A DNA stretch of 64,000 nucleotides. It comes from Naasia aerilata. Its GTDB lineage: Bacteria; Actinomycetota; Actinomycetes; Actinomycetales; Microbacteriaceae. Where the stretch lies: the NCBI RefSeq assembly GCF_030296595.1, contig NZ_AP027731.1, positions 1,178,001 to 1,242,000 on the forward strand. Reading direction: 5' to 3'. The position numbers and the translations under genes are program-made. Below the pieces are notes generated by a model. That model searched no databases, had not been told where the DNA came from, and worked only from the letters and a program-made list of their open reading frames with translations. This document shows positions 1 through 64,000 of the stretch, piece by piece. Position 1 is the stretch's first letter. Every line of letters starts with the position of its first letter.

Positions 1-1
1 C

Positions 2-429
2 CTCGGATTCTTCAGCTTCGTCGCGGTGGTCGCCCTCGCCGCGGCCGGGGTCTTCCCCGCCGGCACGCAGGTCAGCCCCTTCGGCACCCGGATCTGGAGC
101 GTGCCCGCCGACCGCACCCGGCCCGCCGCCTACGCGATGTTCGCCGGGGCGCCCACGGTGGACCTCACCGACCTCGGCTCCTCCTCCCGGGAGGTCGACC
201 TCTGGCTCGGCTTCGGGTCGACGACCGTGCGGGTGCCGGCGGACGGCAGCGTCCGGGTCGAGGCGCACGCCGTGATCGGCGCTCTGGACAGTGCCGGAGC
301 GGAGGACGGGTCGGACGAGGGGGATTCCTCCTCGACGACCAGCAGCAGTTCGGGAGCGGTACGGGCCGGACCACCACGGTCCGGGTCTGGATGGTGGCGG
401 GCAACGTCGATGTGGAGGTCGAGAGATGA
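2..429 (+). CDS. PspC/LiaF-like envelope protein, C-terminal part
   Basis: The 5' end lies outside the window. The visible part opens with the end of a hydrophobic segment (LGFFSFVAVVALAAAGVFPAG), followed by a beta-rich soluble tail with repeated T/V-R-V strands ending VWMVAGNVDVEVER. This layout, a membrane segment then a tail ending in a G-N/D-V-x-V-E strand, resembles actinobacterial PspC-domain or LiaF-like proteins, but the PspC domain itself is not visible. The frame breaks at a G5 run (319-323); adding one G gives EGGFLLDDQQQFGSG and restores the frame to the TGA at 427-429. The next gene overlaps it by 4 nt (ATGA), suggesting translational coupling. The family call is an inference from the tail only. 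Confidence 0.55.
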   Translation, partial: RILQLRRGGRPRRGRGLPRRHAGQPLRHPDLERARRPHPARRLRDVRRGAHGGPHRPRLLLPGGRPLARLRVDDRAGAGGRQRPGRGARRDRRSGQCRSGGRVGRGGFLLDDQQQFGSGTGRTTTVRVWMVAGNVDVEVER

Positions 430-722
430 CGGACGAGCAGTTCGAGACGACAGGCGCTGGAGGGCAGCCCGCGGCGACGGAGCCTCTCGTCGCCGACAGC
501 CCGCGTCGGGAGCCCAGCGCGGCGGCGCCGCTGCGGCGTCCGGCCCGCATCGGGACGATGGTCTGGGGGTTCCTGGTCACGGCCTTCGCCGTGGTGGTCG
601 CCCTCGCGAGCGACCTGGTGGACATCGAGGACCCGACCGCGTGGCTCATCGGCGGCCTGGTGGTCGGCGGGGCGGCCCTCATCGCGGCAGGGGTCGCCGC
701 TTCCCTGCGGCGCACCGGCTGA
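426..722 (+). CDS. Small membrane protein, 98 aa
   Basis: A 98-residue protein that starts at an ATG overlapping the stop of the preceding gene. The first ~45 residues are polar and alanine/proline-rich (cytoplasmic-looking). Two hydrophobic segments follow, about residues 46-62 (MVWGFLVTAFAVVVALA) and 75-92 (AWLIGGLVVGGAALIAAGVA), with a short acidic turn between them and a basic end (SLRRTG). I do not recognise a named family. The 4-nt overlap with the PspC-like gene suggests one operon and a shared envelope role. A hairpin follows the stop. Confidence 0.7.
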   Translation: MTDEQFETTGAGGQPAATEPLVADSPRREPSAAAPLRRPARIGTMVWGFLVTAFAVVVALASDLVDIEDPTAWLIGGLVVGGAALIAAGVAASLRRTG

Positions 723-736
723 GCTCGTCAGGTCGA

Positions 737-767
737 GCGGCCCTTCCCCTTCTCGGGGAGGGGCCGC
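737..767. terminator. Bidirectional hairpin terminator
   Basis: A 13-bp stem with one mismatch (737-749 pairing with 755-767) and a 5-nt loop lies between the convergent small membrane protein and CynX-type genes. GC-rich stem without a U tract, as is common in actinobacteria. Confidence 0.6.
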
Positions 768-784
768 CTCGTCGCCGGAAGCGA

Positions 785-2023
785 TCAGGCGCCCGCCGCG
801 TGGGTGTAGCGATCCCGACCGGCCGAGAGGGCCGAGACAGCCTGCAGCACCCCGGCCCCGCCGACGATGAGCAGGGCAGGCGTCCAGCTCGATGTCAGGT
901 CGAAGAGCAGCCCTGCGCCCGCCGGTCCGACCGCCGCGAGTGCGTAGCCGATGCCCTGGATCATGCCGGACAGGCGCGTCGCGTCGGCGGAGGTGCGGGA
1001 GCGCTGGGCGACCAGCGTCAGCGCGATCACCAGGGAGCTTCCGGACGTGAGGCCGATGAGCACGACCCAGGCCAGCACGAGCTGCGGCACGAGGATCAGG
1101 CCGACCATCGAGGAGAGGGACAGCAGGCCTACGACCACGCCCACGAGCCGCTGGTCGCGCCGCCCCTGCAGGAACGCCGTCACTCCGAGACCCGCGACCA
1201 CGGACATCGCCTGATAGAGGAACAGGTGCCAGCCGGCGGCGAGGGGTCGACGCCGAGCCGGGCCTCGATCGTCGGCAGCCAGGTGATGAGGAGGTAGAAG
1301 CCGGTCGACTGCGCTCCCATGTACAGCGCGACCTGCCACGCCAGCGGCGACCGCCACATCGAGCCGGGGAGGCCGCGTGCTGGGCCCGGTCGGCGATGGC
1401 GTCCGGGACGCGGTCGCGGCGGATCCGGGAAGCCACAGCGCGGCGCCCAGGAGGGCCAGCACGGCCCACGCGCCGATGGCGGCAGGCCACCCGAGCACGG
1501 CGCTCATGGGCAGCGAGAAGCCCGAGGCAAGCGCCGCGAATCCGCTGAGCAGGGATGAGTAGGCGCCGGTCATCAGCGGCACGCGCGTCGGGAAGTCGCG
1601 CTTGACGAGGGTCGGCAGCAGCACGTTCACGATGGCGATCGCCGCGCCGAGGACGATCGTGCCGATCCAAAGCCCCGGGAGGAAGCCGGGGATGGAGCGC
1701 ACGACCGTGCCCGCGGCCAGCACGAGCAGTGACGCGAACACGGTGTGCTCGATGCCGTACCGACGCGACACGCTGTGCACCAGCGGTGAGACGACCGCGA
1801 AGGTCAGGAGGGGGATCGCGCCGAGGAGTCCCAGCTGGGAGGGGCGGAGGCCGGTGTCGTCCGCGACCAGGTGCAGCACCGGGCCGACCGCGGTGATGGA
1901 GGGCCGGAGGTTGGCCGCCGCCAGCAGGACGGACAGGGCGAGCAGCAGCGTGCTCGTCGATCTCCCCGACGGTGCCGGTCGCGCGTCCCGTTCTCGGGGC
2001 TGCACACCCGGCATCGTTGCCAT
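785..2023 (-). CDS. CynX/NimT-type MFS transporter
   Basis: A 12-helix major facilitator related to the cyanate/nitroimidazole transporter (CynX/NimT) family, about 413 aa when repaired. Family-typical segments are NLRPSITAVGPVL in the first helix, SLLSGFAALASGFSLP in the middle, and YMGAQSTGFYLLITWLPTI at the start of the second half. The frame is broken three times: at GGG 1427-1429, GGGG 1366-1369 and GGGG 1243-1246 (each needs one more base). Without repair, the middle reads as a shifted, Arg/Pro-rich stretch. All repairs together restore a length divisible by three. The substrate is unknown. A TAGGGT box sits 6 nt before the ATG, so the mRNA may be leaderless. Confidence 0.8.
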   Translation of the reverse strand: MATMPGVQPRERDARPAPSGRSTSTLLLALSVLLAAANLRPSITAVGPVLHLVADDTGLRPSQLGLLGAIPLLTFAVVSPLVHSVSRRYGIEHTVFASLLVLAAGTVVRSIPGFLPGLWIGTIVLGAAIAIVNVLLPTLVKRDFPTRVPLMTGAYSSLLSGFAALASGFSLPMSAVLGWPAAIGAWAVLALLGAALWLPGSAATASRTPSPTGPSTRPPRLDVAVAAGVAGRAVHGSAVDRLLPPHHLAADDRGPARRRPLAAGWHLFLYQAMSVVAGLGVTAFLQGRRDQRLVGVVVGLLSLSSMVGLILVPQLVLAWVVLIGLTSGSSLVIALTLVAQRSRTSADATRLSGMIQGIGYALAAVGPAGAGLLFDLTSSWTPALLIVGGAGVLQAVSALSAGRDRYTHAAGA

Positions 2024-2029
2024 GCTTCC

Positions 2030-2035
2030 ACCCTA
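2030..2035 (-). promoter_or_regulatory. -10 box of CynX-type gene
   Basis: TAGGGT on the minus strand, 6 nt before the ATG at 2023. The expected transcription start falls at or next to the start codon. Confidence 0.45.
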
Positions 2036-2079
2036 GGCCGGGGTGGCCGGCACCTCGGACGAGAGGGGGCGCGCCGGCC

Positions 2080-3119
2080 TCAGGCGGACGCGCTCTCGGA
2101 TCGGGGCCGGCGCACCGGGTCGCGGTCTCCTGCGGAGGACGGGTCCTCGGCAGACGCGGCGTCCTTCTTCCGGCCGTCGAGGGTGGTGACCGCGACGGCG
2201 ACCAGCGTCAGCGCGATGCCGAACAGGCTTGCGAGCTGCACCCCGCCGGGCGAGGTGGGCACGACGAGCTCGAGGATGAGGCTGCCGATCAGCTGCCCCG
2301 CGACCATCCCGAGCCCCATGAGCAGCACCCCGAGCGCACGGACGAGGATCGCGCCGACCGCGACGCCGATCGGGCCGATGACGCCCCCAGGTAGAGCCAG
2401 GGCGAGGAGGGCAGGCGGAACCCGCTCGACCCGGTGGGCAGCAGGGCGAGCACGATCAGCACGATTACGGTCAGGCCGAGCAGGTGGTTGGTCATCGCCG
2501 TGGTCACGACGCTGCGGGAGGCGGCCTGGACGCGGCCGGTCAGCCCGGCCGCTCCCGCGAGCCCCACGCCCGCGGCGAAGGCCAGGACGAGAAGGAGGAC
2601 GTCGAGGTCGCCCTCCCCGCCGCCCAGCGCACCCCAGCTGACGGCGGCGATCGCAAGGACCGACCCGAGCACCCGGAGAGTCGTGGGGCGCCGCCGGCCG
2701 CCGCCCGCGGCGCCGAGGGAGTCGAAGACGAGTCCGCCGACGACCTGCCCGGCGACCACGGCCATGGAGAACAGCGCGAGACCGAGGACGCTGGCGGCGG
2801 TCCCCTGGGCGACGACGAAGAACATCCCGCCCAGCCCGCCGAGGAGCGCCCACCAGGGCAGCGTGCGCGCCCGGAGTCCGGCGCGCAGGCGGCCGAAGCC
2901 GCGCCGGGTTCGAGGGGCGACGAGGAGGATCACGGCCAGGATGACGGCGCCGGTCATGGCCGTGACCCAGCCCGCGTTGTACACGTCGGTCTCGTCCGCG
3001 AGGGCGGCGCTCACGCGGGACTGCACGGAGATGAGGGCGCCCATGCCGATGGCGACCGCCACGAGCACCGGTGTTCCGGCACTGCGCGCGGTTCCGCCGT
3101 CCCCTGATCGCTGATCCAT
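2080..3119 (-). CDS. YdcZ-family DMT transporter, duplicated form
   Basis: A hydrophobic protein of about 346 aa built from two repeats of the YdcZ (DUF606) domain of the drug/metabolite transporter superfamily. The first repeat starts near residue 12 (VLVAVAIGMGALISVQSRVSA), the second near residue 185 (LLLVLAFAAGVGLAGAAGL), each with about five helices. The tail after residue 320 is charged and cytoplasmic-looking. The frame breaks at the C5 run 2384-2388; one more base gives YLGGVIGPIGVAVG and joins the two ORFs. The ATG at 3119 is preceded by an AGGGGG-like ribosome site. Substrate not predictable. Confidence 0.75.
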
Positions 3120-3244
3120 GCTGTGCCCCCTGAGAAGAACGCCTGCCCGAACGGTGGACGCTACCCGGCGGCACCGGATGGCGAACGGGGCTTTACGGGC
3201 GCACGCGGACGTATTAGGGCGGGAATGGGCCACCCGGGCCCGGG

Positions 3245-3250
3245 TAGAGT
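3245..3250 (+). promoter_or_regulatory. -10 box of DUF6804-like gene
   Basis: TAGAGT, 8 nt before the GTG at 3259; it fixes the start choice and suggests a near-leaderless transcript. Confidence 0.4.
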
Positions 3251-3258
3251 CGGCGACC

Positions 3259-3615
3259 GTGACCAGGCGGACCGATCAGCCTCCTCCGCAGATCCGTCCG
3301 GGGTTCCTGCCCGGTATCCTCGGGGCCGTGGTCGCCTTCGTCGGCACCGGCCTGATCGGCTCCGACGCGTACCTGATCATCCGATTCGCGATCAGCATCC
3401 TCGCCCTGATCCTCGCGGTGTTCGCCGGCCAGGGCCGGAAGTGGCTGTGGCTGATCCCGCTCGTCGCGCTCGCGGTCGTCTGGAATCCCGTCGTGCCATT
3501 CGGCTTCTCCGGCCCGCCGTGGGTGCTCGCCCACATCGCGGCAGCCGCGGTGTTCCTCGTGGTCGCGTTCTTCCTCCGCACTCCGGCACCCGAGGCGCCG
3601 GCGCAGAAGCGCTGA
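3259..3615 (+). CDS. Small four-helix membrane protein (DUF6804-like)
   Basis: 118 aa with four hydrophobic helices (about residues 14-31, 35-52, 60-76 and 88-107), a short Pro-rich N terminus (TRRTDQPPPQIRPG) and a charged tail. The composition, and the WNPVVPFGF motif between helices 3 and 4, fit the DUF6804 family of unknown function. GTG 3259 was chosen over upstream starts because a TAGAGT promoter box lies just before it and the upstream residues are Arg-rich and unlike a membrane protein N terminus. Confidence 0.6.
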   Translation: MTRRTDQPPPQIRPGFLPGILGAVVAFVGTGLIGSDAYLIIRFAISILALILAVFAGQGRKWLWLIPLVALAVVWNPVVPFGFSGPPWVLAHIAAAAVFLVVAFFLRTPAPEAPAQKR

Positions 3616-3625
3616 CGGACTGGCG

Positions 3626-4288
3626 TCAGGCCGCCTGCTCGCGGATCACGAGCGCGGGAAGGTCCTGGGGACTGTGCGCCACGGCGATGCTGCCCGCGCG
3701 CTCGGCCTCGGTGCCGTAGCCCCAGTCGGCGAAGATCGTCGGCACGCCGTTCGCGGCGGCGCCCTCGACGTCGTGCACGCGGTCGCCGATCATGACCGCG
3801 CGGCTCGTGTCGACGCCGAGCCGGGAGAGGTTCTCGAGCACGTAGGCGACGACGTCGGCCTTCTCGCTGCGCACCTCGTCCTCGCTCGCGCCGCCGATGA
3901 ACGTGAAGAAGTGCGAGAAGCCGTAGTGGTCGAGCATGCGGCGCGCCTGGCGCTCCGGCTTCGAGGTCGCGAGGGCGATCGGCAGCCCGCTCGAGGCGAT
4001 CGCACGGAGCGCGTCCTCGATGCCGGGATAGACCGAGCTATCGAAGGCGCCGCGCTCCTGGTACTGCGCACGGTAGAGGGCCAGCGCCTGGTGGCTCTCG
4101 GCCTCCGTCAGCCCGAGGTCGGCGAAGCCGTCCATGATCGGCGGACCCACGAAGGCGACGAGCTGCGCCGGCGTCGGGACGGGCTTCCCCATCCGCTCCA
4201 GCGTGTGCGCGAGGGTCGACGTGATGCCCGCGGCCGAGTCCGCGATGGTGCCGTCGAGGTCGAACAGCACGCAGCTCCAGCCGCTCAT
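3626..4288 (-). CDS. HAD phosphatase, phosphoglycolate-phosphatase-like
   Basis: 220 aa haloacid-dehalogenase-type hydrolase. Motif I FDLDGTIADS (residues 9-18) supplies the nucleophilic and acid/base aspartates; motif II is LATSKPE (Thr/Ser), motif III the Lys of SEKAD, and motif IV MIGDRVHDVEGA binds Mg. The helical C1 cap (about residues 20-85) is the type found in Gph/PGP phosphatases. Likely removes phosphate from a small metabolite such as 2-phosphoglycolate, or acts as a housekeeping pyrophosphatase; the exact substrate is open. It is the downstream neighbour of nucS and has its own TAGGCT box 6 nt before the ATG. Confidence 0.85.
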   Translation of the reverse strand: MSGWSCVLFDLDGTIADSAAGITSTLAHTLERMGKPVPTPAQLVAFVGPPIMDGFADLGLTEAESHQALALYRAQYQERGAFDSSVYPGIEDALRAIASSGLPIALATSKPERQARRMLDHYGFSHFFTFIGGASEDEVRSEKADVVAYVLENLSRLGVDTSRAVMIGDRVHDVEGAAANGVPTIFADWGYGTEAERAGSIAVAHSPQDLPALVIREQAA

Positions 4289-4294
4289 GCGCCC

Positions 4295-4300
4295 AGCCTA
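4295..4300 (-). promoter_or_regulatory. -10 box of HAD gene
   Basis: TAGGCT on the minus strand, 6 nt before the ATG at 4288; predicts a leaderless mRNA. Confidence 0.5.
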
Positions 4301-4407
4301 CGGGGCGCTCGCGAATGCCTCTTCCCCACGAACGCGGGGGAAACCGCCCATCCGCGGGGAGACGACACCCGCGAACGAGGCGTTTCACCCGCGCGAGGGC
4401 GTCCCGC

Positions 4408-5102
4408 TCAGAAGAGCCGGTGGTGCGAGTCGTCCATTCCGCGCATCGCGTCGTAGTCGAGCACCAGGCAGCGGATGCCCCGGTCCTGCGCCAGCGTGCG
4501 GGCCTGCGGCTTGATCTCCTGGGCCGCGAAGACGCCGGTGACCGGGGCCAGGTGGGGGTCCCGGTTCATGAGCTCGAGGTAGCGGGTCAGCTGCTCGACG
4601 CCGTCGATGTCGCCACGGCGCTTGAGCTCGACGGCGACGCTGCGGCCCTCGGCGTCCCGGGCGAGGATGTCCACCGGCCCGATCGCCGTCATGTACTCAC
4701 GGCGGACCAGCGTGTGGCCGTCGCCCAGCAGGCCGATCTGCTCCGCGAGGAGCTTCTGCAGGTCGGCCTCCACGCCGTCCTTCACGAGGCCCGGGTCGAC
4801 GCCGAGCTCGTGGCTCGTGTCGGAGAGGACCTCGTGCAGCGAGACCACGAGCAGGTCGCTCGTCTTCGCGTTGGTGACCGTCCAGAGCTCGGTCACCCCG
4901 GCGGCCCGCTGATCCTCGTCCGGTTCGGTGACCACCAGTGAGCAGGGGGACTCATCCAGTTGAGCGGCTTGTACGAGCCGCCGTCGGAGTGCACGAGGAC
5001 GCTGCCGTCGGCCTTGACCATGAGGACCCGGGGCGCGAGGGGCAGGTGGGCGCTGAGCCGCCCCGCGTAGTCGACGGAGCAGCGGGCGACAACCAGGCGC
5101 AT
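4408..5102 (-). CDS. nucS: Mismatch-specific endonuclease NucS
   Basis: NucS/EndoMS cuts mismatched DNA and provides the MutS/MutL-independent mismatch repair of actinobacteria. The repaired protein is about 231 aa, normal for the family. The N-terminal DNA-binding half shows [20 protein letters not shown] and [15 protein letters not shown]; the C-terminal RecB-like nuclease half shows GPVDILARD (Asp) and [19 protein letters not shown] (E-x-K catalytic pair and downstream Gln). The frame breaks at a G5 run (4945-4949); one more base gives [11 protein letters not shown], as in the family. The promoter box overlaps the stop codon of the upstream MFS gene. Confidence 0.92.
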
Positions 5103-5108
5103 CCGACG

Positions 5109-5114
5109 AGCCTA
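5109..5114 (-). promoter_or_regulatory. -10 box of nucS
   Basis: TAGGCT on the minus strand, 6 nt before the nucS ATG and overlapping the stop codon of the upstream transporter gene. Confidence 0.5.
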
Positions 5115-6358
5115 ACCGCGGACCGGAGCGTCGCCGGGCTCGGTCTCGACGGGCGCGTCGGACCGGGGAAGCTCCCGGGCCGACGGGGAGGCGAGCCCGG
5201 CGAGAGCCACGAGGACGAGGACCACGCAGAGGGCCAACAGCAGTCCCACCTGGTCGGCGAGGAAGCCGATGAGCGGCGGGCCGACGAGGAAGGCCACGTA
5301 GCCGATCGTGGCGACGGCGCTCACCCGGGCGGCGGCGCGTGCCGGATCGTCCGCCGCTGCGGACATCCCGACCGGGAAGCCCAGCGAGGCGCCGAGGCCC
5401 CAGAAGACCGCCCCGGCGACCGCCAGCTCGGGGAGGGCACGAAGATGATCACCGCAAGGCCGACAGCGGCCAGGGCGGCGGAGACCCGGAGCACGGGCAC
5501 CCGTCCGTACCGGTCGAGGACGAAGACGCCCGCGATCCGGCCGATCGTCATCGAGGCGAGGAAGACGCCGAGGACGACGGCGCCCGTTGCGTTGTCGAGC
5601 CCGTGGCCGTCGACCATCGCGAGCGGGAGCCAGTCGTTCGCCGAGCCCTCGGTGAACGCCATGCCGAGCACGATGAGCCCGATGAGCAGCGTGCGCGGCT
5701 CGCGCCAGACGGCGAGCCGGGTGCGCCAGCCCTCCGTCCGGGCCTCCTCGGCGCTCGTGCCCGAGTGCTCGGAGTGATCCGGCTGGAACCAGCGCACCGT
5801 GACGATGACCGCGACGAGCAGCAACGCCGACACGATGCTGATGTGCACGAGCACGGGGATCCCCCACGCCTCCGCCAGGGCGCCGATGCCGACTCCGATC
5901 ACCGTGCCGCCGCTGAACATGGCGTGGAACAGGGGCATGATGGCGCGGCCGAGCACGCGCTCGTTCGCGGCGCCCGAGACGTTCATCGCGACGTCGCACA
6001 TGCTGCTGCCGGCGCCGAAGACGAGGAGCCCGAGGAAGCTCACGACGGGCTGGTGGATCTGCGCGCCGATCGCCGCGACCGGAAGTCCGAGGACGCCGAC
6101 GCCGAGGCCGAAGAGCACCGTGCGAGCCGACCCGGCTCGGGCCACGACGTGGCTGGAGGCGACGAGACCGACCATCGAACCGGCCGCGATGCCGAAGATG
6201 ATCATGCCGAGAGCCGCCGTCGACACGTCCAGCTCGTCGCGGACGGCGGGCACGCGCGAGAGCCAGGTGGAGATCGCGAGGCCGGTGAGGGCGAAGGTCA
6301 CGAACAGGGCGTTGCGCCATCCGGTCACCTGGCGACGGGTCAGGGCGGGAGCGCTCAT
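5112..6358 (-). CDS. MFS transporter (YbjJ/FucP-like)
   Basis: About 415 aa, 12 predicted helices with a polar central loop around residue 195 ([18 protein letters not shown]). The N-terminal half has [19 protein letters not shown], typical of the YbjJ-like group of sugar-type MFS proteins, then [20 protein letters not shown]. The frame breaks at GGGG 5430-5433; one more base gives [17 protein letters not shown] and continues to the true end. ATG 6358 was chosen because a TAGCGT box lies 5 nt before it. Substrate unknown. Confidence 0.8.
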
Positions 6359-6363
6359 CCCCC

Positions 6364-6369
6364 ACGCTA
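6364..6369 (-). promoter_or_regulatory. -10 box of MFS gene
   Basis: TAGCGT on the minus strand, 5 nt before the ATG at 6358. Confidence 0.4.
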
Positions 6370-6470
6370 CGAGAGTCCGGCCGGCTCCGCCGACCGAGAA
6401 CCGCCGACGCCGGGTCTGCAGTGGGGCCACCGTTCGGACGCGGGCCTTCGGCAGGCGCCGCGGCGCCGAA

Positions 6471-6476
6471 TAGGCT
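6471..6476 (+). promoter_or_regulatory. -10 box of pepO
   Basis: TAGGCT, 8 nt before the ATG at 6485; predicts a near-leaderless mRNA. Confidence 0.5.
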
Positions 6477-6484
6477 GGGGCGCC

Positions 6485-8466
6485 ATGAGCGACAACCCTC
6501 CTGCCTCGTCCGCGTCCGGCATCGTGCTGGAGGAGCTCGACCCGGAGGTGCGCCCGCAGGACGACCTGTTCCGGCACGTCAACGGCAAGTGGATCGAGCG
6601 CACAGAGATCCCCTCCGACCGTGCGCGGTACGGGTCCTTCTACCTCCTGGCCGAGGAGGCCGAGAAGGCGGTCCGCGAGATCATCACCGAGGCGCAGCAG
6701 GCCGAGCCCGGCACGGAGGAGCGCAAGGTCGGCGACCTGTTCTCGAGCTTCCTCGACGAGGAGCGCGTCGAGTCCCTGGGCGCGGCTCCGCTCGAGGGCG
6801 TGCTGGAAGCCGCGCGGGCCGTGGACTCGATCCCGTCGCTGCTCGCGACGATCGGCCGCCTCGAGCGGGCCGGCGCCCCGGGCTTCCTGCAGCTCTTCGT
6901 CGACAACGACCCGGGCAACCCGGAGCGCTACCTCGTCTTCCTCGAGCAGTCGGGGCTCGGACTGCCGGACGAGAGCTACTACCGCGAGGAGAAGTTCGCG
7001 GGGACGCGCTCGTCGTACGTCGCCCACGTCGAGCGGCTGCTCGCGCTCGCCGGGTTCGACGGCGCGGCCGACCGTGCGCGTCAGGTGCTGGAGCTCGAGA
7101 CCGCGATCGCGGCCGCCCACTGGGACAACGTGCGCACGCGCGACAGCCAGGCCACCTACAACCTCCGCGCCTGGCAGGACGTCGTCACGCTGACGTCGTC
7201 CGCGGCCGGCGCGAGCCTCGAGGCCTGGCGGGAGGGTCTCGGTGCGCCGGAGGACGTGCTGACGGAGGTCGTCGTCCGTGAGCCGAGCTTCCTCGAGGGC
7301 CTGGGTGCGCTGCTCGTCGAGGACCGCCTTGATTCCTGGCGCAACTGGCTCTGCTGGCAGCTGGTGCACTCGGCGGCGCCCTATCTCTCCTCCGCCTTCG
7401 TGGAGGAGAACTTCGACTTCTACGGCCGCACGCTCACCGGGACGCCGGAGCTCCGCGCCCGGTGGAAGCGCGGCGTGACGCTCGTCGAGGGCGCAATGGG
7501 CGAGGCGGTCGGCCGCAGCTATGTGGAACGGCACTTCCCGCCCGCGGCGAAGGTGGCGATGGACGAGCTGGTCGCGAACCTGGTCGAGGCGTACCGGCAG
7601 TCGATCACCGCCCTCGAGTGGATGAGCGAGGCCACGCGAGGCCGCGCGCTCGAGAAGCTCGACAAGTTCACGCCGAAGATCGGCTACCCCGTCAAGTGGC
7701 GCGACTACTCGGCGCTGGCGGTCGACGCCGGGGACCTGCTGGGCAACGTGCGCCGGGCGTCCGAGTTCGAGTTCGACCGCGAGCTCGGCAAGATCGGCAA
7801 GCCGCTCGACCGGGACGAGTGGTTCATGACGCCGCAGACGGTCAACGCGTACTACAACCCCGGGTTCAACGAGATCGTGTTCCCTGCCGCCATCCTGCAG
7901 TTCCCCTTCTTCACCGCGGACCGCGACCCCGCAGCCAACTACGGGGCGATCGGCGCGGTCATCGGCCACGAGATCGGGCACGGCTTCGACGACCAGGGCT
8001 CGCGGTTCGACGGCGACGGCCGGCTCACCGACTGGTGGACCGAGGAGGACCGCGCCGCCTTCGAGCGGCGCACCGCCTCGCTCATCGAGCAGTACAACGC
8101 CCTCGCGCCGCGGCAGGTCCCGGACCACCACGTCAACGGCGCCCTCACGATCGGCGAGAACATCGGCGACCTCGGGGGCTCGGCATCGCCTGGAAGGCCT
8201 ACCTGCTCTCCCTGGGCGGCGAGGAGCCGCCCGTGCTCGACGGTCTGACCGGGGCCGAGCGCTTCTTCCTGTCCTGGGCGCAGGCTTGGCAGATGAAGGG
8301 ACGCGACGAGGAGGTCCTGCGCCTGCTCACGATCGACCCGCACTCGCCGAGCGAGTTCCGGTGCAACCAGATCGTGCGCAACCTCGAGCCCTTCTACGAG
8401 GCGTTCGCGGTGGCCGAGTCGGATGCGCTGTGGCTGCCGCCGGCGGAGCGAGTCACGATCTGGTGA
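6485..8466 (+). CDS. pepO: M13 (neprilysin-type) zinc metallopeptidase
   Basis: 660 aa, the usual length of bacterial PepO-type endopeptidases, with no signal peptide, so probably cytoplasmic. The N-terminal M13 domain begins with [20 protein letters not shown]. The zinc site [11 protein letters not shown] lies near residues 495-505 (two His and the catalytic Glu), the upstream substrate-binding VNAYYNP near residue 455, and the third zinc ligand in GENIGDLGG near 556. The frame breaks in the last motif at a G5 run (8174-8178); one more base gives [16 protein letters not shown]. The protein ends in the M13-typical W (ERVTIW). It overlaps the next gene by 4 nt. Confidence 0.92.
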
Positions 8467-9359
8467 TTCCCGGCAGCACGAGACGCGGCGGTCGCGGACC
8501 CGAGCCCGGGCGGCACCGGGGCAGCGAGTCGATCGAGAACTTCGTCGCCTCCTTCGCCGCGCTCGCCGACGTGGCGCTCGCGGGCGCGCAGGTGTCGGCT
8601 CGCGCGGTCGACCTGAACTCCGGCCGGGTGCTCCTGTCCGTCGACGACTCGCTGGTGCTGCCCACCGCGAGCATCGGCAAGGTCCTGCTGCTGCTCGAGG
8701 TCTCGGCACGGCTCGGCAGCGGAGCCGAGTCGCGCTACGAGATCCTCGACCGTGAGCCTGAGGACGACGCCGCGGACTCGGGTCTGTGGCAGCACCTCTC
8801 CGCACCGTCCTTCCCGCTCACCGACCTCGCGGTGCTGGTGGCCTCGACGAGCGACAACATGGCCACGAACGCGCTGCTGCGCCGCGTGGGGCTCGACGCC
8901 GTCCGGGAGCGGGCCGACTCGATCGGGATCACCAAGACGGCGCTCCTCGATCGCGTCCGGGATCGCCGGGGGCCGGACGACGCCCCGCAGCTCTCGGTGG
9001 GGTCGGCGGCGGAGCTGACGTGGCTGTTCGCGGGGCTCGCGCGCGGGGAGATCGTCGACGCGGCGACCAGCTACCGGGTGACCGACTGGCTCGCCCTCGG
9101 CACGGACCTGTCCATGGTCGCGAGTGCTTTCGGCCTCGATCCGCTGGCGCACAGCCGCTCGGATCACAGCCTGGCCCTGTTCAACAAGACCGGCACCGAC
9201 GTGGGCGTCCGGGCGGAGGCGGGGGTGCTCCGGGGTCCGCGCGCGGGGGTGGCCTATGCGGTGACGATGGTGTTCCGCGATCGGCGCCTCGCCGACCGTC
9301 TGGCGGTGCTCGGCGCGATGCGCACGGTGGGCCTCGACGTCCTGGAGTACGTGCACTGA
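8463..9359 (+). CDS. Class A beta-lactamase-fold serine hydrolase
   Basis: 298 aa enzyme of the serine beta-lactamase / D,D-peptidase fold. The nucleophile motif is TASIGKVL (S-x-x-K, near residue 70), the SDN motif is TSDNMATN, and the third-strand KTG motif is FNKTGTDVG. There is no clear signal peptide, so a secreted beta-lactamase role is doubtful; related actinobacterial proteins are annotated simply as serine hydrolase. The GTG start overlaps the pepO stop, implying coupled translation. A long hairpin follows the stop. Confidence 0.75.
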   Translation: MIPGSTRRGGRGPEPGRHRGSESIENFVASFAALADVALAGAQVSARAVDLNSGRVLLSVDDSLVLPTASIGKVLLLLEVSARLGSGAESRYEILDREPEDDAADSGLWQHLSAPSFPLTDLAVLVASTSDNMATNALLRRVGLDAVRERADSIGITKTALLDRVRDRRGPDDAPQLSVGSAAELTWLFAGLARGEIVDAATSYRVTDWLALGTDLSMVASAFGLDPLAHSRSDHSLALFNKTGTDVGVRAEAGVLRGPRAGVAYAVTMVFRDRRLADRLAVLGAMRTVGLDVLEYVH

Positions 9360-9412
9360 CCTGCCCACTTCTGCGGCAACTCGGCGCCGAAAAGCAGCAG
9401 AACTGGGCAGGT
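9359..9412. terminator. Bidirectional hairpin terminator
   Basis: 16-bp inverted repeat with one mismatch (9359-9374 with 9397-9412), between the convergent serine hydrolase and hemA genes. Confidence 0.7.
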
Positions 9413-9419
9413 CGAGGGG

Positions 9420-10700
9420 TCAGCCGGCGGCGGGCGCTGCGGAGCCTCCGCGCTCGTCCTCGTCGAGCGAGGTCCCGAGGTCGAAGAGCGTGTTGAATGC
9501 GTCGATGGCGCGCTCCCCCTGGCCGAGGCGGGCGAGCTCCTTCGCGCGCTGCGTCGGCTCGTGCACGAGCACGCTGACGAGGTGCCGCAGCGCGCGCTCG
9601 GTGGCCTCGTCCGCGTCCCCTCGCTTGCGGAGGCGGTCGAGCTCTGCCTCCAGCACGCCGAACACGTGCGTCCGGTAGGCGACGACGGCGGAGGTCACCT
9701 GGTGCTCGCTGCTCTCGGCGGTGAAGGCGGCGGCGGCGCGGCCGACCAGATCGCGGGCATCGTCCGGCGCGTTGAGCTCGGACAGCGGGGCGTGCAGCCG
9801 GATCGTCTCGAGGTCGAGCAGCTCGACGCCCGGCAGGTCGCCCACGCGAGGGTCGACGTTGCGGGGCAGCCCGAGGTCGACGATGAACAGCGGACCGGTC
9901 GCGGCCCGGGCGGAGACGAGCTCCGGAGTGAGCACGTAGGACCCTGCGCCGCTGCAGGTGACCACCACGGTCGCGGCGTCGAGCGCAGCGGGCAGCCCGC
10001 CCGCTTCGACGGGCCGCACGCCCTCCCGGGTCGCAAACCGGGCGGCTCGTCCCGACGGGGAGAAGACCCCCACCTCGGTCACGCCGCGGTCGCGCAGGGC
10101 GGCGAGGCTCGCGCCCGCGTAGGCCCCGGTGCCGACGAGGAGCACGTCTTGCGTCCGCCAGTCCGCGATGCGGGACGAGGCGAGGTCCAGCGCCAGCCGG
10201 ACGAGGGACCGGCCGGCGCCGCCGAGTCCGGTGCGGTTCTGCACATCCCGGGATGCGGAGGAGGCGCGCTGGAACAGCCGCTCGAGCGAGGGGGTGGTGG
10301 TGCGGTGGGCCCGAGCGGATTCGAGCGCGCGCCGCACCTGACCGGAGATCTCGCCCTCGCCGACGACGACCGACTCGAGCCCGCTGGACACGGCGAAGAG
10401 GTGCTCGGCCACGGCCGGTCCCGAGTGCACCGCCACCGCCGCGGTCAGCTCTTCGCGGTCCACGCCGGTGAGCGCGGCGACCGTGGCCAGAGCATCCTCG
10501 CCGGTGCGAGCACGCGCGGCGGAGGGAGCGCTGACGTCGAGGTAGGCCTCGAAGCGGTTGCACGTGGCGAGCACGACGGCGCCCTCGAGTGCGTCCCCGC
10601 TGCCGACGAGTGCCGTGCCGAGGTCGGAGGCGCTCACCGACAGGCGCTCCAGGAGGTCGAACGCCGCGGTGCGATGGCTCGCGGACAGACACAGAAGCAC
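9420..10700 (-). CDS. hemA: Glutamyl-tRNA reductase
   Basis: Reduces glutamyl-tRNA(Glu) to glutamate-1-semialdehyde, the first committed step of C5 haem synthesis. The N-terminal catalytic domain has ATCNRFEAY (nucleophilic Cys near residue 48) and the [18 protein letters not shown] motif. The NADPH domain shows [14 protein letters not shown], then [13 protein letters not shown], and the C-terminal helical dimerisation domain follows. The ORF can be read from TTG 10706, but the TAGACT box ends one base before that TTG. The next in-frame start, GTG 10700, gives [11 protein letters not shown], which matches the family, and would be leaderless. It faces away from hemE and supplies the HemL substrate. 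Confidence 0.93.
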
Positions 10701-10706
10701 CGGCAA

Positions 10707-10712
10707 AGTCTA
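10707..10712 (-). promoter_or_regulatory. -10 box of hemA
   Basis: TAGACT on the minus strand. The transcription start expected about 7 nt downstream coincides with GTG 10700, supporting that start over TTG 10706. Confidence 0.5.
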
Positions 10713-10791
10713 GGCGGGCTCGCCTGAATGCTTGATCGTGCACTCCCCGGGTGCGGATCGAGCGGCGTTTCCGTCGTGGAACACTGGTCGC

Positions 10792-11858
10792 GTGACTCTG
10801 CCCGACAGCCACCCCCTCCTCGACGGACGCACCTCCTCCGCTCCTCTCATCCGCGCCTACCGGGGGAGGCGCAGCCCACGCCGCCCGTCTGGTTCATGCG
10901 CCAGGCCGGTCGCTCGCTCCCCGAGTACCGGGCCGCGCGGGCGGGCGTGCCGATGCTGGAGTCGTGCCTCCGTCCGGAGCTCGCGAGTGAGATCACCCTC
11001 CAGCCGGTCCGCCGCCACCGCGTGGACGCGGGCATCTTCTTCAGCGACATCGTCATCCCGCTGCGGCTGGCGGGGGTCGGCGTGGACATCGTCGCGGGCC
11101 GCGGCCCGGTGCTCGACGCACCCGTCCGCTCGGCGACCGATGTGGCGCGCCTCCGCGAGCTGAGCCTCGCGCCGGATGCGCTCCAGCCCATCCGGGACGC
11201 TGTGGCCATCACCGTCGCGGAGCTCGGCTCGACGCCCCTCATCGGGTTCGCCGGGGCGCCGTTCACACTGGCCGCCTACCTGGTCGAGGGTGGGCCGTCG
11301 AAGGACCACATCCAGGCGCGCACGCTCATGCACGCCGACCCGGACGCCTGGCACGATCTGCTCGAGTGGGCCGCGGACGTGTCGGGCGCCTTCCTCCGGG
11401 CTCAGCTGCTCGCAGGCGCGAGCGCAGGGCAGCTCTTCGACTCCTGGGCCGGTTCCCTGTCCCGCACCGACTACGTCGACTCCGTCGCGTGGGCATCGGC
11501 ACGCGTCTTCGACGACGTCCGCGACCTCGGCGCCCCACTCGTGCATTTCGGAGTCGGCACCGGGGAGATCCTCCCCGACCTGCTGGCCGCGGGCGCAGAC
11601 GTCGTCGGCGTCGACTGGCGCATCCCCCTCGACGAGGCCGCCCGGCGCGTGGGGCGGGTCCCCCTGCAGGGGAACATCGATCCCGCTCTCCTCGGGGCGC
11701 CGTGGCCCGTGCTCGAAGCACACGTCCTCGACGTCGTCCGGCGGGGTCGCGCGGCGCCCGCCCACGTGCTGAACCTCGGCCACGGCGTGCCCGCCGACAC
11801 CGACCCCGAGGTCCTGACACGCCTCGTCGAGCTCGTGCACTCGCTGCCCCGCCCGTGA
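10792..11858 (+). CDS. hemE: Uroporphyrinogen III decarboxylase
   Basis: Decarboxylates the four acetate side chains of uroporphyrinogen III to give coproporphyrinogen III in the cytosol. The repaired protein is 355 aa. The signature [17 protein letters not shown] lies near residue 30 (Arg pair and catalytic Asp region), with [17 protein letters not shown] and [11 protein letters not shown] further on. The frame breaks at the G5 run 10862-10866; one more G gives [14 protein letters not shown]. The GTG at 10792 was chosen because it begins [11 protein letters not shown], a typical actinobacterial N terminus. It starts the haem operon and overlaps cgoX by 4 nt (GTGA). Confidence 0.93.
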
Positions 11859-13200
11859 CGAGTGTCCTCGTCGTCGGCGGGGGATCGCCGGCCTGGTCGC
11901 CGCTCGCACCGCGGTGCTCGCGGGAGCCGACGTCACGCTGATCGAGGCCTCCGACCGCCTCGGCGGTGCGGTCGCCGGCGCCGACGTCGGCGGCGTGCGG
12001 CTCGACACCGGCGCCGAGAGCGTGGCGGCACGCGGCGGAGCCGCCCTGGCTCTGCTGCGCGCGCTCGACCTGCCGGTCGTGCCGCCGGCCGCGTCGGGCG
12101 CCTGGCTGCAGACGACGCGCGGCGCCTTCCCGCTCCCCGCCGCCGGCGTGCTGGGGATTCCGGGATCACCGCTCGCAGACGACGTGCGCAGGGTGATCGG
12201 GGGAAGAGCGTCGCTGCGCGCCTGGCTGGACCGGGTGCTGCCCGAGCTCTCGATCGGCCGCGTGGAGAACCTCGGCGAGCTCGTCCGCCGCCGGATGGGT
12301 CAGGCGGTGCTCGACGAGCTGGTGACCCCGGTCGTCGCGAACGTCTACGCGGTGGACCCCATGGAGGCGGAGGTGGACTCCCTCGCACCGGGCTTGAACG
12401 GCGCCCTCACGCGCACCGGGTCCCTGTCCGCCGCGGTGCTCGCCCTGCGGGCGGCGGCGCCCGCGGGCTCCGCGGTGCAGGGCATCGAGGGCGGCATGCA
12501 CCTCCTCGTGCCGGCGCTCGAGCGGGACCTCGCCCGATTCGGCGTCCCGGTTCGGATGCGGACGCCGGCCGAGACCCTGCGGCGCATCGAGTCGGGCTGG
12601 GAGGTCGCGCTGGCCGGCGAGACGCTCACGGCGGACCGCGTTGTCCTCGCTGTGGCTGGCGGAACGGCCCGCGCGCTGCTCGCTCCCCTGCTTCCCCGTG
12701 CGGCGGACGACCTCGCAGACTGGCCGGACGCTCATCGGACGACGGTCGTCTCGCTGGTGGTGGACGCGCCGCTCCTCGACGCAGCACCCCGCGGCTCCGG
12801 CGTCCTCGTCGCTCGCAACGTCCCCGGCGTCCGCGCGGGTGCGCTGACGCACAGCTCCGCCAAGTGGCCGTGGCTCGCGGCGATGCTGCCTCCGAGTCGG
12901 CACGCCGTCCGGCTGAGCTATCGCGGCGCCGCCGCCGACGACGTCGGGGAGGCGCAGGCGCTCGCGGATGCCGCGCAGCTGCTGGGAGTGGCGGCGGCGG
13001 ACCTCTCGGTCGTCGGCTCGACCGCGACGCAGTGGCGGCAGGAGAGCCAGCGTGCCCTTATCGGCATGCGTCGCCGGATCGAGCGCGTGCGCGAGTCCGC
13101 GGCGGAGCTCCCTGGCCTCGACGTGACCGGCGCGTGGGTGGCCGGGACGGGTCTCGCGTCGGTCATCGCCGACGCCGAGCGTGCGGGTCGAGCGGCCTGA
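11855..13200 (+). CDS. hemY: Coproporphyrinogen III oxidase (HemY/CgoX)
   Basis: FAD enzyme that oxidises coproporphyrinogen III to coproporphyrin III in the Gram-positive haem pathway (older name protoporphyrinogen oxidase). About 448 aa. The N-terminal Rossmann motif reads [12 protein letters not shown] after repair of a G5 run (11879-11883), followed by [13 protein letters not shown]. The C-terminal FAD site is [20 protein letters not shown], a variant of the amine-oxidase motif. The presence of hemQ and cpfC in the same operon supports the coproporphyrin-dependent role. Overlaps hemE by 4 nt. Confidence 0.9.
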
Positions 13201-13287
13201 TCCGGCTCCTGTCAACCTCCCCACCGGCCCTTCGGGTGTTCCGGCTACGCTGGGGGGACCTGTTTCTCCCTACCCGATCGGAGCGTC

Positions 13288-13581
13288 ATGAAGGGCAAGT
13301 TGGTTTTCGTTGCTGGAGCAGCGGTCGGCTACGTGCTCGGGGCCCAGGCGGGCCGCAAGCGCTACGAGCAGATCCGGGCCGGCGCTGAGAAGCTCTGGAA
13401 CAGCCCCACTGTGCAGAAGAGCGTCGGGCAGGTTCAGACCTTCGTCGACGACCACGCCTCCGACGTCCCCGCGGCTGTCGCGGAGAGCGCGAAGAAGGTC
13501 GTCGGCCAGGTCACGAAGCGCGGCTCGAAGTCGTCCGGAACCTCGTCGCCGACGGCCGGCGAACAGCCGCCCGCCGAGTGA
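13288..13581 (+). CDS. YtxH-like small membrane-anchored protein
   Basis: 97 aa. One short N-terminal membrane segment (LVFVAGAAVGYVLGAQAG, residues 4-21) is followed by a basic amphipathic helix (RKRYEQIRAGAEKLWNSP) and a Lys/Ser-rich tail. This is the pattern of YtxH-type stress or general membrane proteins; no enzymatic motif is seen. It lies inside the haem operon and overlaps the next gene by 4 nt (GTGA), so expression is probably coupled to haem enzymes. Function is not known. Confidence 0.7.
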   Translation: MKGKLVFVAGAAVGYVLGAQAGRKRYEQIRAGAEKLWNSPTVQKSVGQVQTFVDDHASDVPAAVAESAKKVVGQVTKRGSKSSGTSSPTAGEQPPAE

Positions 13582-14024
13582 CCTCGGGGAGCGTGCCGGT
13601 CTCCCCGCGCGGTGACCGCCAGCGCGTGGACGGCAAGAAGAAGTCGCTGATCCAGCTGATCGGCGACGTCCCCGGCCTGCTTAGTCAGCTGGTCCAGGAC
13701 GAGATCGCCCAGATCAAGCAGGAGCTGGGCGAGAAGGCCAAGAAGCTCGGCCTGGGCGCCGGTCTGTTCGCGGGGGCCGCGTTCTTCGGCTTCTTCGCCT
13801 TCGCGGTGTTCCTGACCGTGGCGATCCTCGTGCTCGCGATCTGGCTGCCGGCGTGGGCCGCGGCCCTGATCGTCCTCGTGGTGCTGCTGATTCTCGCCGC
13901 GGTGCTGGCGCTGCTGGGGCTGCGCGAGGTCAAGAAGGGCGTTCCCCCGACTCCCGAGGAGTCGCTGAAGAGCGTGAAGGACGACGTACGGGCTATCAAG
14001 GGAATGGGGAAGTATGACCGCTGA
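13578..14024 (+). CDS. Phage-holin-superfamily (PF07332-like) membrane protein
   Basis: 148 aa from a GTG start. An amphipathic N-terminal helix (LIQLIGDVPGLLSQLVQDEIAQIKQELGEKAKKLG, split here by its own repeat of charged faces) precedes two membrane helices (about residues 60-83 and 88-112) and a basic C-terminal tail. This is the architecture of the actinobacterial PF07332 'phage holin' family; the name is historical and there is no phage context here. It sits between the YtxH-like and DUF3618 genes, overlapping both. Confidence 0.7.
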   Translation: MTSGSVPVSPRGDRQRVDGKKKSLIQLIGDVPGLLSQLVQDEIAQIKQELGEKAKKLGLGAGLFAGAAFFGFFAFAVFLTVAILVLAIWLPAWAAALIVLVVLLILAAVLALLGLREVKKGVPPTPEESLKSVKDDVRAIKGMGKYDR

Positions 14025-14285
14025 CGACTCGAACCTGAGCCACAAGGAACGCGAGCTGGGGAGATCCGCTCCGACATCGAGTCGACGCGGGAGAAGCTCG
14101 CGCAGACGCTCGATGCCATCGAGGACAAGCTCAACGTCCCCAAGCAGGCCCGCCACCTGGTGGACCGCGCCCGTGACGCCTTCGACAAGCTCAACAAGGA
14201 GAACCCGGTCGTCGTGTACGCGACGGCGGGGGCCGTGGTGCTCGCCGCCGGCGGTCTCGTCGCCTGGAGGCTCGTGCGCCGCTGA
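14014..14285 (+). CDS. DUF3618 membrane protein
   Basis: About 90 aa after repair of GGGG 14058-14061 (one more G gives RELGEIRSDIESTREKLAQ). The helix EIRSDIESTREKLAQTLDAI is the DUF3618 signature; a single membrane span follows (VVVYATAGAVVLAAGGLVAW) and a basic end (RLVRR). It overlaps the holin-like gene by 11 nt. DUF3618, holin-like and YtxH-like genes commonly occur together in actinobacteria; the function is unknown, perhaps a membrane-organising set. Confidence 0.75.
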
Positions 14286-14324
14286 GCGGCGCTCAATTTC
14301 TGCCCGTCAACCGACGGGTGAACA

Positions 14325-14990
14325 ATGGAGATCATGACGTCCACCGCTTTTGCGCTGTGGGCCGTGCTCCGACGCAACTCCTCCGCCTCCGTCTCCGGAA
14401 GCGCCGAGGAGGTCGAGAACCTCGTCGCCGAGCTCTCTGCGGAGGGCGTCACGGTGCGCGGCTTCTACGATGTGTCCGCCCTGCGGGCCGACGCCGACCT
14501 GATGGTCTGGCTCGTCGGCTCCGCGGCCGAGGATCTGCAGAACGCCCTCCGGCGCCTGCGGCGCACGTCCCTCTTCTCCACCCTGCTGCCCACCTGGAAC
14601 GCCCTGGGCGTGCACCGCGACGCCGAGTTCAGCGCCGCCCACGTCCCCGGCTTCCTGCGCGGGGAGCACGCCAGGGACTGGCTGACGGTGTACCCGTTCG
14701 TCCGCTCCTACGACTGGTACGTGCTGCCGGAGGACGAGCGCCGTCGCATGCTCGCCGAGCACGGGCGCAAGGGCGCCGCGTACAAGTCGGTGGTCGCCAA
14801 CACGGTCGCGGCCTTCGCGCTCGGCGACTACGAGTGGATCCTGCCCATGGAGTCCGACGAGCTCGTCGATCTCGTGGACATGATGCGCGACCTCCGCGCC
14901 ACCGACGCGCGCATGCACGTGCGCGAGGAGGTGCCCTTCTTCACCGGCCGGCGCATCGAGGTCGCCCAGATCCCCGAGGTGCTCTCGTGA
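14325..14990 (+). CDS. hemQ: Coproheme decarboxylase HemQ/ChdC
   Basis: Converts coproheme III to haem b by two oxidative decarboxylations, the last step of the coproporphyrin pathway. 221 aa (218 if the second ATG at 14334 is used). The chlorite-dismutase-like fold is shown by FALWAVLRR at the start, MVWLVGSAAEDLQ, and YPFVRSYDWYVLPEDERR, which holds the catalytic Tyr used in decarboxylation. The C-terminal half ends FFTGRRIEVAQIPEVLS. The downstream cpfC start overlaps its stop by 4 nt. Confidence 0.93.
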   Translation: MEIMTSTAFALWAVLRRNSSASVSGSAEEVENLVAELSAEGVTVRGFYDVSALRADADLMVWLVGSAAEDLQNALRRLRRTSLFSTLLPTWNALGVHRDAEFSAAHVPGFLRGEHARDWLTVYPFVRSYDWYVLPEDERRRMLAEHGRKGAAYKSVVANTVAAFALGDYEWILPMESDELVDLVDMMRDLRATDARMHVREEVPFFTGRRIEVAQIPEVLS

Positions 14991-16150
14991 GCGGGAAGGT
15001 CCTCGCGGCCACCGAGGCCGCTGCGGACGGTCCGGAGCACGTCGAGGTCCCCACCGCGTACGACGCCATCCTGCTCGCGAGCTTCGGCGGACCCGAGGGC
15101 CAGGACGACGTCATCCCGTTCCTCCGCAACGTGACGCGAGGCCGGGGAATCCCGGACGAGCGCCTCGAGGAGGTCGCCCACCACTACCGGGCCTTCGGGG
15201 GCGTGAGCCCCATCAACGACCAGAACCGCGAGCTCAAGGCGGCGCTGGAAGCGGAGCTCGCCCGGCGGGGCATCGACCTGCCCGTGCTGTGGGGCAACCG
15301 CAACTGGGCGCCGTTCCTCGACGAGGCCCTCACCACCGCCGCCGAGTCGGGCCACACCAAGCTCATCGCGATCGCCACGAGCGCCTACAGCTCCTACTCC
15401 AGCTGCCGTCAGTACCGGGAGGACTTCGCCCGCGCCCTGAACGACACCGGCCTCACCGGCACGGTGCAGATCGACAAGGTGCGCCAGTTCTTCGACCACC
15501 CCGGCTTCGTCGAGCCCTTCATCGAGGGGCTGCGGGAGGGACTCACCGGAGTCGAGGAGGCGGTGCCCGGCATCGATCTCGCGACCCAGGTGCACGTCCT
15601 GTTCTCCACGCACTCCATCCCGAGCGAGGACGCGAAGCGCTCCGGGCCGCCCGAGCGCGGCTTCGGCGCGGGCGGGGCCTATGCGGCGCAGCACCTCGCG
15701 GTGGCCGAGGTCGTCATGGCCGAATCCGGCAGGGGCCTCCCCTGGGACCTCGTGTACCAGTCGCGGAGCGGCCCGCCGACCCAGCCGTGGCTGGAACCGG
15801 ACATCAACGACCGCATCCGCGAACTCGCCGCGGAGGGCATCCGCGCCGTCGTCATCGTGCCGCTCGGCTTCGTGAGCGACCACATGGAGGTCAAGTGGGA
15901 CCTCGACACAGAGGCCATGGAGACGAGCGAGGAGCACGGGCTGCTCGCCGTGCGCGTCCCGACCCCGGGCGTGCACCAGCGCTACGTGGCGGGCCTCGTC
16001 GACCTCGTGCTGGAGCGCCGCGACGGGACCCCCGCCGCCGAGCGCCCGGCCATGACTGCCCTCGGACCCTGGTACGACGTGTGCCGTCCCGGCTGCTGCG
16101 AGAACGTCCGGCTCGGCTTCAAGCCCGCCGTCTCCGGGCTGGCTCCATGA
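14987..16150 (+). CDS. cpfC: Coproporphyrin ferrochelatase
   Basis: Inserts Fe(II) into coproporphyrin III (older name HemH). 387 aa, typical of actinobacteria. The start of the fold is YDAILLASFGGPEGQDDVIPFL; HYRAFGGVSPINDQNR follows; the metal-binding His lies in VLFSTHSIPSEDA, and the conserved late Glu region is VIVPLGFVSDHMEVKWDLD. The end carries CRPGCC, a candidate for the [2Fe-2S] cluster ligands known in actinobacterial enzymes. The GTG start is chosen by the 4-nt overlap with hemQ. Internal frame is intact. Confidence 0.93.
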   Translation: MSGKVLAATEAAADGPEHVEVPTAYDAILLASFGGPEGQDDVIPFLRNVTRGRGIPDERLEEVAHHYRAFGGVSPINDQNRELKAALEAELARRGIDLPVLWGNRNWAPFLDEALTTAAESGHTKLIAIATSAYSSYSSCRQYREDFARALNDTGLTGTVQIDKVRQFFDHPGFVEPFIEGLREGLTGVEEAVPGIDLATQVHVLFSTHSIPSEDAKRSGPPERGFGAGGAYAAQHLAVAEVVMAESGRGLPWDLVYQSRSGPPTQPWLEPDINDRIRELAAEGIRAVVIVPLGFVSDHMEVKWDLDTEAMETSEEHGLLAVRVPTPGVHQRYVAGLVDLVLERRDGTPAAERPAMTALGPWYDVCRPGCCENVRLGFKPAVSGLAP

Positions 16151-17078
16151 CCATTCGCGTCGGCACGCGGGGCAGCGCGCTGGCGCTCGCCCAGGCGAAC
16201 GGCGTCGCCGCCGGGCTGCGCGGCGCGGCAGGCGTCGACGTGGAGCTGGTCCCCCTGGTGAGCGAAGGGGACGTGCGCACCGAGTCGCTGTCGGCGATCG
16301 GCGGGCGCGGGATCTTCGCCGGGACCCTGCGCACGGCTCTGCTCGACGGGCGGTGCGACCTCGTGGTCCACTCCCTGAAGGATCTGCCCACCGCTCCGGT
16401 GGAGGGGCTGACGCTCGTGTCCGTGCCGCGGCGCGAGGACGCCCGGGACGTCCTCTGCTCGGGCAGCGGTGCCGGCCTGGCCGAGCTGCCGAGCGGCGCC
16501 CGCGTGGGCACAGGATCGCCGCGGCGCATCGCGCAGCTGAAGGCGATCCGGCCGGATCTCGAGGTCGTGGACATCCGCGGCAACGTGGACACGCGCCTGA
16601 AGCACCTGGAGGACGGGACGCTCGACGCCGTCGTCCTCGCGGCCGCCGGCCTGCAGCGCCTCGGCCGCTCCGCGGCGGTGACGCAGCTCCTGCCGCTCGA
16701 GGAGTGGCCGACCGCGCCCGGCCAGGGTGCGCTCGCACTCGAGGTGCGCACCGGAGACGCGCTCACCGCTGCGGTCGGAACCGCGGCCCGCGCCCTCGCC
16801 GACGCCGAGGCCGAGGACGGGGTCGCCGCCGAGCGCGAGGTCCTGCGCGGCCTCGGCGCCGGCTGCACCGCGCCGGTCGCGGCGTCGAGCCGCATCCTCG
16901 GGGGCTGCTCACCGTGTGGGCCTCCGTCTACCGGCCCGACGGCTCCGCGCTCGTGCGGGCTCGGACCGAGGAGTCGCTCGCCGACCCGGGCGCCGCGATC
17001 ACTGCCGGCCGCCGCCTCGTCGAGCAGCTCTTCGCCGCCGGCGCCGCGGACCTCGTCCCGCTGGGAGCCGGAGCATGA
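16147..17078 (+). CDS. hemC: Hydroxymethylbilane synthase
   Basis: Polymerises four porphobilinogen units to hydroxymethylbilane. 310 aa. The N terminus IRVGTRGSALALAQAN, VVHSLKDLPT, GTGSPRRIAQL and DIRGNVDTRLKHL are the substrate and cofactor loops; the dipyrromethane cofactor Cys lies in LGAGCTAPVAA near residue 242. The frame breaks right after this at the G5 run 16900-16904; one more G gives ILGGLLTVWASVYRPDG. Start overlaps cpfC by 4 nt; stop overlaps hemD by 4 nt. Confidence 0.93.
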
Positions 17079-17865
17079 ACGGGGGAGGCCGGGCAACGGC
17101 GGCAAGCCGCTGAGCGGCTGGCGCGTGCTCGTCCCGCGCGGCGGACCATGGGGCCACGAGGTCGCCGCCGACCTGCGCGCGCAGGGCGCATCGCCGATCG
17201 TCGCGCCCATGATCAACTTCGCCTCGACCGCGGATGCTCCGGCGCTCGACCGCGCGCTCGCCCGCCTCGCGGAGGGCGGCTTCGATTGGATGAGCGTCAC
17301 GAGCGCCACCACCGTGGACGTCCTCTCCTCGCACCGTGCCGTGGTGCCCGAGGGCACGCGGATCGCGGCCGTCGGCGAGACGACCGCGGCGGCGCTCACG
17401 GCCGCCGGCTACCGCGTCGACTTCGTGCCGAGCGCGGACAACTCGGCCGCCGGTCTGCTGCGCGAGTGGACCGACGTGACCCGGGCGGGCACGTCGCAGC
17501 GCATCCTCGCGCTGCGCTCCGACATCGCGAAGCCGGTGCTCACCGACGGGCTCCGGGCGATGGGGCACGAGGTCGAGTCGGTGATCGCCTACCGGACGGT
17601 GGGGGTGCCCGTCGACGAGTCGCTGCGCGCCGACGTGGCCGAGGGCCGCGTGCAGGCCATCCTCATCACCTCGGGCAGCGTGGCGGCACAGGTGCAGCTG
17701 CAGCTGGGCCCGGTGCCGGAGAGCGCGCTCGTCGCCTGCATCGGCCCGCGCACCGCGACCGACGCGCGCGCCGCGGGGCTCCGAGTCGACGTCGTGGCCG
17801 CCGAGCGGAGCGCCTCCTCCCTGATCGAGTCCGTCGTCGACGCCGCCCGCGAGAGGCGCTCATGA
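17075..17865 (+). CDS. hemD: Uroporphyrinogen III synthase
   Basis: Closes hydroxymethylbilane with D-ring inversion. 263 aa after repair of the G5 run 17081-17085, only two codons after the ATG ([16 protein letters not shown]). Without repair the reading ends at an immediate stop. Family marks are [53 protein letters not shown], and [12 protein letters not shown]. The family is divergent, so context (between hemC and hemB) adds confidence. The hemB ATG overlaps its stop by 4 nt. Confidence 0.88.
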
Positions 17866-18839
17866 ATCCCATCCGGCCCAGAAGGCTGCGGGCGACTCCC
17901 GCGTTCCGCCGCCTCGTGGCGGAGACGCGCCTGCACCCGGCCGAGCTCGTGCTGCCGATGTTCGTTCGCGAGGGAGCCGGCGACGCTCTCCCGATCGCGT
18001 CCATGCCGGGCGTGGTCCAGCACTCGCAGGACAGCTTCCGCCGGGCACTGGTCGGCGCTGCCGACGCGGGGGTCGGCGGCGTGATGCTGTTCGGCGTCCC
18101 GCAGCAGCGCGACGCCGACGGCAGCGGGGCGACCGATCCCGACGGCATCCTCAACGTGGCGACGCGGATCGCCGCGCAGGAGGTCGGCGACGCGCTCGTC
18201 GTGCAGACCGACCTCTGCCTCGACGAGTTCACCGACCACGGCCACTGCGGCGTGCTGGCGCCGGACGGCTCGGTGGACAACGACGCGACCCTGGTCCGCT
18301 ACCGGGCCATGGCGATTGCCCAGGCCGAGAGCGGATCCCAGCTCCTGGGCCTCTCCGGGATGATGGACCACCAGGTCGAGGCGGTGCGGGACGCGCTCGA
18401 CACCGGCGGCTTCGCGGGCGTCCCGATCCTCGCCTACGCGGGGAAGTACGCCTCCGCCTACTACGGGCCATTCCGGGAGGCGGTCGACTCCCAGCTGAAG
18501 GGCGACCGGCGGACGTACCAGATCGATCCCGCCAACGGCCGCCAGGGCGCGCGCGAGGCTGCGCTCGACGAGGCGGAGGGCGCCGACATCGTCATGGTGA
18601 AGCCGGCCTCCAGCTACCTGGACGTGCTGGCCGAGGTCGCGGCAACGGCGTCCATTCCCGTGTGGGCATACCAGGTGTCCGGCGAGTACGCGATGATCGA
18701 GGCCGCCGCAGCGAACGGGTGGATCGACCGTCGCCGGGCGGTGCTCGAGTCGATCACGGCCATCCGCCGTGCGGGAGCCCAGGCCGTGCTCACCTACTGG
18801 GCCGTCGAGGTGGCGGGCTGGCTGGCGGAGGAGCGGTGA
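17862..18839 (+). CDS. hemB: Delta-aminolevulinic acid dehydratase
   Basis: Condenses two 5-aminolevulinate to porphobilinogen. 325 aa, frame intact. The metal-binding stretch is [22 protein letters not shown]; only two Cys are visible there, as in enzymes that depend less on Zn. The first Schiff-base Lys region is [17 protein letters not shown] and the second [12 protein letters not shown]. The end [10 protein letters not shown] is family-typical. The hemL start overlaps its stop by 4 nt. Confidence 0.94.
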
Positions 18840-20157
18840 ACGAGGACCTCTTCGCGCGCGCCCAGCGCTCCATCCCGGGCGGGGTGAACTCGCCGGTCCG
18901 CGCCTACGGCTCGGTGGGCGGCACGCCGCGGTTCCTGGTCGAGGCGAGCGGGCCCTACGTGACGGACAGCGAGGGCACCGAGTACGTCGACCTCGTCGCC
19001 TCCTGGGGGCCCGCGATCCTCGGTCACGCGCATCCCGAGGTCGTCGCGGCCGTGCAGCAGGCCGCGGCTCGCGGGCTGTCCTTCGGCGCATCGACGCCGG
19101 CCGAGACCGAGCTCGCCGAGCTCGTGATCGATCGCGTGCGGACGCCGTCCGCCGCGCCGGTGCAACGCCTCCGTCTTGTCTCCACCGGCACCGAGGCTAC
19201 GATGACCGCGATCCGCCTCGCACGGGGCGCCACCGGACGCGACCTCCTTGTGAAGTTCGCCGGCCACTACCACGGCCACTCCGACGCCCTGCTGGCGGAG
19301 GCGGGGTCGGGCCTCGCCACACTCGCCCTGCCCGGCTCGGCCGGGGTGCCGGCCGCCGTCGCGGAGAACACGCTCGTCCTGCCGTACAACGACGAGGCGG
19401 CGGTCGAGGCGGCGTTCGGAATGCACGGCGACCGGATCGCCGCCGTCATCCTCGAGGCCGCGGCCGCGAACATGGGGGTCGTTCCGCCCGCGCCCGGCTT
19501 CAACTCGGCCGTGCACCGCATCGCGCACGAGCACGGCGCCCTCGTGATCCTCGACGAGGTGCTGACGGGCTTCCGCGTCGGCCCGGCCGGGTGGTGGGGA
19601 CTCGAGAACGCAGGCGACCTGGGCTACCAGCCGGATCTGTTCACCTTCGGGAAGGTCATCGGCGGGGGATGCCCCTTGCCGCCCTCGGCGGGCGCGCCGA
19701 GGTGATGGAGCTCCTCGCTCCCCGTGGTCCCGTGTACCAGGCGGGCACGCTCTCCGGGAACCCGGTCGCCGTCGCGGCCGGTCTCACGACGCTGCGCCTC
19801 GCGGACGCGGAGGTCTACGCGCGCCTCGACGCCAACGCCGCGCGCGTCGCCTCGGCAGCCTCCTCAGCGCTGGCAGCCGAGGGCGTCGCGCACGGCATCC
19901 AGCGGGCGGGCAACCTGTTCAGCGTCGTGTTCGGCGCCGCCCCCGCGCCGAACGACTACGCGGCCGTGAAGGCGCAGGAGGCCTGGCGCTATCCGCCTTT
20001 CTTCCACGCGATGCTCGACGGCGGTGTCTCCCTTCCGCCCTCGGTCTTCGAGGCGTGGTTCGTGACCGCCGCCCACGACGAGTCCGCGCTGGAGCGCATC
20101 GAGGCCGCCCTGCCGGCCGCGGCGCGTGCCGCTGCCGCCGCCACCGCGCCGGCCTGA
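18836..20157 (+). CDS. hemL: Glutamate-1-semialdehyde 2,1-aminomutase
   Basis: PLP enzyme making 5-aminolevulinate from the HemA product. 440 aa. Visible marks are [18 protein letters not shown] near residue 10, [44 protein letters not shown], and the PLP Lys in [18 protein letters not shown]. The break is at the G5 run 19664-19668, just after the PLP Lys; one more G gives [16 protein letters not shown]. It is the last gene of the haem operon and ends 17 nt before the convergent BenE-type gene. Confidence 0.93.
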
Positions 20158-20173
20158 CGAGCCCGTCGCTCGC

Positions 20174-21356
20174 TCAGAAGCGCGACGGGCGCCCGAGCCG
20201 GAGCACGCCGCGGACGGCCAGTCCCGCCAGCAGCGCCAGGAAGGCCGCGCTGAGCCCGGCGACCGCGATGCCGGAGGCCGCGGTCGCGAAGGTGACGACC
20301 GCGGGGATGCGGTCCTCGGGATCCGACAGGGCCGCCTGGAGGAGGCCGCCAGCGTGCCGAGCAGTGCGAGTCCCGCTACCGCGGGGATGACGCCGGCGGG
20401 GGCCAGGAGCACCAGTGCGCCGAAGGCGGCCGAGGCGATGCCGAGCAGGACGAGGACGCTTCCCGCGGTGACGCTCGCGATCCACCGGCGGGAGCGGTCC
20501 TCGCCGGCTTCGGGGCCGGCGGCCAGCGCGGCGCTGATGGCGGCGAGGTTGATCGCGTGCCCGCCTGCCGGCGCGCCGATCATGGTCCCGACGCCGGTGA
20601 CGAGCAGGGAGCGCTGCCACGGGACCTCGTAGCCGAGCCCCTTCATGACGGCGACCCCGGGGATGTTCTGTCCCGCCATCGTCACCAGGTAGAGCGGCAG
20701 CGCGATGCTGATTGCTCCCCCAGCGTGAACGCCGGTGCGGTCAGCTCGATGCGCGGCACGAGCGAAGCCGCGTCGACGGCGACTCCGGAGGCGGCGACAT
20801 CGATGCCGATCACGACGGCGGCGGTCAGGAAGGCGAGGGGAGTGGCCCACCTGGGCAGGAACCGCAGGGCGACCAGCCAGACGACGACCACCGGTGCCAC
20901 GGCGAGCGGGTTCGCCGCGAGGCCGGTGATGGGCCCCAGACACAGCTGGAACAGCACGCCCGCAAGCATCGCCTGCGCGACCGAGGCGGGGATGCGCGAG
21001 ATGAGCGCACCGAGCTGGGGGACGAGTCCGGTGAGCACGATGAGCGCCCCCGTCACCAGGAAGGCGCCGACGGCGGCGGGCCAGCCGCCCTCGACCGTGC
21101 CGGTGCTCGCGAGCAGCGCGGCTCCCGGCGTCGACCACGCGACCGTGATCGGCATGCGCGTCCAGCAGGCGAGCAGGATGCAGGACAGCCCCATCGTCAC
21201 GCTGACCGCGAGCAGGCCGCTCGAGGCCTGGTCGGTATCGGCGCCGACGCCGGCCAGGCCGGTCAGGACGACGACGAAGGCGCTCGTGAAGCCGACCAGA
21301 GCCGAGACGACGCCCGCGGACACCGGACGGAGCACGGCCGTCGAGGGGTCGCTCAT
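20174..21356 (-). CDS. benE: BenE-family benzoate/H+ symporter
   Basis: About 394 aa membrane carrier with some 12 helices. The BenE hallmarks are SALVGFTSAFVVVL, MPITVAWSTPGAALLAST, LPLYLVTMAGQNIPGVAVM and IGAPAGGHAINLAAISAAL. Two frame breaks need one base each: the C5 run 20717-20721 (giving FTLGGAISIALPLYL) and CC 20346-20347 (giving GTLAGLLQAALSDPEDR). Expected to import benzoate or a similar aromatic acid; no benzoate catabolic gene is near, so the true substrate is open. Confidence 0.85.
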
Positions 21357-21460
21357 CGGCCGGTGTCGCGATCCGGAGCTCGAACCCCAGGAATTTCCCT
21401 CACCCCGCCATCCTGGCGGATCGCCTCGCTCCAGGACGCCGGGCCGGCGCCTCGCGGCGC

Positions 21461-22452
21461 TCAGGACTGGCGCACGTCCACCACCACGCGGCCGGGGATC
21501 GTGCCGGCCAGCACCTCCTTGGCCACCGCGACCGATTCGCGGAGCGAGACCGTGCGCGGCGCGATGGCGGCAATCGCGTCCGCCGGAAGGCTCGAGGCGA
21601 GGAGGTCCCACGCCGCCCTCCGGTGGTCGGCGGGCGCGTCCACGGAGTTGACGCCCGCGAGGGTCACCGCGCGGAGGATGAAGGGCAGCACCGTGGCAGG
21701 GAGGGCGGAGCTGCCGGCCAGCCCGCAGGAGGCGACGATTCCGCCGTAGCGGGTCTGGGCGAGAGCATTGGCGAGGCCGACGCCGCCCACCGAGTCGACC
21801 ACGGCCGCCCATCGTGCGCTCTGCAGCGGCTTCCTGCGGTGCCGAGCGTCGCCCGGTCCACGACCTCGGTCGCACCGAGCTCCGTGAGGGCAGGGCCGCG
21901 CTCGGAGATGCGGCCGGTGGAGGCGACCACCGAGTAGCCGAGCGCCGCGAGCAGCGACACCGCGAACGAGCCGACGCCTCCGCCCGAGCCGGTGACCAGC
22001 ACTTCGCCGTCGCCCGGCTCGACACCGTGTCGCTGGAGGGCGAGCGCGGCCAGCGCGGCCGTGAACCCGGCCGTGCCGATTGCGGCGGCGTCGCGCGCCG
22101 ACATGCCGTCGGGGACCGGGAGGACGGCGTCGGCCGTGGCGAGCACCGATTCGGCCAGGCCGCCGTCCGTGCGCTCGCCGAGTCCCGCGCCGTTGACGAG
22201 GACGGGGGTGCTCGCGGACATGGTGCCGGAATCCTCCGCGAGCGTGCCGACGGCGTCGATGCCGGGGACCATCGGAAGCGAGCGGAGGATGCCGGGCCCG
22301 CCGGTCAGGGCGACGGCGTCCTTGTAGTTGACGGAGGAGTGCGACACCTCGATCCGCACCGGGTCGGGCGGCGTGAGGCGCGGCCCCTCGACCGAGGTCA
22401 CCCGGGCACGCGGGGGCGTGCCCTCCTCCACGAGGATCGCGCGATAGGACAT
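21461..22452 (-). CDS. MDR oxidoreductase, acrylyl-CoA reductase (AcuI/YhdH) type
   Basis: About 330 aa zinc-free medium-chain reductase. SSVNYKDAVALTGG near residue 40 and VPGIDAVGTLAEDS are AcuI/YhdH signatures; the NADPH site is LVTGSGGGVGSFAVSLL and the C-terminal half has GGIVASCGLAGSSALPATVLPFILR. The family reduces acryloyl-CoA or other electrophilic enoyl compounds with NADPH. The frame breaks at CC 21833-21834; one more base gives TAGKPLQSARWAAVVDSVGG. An AAAGGGG-like ribosome site precedes the ATG, unlike the leaderless neighbour on the other strand. Confidence 0.85.
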
Positions 22453-22500
22453 GGTTCCCCTTTCCGCCTGCTCCTCACGCTAGTGTCGCAGCGCCTCACG

Positions 22501-22506
22501 TACCAT
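22501..22506 (+). promoter_or_regulatory. -10 box of AlkA-like gene
   Basis: TACCAT, 6 nt before GTG 22513; predicts a leaderless mRNA. Confidence 0.4.
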
Positions 22507-22512
22507 GACCGG

Positions 22513-23490
22513 GTGGGGGCGACAGGGACGGCGACAGCGGCGCCGACTCCGCCCGCGGTCGCCGTCACGACCGTCTACGAGCCGCGCGAGCGAGTGAATC
22601 TGAGCCTCGTCCTGAGCCAGCTCGGGCGAGGGCCCGGGGACCCCACCTTCGCGTGGGATCGGACGGGACGGCACGGTGTCCCGGGAGCGTGGCGCACGCT
22701 CCTCACACCCGAGGGGGCCGCGACGATGCACCTCGCCCAGAGCTCGTCGGGGTCCATCCATGCCCGCGCCTGGGGCCCGGGAGCCGGGTGGGCGATCGAC
22801 GGGGTGCCCGAGCTGTGCGGCGCGGGGGATGACCTCAGCGGACTGGACCTCTCCGGCGCGCCGGCACTCGCCGAGGCCGCCCGGCGCCTGCCCGGACTCC
22901 GCCTCGCCCGCGTGGGGCTCGTGTTCGAGATGCTGATCGCCGCGATCCTCGAGCAGAAGGTCACGATCAAGGAGGCCCACTCGGCGTGGCGCATCCTCGT
23001 CCGGCGCCACGGGGAGGCGGCGCCGGGACCGGCGCCCGACGGCATGCGGGTGTTCCCGACGCCGGACGCCTGGCGGCATATTCCGTCCTGGGAATGGCAT
23101 CGCGCGGGCGTCGATCCGCGCCGGTCGCGCACGTGCGTCGAGGCGTCCCGGGTGGCCGCCGGGCTCGAGCGCACGCTCTCCCTGGGGCGCGGCGGACCCG
23201 AGGTGCACTCCCGCCTGCGCAGCGTGAACGGGGTCGGGGTCTGGACCGCCGCGGAGACGAGCCAGCGCGCCCACGGCGATGCCGACGAGGTGAGTGTCGG
23301 CGACTTCCACCTGCACGACCTCATCGGCTGGGCCCTCGCAGGGCAGCCGGTCGACGACGACGGCATGCTCGAGCTCCTCGAGCCCTACCGCGGCCACCGT
23401 CAGCGGGTCGTGCGGATCATCCTGGCCAGCGGCTTCCGGAAGCCCCGATTCGGACCGCGCATCACCATCCAGGACCATCGCGGCCACTGA
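22513..23490 (+). CDS. AlkA-type DNA-3-methyladenine glycosylase
   Basis: 325 aa HhH-GPD base-excision glycosylase that removes alkylated bases. The N-terminal ~110 residues form the AlkA-like beta domain. EMLIAAILEQKVTIKEAHSA starts the helical domain; the helix-hairpin-helix and catalytic Asp are in SVNGVGVWTAAETSQRA then DEVSVGDFHLHDL (Asp of GDFH). GTG 22513 was chosen because a TACCAT box sits 6 nt before it. It is divergent from the AcuI-like gene. Confidence 0.82.
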   Translation: MGATGTATAAPTPPAVAVTTVYEPRERVNLSLVLSQLGRGPGDPTFAWDRTGRHGVPGAWRTLLTPEGAATMHLAQSSSGSIHARAWGPGAGWAIDGVPELCGAGDDLSGLDLSGAPALAEAARRLPGLRLARVGLVFEMLIAAILEQKVTIKEAHSAWRILVRRHGEAAPGPAPDGMRVFPTPDAWRHIPSWEWHRAGVDPRRSRTCVEASRVAAGLERTLSLGRGGPEVHSRLRSVNGVGVWTAAETSQRAHGDADEVSVGDFHLHDLIGWALAGQPVDDDGMLELLEPYRGHRQRVVRIILASGFRKPRFGPRITIQDHRGH

Positions 23491-23498
23491 TCGCGAGG

Positions 23499-24867
23499 TC
23501 AGGGCCCGTAGGCGAACATCCGGTCCGGATCCCACGTGGTGCGGGTGTTCGCGAGGCGGTCGAACGCGTCGCTCGGCCAGGCGCTGGCGAACTGCTGCGT
23601 GGACGCGACGTGGCCCAGGAAGTTGATGTTCGTCTCGCTCGCGATCCAGGGCAGGATGCCGGCGACGATGTAGTCCGACTTCTGCGGCATCGCCTCGGCG
23701 AACAGCTCCGGCACGGGGACGCCGATCATCACGAGCGTGAAGGGCGCCTGGCGTCCGCCGATCGCCGTGCCGCCGTGCTGCTCCGCGCTCGCCGCCCCGC
23801 CGATGTGCCGGATCTCGATGGCGATGAACGGGACGTCCGTGCCGGCGCCTGCGCGTGCAAGGAACTCGGTCACGAACTCCTGGTCGATGTCCTCGAGCTG
23901 CATGCCGCGGTCCCATGCCGGCCCCGGCTGGTCGGCGTCGTTGTGGATGGAGCCGATCGCCGAGGTCGGCATCTCGCCCACAAGGTCGAGGAAGGTGGGA
24001 GCCGCCTCGCGCATCGGGGCGAGCAGCCGCTCGCCCTCCTCGTCGGCGCCCACGAAGGCGAATCGCAGGTGCAGCACGAACTTGCCGCGGAGCGCCTCGG
24101 GCACCTCGTCGATGGGCGGGAAGCGCACGAGGGCGACGGACGAGGTCACCGTGTCCGGCACGGTGTGCACCCAGTCGACCCAGGCGCGCATGGCCTCCTC
24201 GATGTGCGCGGTGTCGAAGAACAGCCCGCCCCCGTAGACGTGCGTGAGCGGGACGAGCTCGAGGTCCATCTCGACGACGACCCCGAGACCCCCTTGCCGC
24301 CCCGCAGAGCCCAGAAGAGGTCGGGGTTCTCCTCGGCGGTCGCCCGCACCACGCGCCCGTCCGCCGTGACGATGGTGAAGCCGCGCGCCCAGTCGGCGGT
24401 GAACCCGTAGGTGCGGGACAGCGGTCCGAGCCCCCGCCCAGCGTGTAGCCGATGGCCCCGACGTTGGTGGAGGATCCCGTGATCGGGGCCAGCCCGAACC
24501 GCGCAGCCGCCTCGACCACGTCTCCCCAGCGCGTGCCCGCGGCGATGGAGGCGATCCGGGTGTCCTTGTCGACGCTGACTCCCGACATCCGTCGCGTGGA
24601 GATCAGGAGGCCACTCGTGATCGGGGCGAACGCGCCGTGGCCGGTCGCCTGGACGAACACCGGCATCGCGTGGAGGCCGGCGAACCGCACGGCCGCGACC
24701 ACGTCGTCGGTGTCCCGCGCACCCACCACGATGTCCGGGTCGTGCACGACCGCGGTGTTGAAGCAGGCCGCCTCGTCGTCGAGCTCCTCGTCGCCTCGCT
24801 CGAAGACCACGCCGCTCACGGCGTCGCGGAGGGCCGCGACGTCCTCCTGCGGGATCGGCGGCGCCAC
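23499..24867 (-). CDS. FAD-linked oxidase with berberine-bridge domain
   Basis: About 456 aa. The N-terminal PCMH-type FAD domain shows FNTAVVHDPDIVVGARDTDDV and VQATGHGAF, where the His is the usual covalent FAD anchor. TGSSTNVGAIGYTLGGG continues the FAD site, and the C-terminal BBE domain ends FDRLANTRTTWDPDRMFAYGP. Two breaks, each repaired by one base: the C5 run 24431-24435 (TLGGGLGPLSRTYGF) and the C5 run 24289-24293 (GKGGLGVVVEMDLEL). Substrate cannot be told from sequence. The GTG start at 24867 has a TAGTCT box 6 nt upstream. Confidence 0.85.
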
Positions 24868-24873
24868 AGCCCG

Positions 24874-24879
24874 AGACTA
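24874..24879 (-). promoter_or_regulatory. -10 box of FAD-linked oxidase gene
   Basis: TAGTCT on the minus strand, 6 nt before GTG 24867. Divergent from the putA promoter, 93 bp away. Confidence 0.45.
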
Positions 24880-24971
24880 TCCGGTCTACCTCTGTACCCG
24901 TACCCCCTTCTGGGGGTCATTCCCGGGGTCTCGGCGGGCGTCTCCGGGGTACGGCGGTCGCTCGGCACGCC

Positions 24972-24977
24972 TATCCT
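24972..24977 (+). promoter_or_regulatory. -10 box of putA
   Basis: TATCCT, 6 nt before the ATG at 24984; predicts a leaderless mRNA. Confidence 0.45.
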
Positions 24978-24983
24978 TCCTGC

Positions 24984-27900
24984 ATGGCCGACGTGTCCCC
25001 CGACCCTGCAGCGGAGCGGGCGACCCTCCCGCCGACGGAGTGGGCCGCCGACCCGCTCGAGGAGCGCACCGTCGCCCTCGTGCGGACCTGGCTCGAGCGG
25101 AGCGCCGATGCTCCGGTGGACCCGGCCGCAGCCCGGCTCGCCGGCGTGCTGCGCGACCCGCATGGCCTGCCGTTCACGCTGGGCTTCGTCGACGGCGTCG
25201 TCCGGCCCGAGGATCTGCGCGTCGCGGCGCGGAATCTGCGCCGGCTCCTGCCGGTCGTCCCGCGATTCCTGCCCGCCTACCAGCGCGCCGCGATCGCCGC
25301 GGGAGCGCTGCTCGGCCCGGCGCTGCCTTGGCCGGTGGTTCCCGCGGCCCGCTTCGTGCTGCGGCGGATGGTCGGCCACTTGGTGCTCGACGCCACGCCC
25401 GCGCGACTCGGGAGGAGGATCGCGGCGCTGCGGGCGACCGGAGCCCGGCTCAACATCAACCTGCTCGGCGAGGCCGTGCTGGGGGACGGGGAGGCCGCGC
25501 GCCGCCTGCAGGGGACCCGGCGGCTCCTCGAGCGCGACGACGTGGACTACGTCTCGATCAAGGTCTCCGCGATCGCGAGCCAGCTGTCGCTGTGGGGGTT
25601 CGACGAGACGGTCGACCGCGTGGTGGGCAGCCTCCTGCCGCTGTACCGCTATGCCGCACGCGCGGGCACCCGGAAGTTCATCAACCTCGACATGGAGGAG
25701 TACAAGGACCTCGAGCTGACCATCGCGGTGTTCCAGCGCCTGCTGGACACCCCCGATCTGCTCGAGCTCGAGGCGGGGATCGTCCTGCAGGCCTACCTGC
25801 CCGACGCGCTGTCCGCGATGCAGCGCCTCAACCGGTGGTCCCAGCAGCGGAGGGAGCGCGGCGGAGCGCCGATCAAGGTGCGCGTCGTCAAGGGCGCGAA
25901 CCTGCTGATGGAGCGGGTGGACGCCCGGCTGCACGACTGGGAGCTCGCGACTCTGCCGAGCAAGGAGGCGACCGACGCGAACTACAAGCGGGTGCTGGAC
26001 TGGGCGCTGACCCCGGGGCGCACCGACGCCGTGCACCTCGGCATCGCAGGACACAACCTGTTCGACGTGGCGCACGCGTGGCTGCTCGCGAACGAGCGCG
26101 GCGTCGCCGACCGCGTCGACTTCGAGATGCTGCTCGGCATGGCCAGCGGCCAGGCCGCCGCGGTGCGGGAGGACGTCGGCGGGCTGCTGCTCTACACGCC
26201 CGTGGTCGCCCCGGCCGAGTTCGACGTGGCGATCTCGTACCTCGTGCGCCGCCTGGAGGAGAACTCCAGCGACGAGAACTTCCTCTCCGCCGCGTTCGAC
26301 CTGCAGTCCGATGCCTCGCTCTTCGAGCGTGAGCGCACCAGGTTCTCCCGCTCGCTCGCGGCCGTCGACGGGAGTGTCCCGCGGCCGAACCGCCGGCAGG
26401 ACCGGCGGTCGGACCGCTCGCTGCCCCGCGCGGGGGCGCCCTTCGCGAACGAGCCGGACACCGACCCCTCCCTTCCGGGCAACGTCGACTGGGGCCGCGC
26501 GATCCTGGACCGCGCCGTGGCCACCCAGCTGGGGTCGGACACCGTCCGCGCAGCCCGGCTCGACAGCACCGACCAGCTCGAGCAGCTGCTGCGGCGAGTG
26601 GCCAAGGCCGGCGCGACCTGGGGGCCAAGACGGGCGCGCAGCGCGCGGCGGTGCTTGACAAGGCGGCGGCCGCGCTCGCCGCGCGCCGGGCCGACCTCCT
26701 CGAGGTGGCTGCCGCCGAGACGGGGAAGACCGTGGGCGAGGGCGATCCGGAGGTCAGCGAGGCCGTCGACTTCGCCGCCTACTACGCCGACCGGGCGCGC
26801 GAGCTCGACGACCTCTCCGGCGCGTCCTTCGTTCCCGCGAAGGTCACCGTGGTCGCGCCGCCGTGGAACTTCCCCGCGTCGATCCCCGCAGGGTCGGTCC
26901 TCGCGGCGCTCGCCGCGGGCAGCGGAGTCGTCTTCAAGCCCGCCCCGCAGGCGCGCCGCGTCGGAGCGATCGTCGCCGAGGCGCTGTGGGCCGCGGGCGT
27001 CCCGAAGGCCCTGCTCGCCTTCGTGGACCTCGACGAGGAGACGCTCGGTCGAGCGCTCATCGAGCATCCGCTGGTCGAGCGCGTGCTCCTCACCGGCTCG
27101 TGGGAGACTGCCGCGCTCTTCCGGTCCTGGCGTCCCGAGCTCCCGCTGCTCGCCGAGACCAGCGGGAAGAACGCGATCGTCGTCACCCCGAGCGCGGATC
27201 TCGACCTCGCCGCTGCCGACGTGGTCCGGTCCGCCTTCGGGCACGCCGGTCAGAAGTGCTCGGCGGCGAGCCTCGTGATCCTCGTCGGGTCCGTCGCACG
27301 GTCGCGGCGATTCCGGACCCAGCTGGCGGATGCGACCCGGTCGCTGCGCGTGGGACCGGCGGAGGATCCGGCGACCCAGATGGGTCCGCTGATCGAGCCG
27401 GCCGCCGGGAAGCTGCTCGGCGCGCTCAGCGAGCTGGGCGAGGGCGAGGAGTGGCTCGTCAAGCCGCGCAAGCTCGACGAGGGGGCCGGCTCTGGTCACC
27501 CGGCGTCCGCACCGGCGTGCAGCCCGGCTCCGCCTTCCACCTCACCGAGTACTTCGGCCCGGTCCTCGGCGTCATGACCGCCGCCACGCTCGAGGAGGCC
27601 ATCGAGCTCCAGAACGCCGTCCCGTTCGGTCTCACTGCGGGTCTGCACTCCCTGGACCCCGACGAGGTGCGGCAGTGGCTCGACACCGTCGAGGCCGGCA
27701 ACCTCTACGTCAACCGCGGCATCACGGGTGCGATCGTCCAGCGCCAGCCGTTCGGCGGGTGGAAGCGCTCGTCCGTCGGCGGGGGCACCAAGGCCGGCGG
27801 TCCCAACCAGCTGCTCGCGCTCGGCACGTTCACCGCGGAGCCGGCTCGCCCCGGTGCCGGCCTGGCCCTCACCGGCCTCGACCGGAGGGTGGCCGCGGTT

Positions 27901-28480
27901 CTCGACGCCGCCACGGCCGACCTGCGCTACGAGGGCTTCGAGTTCGTGCGCACGGGTGCGCTCAGCGATCAGGCCGCCTGGGACGGCGAGTTCGGCGTGG
28001 TGCGGGACGTCTCCGCGCTGGGAGTCGAGCGGAACCTCTTCCGCTACCGGCCCGCGGAGGTCACCGTACGGCTGGCCGAGGGCGCCCCGGTCGCCGCGCT
28101 GGTGCGGCTGCTCGCGGCCGGGCTGCGCTCGGGCGCCCGGCTCGAGGCGAGCTCCGCCGTCGCCGTCTCGGAGCGTCTGCACGACACCCTGGCCGCGCTG
28201 GGGATCGACCTGCGCCTGGAGTCCGACGAGGAGTTCGGGCAGCGCGTGGCCGCCGAGCGGCCGACCGCTCGGGTGCGGATCGCGGGGGAACGGCGGGCGA
28301 CCTCGCCCGCCGCACGGGCGGGGACCCGGACCTCACGGTGTACCAGGGGAGGTGACCACCGCGGGACGGGTCGAGCTGCTGCCCTTCCTCCTCGAGCAGG
28401 CCGTGTCGATCACCGCCCATCGGTTCGGTGCGCCCAGCCCGCTCGGCGACGTCCTCCCGGAGACGGCGATCCCGGCCTAG
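24984..28480 (+). CDS. putA: Bifunctional proline dehydrogenase / P5C dehydrogenase
   Basis: Oxidises proline to pyrroline-5-carboxylate with FAD and then to glutamate with NAD. About 1166 aa. The PRODH barrel (residues ~60-460) has NINLLGEAVLGDGEA, YVSIKVSAIASQ, RFINLDMEEY-like KFINLDMEEYKD and KVRVVKGANLLMERVDA. The aldehyde dehydrogenase half has VVAPPWNFPASIPAGS, LAETSGKNAIVV, FGHAGQKCSAASLVI (catalytic Cys) and LTEYFGPVLGVM. Four frame breaks are each repaired by one G: runs at 26620-26624, 27481-27485, 28284-28288 and 28346-28349. No N-terminal ribbon-helix-helix DNA-binding domain is present, so it is not a self-regulator. The two divergent regulators downstream may control it. Confidence 0.93.
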
Positions 28481-28836
28481 TTCCCGCCCATCGCGGTGCG
28501 GACCAGCCGCAGCGCCTCGTCCGTGCCGAGACCGAGGGCGCGAGCCCGGTCGGCGAACGCCGCCGCCGCCTCCTCGGCCTGCCGCGCGACCGGATCCTCG
28601 GATCCCGCCACGACCGTGCCGTTGCGGCCGCGCGTCTCGAGCACGCCCTCCTGCTCCAGCTCGCGGTAGACCCGGGCGACTGTGCCGGGCGCGACGCCGA
28701 GGCGCTCCGCCAGCGCCCGCACGGGCGGCAGCTTCGCGGTCGGCGGCAGCTCGCCCGAGCGGATCTGCTCGAGGATGCGCCGGCGCAGCCGGTCGGAGGC
28801 CGGCGCCCCATCCGCGGGGCCGAGCGTGATGTCCAC
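28477..28836 (-). CDS. GntR-family regulator, short YtrA type
   Basis: 119 aa. Winged helix-turn-helix of the GntR family: RLRRRILEQIRSGELPPTAKLPPVRALAERLGVAPGTVARVYRELEQEG, broken here by function into the recognition helix APGTVARVYREL. The C-terminal part is only a short helical dimerisation tail (about 45 residues), as in YtrA-type regulators. It starts at a GTG 3 nt after the lrp stop, so the two regulators form one unit, and it ends convergent on putA with a 4-nt overlap of the coding ends. The regulated genes are unknown. Confidence 0.8.
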   Translation of the reverse strand: MDITLGPADGAPASDRLRRRILEQIRSGELPPTAKLPPVRALAERLGVAPGTVARVYRELEQEGVLETRGRNGTVVAGSEDPVARQAEEAAAAFADRARALGLGTDEALRLVRTAMGGN

Positions 28837-28839
28837 GGC

Positions 28840-29277
28840 TCAGTCGGCCCGTCGGTCGATGAGCCGGGAGAGCACGATGGCGCTGCGGGTGTGATCGACG
28901 TTCGGCGCGACGCGGACCCGCTCCAGCGCGAGCTCGAGGCTCGGGATGTCGCGGCTGCGCATGTGCACGATGGCGTCCGCGCTCCCGGTCACCGTGCCGG
29001 CGTCCACCACCTCGGGGACGCCCGACAGGATGCGCTTCAGCTCGGCGGGGGCCACGGTGCCGCGGCAGAAGAGCTCGACGTACGCCTCCGTGCCCTGGCC
29101 CTCGACCGCCGGGTCGATCTGGATCGTGAAGGCACGGATCACGCCGTCCGCCACCAGCCGGTCGACGCGCCGCTTCACGGCCGAGGCGGAGAGACCCACT
29201 ACGCCGCCGATGTCGCCGTAGCCCGAGCGCGCGTTCAGTCGCAGCAGGTCGAGGATCCGGTGATCGATGTTGTCCAC
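28840..29277 (-). CDS. Lrp/AsnC-family regulator
   Basis: 145 aa. N-terminal HTH: NIDHRILDLLRLNARSGYGD then GLSASAVKRRVDRLVADGVI. The C-terminal RAM (ligand-binding) domain has AYVELFCRGTVAPAELKRIL and TGSADAIVHMRSRDI. It is divergent from the guanidine-modifying enzyme and rocD genes, an arrangement also seen in mycobacteria, so an arginine/ornithine-responsive activator of that operon is the best guess. GTG 29277 is supported by a TAGACT box 8 nt upstream. Confidence 0.88.
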   Translation of the reverse strand: MDNIDHRILDLLRLNARSGYGDIGGVVGLSASAVKRRVDRLVADGVIRAFTIQIDPAVEGQGTEAYVELFCRGTVAPAELKRILSGVPEVVDAGTVTGSADAIVHMRSRDIPSLELALERVRVAPNVDHTRSAIVLSRLIDRRAD

Positions 29278-29285
29278 GGACCGAC

Positions 29286-29291
29286 AGTCTA
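29286..29291 (-). promoter_or_regulatory. -10 box of lrp-like gene
   Basis: TAGACT on the minus strand, 8 nt before GTG 29277, in the 168-bp divergent region shared with the arginine-utilisation operon. Confidence 0.4.
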
Positions 29292-29445
29292 GGAAAAGAA
29301 GTTGCGTGGAAGCGAGAAGAACGCGGAATCCGTGCGCGGCGGCGACGGAATCGCCGCGGATCGCCCGGCACACTGGGAAACGGCGTCCCTACCTGGGGCC
29401 TCTCGACCGAGGCGACCGAGTCCGCCCCGATCCGCAAAGGGAACC

Positions 29446-30306
29446 ATGAGCATCACCGCGCCCTCCCCGACTCCTCTCGCCGACCGCACCGCGGTGCCCC
29501 GGACCTGGCTCATGTGCCGGCCCGATCACTTCACGGTGGAGTACCGCATCAACCCGTGGATGCATCCCGAGGCGCCGACCGACACCTCGCTGGCCCTGCG
29601 GCAGTGGGAGCGCCTGCGCGAGGTCTACCTCGAGCTCGGTCACGAGGTGCACCTCATCGATCCCGTGCCGGGCCTGCCCGACATGGTCTACGCCGCGAAC
29701 GGCGGCTTCACGCTCGATGGCGTCGCCTACGCGCCGCGCTTCGCCCACGCGGAGCGGGCGGGCGAGGCTCCCGCCTACGCCGACTGGTTCGCCCGGAACG
29801 GCTTCGACGTCGTCCTGCCCGAGGAGGTCAACGAGGGGGAGGGCGACTTCCTGCTCGTCGGCGACACGATCCTCGCGGGCACCGGCTTCCGCAGCTCCGG
29901 CCGCAGCCACGAGGAGATCGGCCGGGTGTTCGGGCGCGAGGTCGTCACCCTCGAGCTCGTCGACCCGCGCTTCTACCACCTCGACACCGCGCTCGCCGTG
30001 CTCGATCCGGTGGCGCCGGCGTCGGGCGAGGCGAACATCGCCTACCTGCCGGGCGCGTTCGACGAGCGCAGCCGGCAGGAGCTCGAGCGGAGGTATCCGG
30101 ACGCCATCCTGGTGAGTGACGCTGACGCTGTCTGGCTGGGGCTCAACTGCATCAGCGACGGCCGCAACGTGATCATCGCCAGCCGGGCCGTCGGGTTCGA
30201 GCAGTCGCTGCGCGAACGGGGCTACAACCCGATCGGCGTGGACCTGTCGGAGCTGCTCCTCGGAGGAGGTGGGGTCAAGTGCTGCACGCTGGAGCTTCGC
30301 CGCTGA
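29446..30306 (+). CDS. Guanidine-modifying enzyme (DDAH-like; possibly arginine dihydrolase)
   Basis: 286 aa enzyme of the arginine deiminase / dimethylargininase superfamily. Catalytic His in [14 protein letters not shown], catalytic Cys at the C terminus in [13 protein letters not shown]. The loop [12 protein letters not shown] near residue 78 has an Asn in the place where deiminases carry an acidic or Asp-Pro motif. The family name in databases is usually dimethylargininase, but because the next gene needs ornithine, an arginine dihydrolase (arginine to ornithine, ammonia and CO2) fits the context well; this is inference. A GGGAACC-type ribosome site precedes the ATG. The rocD start lies inside its 3' end. 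Confidence 0.82.
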
Positions 30307-31476
30307 CGGGCACTCTCGCCCGCAACTACTCGCCGCTGCCCGTGACGCTCGCGTCCGGGCAGGGCGCCTGGGTGACCGACGTGTCGGGCAGGCGCTATCT
30401 CGACTTCCTCGCGGCCTACTCGGCCGTGAACTTCGGGCACTCGAACCCGCGGCTCATCGCCGCGGCGAAGGAGCAGCTGGACCGGATCACGCTCACCAGC
30501 CGGGCCTTCGACAACGACCGGCTGGGACCGTTCGCCGACGGGCTGGCCGCTCTCGCGGGAGCCGACATGGTGCTGCCGATGAACACCGGCGCGGAGGCGG
30601 TCGAGTCCGCGATCAAGGTGGCTCGCGCATGGGGCTACCGGGTCCGCGGCGTTCCGGACGGCGAGGCGACCATCGTCGTCGCGTCCGGCAACTTCCACGG
30701 GCGCACCACGACCATCGTGGGCTTCAGCGACGACCCGTCCGCGCGCGACGGCTTCGGCCCGTTCGCGCCGGGGTTCCGCATCGTGCCGTACGGCGATGTC
30801 GAGGCACTCCGCGACGCCGTCGACGAGACCACGGTCGCCGTGCTGCTCGAGCCCATCCAGGGGGGCGGGGATCGTCGTGCCGCCGGCCGACTACCTGCCC
30901 GCGGTGCGCGCGCTCTGCGACGAGCGGAACGTGCTCTTCGTGGCCGACGAGATCCAGTCCGGCCTCGGCCGCACCGGCACGACCTTCGCGTGCGAGCTCG
31001 TGGGCGTCGTCCCCGACCTGTACCTGCTCGGCAAGGCGCTCGGCGGCGGGATCGTCCCCGTGTCGGCCGTCGTCGGCCGCGGCGACGTCCTGGGCGTCCT
31101 CCGTCCCGGGGAGCACGGCTCGACCTTCGGCGGGAACCCGCTCGCCGCGGCCGTCGGCCTCGAGGTCGTCCGGATGCTCGGGACGGGCGAGTTCCAGGCG
31201 CGCGCTGCGGCGCTGGGCGCGCACCTGCACGGCCGGCTGCGGGAGCTGATCGGCACGGGAGTCGTCGCAGTGCGCGGCGCAGGCCTGTGGGCGGGGGTGG
31301 ACATCGACCCGTCGCTCGCGACCGGCCGGGCGGTCTGCCTGGCGCTGCTGGAGCGCGGCATCCTGGTGAAGGACACCCACGGCTCGACGCTGCGCTTCGC
31401 CCCGCCCCTCGTGATCGAGCGCGAGGAGATCGACCAGGCGGTCGACGCCCTGGCCGAGGTCCTCGGCACCCTGTAA
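30279..31476 (+). CDS. rocD: Ornithine aminotransferase
   Basis: PLP enzyme converting ornithine and 2-oxoglutarate to glutamate semialdehyde (P5C) and glutamate. About 399 aa. Marks are [74 protein letters not shown], and PLP Lys in [17 protein letters not shown]. The break at 30860-30865 (a G6 run) needs two extra bases or loss of one; two added give [18 protein letters not shown]. The GTG at 30279 overlaps the upstream gene by 28 nt and is the only start before the conserved N terminus. Its product feeds the P5C dehydrogenase half of PutA. Confidence 0.9.
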
Positions 31477-31491
31477 CTCCGGAAAGAGGGT

Positions 31492-31541
31492 ACGTTCCGG
31501 CCCGGAATGTACGGTGCAGCGCACCATCCGGGCCGGAACGT
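31492..31541. terminator. Bidirectional hairpin terminator, member of a 48-nt repeat
   Basis: Perfect 15-bp inverted repeat (31492-31506 with 31527-31541) between the convergent rocD and Gfo/Idh genes. Positions 31493-31540 align without gaps to 36632-36679 (38 of 48 bases identical by eye). Confidence 0.7.
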
Positions 31542-31551
31542 GCCTGCGGGG

Positions 31552-32684
31552 TCAGGCCTCGAGGGGAGGGTGCGGCCGTCCTCGGCGGCGCTGCGCTCGA
31601 CCGCGTCGAGGACCCGCTGCACGGCCAGGCCGTCCGCGAAGCTGGGGTTCGCCTGCCGCCCCTCGCGGATGGCCGTGAGGAACTCCGCGAACTGGTGCGT
31701 GAAGGTGTGCTCCCAGCCCAGGATGTGGCCGCTCGGCCACCAGTTCCCCGCATACGGCTGCGATGCCTCGGTGACGAGGATGCTGCGGAAGCCCTGCAGG
31801 TCGTCGGGGTCGTTCCCGTCGTAGAACTCGAGCTCGTTGAGGCGCTCCAGGTCGAAGCGGAGCGCACCGCGCTCGCCGTAGATCTCGAGGTTCAGCCCGT
31901 TGCGGCGGCCGAGCGCGACCCGGCTCACGTCGAAGCGGGCGACGCCGCCGCCGCTCAGCCCCAGGGTGGCCCAGGCCGCGTCGTCGACCGTGACCTTCTC
32001 GCGGCCGCCGCCCGACGGGCGCTCGGGCACGAAGGTCTGCAGCCCGCCGGCCACGGTCGTGATGCTTTCGCCCGTGAGGTGCCGGATGAGGTCGGTCACG
32101 TGCGAGCCGAGGTCGCCCAGGACGCCGCTGCCGGCCTCCTCCTTGCGCAGGCGCCAGGTCATCGGAGCCTCGGGGTCGCTCAGCCAGTCCTGGAGGTAGG
32201 CGCCCCGGATCTGGCGGATGGCACCCAGCCGGCCGTCGTCGACGACGCGCTTGGCGAGGGCGAGCGCGGGCACGCGCCGGTAGTTGAAGTTGACGATCGC
32301 GGCCTGCTCCGGCAGGGAGGCGGACAACTCCGTGAGCCGCTCCGCATCCTCGACGGAGTTGGCGAGCGGCTTCTCGACCACGACGTGCTTGCCGGCCTCG
32401 AGCGCGGCGATGGCCATCTCGGCGTGCGAGGCGCCGGGCGTGCAGACGTCGACGATGTCGATGTCCTCGCGGGCGACGATGCTGCGCCAGTCGGTGCTGC
32501 TCTCGGCCCAGCCCAGCTGGTCGGCCGCCGCGGCGCTCCGCTCGGCCTCCCGGCCGACCAGGACGCCGAGCTCGACGGCCGGCACGTCGAAGAAGGCGCC
32601 GACATTGCGCCAGGCCTGCGAGTGCGCCCGTCCCATGAACGCGTGACCGATCATCGCCACACGCAGTGGCTTGCCCTGCGGCAT
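31552..32684 (-). CDS. Gfo/Idh/MocA-family sugar oxidoreductase
   Basis: About 377 aa NAD(P)-dependent dehydrogenase of the glucose-fructose oxidoreductase / inositol dehydrogenase family. Rossmann start [18 protein letters not shown], then [17 protein letters not shown] and [16 protein letters not shown], which holds the catalytic EKP Lys. [19 protein letters not shown] supplies the family's conserved Asp/His pair. The break lies almost at the end (GGGG 31563-31566); one more base gives RTLPLEA and a stop. A GGGGAGG ribosome site precedes the ATG. The sugar or polyol substrate is not predictable. Confidence 0.88.
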
Positions 32685-32742
32685 CGTTGCCTCCCCTTGT
32701 CGGATCCTTCCTCACGCTATCCCACGACCGAGCGCGCAGAAA

Positions 32743-32802
32743 ACGGGCCGATTCGGGCATTCCGGGCCGCCGATCCGGCCCGGATGCGCCGAATCGGCCC
32801 GT
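32743..32802 (-). terminator. Long nested hairpin after lldD
   Basis: Outer 14-bp perfect arms (32743-32756 with 32789-32802) enclose a second perfect 8-bp stem (tccgggcc/ggcccgga). It lies just downstream of the lldD stop on the minus strand and 60 bp before the Gfo/Idh gene, so it probably ends lldD transcription. Confidence 0.65.
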
Positions 32803-32815
32803 CGGGAAGTGGTGC

Positions 32816-34056
32816 TCAGCGGGGGCGCGGGACCAGGCGCTCCAGCTGGGTCACGTGCGACGGGTTAAGCTCCTCGAGGGACGTCGCACCCAGCAGCTTC
32901 ATGGTGCGGACCACCTGGCTGCCGAGGATCTGGATCGCCCGGTCGACGCCCTCCCGGCCACCGGCCATCAGCCCGTAGAGGTACGCGCGCCCGACGAGCG
33001 TGAACCGCGCGCCGAGGGCGATCGCCGCGACGATGTCCGAGCCCGACATGATGCCGGTATCGACGTGCACCTCGGTGTCCTTGCCCACCTCGCGCACGAC
33101 GTCCGGCAGGAGGTGGAAGGGGATGGGCGCCCGGTCGAGCTGACGGCCGCCGTGGTTGGACAGCAGGATCGCGTCCACGCCGAGGTCGGTGAGGCGCTTG
33201 GCATCGTCCAGGTTCTGGACGCCTTTGACGACGAGCTTCCTGGCCACTGCGACTTGATCCAGGCCAGGTCCTCGAAGGTGACGGTCGGATCGAACATGGT
33301 GTCGAGCAGCTGGGCCACGGTGCCGGACCAGCGGTCCAGCGACGCGAAGGCGAGCGGCTCCGTGGTGAGGAAGTTGATCCACCACTCGGGGCGCGGAATC
33401 GCGTTGAGCACCGTCTTCGGCGTGAGCGTGGGCGGGATCGTCATGCCGTTGCGGGAGTCCCGGAGGCGGGCGCCCGCGACGGGGACGTCGACCGTCACGA
33501 GGAGGGTGTCGAAGCCCGCCTTCGCGGCGCGCTCGACGAGCGCCATCGAGCGGTCGCGGTCCTTCCACATGTAGAGCTGGAACCAGTTGCGGCCGTTCGG
33601 GCCGCCTGCTGCCGCGACGTCCTCGATCGAGCTCGTGCCCATCGTGGAGAGGGAGAACGGGATGCCGGCCGCCGCGGCGGCCGCCGCACCCGCTGCCTCG
33701 CCCTCGGTCTGCATCATCCGCGTGAAGCCCGTCGGCGCGATGCCGAACGGCAGCGCCACCCGCCGGCCGAGCACGTCCCAGCCCGTGTCGACGTGCGACA
33801 CGTCGCGCAGGATCGAGGGGTGGAACTCGACGTCCTCGAACGCCTGGCGCGCGCGGGCGATCGACAGCTCCTGCTCGGCCGAGCCGTCCGTGTAGTCGAA
33901 GGGCGCCTTCGGGGTGCGGCGCTTGGCGATCTCGCGCAGGTCGTAGATCGTGTGCGCCTCCTGCAGGCGCCGGGTCTTGAAGTCGAGCGTCGGCTTCTTG
34001 AACTTCATCAGGGGCGCGAGGTCGCGGATCTTCGGGATGCGGCGCTGGATCGCCAT
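32816..34056 (-). CDS. lldD: L-lactate dehydrogenase, FMN-dependent
   Basis: About 413 aa alpha-hydroxy-acid dehydrogenase, membrane-associated lactate-to-pyruvate enzyme feeding the quinone pool. Marks are [74 protein letters not shown], and the active site [15 protein letters not shown] (catalytic His). The break at CC 33239-33240 needs one base, giving [16 protein letters not shown] 34056 is preferred over ATG 34062 because AGGAG is then 8 nt upstream. The divergent LldR-like regulator and operator support the lactate role. Confidence 0.92.
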
Positions 34057-34103
34057 GGGCATGTCTCCTGTGTGCTCGGGCAGCGCAGTCCGCGGTCGCT
34101 GGT

Positions 34104-34116
34104 GTGGTCTGACCAC
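34104..34116. promoter_or_regulatory. LldR/FadR-type operator
   Basis: GTGGTCTGACCAC, a perfect 13-bp palindrome fitting the TGGTNNNACCA operator of FadR/LldR-type GntR proteins. It lies between lldD (start 34056, minus) and the regulator gene (start 34148, plus), so one site can control both. Confidence 0.65.
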
Positions 34117-34134
34117 AGGAGCATAACCGACGGG

Positions 34135-34140
34135 TAGCGT
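34135..34140 (+). promoter_or_regulatory. -10 box of lldR-like gene
   Basis: TAGCGT, 7 nt before the ATG at 34148. The operator lies 18 bp upstream of it, covering the expected -35 area. Confidence 0.4.
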
Positions 34141-34147
34141 CATCGGA

Positions 34148-34831
34148 ATGAGGTCCCACGAGATCGTGCTCGACTGGGTGGAGCGCGAGCTGGCCGGGCA
34201 TCGCCTGCGCGTCGGGGACCGGCTGCCCGGGGAGCGGGCGCTCGCCGAGGAGCTCGGGATCTCCCGCGCGGCCGTGCGGGAGGGACTCCGGGTGCTCGAG
34301 GTGCTCGGGCTCCTGCGCTCCGGGGTGGGGTCCGGACCCGGGGCCGGGACGGTCGTCGTCGCCGAGCCGGCCCTCGCGATCGGCGCCGCCCTCCGCATGC
34401 ATCTCGCCAGCGAGCATCTGCGCACGGACGACGTCGTGCAGACGCGCGTGCTTCTCGAGGGCTGGGCCGCCCGCAACGCGCGCGCGGATGCGCCACAGCT
34501 CGACGACGCACGGGCGCTGCTCGGGCAGATGGACGAGGCGGGCCTCGCCGCTCCGCTCTTCCTCGACCGCGATGCCGCCTTCCACGTCGCCATCGCGGGC
34601 GCGACGGGCAACCCGCTGGTGAGCGCGATGATGGCGTCGCTCCGCGAGTCGATCCGCGACTACACCCTCGCCCTGACCGAGAGGCTGCCCGATTGGGAGC
34701 GCACGGCGGACCGGCTGCGCGCCGAACACCGTGCGATCCTGGCCGCCATCGAGGCGGGCCGCCGGGACGAGGCTGCGGAGCTGATCACGGCGCACATCAC
34801 CGGCTATTACGAGGAGGCGGCCGCGTCCTGA
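34148..34831 (+). CDS. FadR-subfamily GntR regulator, LldR-like
   Basis: 227 aa. Winged HTH at residues ~1-65 with [33 protein letters not shown]. The FCD ligand domain (residues ~85-220) shows [10 protein letters not shown]-type helix ([15 protein letters not shown]), [16 protein letters not shown] (metal/ligand His), and [21 protein letters not shown]. The divergent lldD gene and the intervening palindrome make a lactate-responsive repressor the best guess, but glycolate or other hydroxyacids are possible. TAGCGT lies 7 nt before the ATG. Confidence 0.85.
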
Positions 34832-34985
34832 AGCGGCGCGAAGGCGAAGCCTGCCGCGCTCGCCGCACGAGCAGCTGCGGCACGGGAACCCTGTGCCGCT
34901 GCCGCCGACTTCCCGCCCGGCTAGCCAGCCCGAGGCGAGGGCCGCAACCCGGAAACGCGAAACAATGCCGCAACACGGCCCTCGC

Positions 34986-34991
34986 TAGGCT
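34986..34991 (+). promoter_or_regulatory. -10 box of ATP-grasp operon
   Basis: TAGGCT, 6 nt before the ATG at 34998. The preceding 34832-34985 holds only an imperfect GC-rich hairpin around gctgcggcac/gtgccgctgc and no gene. Confidence 0.5.
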
Positions 34992-34997
34992 CGGCAC

Positions 34998-36704
34998 ATG
35001 GGCGACCTGTTCGACGGCTACGCGGCCCCGATGGCAGGCGGCAGAGCGGCGCCGAAGCGCCCGGCCTGGGACGAGATGTTCGCCGTCCCGCCCTCGGAGG
35101 GCCCCGAGCCGCAGGCCCGCGCGGCGTATCGCGACATCTACTCGTCCCTGGCCCGCATGACGCAGGAGGAGCTCCGGGGTCGCACCGATGCTCTCGCCTC
35201 CAGCTACCTCGCACAGGGCGTCACCTTCGACTTCGCGGGCGAGGAGCGGCCCTTCCCGCTCGACGCCGTTCCGCGCGTCGTCGATCAGGGGTGGGCCCAC
35301 ATCGAGGCCGGCGTCAAGCAGCGGGTCCTGGCGCTCGAGGCCTTCCTCGCCGACGTGTACGGCCCGCAGCGGGCGGTGCGGGACGGCGTGCTCCCGGCCT
35401 CCCTGATCACGTCGTCGTCCAACTACTTCCGCCAGGCGGCGGGCGTCGAGCCCGCCAACGGGGTGCGCATCCAGGTCTCCGGCATCGACCTCATCCGCGA
35501 CGAGGCCGGCGAATGGCGGGTGCTCGAGGACAACGTCCGCGTGCCCAGCGGCGTCAGCTACGTGATCTCCAACCGCCGCGTGATGGCGCAGACCCTTCCC
35601 GAGCTGTTCGTCTCCATGCGGGTCCGTCCGGTCGGCGACTACCCGAACCGGCTGCTGCAGGCGCTCCGGGCCAGCGCGCCCGCGGGCGTCGACGAGCCGA
35701 ACGTGGTCGTCCTCACCCCGGGCGTCTACAACTCCGCCTACTTCGAGCACACCCTCCTGGCTCGCCTGATGGGCGTCGAGCTCGTCGAGGGGCGCGACCT
35801 CTTCTGCTCCGGCGGCCGGGTATGGATGCGCACGACCGCCGGCCCCACGCGCGTCGACGTCATCTACCGGCGCGTGGACGACGAGTTCCTCGACCCGCTG
35901 CAGTTCCGGGCCGACTCGATGCTGGGGTCACCGGGGCTCATGCTCGCCGCGCGGCTCGGCAACGTCACGATCGCGAACGCGGTGGGCAACGGCGTGGCCG
36001 ACGACAAGCTCATCTACACCTACCTGCCCGACCTCATCCGGTACTACCTGGCGGAGGACGCCATCCTGCCCAACGTGCAGACGTGGCGGCTCGAGGAGGA
36101 GGGCGCGCTCGAGGAGGTGCTCGATCGGCTGGACGAGCTCGTCGTGAAGCCGGTGGACAGCTCGGGCGGCAAGGGCCTCGTCGTGGGTCCCGCGGCGTCC
36201 CGTCCGGAGCTCGACGAGCTGCGCACCCGCCTGATGCGCGACCCGCGTGGGTGGATCGCCCAGCCGGTCGTCCAGCTCTCCACCATCCCGACCCTCGTCG
36301 CCGATGGCGTCCGTCCCCGGCACGCCGACCTGCGGCCCTTCGCCGTCAACGACGGACGCGACGTCTGGGTGCTTCCGGGCGGGCTCACGCGGGTCGCGCT
36401 GCCCGAGGGGCAGCTGGTGGTCAACTCGAGCCAGGGCGGCGGCTCGAAGGACACCTGGGTGGTGGGGAGCGGCCAGTTCACGGTCGACCGCAGCATCCCG
36501 AACCTCGTCGCGGGCCAGGCGGCCACCTCGTCGATCCCCATCATCCGTGAGCACGTGCCCGACCACTCCCCCGAGGACCGCCCCCGCGGCTCGAGCGAGC
36601 AGCAGCAACAGCAGCAGCAGCAACAGCAGCGCGTTCCGGCCGAGACTGCACGTTCCACCGCACCACCTGAGCCGGAACGCACTCACGGGGAGGGCGCATG
36701 CTGA
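34998..36704 (+). CDS. Circularly permuted ATP-grasp protein (DUF404/DUF407)
   Basis: 568 aa. The circularly permuted ATP-grasp family is predicted to ligate peptides or amino acids; no substrate is established. Marks are ITSSSNYFRQAAGVEPANGVRIQ-type text (SNYFRQAAGVEPANGV), DNVRVPSGVSYVISNR, VLTPGVYNSAYFEHTLLAR, VIYRRVDDEFLDPL, DELVVKPVDSSGGKGLVVG and QPVVQLSTIPTLV. The tail after residue ~520 is unusual: a ten-Gln run (36600-36629) followed by an Arg/Pro/Glu-rich end whose DNA is a 48-nt palindromic repeat. It overlaps the alpha-E gene by 7 nt and belongs with it and the transglutaminase. Confidence 0.88.
   Translation: MGDLFDGYAAPMAGGRAAPKRPAWDEMFAVPPSEGPEPQARAAYRDIYSSLARMTQEELRGRTDALASSYLAQGVTFDFAGEERPFPLDAVPRVVDQGWAHIEAGVKQRVLALEAFLADVYGPQRAVRDGVLPASLITSSSNYFRQAAGVEPANGVRIQVSGIDLIRDEAGEWRVLEDNVRVPSGVSYVISNRRVMAQTLPELFVSMRVRPVGDYPNRLLQALRASAPAGVDEPNVVVLTPGVYNSAYFEHTLLARLMGVELVEGRDLFCSGGRVWMRTTAGPTRVDVIYRRVDDEFLDPLQFRADSMLGSPGLMLAARLGNVTIANAVGNGVADDKLIYTYLPDLIRYYLAEDAILPNVQTWRLEEEGALEEVLDRLDELVVKPVDSSGGKGLVVGPAASRPELDELRTRLMRDPRGWIAQPVVQLSTIPTLVADGVRPRHADLRPFAVNDGRDVWVLPGGLTRVALPEGQLVVNSSQGGGSKDTWVVGSGQFTVDRSIPNLVAGQAATSSIPIIREHVPDHSPEDRPRGSSEQQQQQQQQQQRVPAETARSTAPPEPERTHGEGAC
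36600..36629 (+). repeat. Poly-glutamine codon tract
   Basis: Ten consecutive Gln codons (CAG with two CAA) near the C terminus of the ATP-grasp gene. Mixed CAG/CAA shows it is not a single pure slippage product. Confidence 0.9.
36631..36680. repeat. Palindromic repeat inside a coding tail
   Basis: 10-bp perfect arms (36631-36640 with 36671-36680). The 48 nt from 36632 align gap-free to the intergenic hairpin at 31493-31540, with 38 identical positions by eye. It is read in frame as part of the ATP-grasp C-terminal tail. Confidence 0.6.
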
Positions 36705-37624
36705 GCCGCATCGCCGAGAGCCTGTTCTGGATCGGCCGGTACATCGAGCGCAGCGACGGGACGGCGCGCATCCTCGACGTGCACCTCCAGCTGCTCCTCG
36801 AGGACCCGTGGATCGAGGAGGACACCGCCTGCCGGGCGCTCCTGTCGGTCATGGGCAGCTCAGCGCCGGACGACCGCGAGCTCAGCCGCGAGGACGTGCT
36901 CGCGCTGCTCGCCGTGGACCGGACGCATCCCGCCTCGATCGCGTATTCGCTCGGCGCCGCTCGCGAGAACGCCCGCCGGGCGCGCGAGATCGTCTCGACC
37001 GAGCTGTGGGAGTGCCTCAACACCACGCGGGCGCGGATGCCGCGGCGCGTGTCGAGCGAGAAGGTGCACGAGTTCTTCGCCTGGATCCGGGAGCGCGCGG
37101 CGCTCGCCGTCGGCGTCATCGAGTCGTCGACGAGCCGGGACGAGTCCTGGCTGTTCTTCACCCTCGGTCGCAGCATCGAGCGCGCCGACATGACGGCCCG
37201 CCTCCTCGCGACGCGCTCGCTGACCGAGGTGAGCGGACCGAGCTGGACCACGATCCTCCGCTCCTGCGGCGCCTACGAGGCCTACCTCCGGACCTACCGG
37301 GGCGTCCCCTCGGCCCGCAACGCCGCCGAGTTCCTGCTGCTCGACCGGCTCTTCCCGCGCTCCGTCCTGTTCTCGGTGAGCCGGGCCGAGGAGTGCCTGC
37401 GGGAGTTGGAGCCGAGGAGCGAGCGCGTCGGGGTGTCCGACCAGGCGCAGCGCCTGCTCGGACAGATCCGCAGCCAGCTCGAGTACACCCCGATCGCCGA
37501 GGTGCTCGACGATCTGCCCCGTCAGATGGACGCGGTGCAGGACGTCACGTCGGCGGCGTCCGAGGCGATCCGCTCCCGGTACTTCCCGACGAGCGCGGCG
37601 CCGTCCTGGATCGGGGAGGACTGA
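36698..37624 (+). CDS. Alpha-E domain protein (DUF403)
   Basis: 308 aa, almost entirely helical. MLSRIAESLFWIGRYIERSDGTARILD at the start and LGRSIERADMTARLLA in the middle are the repeated Glu-rich helices that name the alpha-E family. The family has no assigned activity but nearly always neighbours circularly permuted ATP-grasp and transglutaminase genes, as here. Overlaps the upstream gene by 7 nt and the downstream gene by 1 nt (TGATG), so the three are almost certainly co-translated. Confidence 0.88.
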   Translation: MLSRIAESLFWIGRYIERSDGTARILDVHLQLLLEDPWIEEDTACRALLSVMGSSAPDDRELSREDVLALLAVDRTHPASIAYSLGAARENARRAREIVSTELWECLNTTRARMPRRVSSEKVHEFFAWIRERAALAVGVIESSTSRDESWLFFTLGRSIERADMTARLLATRSLTEVSGPSWTTILRSCGAYEAYLRTYRGVPSARNAAEFLLLDRLFPRSVLFSVSRAEECLRELEPRSERVGVSDQAQRLLGQIRSQLEYTPIAEVLDDLPRQMDAVQDVTSAASEAIRSRYFPTSAAPSWIGED

Positions 37625-38469
37625 TGAAGCGCCTGCGCATCCGCCACGAGACCGGCTTCTCCTATGAGGGGGAGGTGAGCGCGTCCTACAACGAGGCCCG
37701 CATGCTGCCGGCGAGCGCGGAGGGCCAGTTCGTGCTCTCCTCGCACCTCGACATCCGCCCCATCTCCTCCCAGCACGGCTACGTGGACTACTGGGGCACG
37801 CGGGTCAGCTCGTTCGAGATCCTCAGCCCGCATCGGGAGCTCTCCCTCGCCGCGACGAGCCTCGTGGAGGTGCGGGACCGCGAGCACGGCCTCCGCCAGG
37901 TGACCTGGGAGGACCTCCCGAGCGCCGCCGCCCGCGAGGTGCAGTACGTGGAGCAGGTCGGCCAGACGCCGCTGACCGACCCGGCCGACGAGGTGGTCGC
38001 GCTCGCGAACCGCATCGCATCGTCCGGGCTCGACCCCTGTGCAGCCGGGCTCGAGATCTGCCGCACGATCGGCGCGAGCGTCGAGTACGTGCAGGGCGTG
38101 ACGGGCGTGGGCTCTACCGCCAAGGACGCCTGGGAGGAGCGGAAGGGCGTCTGCCAGGACATCACGCACATCGCCATCGGCGCGCTCCGGTCCGTCGGCC
38201 TGCCCGCGCGCTACGTCTCCGGCTACCTGCACCCGAAGGCGGATGCCGCGATCGGCGAGACCGTGACGGGCGAGTCGCACGCGTGGGTCGAGTGGTTCTG
38301 CGGCGACTGGCACGGCTTCGACCCCACGAACCAGATCCCGATCGGCGACCGGCACGTGCTCGTCGGGCGCGGCCGCGACTACCGGGATGTGCCGCCCATC
38401 CGCGGCGTCTACGCCGGCCCCTTCCGCTCGCAGCTCTTCGTCAAGGTCGAGATCACGCGCGAGGCCTGA
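37624..38469 (+). CDS. Transglutaminase-like cysteine peptidase
   Basis: 281 aa. N-terminal beta domain (bacterial transglutaminase-like N) begins LRIRHETGFSYEGEVSASYNEARM. The catalytic Cys is in ERKGVCQDITHIAIGALRS near residue 177, the His in ESHAWVEWFCGDWHGFDPTNQ with the Asp just after. Probably hydrolyses or transfers gamma-glutamyl or other amide bonds, perhaps undoing or completing what the ATP-grasp ligase makes. Translationally coupled by TGATG to the alpha-E gene. No signal peptide. Confidence 0.9.
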   Translation: MKRLRIRHETGFSYEGEVSASYNEARMLPASAEGQFVLSSHLDIRPISSQHGYVDYWGTRVSSFEILSPHRELSLAATSLVEVRDREHGLRQVTWEDLPSAAAREVQYVEQVGQTPLTDPADEVVALANRIASSGLDPCAAGLEICRTIGASVEYVQGVTGVGSTAKDAWEERKGVCQDITHIAIGALRSVGLPARYVSGYLHPKADAAIGETVTGESHAWVEWFCGDWHGFDPTNQIPIGDRHVLVGRGRDYRDVPPIRGVYAGPFRSQLFVKVEITREA

Positions 38470-38523
38470 GCGATCCTCCGCCGCGAGCGAACAGCGGTCC
38501 GCCGCGCGGGACGCGGGTGCAGG

Positions 38524-39456
38524 GTGGCTGACATGGACGACGAAGAGATCCTCGACGCCTACTCCCGAGCCGTCATGGGTGTCGCCGAGCGGGTGCTGCC
38601 CAGCGTGGCGAGCGTCACCGTGCGGACGTCCCGCGGCGGCGGCTCGGGCAGCGCGAGCGTCATCGCGGCGGACGGGATCCTGCTCACGAGCGCGCACGTG
38701 GTCGCGGGCGCGAGCGTGGTGGACGCCGCCTTCGGCGACGGCACCGAGGTCACGGCCGACGTGGTGGGCAGGGATGCGCTCTCCGACCTGGCGGTGCTCC
38801 GGGCGCGGGGTCCGGTCCCCGCGCCCGTCGAGCTCGGCGACGCCGCGCGGCTCCGCGTCGGCCAGCTCGTGGTCGCCCTCGGCAACCCGCTCGGGCTCGC
38901 GGGCAGCGTGACGGCGGGCATCGTGTCGGCGCTCGGCCGCTCCTTGCCGACGTCGTCCGGCCGCGTCATCGACGAGGTCATCCAGACGGATGCCGCGCTG
39001 AACCCCGGCAACAGCGGCGGGGTCCTGGCCGACAGCGCCGGTCGAGCGGTGGGCGTCAACACCGCGGTCGCCGGCGTCGGGCTCGGGCTCGCCGTCCCCA
39101 TCAACGCGACGACCCGCAGCATCATCCGCTCGCTGGTCGCGCATGGCCGGGTGCGCAGGGCGTGGCTCGGAATCGCGGGGCTCGAGGCACCGCTGCCGGA
39201 GCCCCTGCGCGAGCGGGTCGGTTCCCGCCGGGGGCTGCGCGTCGCGGGCGTCGCGGATCCCTCTCCGGCCGAGACGGCGGGCCTTCGCATCGGCGACATC
39301 ATCGTCGAGCTCGACGGCCGCACGGTGGTCAGCACCACCACGGTGCAGCGCCTGATGGTGGAGGACGCCATCGACCGCGAGATCGAGATGACCGTGTGGC
39401 GCAACGGCGCCCTGGTCGACGTCTTCGTCACTCCGCGGGAGCTCGCCTCCCGCTGA
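38524..39456 (+). CDS. Trypsin-like S1C serine protease with PDZ domain
   Basis: 310 aa HtrA/DegP-type protease without signal peptide or membrane segment. Catalytic triad: His in LTSAHVVAGA, Asp in DALSDLAVLRARG, Ser in NPGNSGGVLAD. The PDZ domain follows from about residue 215 (RGLRVAGVADPSPAETAGL, GDIIVELDGRTV). GTG 38524 and ATG 38533 are both possible starts. It lies 54 nt after the transglutaminase gene and may be part of the same unit; cytoplasmic location is implied, unusual for HtrA proteins. Confidence 0.88.
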   Translation: MADMDDEEILDAYSRAVMGVAERVLPSVASVTVRTSRGGGSGSASVIAADGILLTSAHVVAGASVVDAAFGDGTEVTADVVGRDALSDLAVLRARGPVPAPVELGDAARLRVGQLVVALGNPLGLAGSVTAGIVSALGRSLPTSSGRVIDEVIQTDAALNPGNSGGVLADSAGRAVGVNTAVAGVGLGLAVPINATTRSIIRSLVAHGRVRRAWLGIAGLEAPLPEPLRERVGSRRGLRVAGVADPSPAETAGLRIGDIIVELDGRTVVSTTTVQRLMVEDAIDREIEMTVWRNGALVDVFVTPRELASR

Positions 39457-39640
39457 CTCGCGTTCCTGTCAGTTCCCGCACAGGAGCGGCAGAAGATGCG
39501 ACTTCGCTGGGCTGGCGACGTGGTCTGTCTGGAGAAGTATCGGGCGTCGCAACGTGTCGACTCTCGTTAGCTCACCCGAGACCGCGGGGCACGGCCGCGT
39601 CCTCGCCACGCTGTGCCATCCTGTCAGCGTACGTCAGTGG

Positions 39641-39656
39641 TCGAACATACGTTCGA
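39641..39656. promoter_or_regulatory. SOS box (LexA operator)
   Basis: TCGAACATACGTTCGA, a perfect match to the actinobacterial SOS consensus TCGAAC-N4-GTTCGA. The palindrome extends perfectly to 39637-39660. It lies 60-80 nt before the DprA-like gene, in a 260-nt stretch (39457-39716) otherwise free of genes. Confidence 0.85.
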
Positions 39657-39737
39657 CCACAAGAACAAGGATCGGGGCCAAGCATCTTCGATGCAGCGGG
39701 AGGGCCCGCGTACGCTATGGATATGGAGGACGCAGCG

Positions 39738-40631
39738 GTGACACGGGAATCGCTCGCGCTAATCGCCCTTCTGAGGCGCAGCAAGCGCTGGTCAGAGCTC
39801 AAGCTCCGCCTGGAAGAGCACCAGCCCTCTGACCTGCTCGCGGGCGAGCTGGGTGGTGGCCTGTTCACCGAAGATGTGGTCAATCAGGCTATTGAGGAGG
39901 CCCGGCACGAGGTGGCGACATGGGCCGCCCGCGGCATCGCGGTCGCGACACCTTACGGGGGTCACTATCCGGCGCAGCTCAAGCCTGTTCATGACTATCC
40001 CCTCATGCTGTTCTCAAGAGGAGTTTATGACGACCGGGATGAGCGCTCCGTTGCCGTCGTCGGCACTCGTAAACCGTCGGACGGAGCCCTGCAGTTCATC
40101 CGAGAGGTAGTCCCAGCCCTTGTGGAGAAGGGACACGTAGTGGTCTCCGGTTTGGCTAGGGGAGTGGACACGGCCGCCATGCAGGCTTCCCTCGATGCAG
40201 GAGGCCGCACCGTAGGCATCATCGGGACCGGAATCCTTCACTCTTACCCTGCAGAGAACAGAAGCCTCCAGGAGCGGATCGCCTCGGATCATTTGCTTCT
40301 CTCGCAGTTCTGGCCAGATGCTCCACCGACGAAGTCCAGCTTCCCAATGAGGAACCACGTGATGAGTGCGTTTAGCAGCATGACCCTCATCGTGGAAGCC
40401 TCTGAGCACAGCGGTACTCGGATTCAGGCTCGAGCGGCCACTCAGCATGCACGCCCGCTTATCATCACTCGCGCCGTATACCTCCAGACCGTGTGGGGCC
40501 GAGAGCTCGTGGAAAGGGGGCTTGACGTAACGGTGGTATCGAGCGCGCGAGAGGCAGTGGCAGCGGTTGAAAGCATCGCTCGACGGGCGACCGTGGCCGA
40601 GCAGCGGCGTCTGGTCACTAGCGGGGCATGA
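39738..40631 (+). CDS. DprA/Smf-like Rossmann (SLOG) protein
   Basis: About 297 aa. SVAVVGTRKPSDGALQFIREVV, HVVVSGLARGVDTAAMQASL, GRTVGIIGTGILHSYPAENR and SAFSSMTLIVEASEHSGTRIQARAATQ match the DprA/Smf nucleotide- or DNA-binding core. The N-terminal ~85 residues are helical and the C-terminal DprA winged helix is missing. GTG 39738 is chosen because GGAGG lies 8 nt upstream; ATG 39717 and 39723 are in frame. Codon use is less GC-biased than the neighbours, a sign of transfer. The upstream SOS box predicts damage induction. It overlaps the PRTase gene by 4 nt. Genuine competence DprA is usually near topA/ribosomal genes, so this is a paralogue. Confidence 0.82.
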   Translation: MTRESLALIALLRRSKRWSELKLRLEEHQPSDLLAGELGGGLFTEDVVNQAIEEARHEVATWAARGIAVATPYGGHYPAQLKPVHDYPLMLFSRGVYDDRDERSVAVVGTRKPSDGALQFIREVVPALVEKGHVVVSGLARGVDTAAMQASLDAGGRTVGIIGTGILHSYPAENRSLQERIASDHLLLSQFWPDAPPTKSSFPMRNHVMSAFSSMTLIVEASEHSGTRIQARAATQHARPLIITRAVYLQTVWGRELVERGLDVTVVSSAREAVAAVESIARRATVAEQRRLVTSGA

Positions 40632-41379
40632 ACAGTCCTGACCCCCTCGCGCCGCTGAGGCCCTCTACTGGAATCCGGAGCGCGCTGAGCTGGTCACGTG
40701 CGACGTGTGCACCGCACCCGTCGACGGGTTTCGGCGCTGCTTCAAATGCAACGAGCATGCGAAATCAGGCCATCAGCTGGCTGACGTCGTCGCACCGATC
40801 ACGTGGGCCGTCGCTGGCCGCCAAGGAATGACAGACCTCTATGCCTACAAGGATCCCGCAGTGACCGCGGAGCAGCGCGAGAAGGTACGAGGCCGGCTGT
40901 ACACCATGCTGCTCGAGTCACTTATGCGCCATCACGAGTGCTTACGGCAGGGACACGGTCTTCCATTCAGCGCCCTGGCGACTGTGCCCTCGACTAGTGG
41001 GCGTGTAGGCCCTCACCCTCTCGAGTTCATGCTGGGAATGTTCGATCCGGCAATCCGTCGCGCCCGCGTGAGCTATATAGGACCAACTGGTCTAGACGCC
41101 GTCGCGCGGCGCATCTTTGACCCGTCGCGCTTCCGGGCGAACCGCAACCAGGTAGGAGGACGACACGTTCTCCTTCTTGAAGACACCTGGGTGTCAGGAG
41201 GTCGCACTCAGTCCGTGGCTGCGGCACTCAAGGCGGCCGGAGCAGCCCGCGTCAGCGTGGTTACGCTCGGCCGAGAACTAAAGCCCTCCTATGGTCCGAC
41301 GCGGGAATACCTTCGTACGCATGAGCAGCGCCCCTTCGACCCCGCGATCTGCCCCGTTACAGGCCAGCGACACCAGTAG
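40628..41379 (+). CDS. Phosphoribosyltransferase with N-terminal Cys4 motif
   Basis: About 250 aa after repair of a one-base break near 40655-40662 (giving PLAAAEALYWNPERAELVTCD). The N terminus has CDVCTAPVDGFRRCFKC, a likely Cys4 zinc ribbon. The type I PRTase signature is HVLLLEDTWVSGGRTQSVA (PRPP loop); ATVPSTSGRVGPHPLE lies upstream. It resembles ComF-like enzymes in layout but differs in motif. The ATG overlaps the DprA-like stop. A DprA-like plus PRTase pair outside competence clusters suggests a nucleotide-centred conflict or damage-response module; the activity is unknown. Confidence 0.75.
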
Positions 41380-41601
41380 AAAGTCGTGATGAGCGCTACG
41401 GCTGCTGACCGCAGAGATATCGCCGGTCTGTAGGACTCCTCTACTCGCTGACCTCAAGGGGGCGAGCGGGTCCCTCCCGCGGTTCTGGACGTGCGGCGCG
41501 AAGCGCGGGTGAACCCGCCATCCCGCGGGTGTGGTGTGGCCCGCGAGAGCGACGTTCCTCCCGCGGAACGGCGCGGTCCCCGGGGATGGGAGAATGCGGC
41601 C

Positions 41602-42459
41602 GTGCCCCAGTACACGGACGACTACGGCGTCGTCATCACCTACCACGAGTGGCTCGTCGACTCCCCGCGCGCGATCATCCAGCTCCTGCACGGCGTCGGC
41701 GAGCACGCGGGTCGCTACGCGGTGCTCGCGGGAGAGCTCAACGCGGCCGGCTACTCCGTCGTCGCCGACGACCACCGCGGCCACGGCCAGACCGGGATGC
41801 AGCAGTGGAACGGCGACCGGTCGAAGCTCGGCCGCCTCGGACCCGGCGGGCATCGGGCGACCGTCGAGGCGATCCGGCTGCTGAGCACCCGCATCCGGGC
41901 CGAGCATCCGGGCGTCCCGCTCGTGCTGCTCGGCCACAGCTGGGGCTCGATCCTCGCCCAGATCATCCTCAACGCCCACCCGGACGACTACGACGCCGTG
42001 GTGCTGACGGGCACCGCCTACCGCTGGCCCGGGTCGATGAACGGCGGCGACCTGAACAAGCGGCACAAGCACCTCGGCACGACGGGGGCGGAATGGCTGA
42101 GCCGCGACACCGCGATCTCGTCGGGCTTCTACCAGGATCCGCTCAACTTCTCCGCCGACATCGTGAAGCTGTTCGGCGTCCTCGACGGGCTCCGGCTCTT
42201 CGGCCGGCCGGCTCGCAGCCTGCCGAGCGACCTGCCCCTGCTGATCCTGGTCGGCAGCGACGACTCGCTCGGCGGCGCCCGGAGCGCGGAGCGCCTCGCG
42301 AAGGCGTACGTGCGCCGGTCCGGCATGCGGGACGTGGAGGCCATCGTGTACGACGAGGCGCGCCACGAGGTGTTCAATGAGACGAACCGGCTCGAGGTCG
42401 TCGCCGATCTCCTCGCCTGGCTCGATGCCCGGGTGGGTCAGCCGCGTTCCGCCCACTGA
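41602..42459 (+). CDS. Alpha/beta hydrolase, monoacylglycerol-lipase-like
   Basis: 285 aa. Oxyanion region LLHGVGEHAGRYAVLAGEL, DDHRGHGQTG, nucleophile elbow LLGHSWGSILAQI (Ser), Asp in ILVGSDDSLGG and His in YDEARHEVFNE. These are the marks of serine aminopeptidase_S33 / monoglyceride lipase proteins. GTG 41602 has a GGGAG ribosome site 9-10 nt upstream. The 222 nt before it, after the PRTase gene, contain no gene. Confidence 0.85.
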   Translation: MPQYTDDYGVVITYHEWLVDSPRAIIQLLHGVGEHAGRYAVLAGELNAAGYSVVADDHRGHGQTGMQQWNGDRSKLGRLGPGGHRATVEAIRLLSTRIRAEHPGVPLVLLGHSWGSILAQIILNAHPDDYDAVVLTGTAYRWPGSMNGGDLNKRHKHLGTTGAEWLSRDTAISSGFYQDPLNFSADIVKLFGVLDGLRLFGRPARSLPSDLPLLILVGSDDSLGGARSAERLAKAYVRRSGMRDVEAIVYDEARHEVFNETNRLEVVADLLAWLDARVGQPRSAH

Positions 42460-42487
42460 CGGGCACGAGTCGAGAGGACGGGTCCGC

Positions 42488-43535
42488 ATGCACGGCGAGT
42501 ACAAGGTTCCTGGCGGGAAGCTGGTCGTGGTCGACCTCGATGAGGTGGACGGGACGATCGCCAACTTCTCGCTGGCGGGCGACTTCTTCCTGGAGCCGGA
42601 CTCGGCGCTCGAGGCGATCGACTCCGCGGTGAACGGCCTGCCGGTGGATGCGGACTCGACCCGGATCGCGGCCGCCATCCGTGCCGCGCTGCCCGCCGAC
42701 GCCGTGCTGCTCGGCTTCTCGCCGGAGGCGGTCGCGACCGCGATCCGCCGTTCCATCGGCAATGCGAAGAGCTGGCGCGACTACGACTGGCAGCTGGTGC
42801 ACGCGAAGGCGGTTCCGCCTGCCCTGCATCTCGCGCTCGACGAGGTGCTCACGGAAGAGGTGGGCGCCGGTCGCCGGCAGCCCACCCTGCGGTTCTGGGA
42901 GTGGGACCGGTCCGCGGTCGTGATCGGCAGCTTCCAGTCGCTGCGCAACGAGGTCGACCTCGAGAACGCCGCGAAGTACGGCATCGAGGTCGTCCGCCGG
43001 ATCAGCGGCGGTGGCGCGATGTTCATGGAGGCCGGCTCCATCGTCACCTACTCCCTCTACGCCCCGGGCGACCTCGTGCGCGGGATGTCGTTCGCCGAGT
43101 CGTACGCCTACCTCGACGAGTGGGTCATCACCGCGCTGCAGTCCCTCGGCATCGACGCGTTCTATCAGCCGCTCAACGACATCACCTCGCCGAAGGGCAA
43201 GATCGGCGGCGCCGCTCAGAAGCGGCTCGGCGGGGGCGGTGCTGCACCACGTCACCATGAGCTACGACATGGACGGGGCCAAGATGGTCCAGGTCCTCCG
43301 CATCGGCCGGGAGAAGCTCTCCGACAAGGGCACCACGAGCGCCGCGAAGCGGGTGGATCCGCTGCGGAGCCAGACCGGACTGAGCCGGACCGACATCATC
43401 GACCGGATGAAGGGGACGTTCACGTCCCTCTACGGGGCGACGCCGGGAGATATCACCCCGGAGGAATATGCCCGCGCCGAGGAGCTGGTGCGGACCAAGT
43501 TCTCCACACCGGAGTGGCTGGCCCGCGTCCCCTGA
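42488..43535 (+). CDS. lplA: Lipoate-protein ligase with accessory domain first
   Basis: About 349 aa. Activates lipoate and joins it to E2/H proteins. The accessory domain normally at the C terminus of LplA is at the N terminus here (KVPGGKLVVVDLDEVDGTIANFSLAGDFFLEP, residues ~5-90 in short form: VPGGKLVVVDLDEVDG). The catalytic domain follows with FWEWDRSAVVIGSFQ, VVRRISGGGAMFMEAGSIV (RRxSGGG) and SPKGKIGGAAQKRLGG (lipoyl-AMP Lys). The break at G5 43232-43236 needs loss of one base or gain of two, leading to AVLHHVTMSYD. It starts 28 nt after the hydrolase. Confidence 0.87.
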
Positions 43536-43549
43536 CGCCGCCGCGCCGG

Positions 43550-43834
43550 TCAGCGCGTGAGCAGGTCCTGGTACTCCGGGTGCAGGTCGATCCAGTCGTC
43601 CACGAACGGGCAGATCGGGACGACCCTTGAGTCGGTCGTCGTCCTGATGTCGTCGAGCACCCGGCGCACCATGAACCCGCCGAGGCCCTGCCCGCGGAGC
43701 GACGGGTCGATCTCGGTGTGCGTGATCTGGATGGCGCCGCCCACCGTGCGGTAATCGGCGAGCCCCAGCACCTCTCCCTCGCGCTCCAGCACGTACCGCG
43801 ACCGCTCCGGCTCATGGCGAACGGAATCCGTCAT
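43550..43834 (-). CDS. Small GNAT-family acetyltransferase (YjdJ-like)
   Basis: 94 aa, the minimal GCN5-type fold. THTEIDPSLRGQGLGGFMVRRVLDD contains the acetyl-CoA loop (R-G-Q-G-L-G), and the end VPICPFVDDWIDLHPEYQDLL matches the YjdJ/GTLF-type small acetyltransferases. Acceptor unknown. The start overlaps the stop of the upstream LacI gene by 4 nt, so it is read with the beta-glucoside operon. Confidence 0.85.
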   Translation of the reverse strand: MTDSVRHEPERSRYVLEREGEVLGLADYRTVGGAIQITHTEIDPSLRGQGLGGFMVRRVLDDIRTTTDSRVVPICPFVDDWIDLHPEYQDLLTR

Positions 43835-44880
43835 CGGCTCGCCTCCTCGGCGTCGTCCCGCCGCCGCGACGACGCGCGGACCAGCAGGTGGGTGGGCATG
43901 ATGGTGACCCGCTCGACGGGCCGCCCCTCGAGCAGGTCGACGAGGACGCGCGCCATGGTGGCGCCGAGCTCGATGGCCGGCTGCGCGATGGTCGTGAGGG
44001 GCGGCTCGCTGGTCTCGCTGAAGTAGTCCGCGTCGAAGCCGACGACCGCGAGGTCCCGCGGCACGGCGATGCCCTCCTCGCGGAGGACGCTCAGCGCGCC
44101 GACGGCCATCTGGTCGTTCGCGACGAAGAGGCCGTCGAACGCCTCACCTCGGGCGAGGAGCCGGCGCATCGCCTCGGCGCCCTGCCGCGGGGAGAAGTCG
44201 CCCAGCTCCACGAGCGAGTCGTCGAGCCCGGCCTCCCGGACGGTGCGCCGCCAGCCCTCGAGTCGATCGAAGCCGGGCGGCATGTCCTGCGGGCCCCCGA
44301 TGGTCGCGACCCTGCGGCAGCCGATGTCAAGGAGATGGCGGGTGGCGACCGCGGCGCCGGCGACGTTGTCGGAGTCGACGAAGTAGCTGTCCCGCTCGTC
44401 GGCGTTCATGGGACGGCCGCCGAAGACCGTGGGCAGCGCCTGGCTGAGCCGGGCGTAGGAGTGGTCGCCGCTGTGGTGGGACACGACGAGCGCTCCGTCG
44501 ACGTTGCCGCCCATCAGGTAGCGCCGCGTCTTCTCCGGGTTGGTCTCGGACGCGATCACCATGTTGAGCGTGTACTCGGTGGCCGCGAGGTGCAGCGCGA
44601 TGCCCTGCACGACCGATGCGAAGAACGGGTCCGCGAAGACCCTGGCGGTCGACTCCGGCACGACGAGGGCGATGACCTGCGTCTTGCGGCTGGCCAGGGA
44701 GCGCGCCGCCCGGTTGGGCACGTAGCCGAGAGTCTCGATCGCCTCGAGCACGACGGCGGCCGCCTCGTCGGTCACGTGCGGCGACTTGTTCACCACGCGG
44801 CTGACGGTGGACCGGGAGACGCCGGCGAGGGCGGCGACCTGTTCGAGTGTGGGCGCGCCGGGGATCACCTCCTGGGTCAT
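43831..44880 (-). CDS. LacI-family transcriptional regulator
   Basis: 349 aa. HTH and hinge: TLEQVAALAGVSRSTVSRVVNKSPHVTDE, then LGYVPNRAARSLASRKT. The periplasmic-binding-like ligand domain follows (ALVVPESTARVFADPFFASV, GLFVANDQMAVGALSVL, VVGFDADYFSE). It is encoded right behind the GH1 gene and most likely represses the sugar operon through the two palindromes before the binding-protein gene. Beta-glucosides or cellobiose are likely inducers. Overlaps the GNAT gene by 4 nt. Confidence 0.9.
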   Translation of the reverse strand: MTQEVIPGAPTLEQVAALAGVSRSTVSRVVNKSPHVTDEAAAVVLEAIETLGYVPNRAARSLASRKTQVIALVVPESTARVFADPFFASVVQGIALHLAATEYTLNMVIASETNPEKTRRYLMGGNVDGALVVSHHSGDHSYARLSQALPTVFGGRPMNADERDSYFVDSDNVAGAAVATRHLLDIGCRRVATIGGPQDMPPGFDRLEGWRRTVREAGLDDSLVELGDFSPRQGAEAMRRLLARGEAFDGLFVANDQMAVGALSVLREEGIAVPRDLAVVGFDADYFSETSEPPLTTIAQPAIELGATMARVLVDLLEGRPVERVTIMPTHLLVRASSRRRDDAEEASR

Positions 44881-44907
44881 CCGGCCCTCCCTTCGTCGAT
44901 GTGCAGT

Positions 44908-46326
44908 CTAGGTCTCGGCAGGAACGCGGCCGATGATCCGGGCGTATTCCAGGGCGCTGTCCTTCGGGGTCCGGAGCTGGGTCTGATAGTCGACCCGGAC
45001 GATGCCGAACCGCTTCCCGTATCCCCACGCCCACTCGAAGTTGTCGAGCAGAGACCAGACGAAGTACCCGCGGACGTCGGCGCCCTCCTCGAGCGCGTCG
45101 GCGACCGCCCCGAGGTGGGCCAGGAGGTAGGCGGTGCGATCGGAGTCGTGGACGCCGCCGTCGGCCGCCACCTCGTCGTCGTAGGCGGCGCCGTTCTCGG
45201 TGACGTAGAGCGGGGGCAGGGTCGGGTACTCCCGTCCGAGACGCACCAGGAGCCGCCGCAGCCCGTCCGGATGCACCTCCCAGCCCATGGCGGTCACCGG
45301 GAGGTCCCGCCTCGGGAAGGTCAGGTGCTCCGATCCCACGAACGGCGACCCGGTGGGCCGAGGTGCGGGACGCAGCCCCGGAGGGGTGCCGGGGGGCAGA
45401 GGATGGCCGCTGACGTTGTCGTCGTGGTAGTGGTTCACGCCGAGGAAGTCGATCGGGGCGGCGATCGTCTCCAGGTCGCCCCGCTCGATCAGCGCCTCGA
45501 AGTCGTGCTCGCGCACGTCCTGCAGGAAGTCCTCCGGGTACGCCCCGAGCAGCAGCGGCTCGAGGAAGGCGCGGTTCCAGATCGCGTCGAGCCGCCGTGC
45601 CGCCTCCCGGTCGACCGGATCGGCGGGGTCGTTCGGGACGGCGTTGGTGAGGTTGAGCGTGATGCCGATGCGCTCAGCACCGCGCTCGCGCAGCAGTCCG
45701 GTCGCCAGGCCGTGCGCGAGGTGCTGGTGGTGCAGCGCGGCGAGGGCCGCGCGAGGCTCCCGGCGACCCGGGGCATGCTCGCCCGCCGCGTAGCCGATGA
45801 GAGAGGAGCAGAGCGGCTCGTTGAAGGTGGTCCAGTGAGTCACCCGGTCGCCGAGGGCGTCGTGGACCGCAGCGGCGTAGTCGCGGAAGCGGTACGCGGT
45901 GTCCCGGGCGGCCCACCCGCCCCGCTCCTCGACCGCCTGGGGGAGGTCCCAGTGGTAGAGCGTGAGCCAGGGGAGGATGCCGGCCTCGAGCAGCTCGTCC
46001 ACGAGCCGCGAGTAGAAGTCGAGCCCTGCCGGGTTCACCGCGCGGTCACCGGGCTTGACCCGCGCCCAGCTGGTGGAGAAGCGATAGGAGGAGAGGCCGA
46101 GCCGCTCCATGAGCCGGACGTCCTCGGGCATGCGGTGGTAGTGGTCCACGGCGACCTCCGGAGTGTCGCCGTTCGCGACGGCGCCCGGGACCCGGGCGTA
46201 GAAGTCCCAGATGGAGTCCTCCTTGCCGTCCTCGTGGGCGGCGCCCTCGATCTGTGCCGCGGCGGTGGCCGAGCCCCAGAGGAAGCCGTTCGGCCACGCG
46301 TACTCGCGGGGGTCGGTGCCCGCCAT
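44908..46326 (-). CDS. bglB: GH1 beta-glucosidase
   Basis: 472 aa retaining glycosidase, cytosolic, cleaving imported beta-glucosides. N terminus PNGFLWGSATAAAQIEGAAHEDGK is the family signature. Acid/base Glu is in TTFNEPLCSSLIG, nucleophile Glu in LYVTENGAAYDDE. GYFVWSLLDNFEWAWGYGKRFG forms the conserved aglycone site. Its start overlaps the stop of the permease gene (TGATG), so it is the last metabolic gene of the operon. Frame is intact, including a retained C6 run on the coding strand. Confidence 0.93.
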   Translation of the reverse strand: MAGTDPREYAWPNGFLWGSATAAAQIEGAAHEDGKEDSIWDFYARVPGAVANGDTPEVAVDHYHRMPEDVRLMERLGLSSYRFSTSWARVKPGDRAVNPAGLDFYSRLVDELLEAGILPWLTLYHWDLPQAVEERGGWAARDTAYRFRDYAAAVHDALGDRVTHWTTFNEPLCSSLIGYAAGEHAPGRREPRAALAALHHQHLAHGLATGLLRERGAERIGITLNLTNAVPNDPADPVDREAARRLDAIWNRAFLEPLLLGAYPEDFLQDVREHDFEALIERGDLETIAAPIDFLGVNHYHDDNVSGHPLPPGTPPGLRPAPRPTGSPFVGSEHLTFPRRDLPVTAMGWEVHPDGLRRLLVRLGREYPTLPPLYVTENGAAYDDEVAADGGVHDSDRTAYLLAHLGAVADALEEGADVRGYFVWSLLDNFEWAWGYGKRFGIVRVDYQTQLRTPKDSALEYARIIGRVPAET

Positions 46327-47210
46327 CAGCCCTTCACCGCGCCCTGCATGATGCCCGAGATGAGCTGGCGGCCCGCGACCACGAACAGGAGGAGGAGGGG
46401 GACCGTCGCGAGGACGGCGCCCGAGAGCACCACCGCGTAGTCGACGTACTTGGCGGACTGCAGCTGGCTGAGCGCCACCTGCAGCGTGGGGTTCTGGGGC
46501 ACCACGAGGAGGGGCCAGAGGTAGTCGGTCCAGGCGGTCATGAACGTGAAGAGACCGAGCACCGCCATGGCGGGGCGGGCCGCCGGCAGGCCCACGTGCC
46601 AGAACGTGCCGATCATGGAGGCGCCGTCCACCCGGGCGGCCTCGATGAGCTCGTCGGGAATCGTGTCGACGAGGTACTGGCGAGTGAAGAACACCCCGAA
46701 CGCGGTGACGAGCGTCGGCACGATGACGGCCCCGAGCGTCCCGGTCCAGCCGAACTGCTTCATCACCATGAAGAGGGGGATGATCCCGAGCTGCGTGGGC
46801 ACGGCGAGGGTCGCGATCACGAAGATCATGAGTCCCTCGCGGCCGCGGAAGCGGAGCTTCGCGAAGGCGTAGCCGGCCAGCGTGGAGAACAGCACCACGG
46901 ACGCCGTGATGACCACGGACACGATGACGCTGTTGCCGAGCGCCAGCCAGAACGGGACGGTCGTGACGACCTCGGTCACGTTCTGCCAGAAGACGCCTCC
47001 GGGCAGGAGCGGCGGCCACGTGCTGGTGAGCGCGGTGTTGCCGCGGCTCCCGACGACGAACGACCACCAGAGCGGATAGGCGCCGCCGATCAGGAAGGCG
47101 AGCAGCAGACCGTAGGTGAGGAAGCCGGGTCGGCGCTCGACGCCCTGTCCGCCGCGGCGCCGGGAGGGTCCGGCGGGCGCGGCGGGGCGGTCCAGGGTGG
47201 ATGCGGTCAT
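46326..47210 (-). CDS. Carbohydrate ABC permease, MalG type
   Basis: 294 aa, six helices, inner-membrane subunit. The ATPase-contacting EAA loop is IPDELIEAARVDGASMIGTFWHVGLP. The final MQGAVKG matches the C-terminal QGAVKG of the family. There is no ATPase gene in the operon, so a shared MsiK-type ATPase elsewhere is likely. Its ATG overlaps the stop of the MalF-type gene. Confidence 0.92.
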   Translation of the reverse strand: MTASTLDRPAAPAGPSRRRGGQGVERRPGFLTYGLLLAFLIGGAYPLWWSFVVGSRGNTALTSTWPPLLPGGVFWQNVTEVVTTVPFWLALGNSVIVSVVITASVVLFSTLAGYAFAKLRFRGREGLMIFVIATLAVPTQLGIIPLFMVMKQFGWTGTLGAVIVPTLVTAFGVFFTRQYLVDTIPDELIEAARVDGASMIGTFWHVGLPAARPAMAVLGLFTFMTAWTDYLWPLLVVPQNPTLQVALSQLQSAKYVDYAVVLSGAVLATVPLLLLFVVAGRQLISGIMQGAVKG

Positions 47211-48286
47211 CAGAGGCCCCTCTGCTGGATCTCGGCGTAGGTGGGTGCGGAGGTGAGCGCGTCACGGCCCTCGGGGGCTCGGCGGCCCCGGCGGCGCTCG
47301 CGCGGCGAGCTGCCGGACGCGATCCGCTGCGAGAGCAGGAAGTTCACGAGCCCGATGATCACGATGAGCAGGAAGAGGAGCCACGCGACGGCCGCGGCCT
47401 TCCCGAAGCTCTGCCGCTGGAAGGCCAGGTCCCAGAGGTACAGGACGGTCGTCTGGTACTCGCGGTGCGGTCCCCCTGGCGTCGCGGTGGTGGCGTTGAA
47501 GAGCTTCGGCTCCGCGAAGATCTGCAGGGAGCCGATCGTCATCGTGATGACCACGAAGATGAGGGTCGGGCGGATGCTCGGGATGGTGATCGAGAAGAAC
47601 CGGCGGACGGCGCCGGCGCCGTCGATGGCGGCGGACTCGTGGATGTCCTTCGGCACGGCCTGCATGGCGGCGAGCAGGATGAGGGCGTTGTAGCCGGTCC
47701 ATCGCCAGTCGACCATCGCGGCGATGGCGAAGTGCGAGGGCCAGAGCTCGGTCTTCCACATCACGGGATCGAGTCCGAGCCCGACGAGGAGATTGTTCAC
47801 GAGGCCGTACTTCTCGCCGAACATGTTGCTGAAGATGAGGGCGACCGCCACCGGGGTCACGACATAGGGGAGCAGGACGCTCATCCGCCAGAACGTCTTC
47901 GCCCGCAGGTTCTGGTCGAGCACCGCGGCGATGACCAGCCCGAGGACGAGCTGCGGGACGGCGGAGATGACGAAGATGCTCATCGTGTTGAAGAGCGAGT
48001 TCCAGAAGAGGGGATCCGCGAGCTCGGCCGTGAAGTTGCCGAGGCCGACCCACTCGCCGGGGCCGGTCAGCAGGTTCCAGTCGTTGAGCGACACGACGAG
48101 CGTGTAGCCGAGGGGGAACAGCCCGACGAGCGCGAAGAGGAGAAAGAAGGGGGAGACGTAGAGGTAGGGCGAGAGCAGCACGTCCCACCGGTTGAGCCGC
48201 TGCCGGAAGGTGAGGCGCTGCGGTGCGGGGGCGGTGGGCCGTGGCGCGGGAGGCGCTTGGCGGCTGCGGCTGAGGGTTGACGTCAT
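47210..48286 (-). CDS. Carbohydrate ABC permease, MalF type
   Basis: 358 aa, six helices after a basic N terminus. Marks are PYLYVSPFFLLFALVGLFPLGYTL, LGLGNFTAELADPLFWNSL-type periplasmic loop, and EAA loop VPKDIHESAAIDGAGAVRRFFSITIP. Pairs with the MalG-type gene. ATG 48286 has AAGGAACC upstream. An intergenic hairpin separates it from the binding-protein gene. Confidence 0.92.
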   Translation of the reverse strand: MTSTLSRSRQAPPAPRPTAPAPQRLTFRQRLNRWDVLLSPYLYVSPFFLLFALVGLFPLGYTLVVSLNDWNLLTGPGEWVGLGNFTAELADPLFWNSLFNTMSIFVISAVPQLVLGLVIAAVLDQNLRAKTFWRMSVLLPYVVTPVAVALIFSNMFGEKYGLVNNLLVGLGLDPVMWKTELWPSHFAIAAMVDWRWTGYNALILLAAMQAVPKDIHESAAIDGAGAVRRFFSITIPSIRPTLIFVVITMTIGSLQIFAEPKLFNATTATPGGPHREYQTTVLYLWDLAFQRQSFGKAAAVAWLLFLLIVIIGLVNFLLSQRIASGSSPRERRRGRRAPEGRDALTSAPTYAEIQQRGL

Positions 48287-48305
48287 CGTCCTGGTTCCTT
48301 CCGGG

Positions 48306-48340
48306 GCGGTCCCCCGGAGATCGAGCCTCCGGGGGACCGC
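48306..48340 (-). terminator. Intra-operon hairpin
   Basis: Perfect 14-bp stem (48306-48319 with 48327-48340), 7-nt loop, between the binding-protein and permease genes. Such hairpins often reduce read-through or protect upstream mRNA, giving more binding protein than permease. Confidence 0.7.
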
Positions 48341-48354
48341 ATGTTGAGGACTGG

Positions 48355-49686
48355 CTACTTGTTGACCACGAGCTGGTCGAGCAGGTCCATGGCGTCCTTC
48401 CACGCCTGGGTGCCGTCCGCCTTGCCGGAGTCCAGCTCCTGGATGGAGGGTCCGAACACCTGGGACTGGATGATCGAGTCGTCCGGCCCCTTGAACTGAG
48501 CTGCGACACCCTCCGCCCGCTTCGCGAGGATCTCGCCGATCGGAGCGTTGTTGAAGAACTTCGTGAGGTCGCTCTCACCGGTCACGCCGGGGTCGGCCTG
48601 CGCCTCGGTCGTGCTCGGGAACACGCCGGCCGCCTGGAAGGCCTTCGCCTGCTGCGCAGGGTCCGTCATCCACTGGGCGAGCTCGGCCGCCTCCTTGGGG
48701 TGCTTGGACTGAGTCGGGACGGTCAGGAACGAGCCGCCCCAGTTGGCCGGGCCGCCGGGGAAGACGTCCGCGAAGTCCCAGCCGGTGGTCGCGTCGCCGC
48801 CGCCGGCCGTGACCTGGCCCTTGACCACGCCGAGCATCCAGCCCGGGCACATGAAGGTGGCGAAGGAGCCGTCGGTGAAGGCCTTGCCGCCGCCCCAGTC
48901 CCATGCGGTCTGGTTGTCGGAGAGGCCGGTGGCCGCGCCGTCCGCGAGCTGGGCCCACAGCGCCTTGAGGTTGGCGTTGTCCTCGACGTTCAGGTCGCCG
49001 TCCTTCGTGTAGTAGCCCTCGGGCTGCTGGTTCACCATCGCGTTCCAGACGAATCCGCTGTGGTCGTAGAACGCCTTGCCGGTCGCCTCGTGGTACTGCT
49101 TGCCCACCGCGAAGAACTGGTCCCAGGTCGCGTCGGCGCCACCGAAGAGGGCCGCGACGGACTCGCGGTCGCTCGGCAGGCCCGCCTGCTCGAAGAGCTT
49201 GCCGTTGTAGCAGAGGCCCTCGGGTCCGATGTCGGTGCCGTAGCCGATGATCCGGCCGTCGGGGTCGGTGGCCTGCTGGAGCTTCCACGGCACCCAGCGG
49301 TCCTTGATCTCGTCGGCGCCGTAGTCGCTGAGGTCGTTGAACTGGTCGGAGACCTGCATGACGAGGCCGAGCCAGCCCTCCTCGACGGCCTGAACGTCCG
49401 GGAGTCCGCTGCCGGCGGCGACCTTGGTCTGCCAGTCGGTGCGGGCGTTGTCACCCGTGTCGATGTTGGTGGCCTTGATGGTGATGCCCGGGTGCGCGTC
49501 CTCGTACTCCTGGTAGAGGTCGTCGAAGCCCATGGTGCCGAACGTGGTGACGGTGAGGGTGATGTCCCCTCCGCTGTCCCCGCTTCCGTTGCTCCCGCCG
49601 CCGGACGAGCATCCGGTGGCGAGGAGGGCGAATGCCGCTGCGCCGGCGACCGCCGTTGCGACTCTGGTACGTCGTGAGAGGTTCAC
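48355..49686 (-). CDS. Sugar ABC substrate-binding lipoprotein
   Basis: 443 aa extracellular solute-binding protein (family 1). Signal peptide with lipobox ALLATGCSSGGG (lipidated Cys near residue 26), followed by a Gly/Ser linker. The two-lobe fold shows ITLTVTTFGTMGFDDLYQEY, PDVQAVEEGWLGLVMQ and a late helix WMTDPAQQAKAF. GTG start with AAGGGAG upstream. Likely binds a beta-glucoside or cellooligosaccharide, inferred from the operon's GH1 gene. Tandem LacI-type palindromes lie 36-73 nt upstream. Confidence 0.92.
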   Translation of the reverse strand: MNLSRRTRVATAVAGAAAFALLATGCSSGGGSNGSGDSGGDITLTVTTFGTMGFDDLYQEYEDAHPGITIKATNIDTGDNARTDWQTKVAAGSGLPDVQAVEEGWLGLVMQVSDQFNDLSDYGADEIKDRWVPWKLQQATDPDGRIIGYGTDIGPEGLCYNGKLFEQAGLPSDRESVAALFGGADATWDQFFAVGKQYHEATGKAFYDHSGFVWNAMVNQQPEGYYTKDGDLNVEDNANLKALWAQLADGAATGLSDNQTAWDWGGGKAFTDGSFATFMCPGWMLGVVKGQVTAGGGDATTGWDFADVFPGGPANWGGSFLTVPTQSKHPKEAAELAQWMTDPAQQAKAFQAAGVFPSTTEAQADPGVTGESDLTKFFNNAPIGEILAKRAEGVAAQFKGPDDSIIQSQVFGPSIQELDSGKADGTQAWKDAMDLLDQLVVNK

Positions 49687-49721
49687 GATTTCACTCCCTT
49701 GTGTGCGTGGGTTCCCGTCTG

Positions 49722-49735
49722 TGGGAGCGCTCTCA
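49722..49735. promoter_or_regulatory. LacI-type operator, proximal
   Basis: TGGGAGCGCTCTCA, a near-perfect palindrome with the central CG of LacI-family sites, 36 nt before the binding-protein start. Confidence 0.75.
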
Positions 49736-49745
49736 TTACCTTGCG

Positions 49746-49759
49746 TGGGAGCGCTCCCA
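49746..49759. promoter_or_regulatory. LacI-type operator, distal
   Basis: TGGGAGCGCTCCCA, a perfect 14-bp palindrome. Its centre is 24 bp from the proximal site, about two helical turns, fitting two repressor dimers on one face. Confidence 0.8.
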
Positions 49760-49888
49760 AGGAATTGCGTCAGCGTAGGTGTGCGCGCCGAGAGGTGTCA
49801 AGAGTTTTCGCGAGGCGTGTCGGTCGGGGCCTGAGGGGCGCCGCGACGACCCGCCGAGAACACCCCGCATCGGGAGCGGCAGTGGACG

Positions 49889-49894
49889 TAGTCT
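49889..49894 (+). promoter_or_regulatory. -10 box of VanY-like gene
   Basis: TAGTCT, 6 nt before GTG 49901; predicts a leaderless mRNA. Confidence 0.45.
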
Positions 49895-49900
49895 TCTCCG

Positions 49901-50680
49901 GTGCGCCGCCGCCTCCCCTCCGCCCTTGCCCTCGGCGCGCTCCTCACGGTGCTCGCCGGGTGCTCAGCGCAGCCGGTGCTCGCTCCGACTCCGGCGCCGA
50001 CCTCGGCGGCGGACGCCCAGCCGATCGCGCCCACGACGCCGCCCGCGCCTGCACCGGTGCCGACCCCGACCTTCGACCGGACCGCGCGTTCGATCGACGA
50101 CCCGGCCAGCGTCTGGGTGGTCGTGGACAAGGTGCGACCCGTGAATCCCGTCGACTTCGTGCCGCCCGACCTCGTGGATGTGCCGGTGGCTCACACGTGG
50201 GATCCACTGCTCCGGCAGGAGGCCGCCGGCGCCGTCGTGGCCCTGTTCCAGGCGGCCAGCGACGAGGCCGGGCTGGCCCTCGCGTCCAACAGCGCGTACC
50301 GCTCGTACTCCAGCCAGGTCTCGGTCTACAACGACGATGTGGCGGCCAACGGCCAGGAGTTCGCCGACACGGACACGGCCCGACCGGGGTACAGCGAGCA
50401 CCAGACCGGACTCGCCATCGACATCGGAGCGGAGTCCGGATACTGCTCGCTCGACGTCTGCTTCGCGGGCACCGCGGAAGGGCAGTGGCTGGCGGCCAAC
50501 GCCTGGCGATTCGGCTTCCTGCTGCGGTATCCGGCCGACAAGGTCGCGATAACGGGCTACGAATTCGAGCCGTGGCACTTCCGCTACATCGGTCCCGAGC
50601 TCGCGGCGGAGCTGCACAACACCGGCATCACGACGCTCGAGGAGTTCTTCGGGCTCCCGCCCGCGCCCGGCTACCTCTGA
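49901..50680 (+). CDS. VanY-type D-alanyl-D-alanine carboxypeptidase lipoprotein
   Basis: 259 aa. Signal peptide with lipobox VLAGCSAQ (Cys near residue 21), then a Pro/Thr/Ala-rich linker to residue ~55. The M15B zinc peptidase domain has SNSAYRSYSSQVSVYND, SEHQTGLAIDIG (zinc His and Asp) and FEPWHFRYIG (Glu and zinc His). Two Cys in GYCSLDVCFAG may form a disulfide. Trims peptidoglycan stem peptides outside the membrane. No vancomycin-resistance genes are nearby. Confidence 0.9.
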   Translation: MRRRLPSALALGALLTVLAGCSAQPVLAPTPAPTSAADAQPIAPTTPPAPAPVPTPTFDRTARSIDDPASVWVVVDKVRPVNPVDFVPPDLVDVPVAHTWDPLLRQEAAGAVVALFQAASDEAGLALASNSAYRSYSSQVSVYNDDVAANGQEFADTDTARPGYSEHQTGLAIDIGAESGYCSLDVCFAGTAEGQWLAANAWRFGFLLRYPADKVAITGYEFEPWHFRYIGPELAAELHNTGITTLEEFFGLPPAPGYL

Positions 50681-50723
50681 TCGGCCCCGGGGCGATCCCA
50701 AGGTTCGTCCCAGATCGGCGGGG

Positions 50724-50729
50724 TACGTT
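50724..50729 (+). promoter_or_regulatory. -10 box of amidase-domain gene
   Basis: TACGTT, 8 nt before GTG 50738. Confidence 0.35.
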
Positions 50730-50737
50730 CGGTCCTC

Positions 50738-51400
50738 GTGTCTCTCCCGCTCCGGCCCGTCCTGATCGCCGCTCTCCTGGTCTCGGCGCTCGCCGGCTGC
50801 GCCGGAACGGCGGATGCTCCCGGGCATCGGGCGGCCCCGGGCTCCACGGCCACCGGGAGCACTCCGTCGGGGGAGGCATCCCGGTCCAAGTCCGGTCCTG
50901 TGCTGCCGGCGGGGCTCTCGAGCGCGGTGAATCGCCAGCTGACCTATGCGCTCACGTACTGGAAGACCTACAACACGGCGGAGTTCGAGACCCTCGGTGA
51001 GGACGACTGCGTGAACTTCACCAGCCAGACCCTGCTGCAGCGGGGCTGGACGCAGGACGACGAGTGGTACTACGACGCATCGTCCGTGTACGACTCGGGT
51101 GCCGCCTGGCGCAGCTCGACCGCGCTCCGCGACTACCTCGAGGAGCATCCCGAACGGGCGACCGCCCTGGACGACACCCAGCGCGACCAGGTGGTGCCCG
51201 GCGACATCGTTCAGTTCGACTGGGACGGCAGCGGGGACCGCGACCACACGGGCGTCGTGACCCGCGTGGAGAAGACGGGCGCCGGCATCAAGATCGCCTT
51301 CGCCGGCCACACCGAGGACTCGGACTTCCGCGACGTCGACGAGGCGATCACGGTCGACCACCCCGGCGGCACCGCGTACTACTGGCACCTCGCCGACTGA
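50738..51400 (+). CDS. Amidase-domain (CHAP-like) lipoprotein
   Basis: 220 aa. Lipobox ALAGCAGT (Cys near residue 22), a Ser/Thr/Gly linker, then an amidase_6-type cysteine domain. The catalytic Cys is in GEDDCVNFTSQTLLQRGW and the His in DRDHTGVVTRVEKTG; YYWHL closes the domain. Likely a secreted lipid-anchored cell-wall or peptide hydrolase. It follows the VanY gene on the same strand with its own promoter box. Confidence 0.82.
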   Translation: MSLPLRPVLIAALLVSALAGCAGTADAPGHRAAPGSTATGSTPSGEASRSKSGPVLPAGLSSAVNRQLTYALTYWKTYNTAEFETLGEDDCVNFTSQTLLQRGWTQDDEWYYDASSVYDSGAAWRSSTALRDYLEEHPERATALDDTQRDQVVPGDIVQFDWDGSGDRDHTGVVTRVEKTGAGIKIAFAGHTEDSDFRDVDEAITVDHPGGTAYYWHLAD

Positions 51401-51403
51401 CCG

Positions 51404-51456
51404 ACTTGCCGAAAAGTCCCGCTATCCGCCCCGAATAGCGGGACTTTTCGGCAAGT
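51404..51456. terminator. Perfect 22-bp bidirectional hairpin
   Basis: Perfect 22-bp inverted repeat (51404-51425 with 51435-51456), 9-nt loop, between the convergent amidase and pgm genes. AT-richer than its surroundings. Confidence 0.85.
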
Positions 51457-51466
51457 GGAGCCCGGC

Positions 51467-53083
51467 TCAGCCGAGCGCGGCGTCGACGATGCGGCGGGCC
51501 TCCTCCTGGACCTCGCGCAGGTGCTCCTCGCCCTTGAAGGACTCGGCGTAGATCTTGTAGACGTCCTCCGTGCCGCTCGGCCGGGCCGCGAACCATGCGT
51601 TCTCGGACACGACCTTGAGCCCGCCGATCGCTGCGCCGTTGCCGGGCGCCGCGCTGAGCTTGGCGGTGATCGGCTCGCCGGCGAGCTCTTCGGCGGCGAT
51701 CGCATCCCCGTCCAGCTTGCCGAGCCGGGCCTTCTGGTCCTTCGTCGCCGCCGCGTCGACGCGCTCGTAGGCCGGGGCGCCGAACTGCTCGGTCAGAGCG
51801 GCGTAGTGCTCGCTGGGCGACTTCCCGGTCTTCGCGAGGATCTCGCTGGCCAGGAGCGCGAGGATGATGCCGTCCTTGTCGGTCGTCCACACCGTGCCGT
51901 CGAAGCGCAGGAAGCTAGCCCCCGCGGACTCCTCGCCGCCGAAGGCGACGGAGCCGTCCACGAGGCCCGGCACGAACCACTTGAAGCCGACCGGCACCTC
52001 CCAGAGCCGGCGGCCGAGCGACTCGGCGACGCGGTCGATCATCGTGGAGGACACGAGCGTCTTGCCGATCGCGGCGTCGCTGCGCCACCCCGGCCGGTTG
52101 GCGTACAGGTACTGGATCGCGACCGCGAGGTAGTGGTTGGGGTTCATCAGCCCCGCGTCGGGCGTGACGATGCCGTGCCGGTCCGCATCCGCGTCGTTGC
52201 CGGTGAGGATGTCGTAGTCGGCCCGCCGGGCGACCACCGACGCCATGGCGGACGCCGACGAGGGGTCCATCCGGATCTTCTCGTCCCAGTCGAGCGTCAT
52301 GAACTTCCAGGTGGGGTCGATGCGCTCGTTGACGACCTCGAGGTTCAGCCCGTACCGGTCGCGGATCGCCTGCCAGTAGGCGAGGCTGGCCCCGCCCAGC
52401 GGGTCGGCGCCGATCCGGATCTTCGAGTCGCGGATCGCGTCCATGTCGATGATATTCGCCAGGTCGTCCACGTACGCGCCGAGGAAGTCGTACGCCTCCA
52501 CCGCGCTCGGCTCGGCACGCTTCACGTCCCGCAGCCCGCCCTCGATGATCTCGTTGGCGCGTCGCGCGATCCACGAGGTGGCGTCGCTGTCGGCGGGACC
52601 GCCGTGCGGCGGGTTGTACTTGAAGCCGCCGTCCCTGGGCGGGTTGTGGCTCGGGGTCACGACGATGCCGTCCGCCTGGTCCTCGTGGCCGGCGCGGTTG
52701 TAGGTGAGGATCGCGTGCGAGACGGCGGGCGTCGGCGTGTAGCCGTCGTAGGCGTCGGTGAGCACCCGCACGTCGTTCGCGACCAGCACCTCGAGCGCGG
52801 TGGTCTCGGCCGGGCGGCTGAGCCCGTGCGTGTCCCGGCCGATGAAGAGCGGACCGGTCACGCCCTGGGCGGTGCGGTACTCGACGATCGCCTGGGTCGT
52901 CGCGGCGATGTGGTCCTCGTTGAACGCGGTGTCGAACGAGCTGCCCCGGTGGCCCGAGGTGCCGAACACCACCCGCTGCTCGGGCACCGAGACGTCGGGG
53001 TGCAGTTCGTAGTACGCCCGCACCAGGGCTTCCACGTCGATGAGGTCGGATTCCTGGGCAGGCGTGCCCGCGCGAAGCGTCAT
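51467..53083 (-). CDS. pgm: Phosphoglucomutase (alpha-D-glucose phosphate specific)
   Basis: 538 aa. Interconverts glucose-1- and glucose-6-phosphate, linking glycolysis with glycogen, trehalose and wall sugars. The catalytic phosphoserine is in [15 protein letters not shown], metal loop [13 protein letters not shown], sugar-binding loop [12 protein letters not shown], and C-terminal phosphate site [29 protein letters not shown] near residue 40 is family-specific. Frame intact. Confidence 0.94.
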
Positions 53084-53110
53084 GCCCCCATCCTGGCCCG
53101 AGCCTGCCGC

Positions 53111-53116
53111 TAGTCT
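53111..53116 (+). promoter_or_regulatory. -10 box of pheA
   Basis: TAGTCT, 6 nt before the ATG at 53123. Confidence 0.5.
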
Positions 53117-53122
53117 CTAGCC

Positions 53123-54076
53123 ATGCCCGGGCCCCTTGACGCCGCCTCGAGCTACAGCTTCCTGGGTCCCGCGGGCACGTTCACGGAGGCCGCCCTCCAG
53201 CAGGTGCCCGAGGCCAGCGGCCGCCCGTGGCGCAGCGTCAACAACGTGGGGGAGGCCCTCGACGACGTGGTGTCGGGCCGCAGCACGGCCGCCATGATCG
53301 CGATCGAGAACTCCGTCGAGGGCGGGGTCACCGCCGCCCAGGACGCGCTGGCGAGCATCCCGAACCTCCGCATCATCGGCGAGTACCTCGTGCCGGTGAG
53401 CTTCGTGCTGGTCGCGCGGCCCGGTGTCGCGCTCGAGGACGTGCGCACGATCGCCGCTCATCCCGTCGCCTACGCCCAGTGCCGGCGCTGGCTGGAAGCG
53501 CGCCTGCCCGACCACGCCCACCTCCCCGCCACCTCGAACGTGCAGGCCGCCACGCAGCTGCTCGAGGAGGGGCCCGTCCTGGCCGACGCCGCCATCGCGC
53601 CGCCCACGATCGTCGACCACCACCCGCTCGCGGTGCTCGCCGACCGGATCGGCGACAACCCCAACGCCGTGACGCGCTTCGTGCTCGTCAGCCGCACCAC
53701 GCACATCCCGGAGCGGACGGGCGCGGACAAGACGAGCCTCATCGCCGAGCTGCCGGAGGACCGCTCCGGTGCGCTGCTCGAGCTGCTCGAGCAGTTCTCG
53801 ACGCGCGGCATCAACCTGACCCTGCTGCAGTCCCGGCCGATCGGCGATGCGCTCGGCCGCTATCGCTTCGTCGTCGACCTCGACGGGCACCTGCACGACG
53901 AGCGGGTCGCCGACGCCCTGCTCGGCCTCCGGCGCTTCAGTCCCCAGGTCGTCTTCCTCGGGTCGTACCCGCGCGCGGACAAGGTCCCGACCGAGTACGT
54001 GTCCCGCTACGACGACGAGATCTTCATCGAGGCGCGCGACTGGCTCCGCGGCATCCTCTCGGGGGAGCCGGAGTAG
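53123..54076 (+). CDS. pheA: Prephenate dehydratase
   Basis: 317 aa. Makes phenylpyruvate for phenylalanine synthesis. Catalytic domain: YSFLGPAGTFTEAAL, IAIENSVEGGVTAAQDAL, and the TRF motif in NAVTRFVLVSRTT. The regulatory ACT domain (residues ~200-280) has GALLELLEQFSTRGINLTLLQSRP and YRFVVDLDGHL, implying feedback control by phenylalanine. No chorismate mutase domain, as usual in actinobacteria. Divergent from pgm. Confidence 0.94.
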   Translation: MPGPLDAASSYSFLGPAGTFTEAALQQVPEASGRPWRSVNNVGEALDDVVSGRSTAAMIAIENSVEGGVTAAQDALASIPNLRIIGEYLVPVSFVLVARPGVALEDVRTIAAHPVAYAQCRRWLEARLPDHAHLPATSNVQAATQLLEEGPVLADAAIAPPTIVDHHPLAVLADRIGDNPNAVTRFVLVSRTTHIPERTGADKTSLIAELPEDRSGALLELLEQFSTRGINLTLLQSRPIGDALGRYRFVVDLDGHLHDERVADALLGLRRFSPQVVFLGSYPRADKVPTEYVSRYDDEIFIEARDWLRGILSGEPE

Positions 54077-54089
54077 CCGACCCGCAGGC

Positions 54090-55223
54090 TCAGCCCGCTG
54101 TGCCCTCGGCCACGGGAGTGCCGATCGGAGTCTCGGGCTCCGTGGCGTCCTCGGGGCTGATCGACGTCACCTCGGGCGGCAGCTCCGCCTGCTCGGCGGG
54201 GGTCGCACCCAGCTCGGTCCGCTCCGCCGCGGGCAGCCGCTCGGCCTCCGCCTGCGGGATCTTGACCGTCAGCGCGAGCGGGTCGACGAACGCCTTGATC
54301 GCCGAGGCCTCGCCGAAGGTGTCGCCGTCCAGCTCGAAGATGGTGGGCTCGTCGGGGCGGAGGATGATCTCCTTGCCCTTGAGGTAGCTCAGGGCCCGGA
54401 CCTCGCGGCTGAGGCCGTTGAGGAGCTTCCGGCCGACCGTGCTGCGGCGCAGGACGCCGTTCTCCCACACGATCTTGACCCAGATCTGCACCCAGCCGAA
54501 GAGGCCCTGCGGTCGGAGGGCGACGATGTCGAACAGGCCGTCGTCCACGGCCGCCTCGGGCAGCAGCAGGATGTTGGCGGGCAGCGACCCGCAGTTGCCG
54601 ATCATGAGCGTGTGCACGCGGAGGTTGCGCGGCGGCGCTCCGTCGAGCTGGAAGCGGAGCCGGACGTTGTTGTCGCCCCGCAGCGACTTCCGGATGGCGT
54701 CGACGTAGGCCAGCCAGCCGACGCGCTTCTTGAGGTCGGAGTCGGTGTTCTCGATCATCTGCGCGTCGAGCCCGATGCCGGCCATGACGAGGAAGACGAG
54801 GCGGTCGCGCGACTGGTCGGGGCGGCGCACCTCGACGATGCCCAGGTCGATCTCCCGGTCGGTCCCCTCGAACGCCGTGGCGACCGAGTCCTCCAGGTTG
54901 CCGAGCGTGAGGTTGAGGTTGCGGGCCAGGAGGTTGCCGGTTCCGGAGGGCAGCAGCGCCAGGGGGACTCCGGAGTCGCGCAGGCCCTGGGCGACGGCTC
55001 GCACCGTGCCGTCGCCGCCCGCGGCGAGCACCACGTCGGCGCCGTCCTCGAGGGCCTGGCGCGTCATCCCCTCGCCGGGGTCGTCCTCGGAGGTCTCGTA
55101 CCAGCGGGAGGCGCTCCAGCCGGCGGCCTCCGCCGCGGCGTCCACCGTGCTGCGGAGGGTGTCGAGGTCGACCTTGATGGGGTTGTAGACGACCGCGGCC
55201 ATGCGGGTCTCGGGCGCTGCCAT
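54090..55223 (-). CDS. Diacylglycerol-kinase-catalytic-domain protein
   Basis: 377 aa lipid kinase of the DAGK/YegS group. The nucleotide loop is VVLAAGGDGTVRAVAQGL near residue 65 and LALLPSGTGNLLARNLNL binds substrate/ATP. The C-terminal beta domain ends in an acidic Pro/Glu tail (about the last 40 residues) that is probably disordered. May phosphorylate diacylglycerol or a related polyisoprenoid lipid. TAGCCT lies 6 nt before the ATG. Convergent with pheA. Confidence 0.88.
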   Translation of the reverse strand: MAAPETRMAAVVYNPIKVDLDTLRSTVDAAAEAAGWSASRWYETSEDDPGEGMTRQALEDGADVVLAAGGDGTVRAVAQGLRDSGVPLALLPSGTGNLLARNLNLTLGNLEDSVATAFEGTDREIDLGIVEVRRPDQSRDRLVFLVMAGIGLDAQMIENTDSDLKKRVGWLAYVDAIRKSLRGDNNVRLRFQLDGAPPRNLRVHTLMIGNCGSLPANILLLPEAAVDDGLFDIVALRPQGLFGWVQIWVKIVWENGVLRRSTVGRKLLNGLSREVRALSYLKGKEIILRPDEPTIFELDGDTFGEASAIKAFVDPLALTVKIPQAEAERLPAAERTELGATPAEQAELPPEVTSISPEDATEPETPIGTPVAEGTAG

Positions 55224-55229
55224 GTCGTC

Positions 55230-55235
55230 AGGCTA
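55230..55235 (-). promoter_or_regulatory. -10 box of lipid kinase gene
   Basis: TAGCCT on the minus strand, 6 nt before the ATG at 55223. Confidence 0.45.
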
Positions 55236-55295
55236 GCGGTCGCCGGGCGTCGCTCCGGCCGGTTGACAGGCGGGAGCCGCCGATCCTGTGAACAG

Positions 55296-55301
55296 TAGGC
55301 T
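55296..55301 (+). promoter_or_regulatory. -10 box of serS
   Basis: TAGGCT, 7 nt before GTG 55309; predicts leaderless serS mRNA. Confidence 0.5.
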
Positions 55302-55308
55302 GGTCGCC

Positions 55309-56574
55309 GTGATCGATCCCCAGCTTCTGCGCGATGATCCCGACACCATCCGGCGGTCGCAGGAGGCCAGGCGGGCGTCCGTCTCCGTGGTGGATCAGGC
55401 CATCGAGGCGGAGTCGGCCCGGCGTGCCGCCATCAGCGAGTTCGAGCGGCTGCGAGCCGAGCAGAACGCGCTCGGCAAGCAGGTCGCCGGCGCCGCCAAG
55501 GAGGAGAAGGCCGCCCTCGTCGCGCGCGCCCAGGAGCTCGCGGGCGGCGTGAAGTCGGCGCAGGCGGCGGCGGGCGACGCCGAGCGCCACTTCACCGACC
55601 TGACGCGGACCATCGCGAACGTGGTCCTGCCGGGCGTGCCCGCAGGCGGCGAGGAGGACTTCGTCGTCCTCCGCGAGGTCGGCGAGAAGCCCTCCTTCGA
55701 CTTCGAGCCGCGCGACCACCTCGCGCTCGCCGAGGGGTTCGACGCCATCGACATGGGCCGCGGCGCCAAGGTGTCCGGCGCCCGCTTCTACTTCCTCAAG
55801 GGCCTCGGCGCGCGCCTCGAGCTCGCCATCATGTCGCTCGGGCTGGATCGTGCGCTCGACGCCGGCTTCACGCCGGTGATCCCGCCGACGCTCGTCAAGC
55901 CGGAGATCATGGAGGGCACCGGCTTCCTCGGCGAGCACGCCGACGAGATCTACTACCTGCCCTCGGACGAGCTCTACCTCGTCGGCACCAGCGAGGTGCC
56001 GCTCGCCGGCCTGCACTCCGACGAGATCCTCGACGTCTCCCAGGGGCCGCTCCGCTATGCGGGCTGGTCGACGTGCTACCGCCGCGAGGCGGGGTCCTAT
56101 GGAAAGGACACCCGGGGCATCATCCGCGTGCACCAGTTCAACAAGCTGGAGATGTTCGTCTACACGACTCCCGAGGAGGCGGAGGCCGAGCACGAGCGCC
56201 TCGTCGGCTGGCAGGAGAGCATGCTCCAGGCGCTCGGGCTCAGCTATCGGGTGATCGACGTGGCCGCCGGGGACCTCGGCAGCAGCGCGGCGCGGAAGTT
56301 CGACGTGGAGGCGTGGGTGCCGACGCAGAACGCGTTCCGCGAGCTCACCTCGACCTCGAACTGCACCACCTACCAGGCCCGCCGGCTCGGCATCCGGATG
56401 CGCGGCGAGGGCGGCACCCGCCCGGTCGCGACGCTCAACGGCACGCTGGCCACGACCCGCTGGATCGTCGCGCTGCTCGAGACGCACCAGCAGGCCGACG
56501 GCTCGGTGCTCGTTCCGGAGGCCCTGCGGCCGTATCTGCGCGGCCTGGAGGTCCTCGAGCCGGTGCGCCGATGA
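55309..56574 (+). CDS. serS: Seryl-tRNA synthetase
   Basis: 421 aa class II synthetase. The N-terminal antiparallel coiled coil (about residues 30-100) binds the long variable arm of tRNA-Ser. Motif 2 is [22 protein letters not shown], motif 3 [17 protein letters not shown], and [11 protein letters not shown] contains the Ser pocket. Start GTG 55309 gives [14 protein letters not shown], the normal N terminus. A tRNA-Ser gene lies 0.9 kb downstream. The HAD gene start overlaps its stop by 4 nt. Confidence 0.95.
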
Positions 56575-57397
56575 TCGGCAGGCGGGCCGGCTGGCCCGCG
56601 GACCGCATGCTCGTCGCCCTCGACATCGACGGCACGGTCCTGCACGAGAGCGGCGTCGTGAGCGACGGCGTCGCGGAGGAGGTCGCGCGCCTCGTCCGCG
56701 AGGGCCACGAGGTGATGCTCGCGACGGGACGCTCGGTGGCGAGCACCCTGCCGGTCCTCGACCAGCTCGGGATCGCGCCCGAGTACTGCGTGTGCTCCAA
56801 CGGGGCGATCACCGTCCGGCGCGATGCCTCGGCCCCGATGGGCTACCGCCGGGAGTACGTGGAGACGTTCGACCCGACCAGCGTGCTGACCACCGTGCGG
56901 GCGCACCTGCTCGACGCGCGCTACGCGGTGGAGGACGAGACGGGGTTCTACCGCTACACGGGGAGTTCCCGACGGGCGCGCTCGGGCTCTCGTCGGAGCA
57001 CGTGACCTTCGAGAACCTCCTGCACACCCGCGCCACGCGGGTCGTCGTCATCTCGCCGGACCACGCGGTCGAGGAGTTCCTCGGCGTGGTCGAGCGGATG
57101 GGCCTGCACCGGGTCAGCTACACCGTGGGCTGGACGGCGTGGCTCGACATCGCTCCGGATGGCGTCAACAAGGCGACCGCCCTGGAGCGGGTCCGCCGCA
57201 CCCTCGGCGCGCCCCGCAAGAACGTGATCGCGGTGGGCGACGGCCGCAACGACATCGAGATGCTGCGCTGGGCGGCCGAGACCGGACGCGGCGTCGCGAT
57301 GGGCCAGGCGCCGCACGAGGTCATCGCCGTCGCCTCGGAGGTCACGGGGCCGGTGTCCGAGGACGGCCTGCAGACGGTCCTCGCATCCATCCGCTGA
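56571..57397 (+). CDS. Cof-type HAD phosphatase
   Basis: About 275 aa HAD hydrolase of class IIB. Motif [14 protein letters not shown], motif [13 protein letters not shown], motif III Lys in [12 protein letters not shown] and motif [14 protein letters not shown]. The break at GGGG 56960-56963 lies in the cap domain; one more G gives [15 protein letters not shown]. Overlaps serS by 4 nt; serS-HAD pairs are common in Microbacteriaceae-like genomes. Probably a sugar-phosphate or nucleotide phosphatase. Confidence 0.88.
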
Positions 57398-57465
57398 CCC
57401 GGATCCGCTGACCGGGCGTCCTGCCGCTCGGTAGACTCGCCCCGTCCGGCCGGGAGGCCGGGCGA

Positions 57466-57550
57466 GGAGGGCTGTCCGAGCGGCCGATGGAGCCAGTCTT
57501 GAAAACTGGTGGGCAGAGATGTCTCGTGGGTTCGAATCCCACGCCCTCCG
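57466..57550 (+). tRNA. tRNA-Ser (anticodon UGA)
   Basis: Acceptor stem GGAGGGC pairs with GCCCTCC (57543-57549); anticodon stem CCAGT/ACTGG encloses CTTGAAA, anticodon TGA at 57500-57502; a variable arm of serine type precedes the T arm GTGGG-TTCGAAT-CCCAC. Discriminator G at 57550; CCA is not encoded. Its 3' end is the likely integration site of the following island. Confidence 0.95.
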
Positions 57551-57556
57551 CTGGCG
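57531..57556 (+). repeat. Putative attachment site, tRNA-proximal copy
   Basis: The 3' end of tRNA-Ser plus six flanking bases. It shares TTCGAATCC and CTCCGCTGGCG, in the same order and nearly the same spacing, with 61504-61528. Confidence 0.55.
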
Positions 57557-57559
57557 CGT

Positions 57560-57711
57560 GAAGCGGTGTTTCTGCCGAACAGTCGGTGTGCTGATGACTG
57601 TGACACGCCGTCGAAATCGGCGTTTGCCACATCTTGCCCACACTCGTGCGCCAGTTCGACGTCGAGACGGTCGGCGGCCTGGTCGATATCGTCGTCGAAC
57701 AGGTCTGCCTA
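57560..57711 (-). pseudogene. Tyrosine-integrase C-terminal remnant
   Basis: Read on the minus strand from just after a TAG (57709-57711): ADLFDDDIDQAADRLDVELA. The pattern Y-A-D-L-F-D-D-D-(I/L)-D is the usual C-terminal end of actinobacterial phage/ICE tyrosine recombinases (after the catalytic Tyr). Only this tail is left; the Tyr codon position is now the stop. The fragment points away from and directly abuts the tRNA, where integrase genes sit. Recognition rests on about 20 residues, so it is tentative. Confidence 0.4.
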
Positions 57712-57770
57712 GATGGTCGGAGCAAGACCCGTGCGCGGCCTCAAACCCGCCCGGCCCAAACCTCACCATC

Positions 57771-58154
57771 CGGAGTCAGTGGAAAGCGGCGCCGATCCTG
57801 ACGGGCTTCGTCGGCGGCTGCTCGCCGTGGCTGCAGTACCCGGACCCAACGATGTTCTTCTTCTACTCCATCGCGTTCGGGCCGTACATGCTGCTCGCGC
57901 TCGCCGCGGCGATCGGGCTGATGGTGGTGAAGCAGCCCGCGGCGGACTCCCCCGACGAACTGATCGCGCTCGACGCCTCCTACGGCCTCCGCATCCGACG
58001 GGTCGTCGGCGCCGTGTTCGTCGTCGCCGCGGTGGTGTTCAGCATCTTCTTCTTCCCGATCAGGGGCCCGCCGGCGCCGTACTGGGTCTGGCACATCCAC
58101 ATGTGGTCCCCGACCTGGATCCGACCAGGTAGCACCTGTGGACGGCAGCGCTGA
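57771..58154 (+). pseudogene. Protein O-mannosyltransferase (PMT) C-terminal fragment
   Basis: About 127 codons with two or three hydrophobic helices. APILTGFVGGCSPWLQYPD, TMFFFYSIAFGPYMLLALAA and WVWHIHMWSPTWI match the four-helix C-terminal domain of actinobacterial Pmt (dolichyl-phosphate-mannose-protein mannosyltransferase), where a W-x-x-Y-x-x-R-T-M-F-F-F-Y stretch and a final W-x-x-x-M-W-x-P-x-W-I occur. The catalytic N-terminal ~400 residues are absent, so this is a stranded fragment carried or truncated during island formation. An ATG at 57852 could still start a short membrane peptide. Confidence 0.6.
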
Positions 58155-58266
58155 AGCCAGCCCTTCCCGTAGCTTCAACAGATCACCGCTATCACCCACG
58201 CGGACGGCTCGATCGGCCCGCACGCGAGACGTCGGACTCTACTGACCGTGAGGCACCGGGCCATTA

Positions 58267-58836
58267 CTAGGCGCCCAGCTGCTTTCGCCCGGCTCGCGAT
58301 GCGATGACTCGCGGGCCTTTCATCTGCATCTGCGCGAACTGCTCGCTGACGCCGAACGCTCGCGCCACCTGCAAGTTGGTCCACTTGGCGAAGGCGGCCT
58401 TTCTCGCCGCGGCTTCGGGCACTAGCAGTTCTCCGGCGACGAAGGTCGCCTCCTTCTCTTTCGTCGCGTCGAGAACTCGGCTGTGATCCGCGCCGAGAAG
58501 GAGACCCTCGAAGGCGTGCTCAAGCAAGTGGTGCCCGAGTTCATGGGCAATGCTCGCCCGACGTCGCACTTCGGCGTGCGCGTCGTTCTCGATGATCACT
58601 CGACTGCGGCCGAGAGGTACGAGCGCGGCCGACCAGATGCCCTTCGTGTTCTCAAAGAAGTGCTGATGGGCTACGTCCGTGAGTTCCCACTCCCGCAGCT
58701 CCGAGAGCGTGTAGACCGGAATGCCGTGCTCGTCGGCGAGCCGGTAGGGGTCCAGGCGGTCGCCGCCGGCAAGGCCCAGCGCTTCACGCTCCTCCTGAGC
58801 AACCTCTCGCATGAGCTTCTGGGTCCACCGCGTCAA
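58267..58836 (-). CDS. ImmA/IrrE-family metallopeptidase
   Basis: 189 aa. The zinc motif is SIAHELGHHLLEHAFEG (H-E-x-x-H, near residue 97), and a downstream Glu lies in KEKEATFVAGELLVPEAA. The family includes ICE/phage anti-repressors that cleave a partner XRE repressor. Its start overlaps the stop of the XRE gene by 4 nt, the standard ImmR-ImmA arrangement. Probably controls the divergent ubiquitin-like operon or formerly controlled element excision. Confidence 0.88.
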   Translation of the reverse strand: MTRWTQKLMREVAQEEREALGLAGGDRLDPYRLADEHGIPVYTLSELREWELTDVAHQHFFENTKGIWSAALVPLGRSRVIIENDAHAEVRRRASIAHELGHHLLEHAFEGLLLGADHSRVLDATKEKEATFVAGELLVPEAAARKAAFAKWTNLQVARAFGVSEQFAQMQMKGPRVIASRAGRKQLGA

Positions 58837-59216
58837 TCCTCCCTCCGCGCATCACTACCTGCTTGAAATCGGCGTGCCGCTGCTGCAATGACCTCCTCCA
58901 GGTACGCAATGTCCTTGCTCGTTAGGTCCTTGCGCGCCCTTAACAGCGGGACCAGTTGTGCAACCAGGTCTGGCTGTTCGTCGACAAGTTCACTCGAAGA
59001 CGCGGTGTAGAAGTTCTCTGCCGGCATCCGGAGCCAGGACGTCATCGCTGCGAATGCCTCAACGTCCGGCTTGAGGTCGTTCGCCATCCGGGAGATGGTC
59101 GACGGGCTCACCCCAAGTTCCTTCGCGAGCTGCCGCCACGACAACCCTCGACGTTCCCGAGCCTGATCTAGAGCGGCGTGAAGGGATTGGACGTCCACCC
59201 GCCGTTCGCCGCTCAT
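58833..59216 (-). CDS. XRE-family HTH repressor
   Basis: 127 aa. HTH: ALDQARERRGLSWRQLAKEL then GVSPSTISRMANDLKPDVE (recognition helix near residue 38). The C-terminal half is helical and has no peptidase motif. Together with ImmA it forms a regulator pair. It is divergent from the ubiquitin-like gene across 139 bp containing a perfect palindrome, its likely operator. Confidence 0.87.
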   Translation of the reverse strand: MSGERRVDVQSLHAALDQARERRGLSWRQLAKELGVSPSTISRMANDLKPDVEAFAAMTSWLRMPAENFYTASSSELVDEQPDLVAQLVPLLRARKDLTSKDIAYLEEVIAAAARRFQAGSDARRED

Positions 59217-59274
59217 CGCCGGGCCGAACGCTGCGCACTGCTCGACATCTCGATCACACGTGCTAGCATAGTAC

Positions 59275-59292
59275 TGCTCGAAACTTCGAGCA
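59275..59292. promoter_or_regulatory. Candidate XRE operator
   Basis: TGCTCGAAACTTCGAGCA, perfect 8-bp arms with a 2-nt spacer, centred between the divergent XRE and ubiquitin-like genes. It follows TCGACA-16 nt-TAGCAT (a plausible -35/-10 on the plus strand), where a repressor would block the plus-strand operon. Confidence 0.65.
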
Positions 59293-59355
59293 CCGCGTCA
59301 GATGTTGCGCACTGGCGGCACGGTGACCAGCGCCAAGGAAAGGAAGTCGATCGCG

Positions 59356-59618
59356 ATGCCGGAGCAGGAGAAGGAGCATGGGAAGGCGACCACGATCTAC
59401 GTGAACACGCGTGAGTTCGAGTGGTCCGAGAAGATGATCTCGTTCGAGCAGGTCTACGGTCTCGCGTTCCCGACCGAGCCGCTGAACGACGGGGACGTCG
59501 TCCGCATCGAGTTCGCCCGGGGGCGAACGGAGGCGGTGCCGGGGCCCTCCAGCCCGGCAAGACGGTGAATGTGAAGCGCGACATGGTCTTCGATGTCTAC
59601 GTCACCGTTCGCAGCTGA
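59356..59618 (+). CDS. Ubiquitin-like (multiubiquitin-domain) protein
   Basis: About 87 aa, one beta-grasp domain of the prokaryotic multiubiquitin type. TTIYVNTREFEWSEKMISFE opens the sheet, then VYGLAFPTEPLNDGDVVRIE, and the last strands KTVNVKRDMVFDVYVTVRS. The C terminus has no Gly-Gly. The break is most likely at the G5 run 59519-59523 (alternative GGGG 59541-59544); one more G joins the two halves. ATG 59356 has AGGAAG 10 nt upstream and is preferred over ATG 59302. It overlaps the E1 gene by 26 nt. Probably a modifier conjugated by the linked enzymes. Confidence 0.8.
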
Positions 59619-60789
59619 CCCGTCGACGAGCCGGCTGCTCGGTGAGGGGTACTGCCTCTCCCTCGAGGGCAACCACCTCATCATCGAGCACGTGCCGTAC
59701 GTCACTCCCGCCGGTTCGGTGGCGTACGGCCGCCTGGCCCTCCCGGTGATCCTCAGTGGAACGACCGTGCAGGACGGCGCCGGCGACCACCGGATCTGGT
59801 TCGTCGGTGAACAGCCGAGCGATGAGAGGGGTCGACCGCTCCCTGGCCCGTCTCCCGAGCCGCACGCCATCACCGCGCAGCTGATCGCGAACTTCATGAT
59901 CTCGAGCAAGCCGAAGGGGATCGGGGCCTTCGCGAACACGTACGACAAGATCACGTCCTACGTGCGAGTTCTCAGCCACCCCGCCCAGATTGTCGACGAA
60001 TCGGTGACCGCGACCCCCGGCGCTGGGTGGAACGAGATCCCGGACGACCTGCCGTTCGTCTACCCCGACACGGGAACGGCGAGAGCAGGACTCGCCGCCA
60101 TGAACGCGGTCTTCCGCGGGCAGCGCATCGGCATCATCGGGCTCGGAGGCACCGGGAGCTACATCCTCGACCAGGTCGCGAAGACCTGGGTCGATGCGAT
60201 CGACCTATTCGACGGCGACGCATTCGACAACCACAATGCCTACCGTGCACCAGGGGCCGCCTCCCTCTCGGAACTGCAGATGCGCCCGAACAAGGCCGAG
60301 TACTTCGCACAGAAGTACGGCCACATGCACACCGGCATCACGGCCCATCCCGTGTTCATCACGGAGGCCAACGTCACGGAACTCAATGGTTGCTCGTTCG
60401 TCTTCATGGCCGCGGCTGACGCGAAGGAGAAGCCGATGATCCTGGACTGGCTGCGCCAAAACGGCGTCCCGACAATCGAGGTCGGCATGGGCATCAGGGA
60501 CGAGGGCGCCGGCCTCTCCGGCCTTCTCGCGGCCGTGAACCACTTCCCGGACCGCGGCGCTCAGGACACCGCGACCTCGCAGGGCGGCATCAACGAGTAC
60601 GACCGCAACATCCAGGTCGCTGACCTCAACAGCTTGAACGCGATCCTCGCCGTCATCAGCTGGAAAAAGTACCTCGGTTACTACGCGAAGGCCGAAAGCG
60701 CGGACGAGGTCGTCTACAAGCTCTTTACCAACACCATTCGCAACGGCCTGATCGACGACACCTCGGCCGGTCAGGAGGAAGAGCTGTGA
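59593..60789 (+). CDS. E1/ThiF-like adenylyltransferase with DUF6791-type N-terminal domain
   Basis: 398 aa. The first ~160 residues form a domain seen in E1-like proteins of bacterial ubiquitin-type operons (AITAQLIANFMISSKPKGIG, YVRVLSHPAQIVDE). The ThiF Rossmann domain has IGIIGLGGTGSYILDQVAK (ATP loop near residue 183), DLFDGDAFDNHNAYRAPG (Arg finger), the Lys in RPNKAEYF and the Asp in FMAAADAKEK. It should adenylate the ubiquitin-like C terminus. No Cys is present in the crossover-loop region after residue 300; the only two Cys are near residues 20 and 270. It overlaps both neighbours. Confidence 0.87.
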   Translation: MSTSPFAADPSTSRLLGEGYCLSLEGNHLIIEHVPYVTPAGSVAYGRLALPVILSGTTVQDGAGDHRIWFVGEQPSDERGRPLPGPSPEPHAITAQLIANFMISSKPKGIGAFANTYDKITSYVRVLSHPAQIVDESVTATPGAGWNEIPDDLPFVYPDTGTARAGLAAMNAVFRGQRIGIIGLGGTGSYILDQVAKTWVDAIDLFDGDAFDNHNAYRAPGAASLSELQMRPNKAEYFAQKYGHMHTGITAHPVFITEANVTELNGCSFVFMAAADAKEKPMILDWLRQNGVPTIEVGMGIRDEGAGLSGLLAAVNHFPDRGAQDTATSQGGINEYDRNIQVADLNSLNAILAVISWKKYLGYYAKAESADEVVYKLFTNTIRNGLIDDTSAGQEEEL

Positions 60790-61169
60790 CGGTCGAGCGC
60801 ATCGAAGGCAGGTTCGTCAAGTCCTTCCCCAGGCCGCTCGAGCCCGGTGTGCTGTACGTTTCAACCCACTTCTCCACGGCTGCACACAGTTGCGCCTGTG
60901 GCTGCGGTCGCGAGGTGATCACACCGCTCTCGCCCGGTCAATGGGTGCTCGCCTTCGACGGCTCGGTGTCCCTATGGCCCTCAATCGGCAACTGGACTCT
61001 GCCATGCCGGTCGCACTACGTGATCGATCACAGCACCATCTCCTGGGCGCAGGATTTCACGCGGGAACAAGTCCTTCGCAATCAGGCGGCTGACGACCAT
61101 GCACTCAGCTCCGCTCGACAGCCAGCGTGGCGACGGGTATTGGGTCGACTCTTTGGGTCCAGGCGATAA
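60786..61169 (+). CDS. DUF6527 (BubE-like) metal-binding protein
   Basis: 127 aa. A Cys/His cluster HSCACGCGREV (residues ~38-48) and a later LPCRSHYVI suggest a zinc site. ITPLSPGQWVLAFDGS and SLWPSIGNWTLPC are the conserved core of DUF6527, a family found beside E1/ubiquitin-like genes (also called BubE). A processing or deconjugating role has been proposed for the family; I see no classical JAB motif. Its ATG overlaps the E1 stop by 4 nt. Confidence 0.8.
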   Translation: MTVERIEGRFVKSFPRPLEPGVLYVSTHFSTAAHSCACGCGREVITPLSPGQWVLAFDGSVSLWPSIGNWTLPCRSHYVIDHSTISWAQDFTREQVLRNQAADDHALSSARQPAWRRVLGRLFGSRR

Positions 61170-61341
61170 CCCCGACATTCCGGCCACCCCTGCGGTCGCG
61201 GACAAGCTGCACGACGGCGCCTCCATCGCAGAGCAGCTTTACCCTTTCCCCCGCGCGTGAGACCGGCGAACCACCGTCGCGCCTCGGGGCTCGGGTGGCT
61301 GCCCGCGCCTGGCCGGCAACGAGCTCGTTCGAGGGTTGGCG

Positions 61342-61503
61342 TTGACCCTGCAATTGGCACTCGTCGCTGCCTGGCGAGAGTCGCCTCTGCCCACAATTGC
61401 TGCGCAAACCGGTGAGGTCTCTCGCGACTCCCCGGTCAAGAATTTCCGGATGACGGCGTCCTTGATCTATCTCGTGGAACGAGGGGACATGCCGACTTTC
61501 TAG
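61342..61503 (+). CDS. Hypothetical truncated ORF at island edge
   Basis: A 53-codon stretch from TTG 61342 to a TAG that touches the distal attachment repeat. It encodes LQLALVAAWRESPLPTIAAQ and ends SLIYLVERGDMPTF. Composition is protein-like but I do not recognise it. Upstream frame is open to 61258. It may be the end of a gene cut by the integration junction, or not coding at all. The remaining part of 61170-61341 shows nothing convincing. Confidence 0.2.
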   Translation: MTLQLALVAAWRESPLPTIAAQTGEVSRDSPVKNFRMTASLIYLVERGDMPTF

Positions 61504-61528
61504 TTCGAATCCAGGGTCTCCGCTGGCG
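61504..61528 (+). repeat. Putative attachment site, distal degenerate copy
   Basis: TTCGAATCC and CTCCGCTGGCG repeated from the tRNA-Ser 3' end with a divergent 5-nt middle (tRNA copy 6 nt). Marks the likely far end of the island. Confidence 0.5.
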
Positions 61529-61563
61529 GGTCCGCCACGAGGTGGCACTTGCTCTCTCGACGG

Positions 61564-61591
61564 CGAGGTGGCAGCAACAGTTGCCACCTCG
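61564..61591. repeat. Short inverted repeat
   Basis: CGAGGTGGCA (61564-61573) pairs perfectly with TGCCACCTCG (61582-61591). It lies just outside the island end. Confidence 0.5.
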
Positions 61592-61616
61592 ACAGGCGCC
61601 GCCCGGGGAAAGGAAA

Positions 61617-61651
61617 GGGGCCGCGGTTCCTACCCCTAGGAACGCGGCCCC
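61617..61651. terminator. Hairpin, terminator-like
   Basis: 14-bp stem with one bulged G (61617-61631 with 61638-61651). The stretch 61529-62024 contains no supported gene; this and the previous hairpin are the only structures seen in it. Confidence 0.5.
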
Positions 61652-62024
61652 GTGATGCGCCATAACCCGATGGCGATCTGTCTCTTCCGCCCCTGCGACT
61701 CGTAACCCGAATACGAGTGCCAGTGGCGGTGTGAGTAGATCCTCCCAAGGATTCGCGGAAACTGCTCCCCCACAGGGAGTGCCCGTCATTTGGAGGACAC
61801 AGCACCCACACCCGTCCCCCGGTCCGATCCGACGGACGTCCCCGGCTCGCGAGCGAATCCGAGTGGCCCTGCAACCCCCGAGTGGGCCATGTCCCCCTGT
61901 CTGCGGACACGCCATGCTGGGAACGTAACAACGACGTGACACGCACCGGTCGCCCCAACCGGCTGCGGACGGCAGCCACCCGAGGTGCTCCCCACACCGG
62001 CATGCCCCGTTCGCGTCGACCGAT

Positions 62025-62064
62025 GAGGCCTCCCCGCGGGACCACCCCGCCCGCGGGGAGCCTC
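62025..62064. terminator. Hairpin terminator after hydrolase gene
   Basis: GAGGC-TCCCCGCGGG type stem with one bulge (62025-62040 with 62050-62064), immediately downstream of the minus-strand hydrolase stop. Confidence 0.65.
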
Positions 62065-62072
62065 GTCACCTC

Positions 62073-62885
62073 TCAGCCTGCCAGGAATTGCGCGAACGGC
62101 CGCACGAAGTCGGGGCGCGCGATGTTCGCCGCGTTGTGGCCGGAGCGAGGGATGCGCAGCGCTCGCGCATGCGGCAGGGCTGCGGCCAGCTTGCGGCAGG
62201 TGTCGCCGAAGTAGGACGCGCTGCGGCTCCCATAGGCGAGGAGCACCTCGGCCGTGACGCCGGCGTACTGCGACGCGGGTCCGTCGTGGGCGGCGATGAG
62301 GCCCACCTCCGTCGACATGGTGGGCAGCAGCTCGCTCATCCTCCGGCCGACCGGAGTGCGGAGGAACACCCGGGTGATCGCGACCTGCGCCGCGAGGGGC
62401 AGCCGGGCGGCGACGCCCTCGCCCCCGGAGGCGCCGGCGCCGGCCAGAGCCATCGCGAGGGGCCTGTCGCCGGCCGCGAGGGCGCGGTCGAATGCGGGCA
62501 GCCAGCCGGCTGAGACGCTCGAGTCGACCGAGATGCCCGGGTCGTACACCGCGATGCGGGTCAACGGCAGGCGGAGCCTCGCCTGCAGGGCGATAAAGGC
62601 GCCGCCGCTGTGGCCGAAGATCTTGGTGGCCCCGGTGCGCTCGAGCACCGCCGCCAGGTCGGCGACGTCCACCTCGGTGGCGTGGTCCGGAGAGATCGGG
62701 GGACCGCCGGGACGCCCACGGCGGTCGTAGGAATGCACGGTGAAGCGGTCGGACAGTGCCGTGGCGAGCCGCCGGTAGTCGTCGGCGACGACCCCGCCGC
62801 CGTGAAGGATCAACACGCCGGGTCCCGAGCCGACGGTGCGGATCCGAAGTCCCGCGGCCGCACCCTCGGATATGACGTCCTCCAT
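62073..62885 (-). CDS. Alpha/beta hydrolase
   Basis: 270 aa. GPGVLILHGGGVVADDYRRL (oxyanion region), YDRRGRPGG, nucleophile elbow KIFGHSGGAFIAL (Ser), and His in RIPRSGHNAANIA. Substrate unknown. Divergent from a TetR gene with a palindrome between them, so it is probably the TetR target, perhaps a detoxifying enzyme. AAGGAG precedes the ATG. Confidence 0.87.
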   Translation of the reverse strand: MEDVISEGAAAGLRIRTVGSGPGVLILHGGGVVADDYRRLATALSDRFTVHSYDRRGRPGGPPISPDHATEVDVADLAAVLERTGATKIFGHSGGAFIALQARLRLPLTRIAVYDPGISVDSSVSAGWLPAFDRALAAGDRPLAMALAGAGASGGEGVAARLPLAAQVAITRVFLRTPVGRRMSELLPTMSTEVGLIAAHDGPASQYAGVTAEVLLAYGSRSASYFGDTCRKLAAALPHARALRIPRSGHNAANIARPDFVRPFAQFLAG

Positions 62886-62896
62886 CGGGGCTCCTT

Positions 62897-62917
62897 ACTG
62901 TGAACGACGTTCGCAGT
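62897..62917. promoter_or_regulatory. TetR-type operator
   Basis: A 21-bp palindrome with one mismatched pair and core GAACGACGTTC (62902-62912), between the divergent hydrolase and TetR starts and touching the TetR -10 box. Confidence 0.75.
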
Positions 62918-62918
62918 T

Positions 62919-62924
62919 TAGGAT
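62919..62924 (+). promoter_or_regulatory. -10 box of tetR-like gene
   Basis: TAGGAT, 6 nt before GTG 62931 and 1 nt after the operator, so self-repression is likely. Confidence 0.5.
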
Positions 62925-62930
62925 GTCGCT

Positions 62931-63632
62931 GTGCCCGACACAAGCGATGCGCCCTCTCCCTGGGAGCGGCCCCCTCGCCGGGGGCGGGGTCCGCGGCCGG
63001 GCCTGACGCGCGAGGACCTCGCCGCGGCGGCCATCCGGGTGGCGGATGCCGAAGGTCTCGCCGCCGTCACGATGCGGGCTCTCGCTGAGGCGACGGGCAC
63101 GGTCGCGGGCGCCCTGTACCGATACGTCGGGTCACGGGACGAGCTGCTCGCCCTCATGGCGGATGCGGCGCTCGCGGATGCGCTGACCGTGCCGAGGAGC
63201 GGCGTCTGGCTCGCCGACATGGTCGCGCTCGCTCGGAGCGCGCTCGACCTCTACCGCCGGCACCCCTGGCTTCCTGAGCTGAGCGGCAGGTCCGCCGTGT
63301 TCGGGCCCCGGACCCTCGAGCACTTCGAGACGGGCCTGGCGATCCTCGCCGCCGTGCCCGCGAGCACCGCTGCCAAGTTCGAGGCGCTCGCCATGGTCAC
63401 CGGGCTCGCGAGCCTCTTCGCCCGCGGTGCAGATGCGGGGAGCGCCGATCCGCGGCGGCTGTTCTCCCTCGCCACGGCCGAAGCGCACCCCTTCCTTCTT
63501 CGGGAGCTCGCGCGACCGGTGGAGCGGCCAGAGCCGGCGGACCTGTTCGAGCGCACGGTCCGCGCCGTCCTTCCCGGACTCCTCGACGACGGGGTCGTCG
63601 GGATGCCGCACGCCGATTCCGAACCCGAGTAG
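62931..63632 (+). CDS. TetR-family regulator
   Basis: 233 aa. HTH: LTREDLAAAAIRVADAEGLA, VTMRALAEATGTVAGALYRYVGSRDELL. The C-terminal ligand domain is the TetR_C type of larger regulators (RHPWLPELSGRSAVFGPRTL). It likely represses itself and the divergent hydrolase. GTG 62931 is supported by the TAGGAT box. The 199 nt after it, up to the next gene, hold no feature I can support. Confidence 0.88.
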   Translation: MPDTSDAPSPWERPPRRGRGPRPGLTREDLAAAAIRVADAEGLAAVTMRALAEATGTVAGALYRYVGSRDELLALMADAALADALTVPRSGVWLADMVALARSALDLYRRHPWLPELSGRSAVFGPRTLEHFETGLAILAAVPASTAAKFEALAMVTGLASLFARGADAGSADPRRLFSLATAEAHPFLLRELARPVERPEPADLFERTVRAVLPGLLDDGVVGMPHADSEPE

Positions 63633-63831
63633 CGGCAGCGACGGGCATCCCGGGAGCGGCGGAAGCGGTCACCCCCACTTCGAGGAGCAACGCGCCGCTA
63701 CGCGGTAACTCAGACTCCGTCGCTTAGCCTCGTTCCCAGGCCGATTCAAGCGGGCTGGGGCAGTATTCTCTGCGTCCTCCGCCGTCGCGACGCTCGCGCT
63801 CAGGCTCACCAGACGTCACGGGAAGGGATTC

Positions 63832-64000
63832 ATGAGCGGTTCACGCCGAACCTCCCCTTCCCCCGCGGTGCGCCCGATCGCCCGGCACGGCAGGCAGCGG
63901 ACCCCGAACGCCGCCCTCTCGATCCTCAAGTTCCTCGGCATCGCGCTGTCGGTGGTGCTGGTCAGCACGATGACCGTCACGAGCATCGCCGCGTGGGACC
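63832..64000 (+). CDS. LCP (LytR-CpsA-Psr) family protein, N terminus
   Basis: 56 codons before the window ends. Basic N terminus (SRRTSPSPAVRPIARHGRQR) then one membrane helix (LKFLGIALSVVLVSTMTVTS) and IAAWD, the usual start of actinobacterial LCP ligases that attach glycopolymers to peptidoglycan. The catalytic domain is outside the window. GGAAGGG lies about 5 nt before the ATG. Confidence 0.6.
   Translation, partial: MSGSRRTSPSPAVRPIARHGRQRTPNAALSILKFLGIALSVVLVSTMTVTSIAAWD

Follow-up and report, generated by a model that had tools for sequence, protein, structure and literature searches.

Bil and type II CBASS Cap2/Cap3 carry out ubiquitin-like (Ubl) or cyclase conjugation in bacteria and have an E2 domain and a JAB, neither of which is detected by Pfam in the operon described here. 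The available sections of Iyer, Burroughs, and Aravind 2006 (PMC1779556) describe operons whose Ubl has one to three repeats and whose E1 bears either JAB or, in its place, a domain X that is uncharacterised, together with a gene for a metal-binding-like protein; the domain-X variant (type 6e) is reported there from Actinobacteria (Frankia), among others. Structures have also been solved for Citrobacter Bub (PDB 9ea4, 9ea5, 9ea8, 9eae, 9eav, and 9d59); in the available part of PMC13373217, Bub is not shown to be protective against phage.

Operon layout and relation to described systems

The operon belongs to a 3.39-Mb genome assembled as a single contig (completeness 90.6%), from which one window, that is, the whole 64,000-nt stretch of DNA (contig positions 1178001-1242000), was analyzed. 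A Pfam profile scan identified, in order and all on the + strand, (i) a Multi_ubiq Ubl gene (PF14452, 30.4 bits), (ii) a gene for a 398-aa E1-like adenylating enzyme (59593-60789) with DUF6791 (PF20590, 118.5 bits) and ThiF (PF00899, 33.1 bits) domains, and (iii) a gene for a 127-aa DUF6527 protein (60786-61169; PF20137, 72.7 bits). A sequence-only reading of this DNA had predicted three overlapping genes, and the profile searches that it proposed against Multi_ubiq, DUF6791, and DUF6527 returned all three families. The E1 and DUF6527 genes do overlap, by 4 nt, and the E1 start overlaps the end of the Ubl codons by 26 nt (59593-59618), but the Ubl itself is divided between two frames.

By published description, the operon fits the domain-X subtype of polyUbl/Bub-like operons catalogued in 2006 (PMC1779556, available sections), with DUF6791 as the candidate domain X. 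It shares with type 6e a Ubl, an E1 in which X takes the place of JAB, and a Cys/His protein; the Multi_ubiq gene, though frame-interrupted, lies directly upstream of the E1 gene, and the ThiF-type E1 has a non-JAB N-terminus. The domain Y signature of type 6e is matched in part. Alignment of nine DUF6527 sequences revealed invariant H34, C36, C40, C74, and H77, which yields the pattern C36-x3-C40-x33-C74-x2-H77, as compared with the published C-x3-C-x35-38-H-x2-C. These Cys and His residues suggest that DUF6527 is a metal-binding-like protein. In the literature searched, we found no mention of DUF6527 or DUF6791, and no PADLOC model matches DUF6527 or the intact Ubl P0005.

The likeness to Citrobacter Bub lies in the order of Ubl, cysteine-poor E1, and DUF6527, as well as in an invariant tyrosine of the E1; whereas Citrobacter has a JAB fused to the E1, together with BubB (Prok-E2_E), the operon here has neither and contains DUF6791 instead. 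A sister JAB type was found on four plasmids (L053-L056), with Multi_ubiq and Prok-E2_E (fused or separate), JAB-ThiF, and DUF6527; three of these plasmids were scanned with Pfam, and the fourth, L056, was Prok-E2_E-positive by profile search. The Citrobacter koseri copy of the sister type matches the solved Citrobacter BubCD, BubA, and BubB.

The E2-less Ubl-E1-DUF6527 order, which had been taken for a reduced member of these systems, proved to be the usual layout. A gene-neighborhood survey, proposed by the sequence-only reading for actinobacterial homologs and run here beyond Actinomycetota, showed the same three-gene order with no E2 gene between. The layout count comprises 33 distinct loci (L002-L009, L033-L045, L051, L052, and L057-L066); L012/G278 (a sub-threshold DUF6791 match with four internal stops) and L010 (same contig as L003) were dropped, and the count draws on 10 of the 114 plasmid records and leaves aside 4 of the 16 family genomes with DUF6791. 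DUF6527 is present in all 33 loci, and nothing separates Ubl from E1 in the 32 loci that have both, with L034 beginning at E1. The 26-nt Ubl/E1 overlap recurs in at least 22 of the 32 distinct relatives, the alignment stopping short of the E1 start in the other 10. Named sources fall into four phyla (Actinomycetota, Pseudomonadota, Cyanobacteriota, and Bacteroidota), and the other loci include viral contigs. Because an E2 gene between the operon genes is absent in 33 of 33 distinct loci, its absence here is not due to assembly error, which the sequence-only reading had named as the alternative; an assembly gap hiding an E2 was likewise rejected, as the identical gene trio is found on finished plasmids of named origin. 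In Methylomonas (L041:5368-6615), E1 and DUF6527 are separated by an IS256 transposase gene.

The Ubl gene and its frame break

The N-terminal half of the Ubl is encoded in a first frame (59356-59568, + strand; alternative in-frame start at 59302) that stops at a TGA (59566-59568), and its beta-grasp C-terminal half lies in a different frame (59541-59618, + strand; end at 59616-59618) and ends in TVRS. The single 87-aa open frame proposed earlier splices these two frames, the break having been overlooked. Its assignment to a beta-grasp family held up: the Multi_ubiq score exceeds the curated cut-off of 24.5 bits, covering only positions 2-36 of the 69 profile positions, and nothing else in the genome matches Multi_ubiq. 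The Ubl profile is also matched (E 2e-16) by the C-terminal beta-grasp of the ZDHYS365 multi-ubiquitin protein (PDB 9cd2), which ends in TDKS; ZDHYS365, however, has 222 aa and several domains, whereas the Ubl here has one.

The N-terminal fragment is matched in L002-L006, L008, and L010, with L007 and L009 matched by other pieces only, and the two halves are collinear and in one frame in L002-L005 and L010. Among the distinct relatives with a visible Ubl, the protein occupies one frame and has a C-terminal Ser in all 32. At L006:1952-2662, next to an E1 of the same type, is a 236-aa Ubl, for which Pfam gives one Multi_ubiq stretch and whose length suggests three domains.

Frame breaks were surveyed across the window by comparison with 152 kb from three same-genus relatives. 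A stricter filter, in which one relative protein spans two window frames, identified 11 distinct junctions; the junction at 55271-55294 concerns two neighboring genes and was left out, which leaves 10 breaks in 39.9 kb of matched sequence (window 14-57 kb, core genes), those at 22.45 and 28.3 kb being less certain than the other eight. A hydrolase gene beside serS (56577-57397), for example, is split over two frames by a break at 56.95 kb. Runs of four or more G or C residues mark 7 of the 10 break sites, which is a raw count in G+C-rich DNA. Under a looser filter, 17 of 63 proteins from the relatives were flagged, a number that includes antisense or fused ORFs. Completeness is 98-100% in seven of eight genus-mates, the eighth being a 68% draft, as against 90.6% for the host genome.

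With some 10 similar breaks in core genes and a low completeness relative to the genus-mates, assembly error emerges as the likeliest cause of the Ubl break; judged from the assembled sequence alone, the break is probably such an error, and the host assembly is probably unpolished. Given so many frame breaks, apparent pseudogenes in this genome are not trustworthy. A gene truly broken in the strain, with the operon as a decaying remnant, would account for a break that is present in the sequence as given and that sets the host copy apart from the unbroken Ubl of its relatives, but we consider this unlikely in view of (i) similar breaks at about 10 other sites, including the serS-adjacent and other core genes, (ii) a completeness that is low for a single contig, and (iii) the full length retained by E1, DUF6527, and both regulators. 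Programmed ribosomal frameshifting, to which a G-rich run at the break and the start of E1 within the second Ubl frame could point, was rejected as extremely improbable because the Ubl of every distinct relative lies in one frame.

E1, DUF6791, and transfer without an E2

DUF6791 spans residues 13-160 of the E1 and ThiF residues 175-299, and the protein matches NCBIfam NF004804/PRK06153 over its full length (342.1 bits, cut-off 340), a family named only "hypothetical protein." Residues G183, G185, G186, G188, D207, D209, N215, R218, and K234 are invariant in nine E1s, and the positions of the Gly motif and of the Asp, Asn, Arg, and Lys residues are those expected of adenylating enzymes. The nine-sequence alignment contains no invariant Cys (best Cys column at most 4 of 9), and no Cys is common to X-type and JAB-type E1s in an alignment of both types. 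Tyr336 is invariant in both types and seems to correspond to Tyr370 of BubCD, the residue mutated by the depositors of PDB 9eav, when numbering is counted with a two-residue offset.

The predicted structure of the E1 is a model of moderate quality (pLDDT 68.9, pTM 0.49), and its best PDB match is Citrobacter BubCD (9ea4). PADLOC E1-E2 models match the E1 weakly and in the ThiF part only. Its structural or sequence relatives include MccB, PaaA, MoeB, and TcdA, and the E1 could on this evidence activate the Ubl for small-molecule, sulfur-carrier, or peptide chemistry (as in MccB, PaaA, and ThiF), rather than for protein conjugation; the lack of a Cys and an E2 and a Ubl that ends in Ser, not Gly, would agree with such a role. 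We nevertheless regard it as improbable, since BubCD is the best structural match of the whole protein, Multi_ubiq, E1, and DUF6527 are common to the sister operon, and the flanks examined show no conserved neighbors with a biosynthetic function.

Among 15 DUF6791 sequences, H66, G72, P75, G80, S104, K119, and Y123 are invariant. The residue that follows Pro75 is a Cys in 10 of the 15, so a thioester role may be possible in those 10 relatives; in the window copy, it is a Ser. Modeled alone, DUF6791 gave a good model (pLDDT 81.9, pTM 0.77), for which Foldseek searches of PDB and BFVD returned no matches at E ≤0.001. The best, non-significant match was the E2 Atg3 (E 0.085, probability 0.35), and E2-25K appeared at rank 47 (E 3.6); we treat both as hints only. 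Homology of DUF6791 to Prok-E2_E or JAB was rejected (profile probabilities of 0.6% and 0.1%, respectively), and DUF6791 and DUF6527 profiles found no credible match among PDB sequences. As no fold match of DUF6791 is significant and its profile comparisons with Prok-E2_E and JAB gave nothing meaningful, any role given to it is a guess.

Profile searches for three E2 families gave no match in the host genome; across nine operon-bearing genomes, they found Prok-E2_A and Prok-E2_B in 0 of 9 and Prok-E2_E above cut-off in 0 of 9, with one sub-threshold Prok-E2_E match (13.9 bits) in the Demequina genome; Prok-E2_E was found in 4 of 4 sister-type plasmids, which served as the positive control. The absence covers these three E2 families only, the Prok-E2_D and UQ_con searches having given no match anywhere, controls included, and so being uninformative. 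Eight of nine X-type plasmids (the L041 plasmid left out) likewise lack Prok-E2_E above cut-off, with one 12-bit match below it. The ninth, Acinetobacter plasmid NZ_CP010358.1 (L043), has, at a separate site ∼28 kb from its DUF6791 operon, an open frame of 359 aa that matches Prok-E2_E and is perhaps part of a sister-type operon. The earlier suggestion that the operon borrows its E2 from another locus of the genome is very unlikely in light of these searches. Pfam and profile searches found no JAB in the E1 or in the host genome; JAB was above cut-off in five of nine other operon-bearing genomes.

Direct transfer without an E2 is our leading reading of these sequences. With somewhat better than even confidence, we favor a domain-X polyUbl/Bub-like operon in which (i) the E1 would adenylate the Ubl, a single beta-grasp domain, at its C-terminal Ser and (ii) hand it on without a thioester cascade, (iii) DUF6527 would act as a metal-binding accessory or removal factor, and (iv) CapH/CapP-type HTH and M78 proteins would hold the operon repressed until DNA damage, the Ubl break probably being an assembly error. 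DUF6791, in the same polypeptide as the E1, might replace the missing E2 or supply the acceptor. Sister-type operons place an E2-like domain after the Ubl, often within one chain, and the JAB that they also carry plausibly serves to free the Ubl; the X-type Ubl is free and Ser-ended, and thus neither an E2-like domain nor a JAB would be needed for its processing. It is possible, though doubtful, that DUF6791 is a new, fused, cysteine-independent transfer module, such that a single DUF6791-E1 takes a Ser-ended Ubl through activation and conjugation with neither E2 nor thioester, as a one-enzyme ubiquitin-like ligase, in a lineage of its own that spans at least four phyla.

Should the E2-less subtype turn out to conjugate proteins, it would indicate how few components suffice for ubiquitin-like conjugation and whether the place of an E2 can be taken by a domain that is unrelated to it or has diverged greatly. 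The pair of sister operon types, one with E2 and JAB and the other with DUF6791, makes such a replacement directly testable.

Regulators, island setting, and distribution

Directly upstream of the operon, on the - strand, are genes for a CapP-like M78 (ImmA/IrrE-type) peptidase (58267-58836; Peptidase_M78, 60.4 bits; best PADLOC model capP, 46.5 bits) and a CapH-like XRE-type HTH repressor (58833-59216; HTH_3, 39.6 bits), with 62% and 71% identity, respectively, to their counterparts at L003/L010. The sequence-only reading had stated that no E2, JAB, or extra partner is encoded, which is correct for the three-gene operon but overlooks this divergent pair. An HTH and M78 pair beside the operon is a CapH/CapP-type feature, while the assignment of the HTH protein to CapH is weak, with capH at 24.6 bits and several RmrA models higher, at 38.7 bits. 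In the available part of PMC13373217, CapW or CapH plus CapP is tied to 219 of 544 Bub operons, and these regulators respond to DNA damage.

Repeat analysis located an operator-like half-palindrome (59240-59255, copy 1) and an operator-like inverted repeat (59276-59291, copy 2), which form a direct repeat at a distance of 36 nt; a promoter-like site lies beside them (59242-59269). The regulators are shared with L010, where an operator-like pair recurs with identical spacing (1121-1136 and 1157-1172), its inverted-repeat copy having three mismatches (0.04 expected by chance).

The regulators and the operon lie between two att-like repeats on the + strand: the left one (57530-57556) coincides with the 3' end of a tRNA-Ser(UGA) gene (57466-57551), and the right one (61503-61528) repeats that 3' end. 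The att-like pattern has two matches in the window and none in 100 shuffles. Homology to three relatives stops at 57551-57553, the tRNA-Ser 3' end, and the G+C content is 0.63-0.67 over 57.5-62.0 kb, compared with 0.70-0.75 on each flank. From the tRNA-Ser 3' end, the att-like repeat, and the lower G+C content, the segment 57530-61528 appears island-like; no integrase was noted in it among the ORFs examined. Part of a small membrane-protein ORF (57795-57916) matches a second site in the host genome (contig 575835-575956) at 76%.

The distribution of the operon is sporadic and mobile. DUF6791 occurs in 7 of 394 genomes of the class (six above cut-off), 3 of 396 of the phylum, and 16 of 398 of the family, with the host genome included in every count; the eight genus-mates all lack it. 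Relatives of the E1 were found in 114 of 72,556 plasmid records, 10 of which were examined for layout, and a search of 50,697 phage records found none; a phage-borne origin was rejected on the latter count, with three loci in viral contigs. Near individual operons, we observed a caspase-family protein (L038:5894-9152), a ClpP-like subunit (L056:6823-7431), and a SIR2-like protein (L003:7902-9089).
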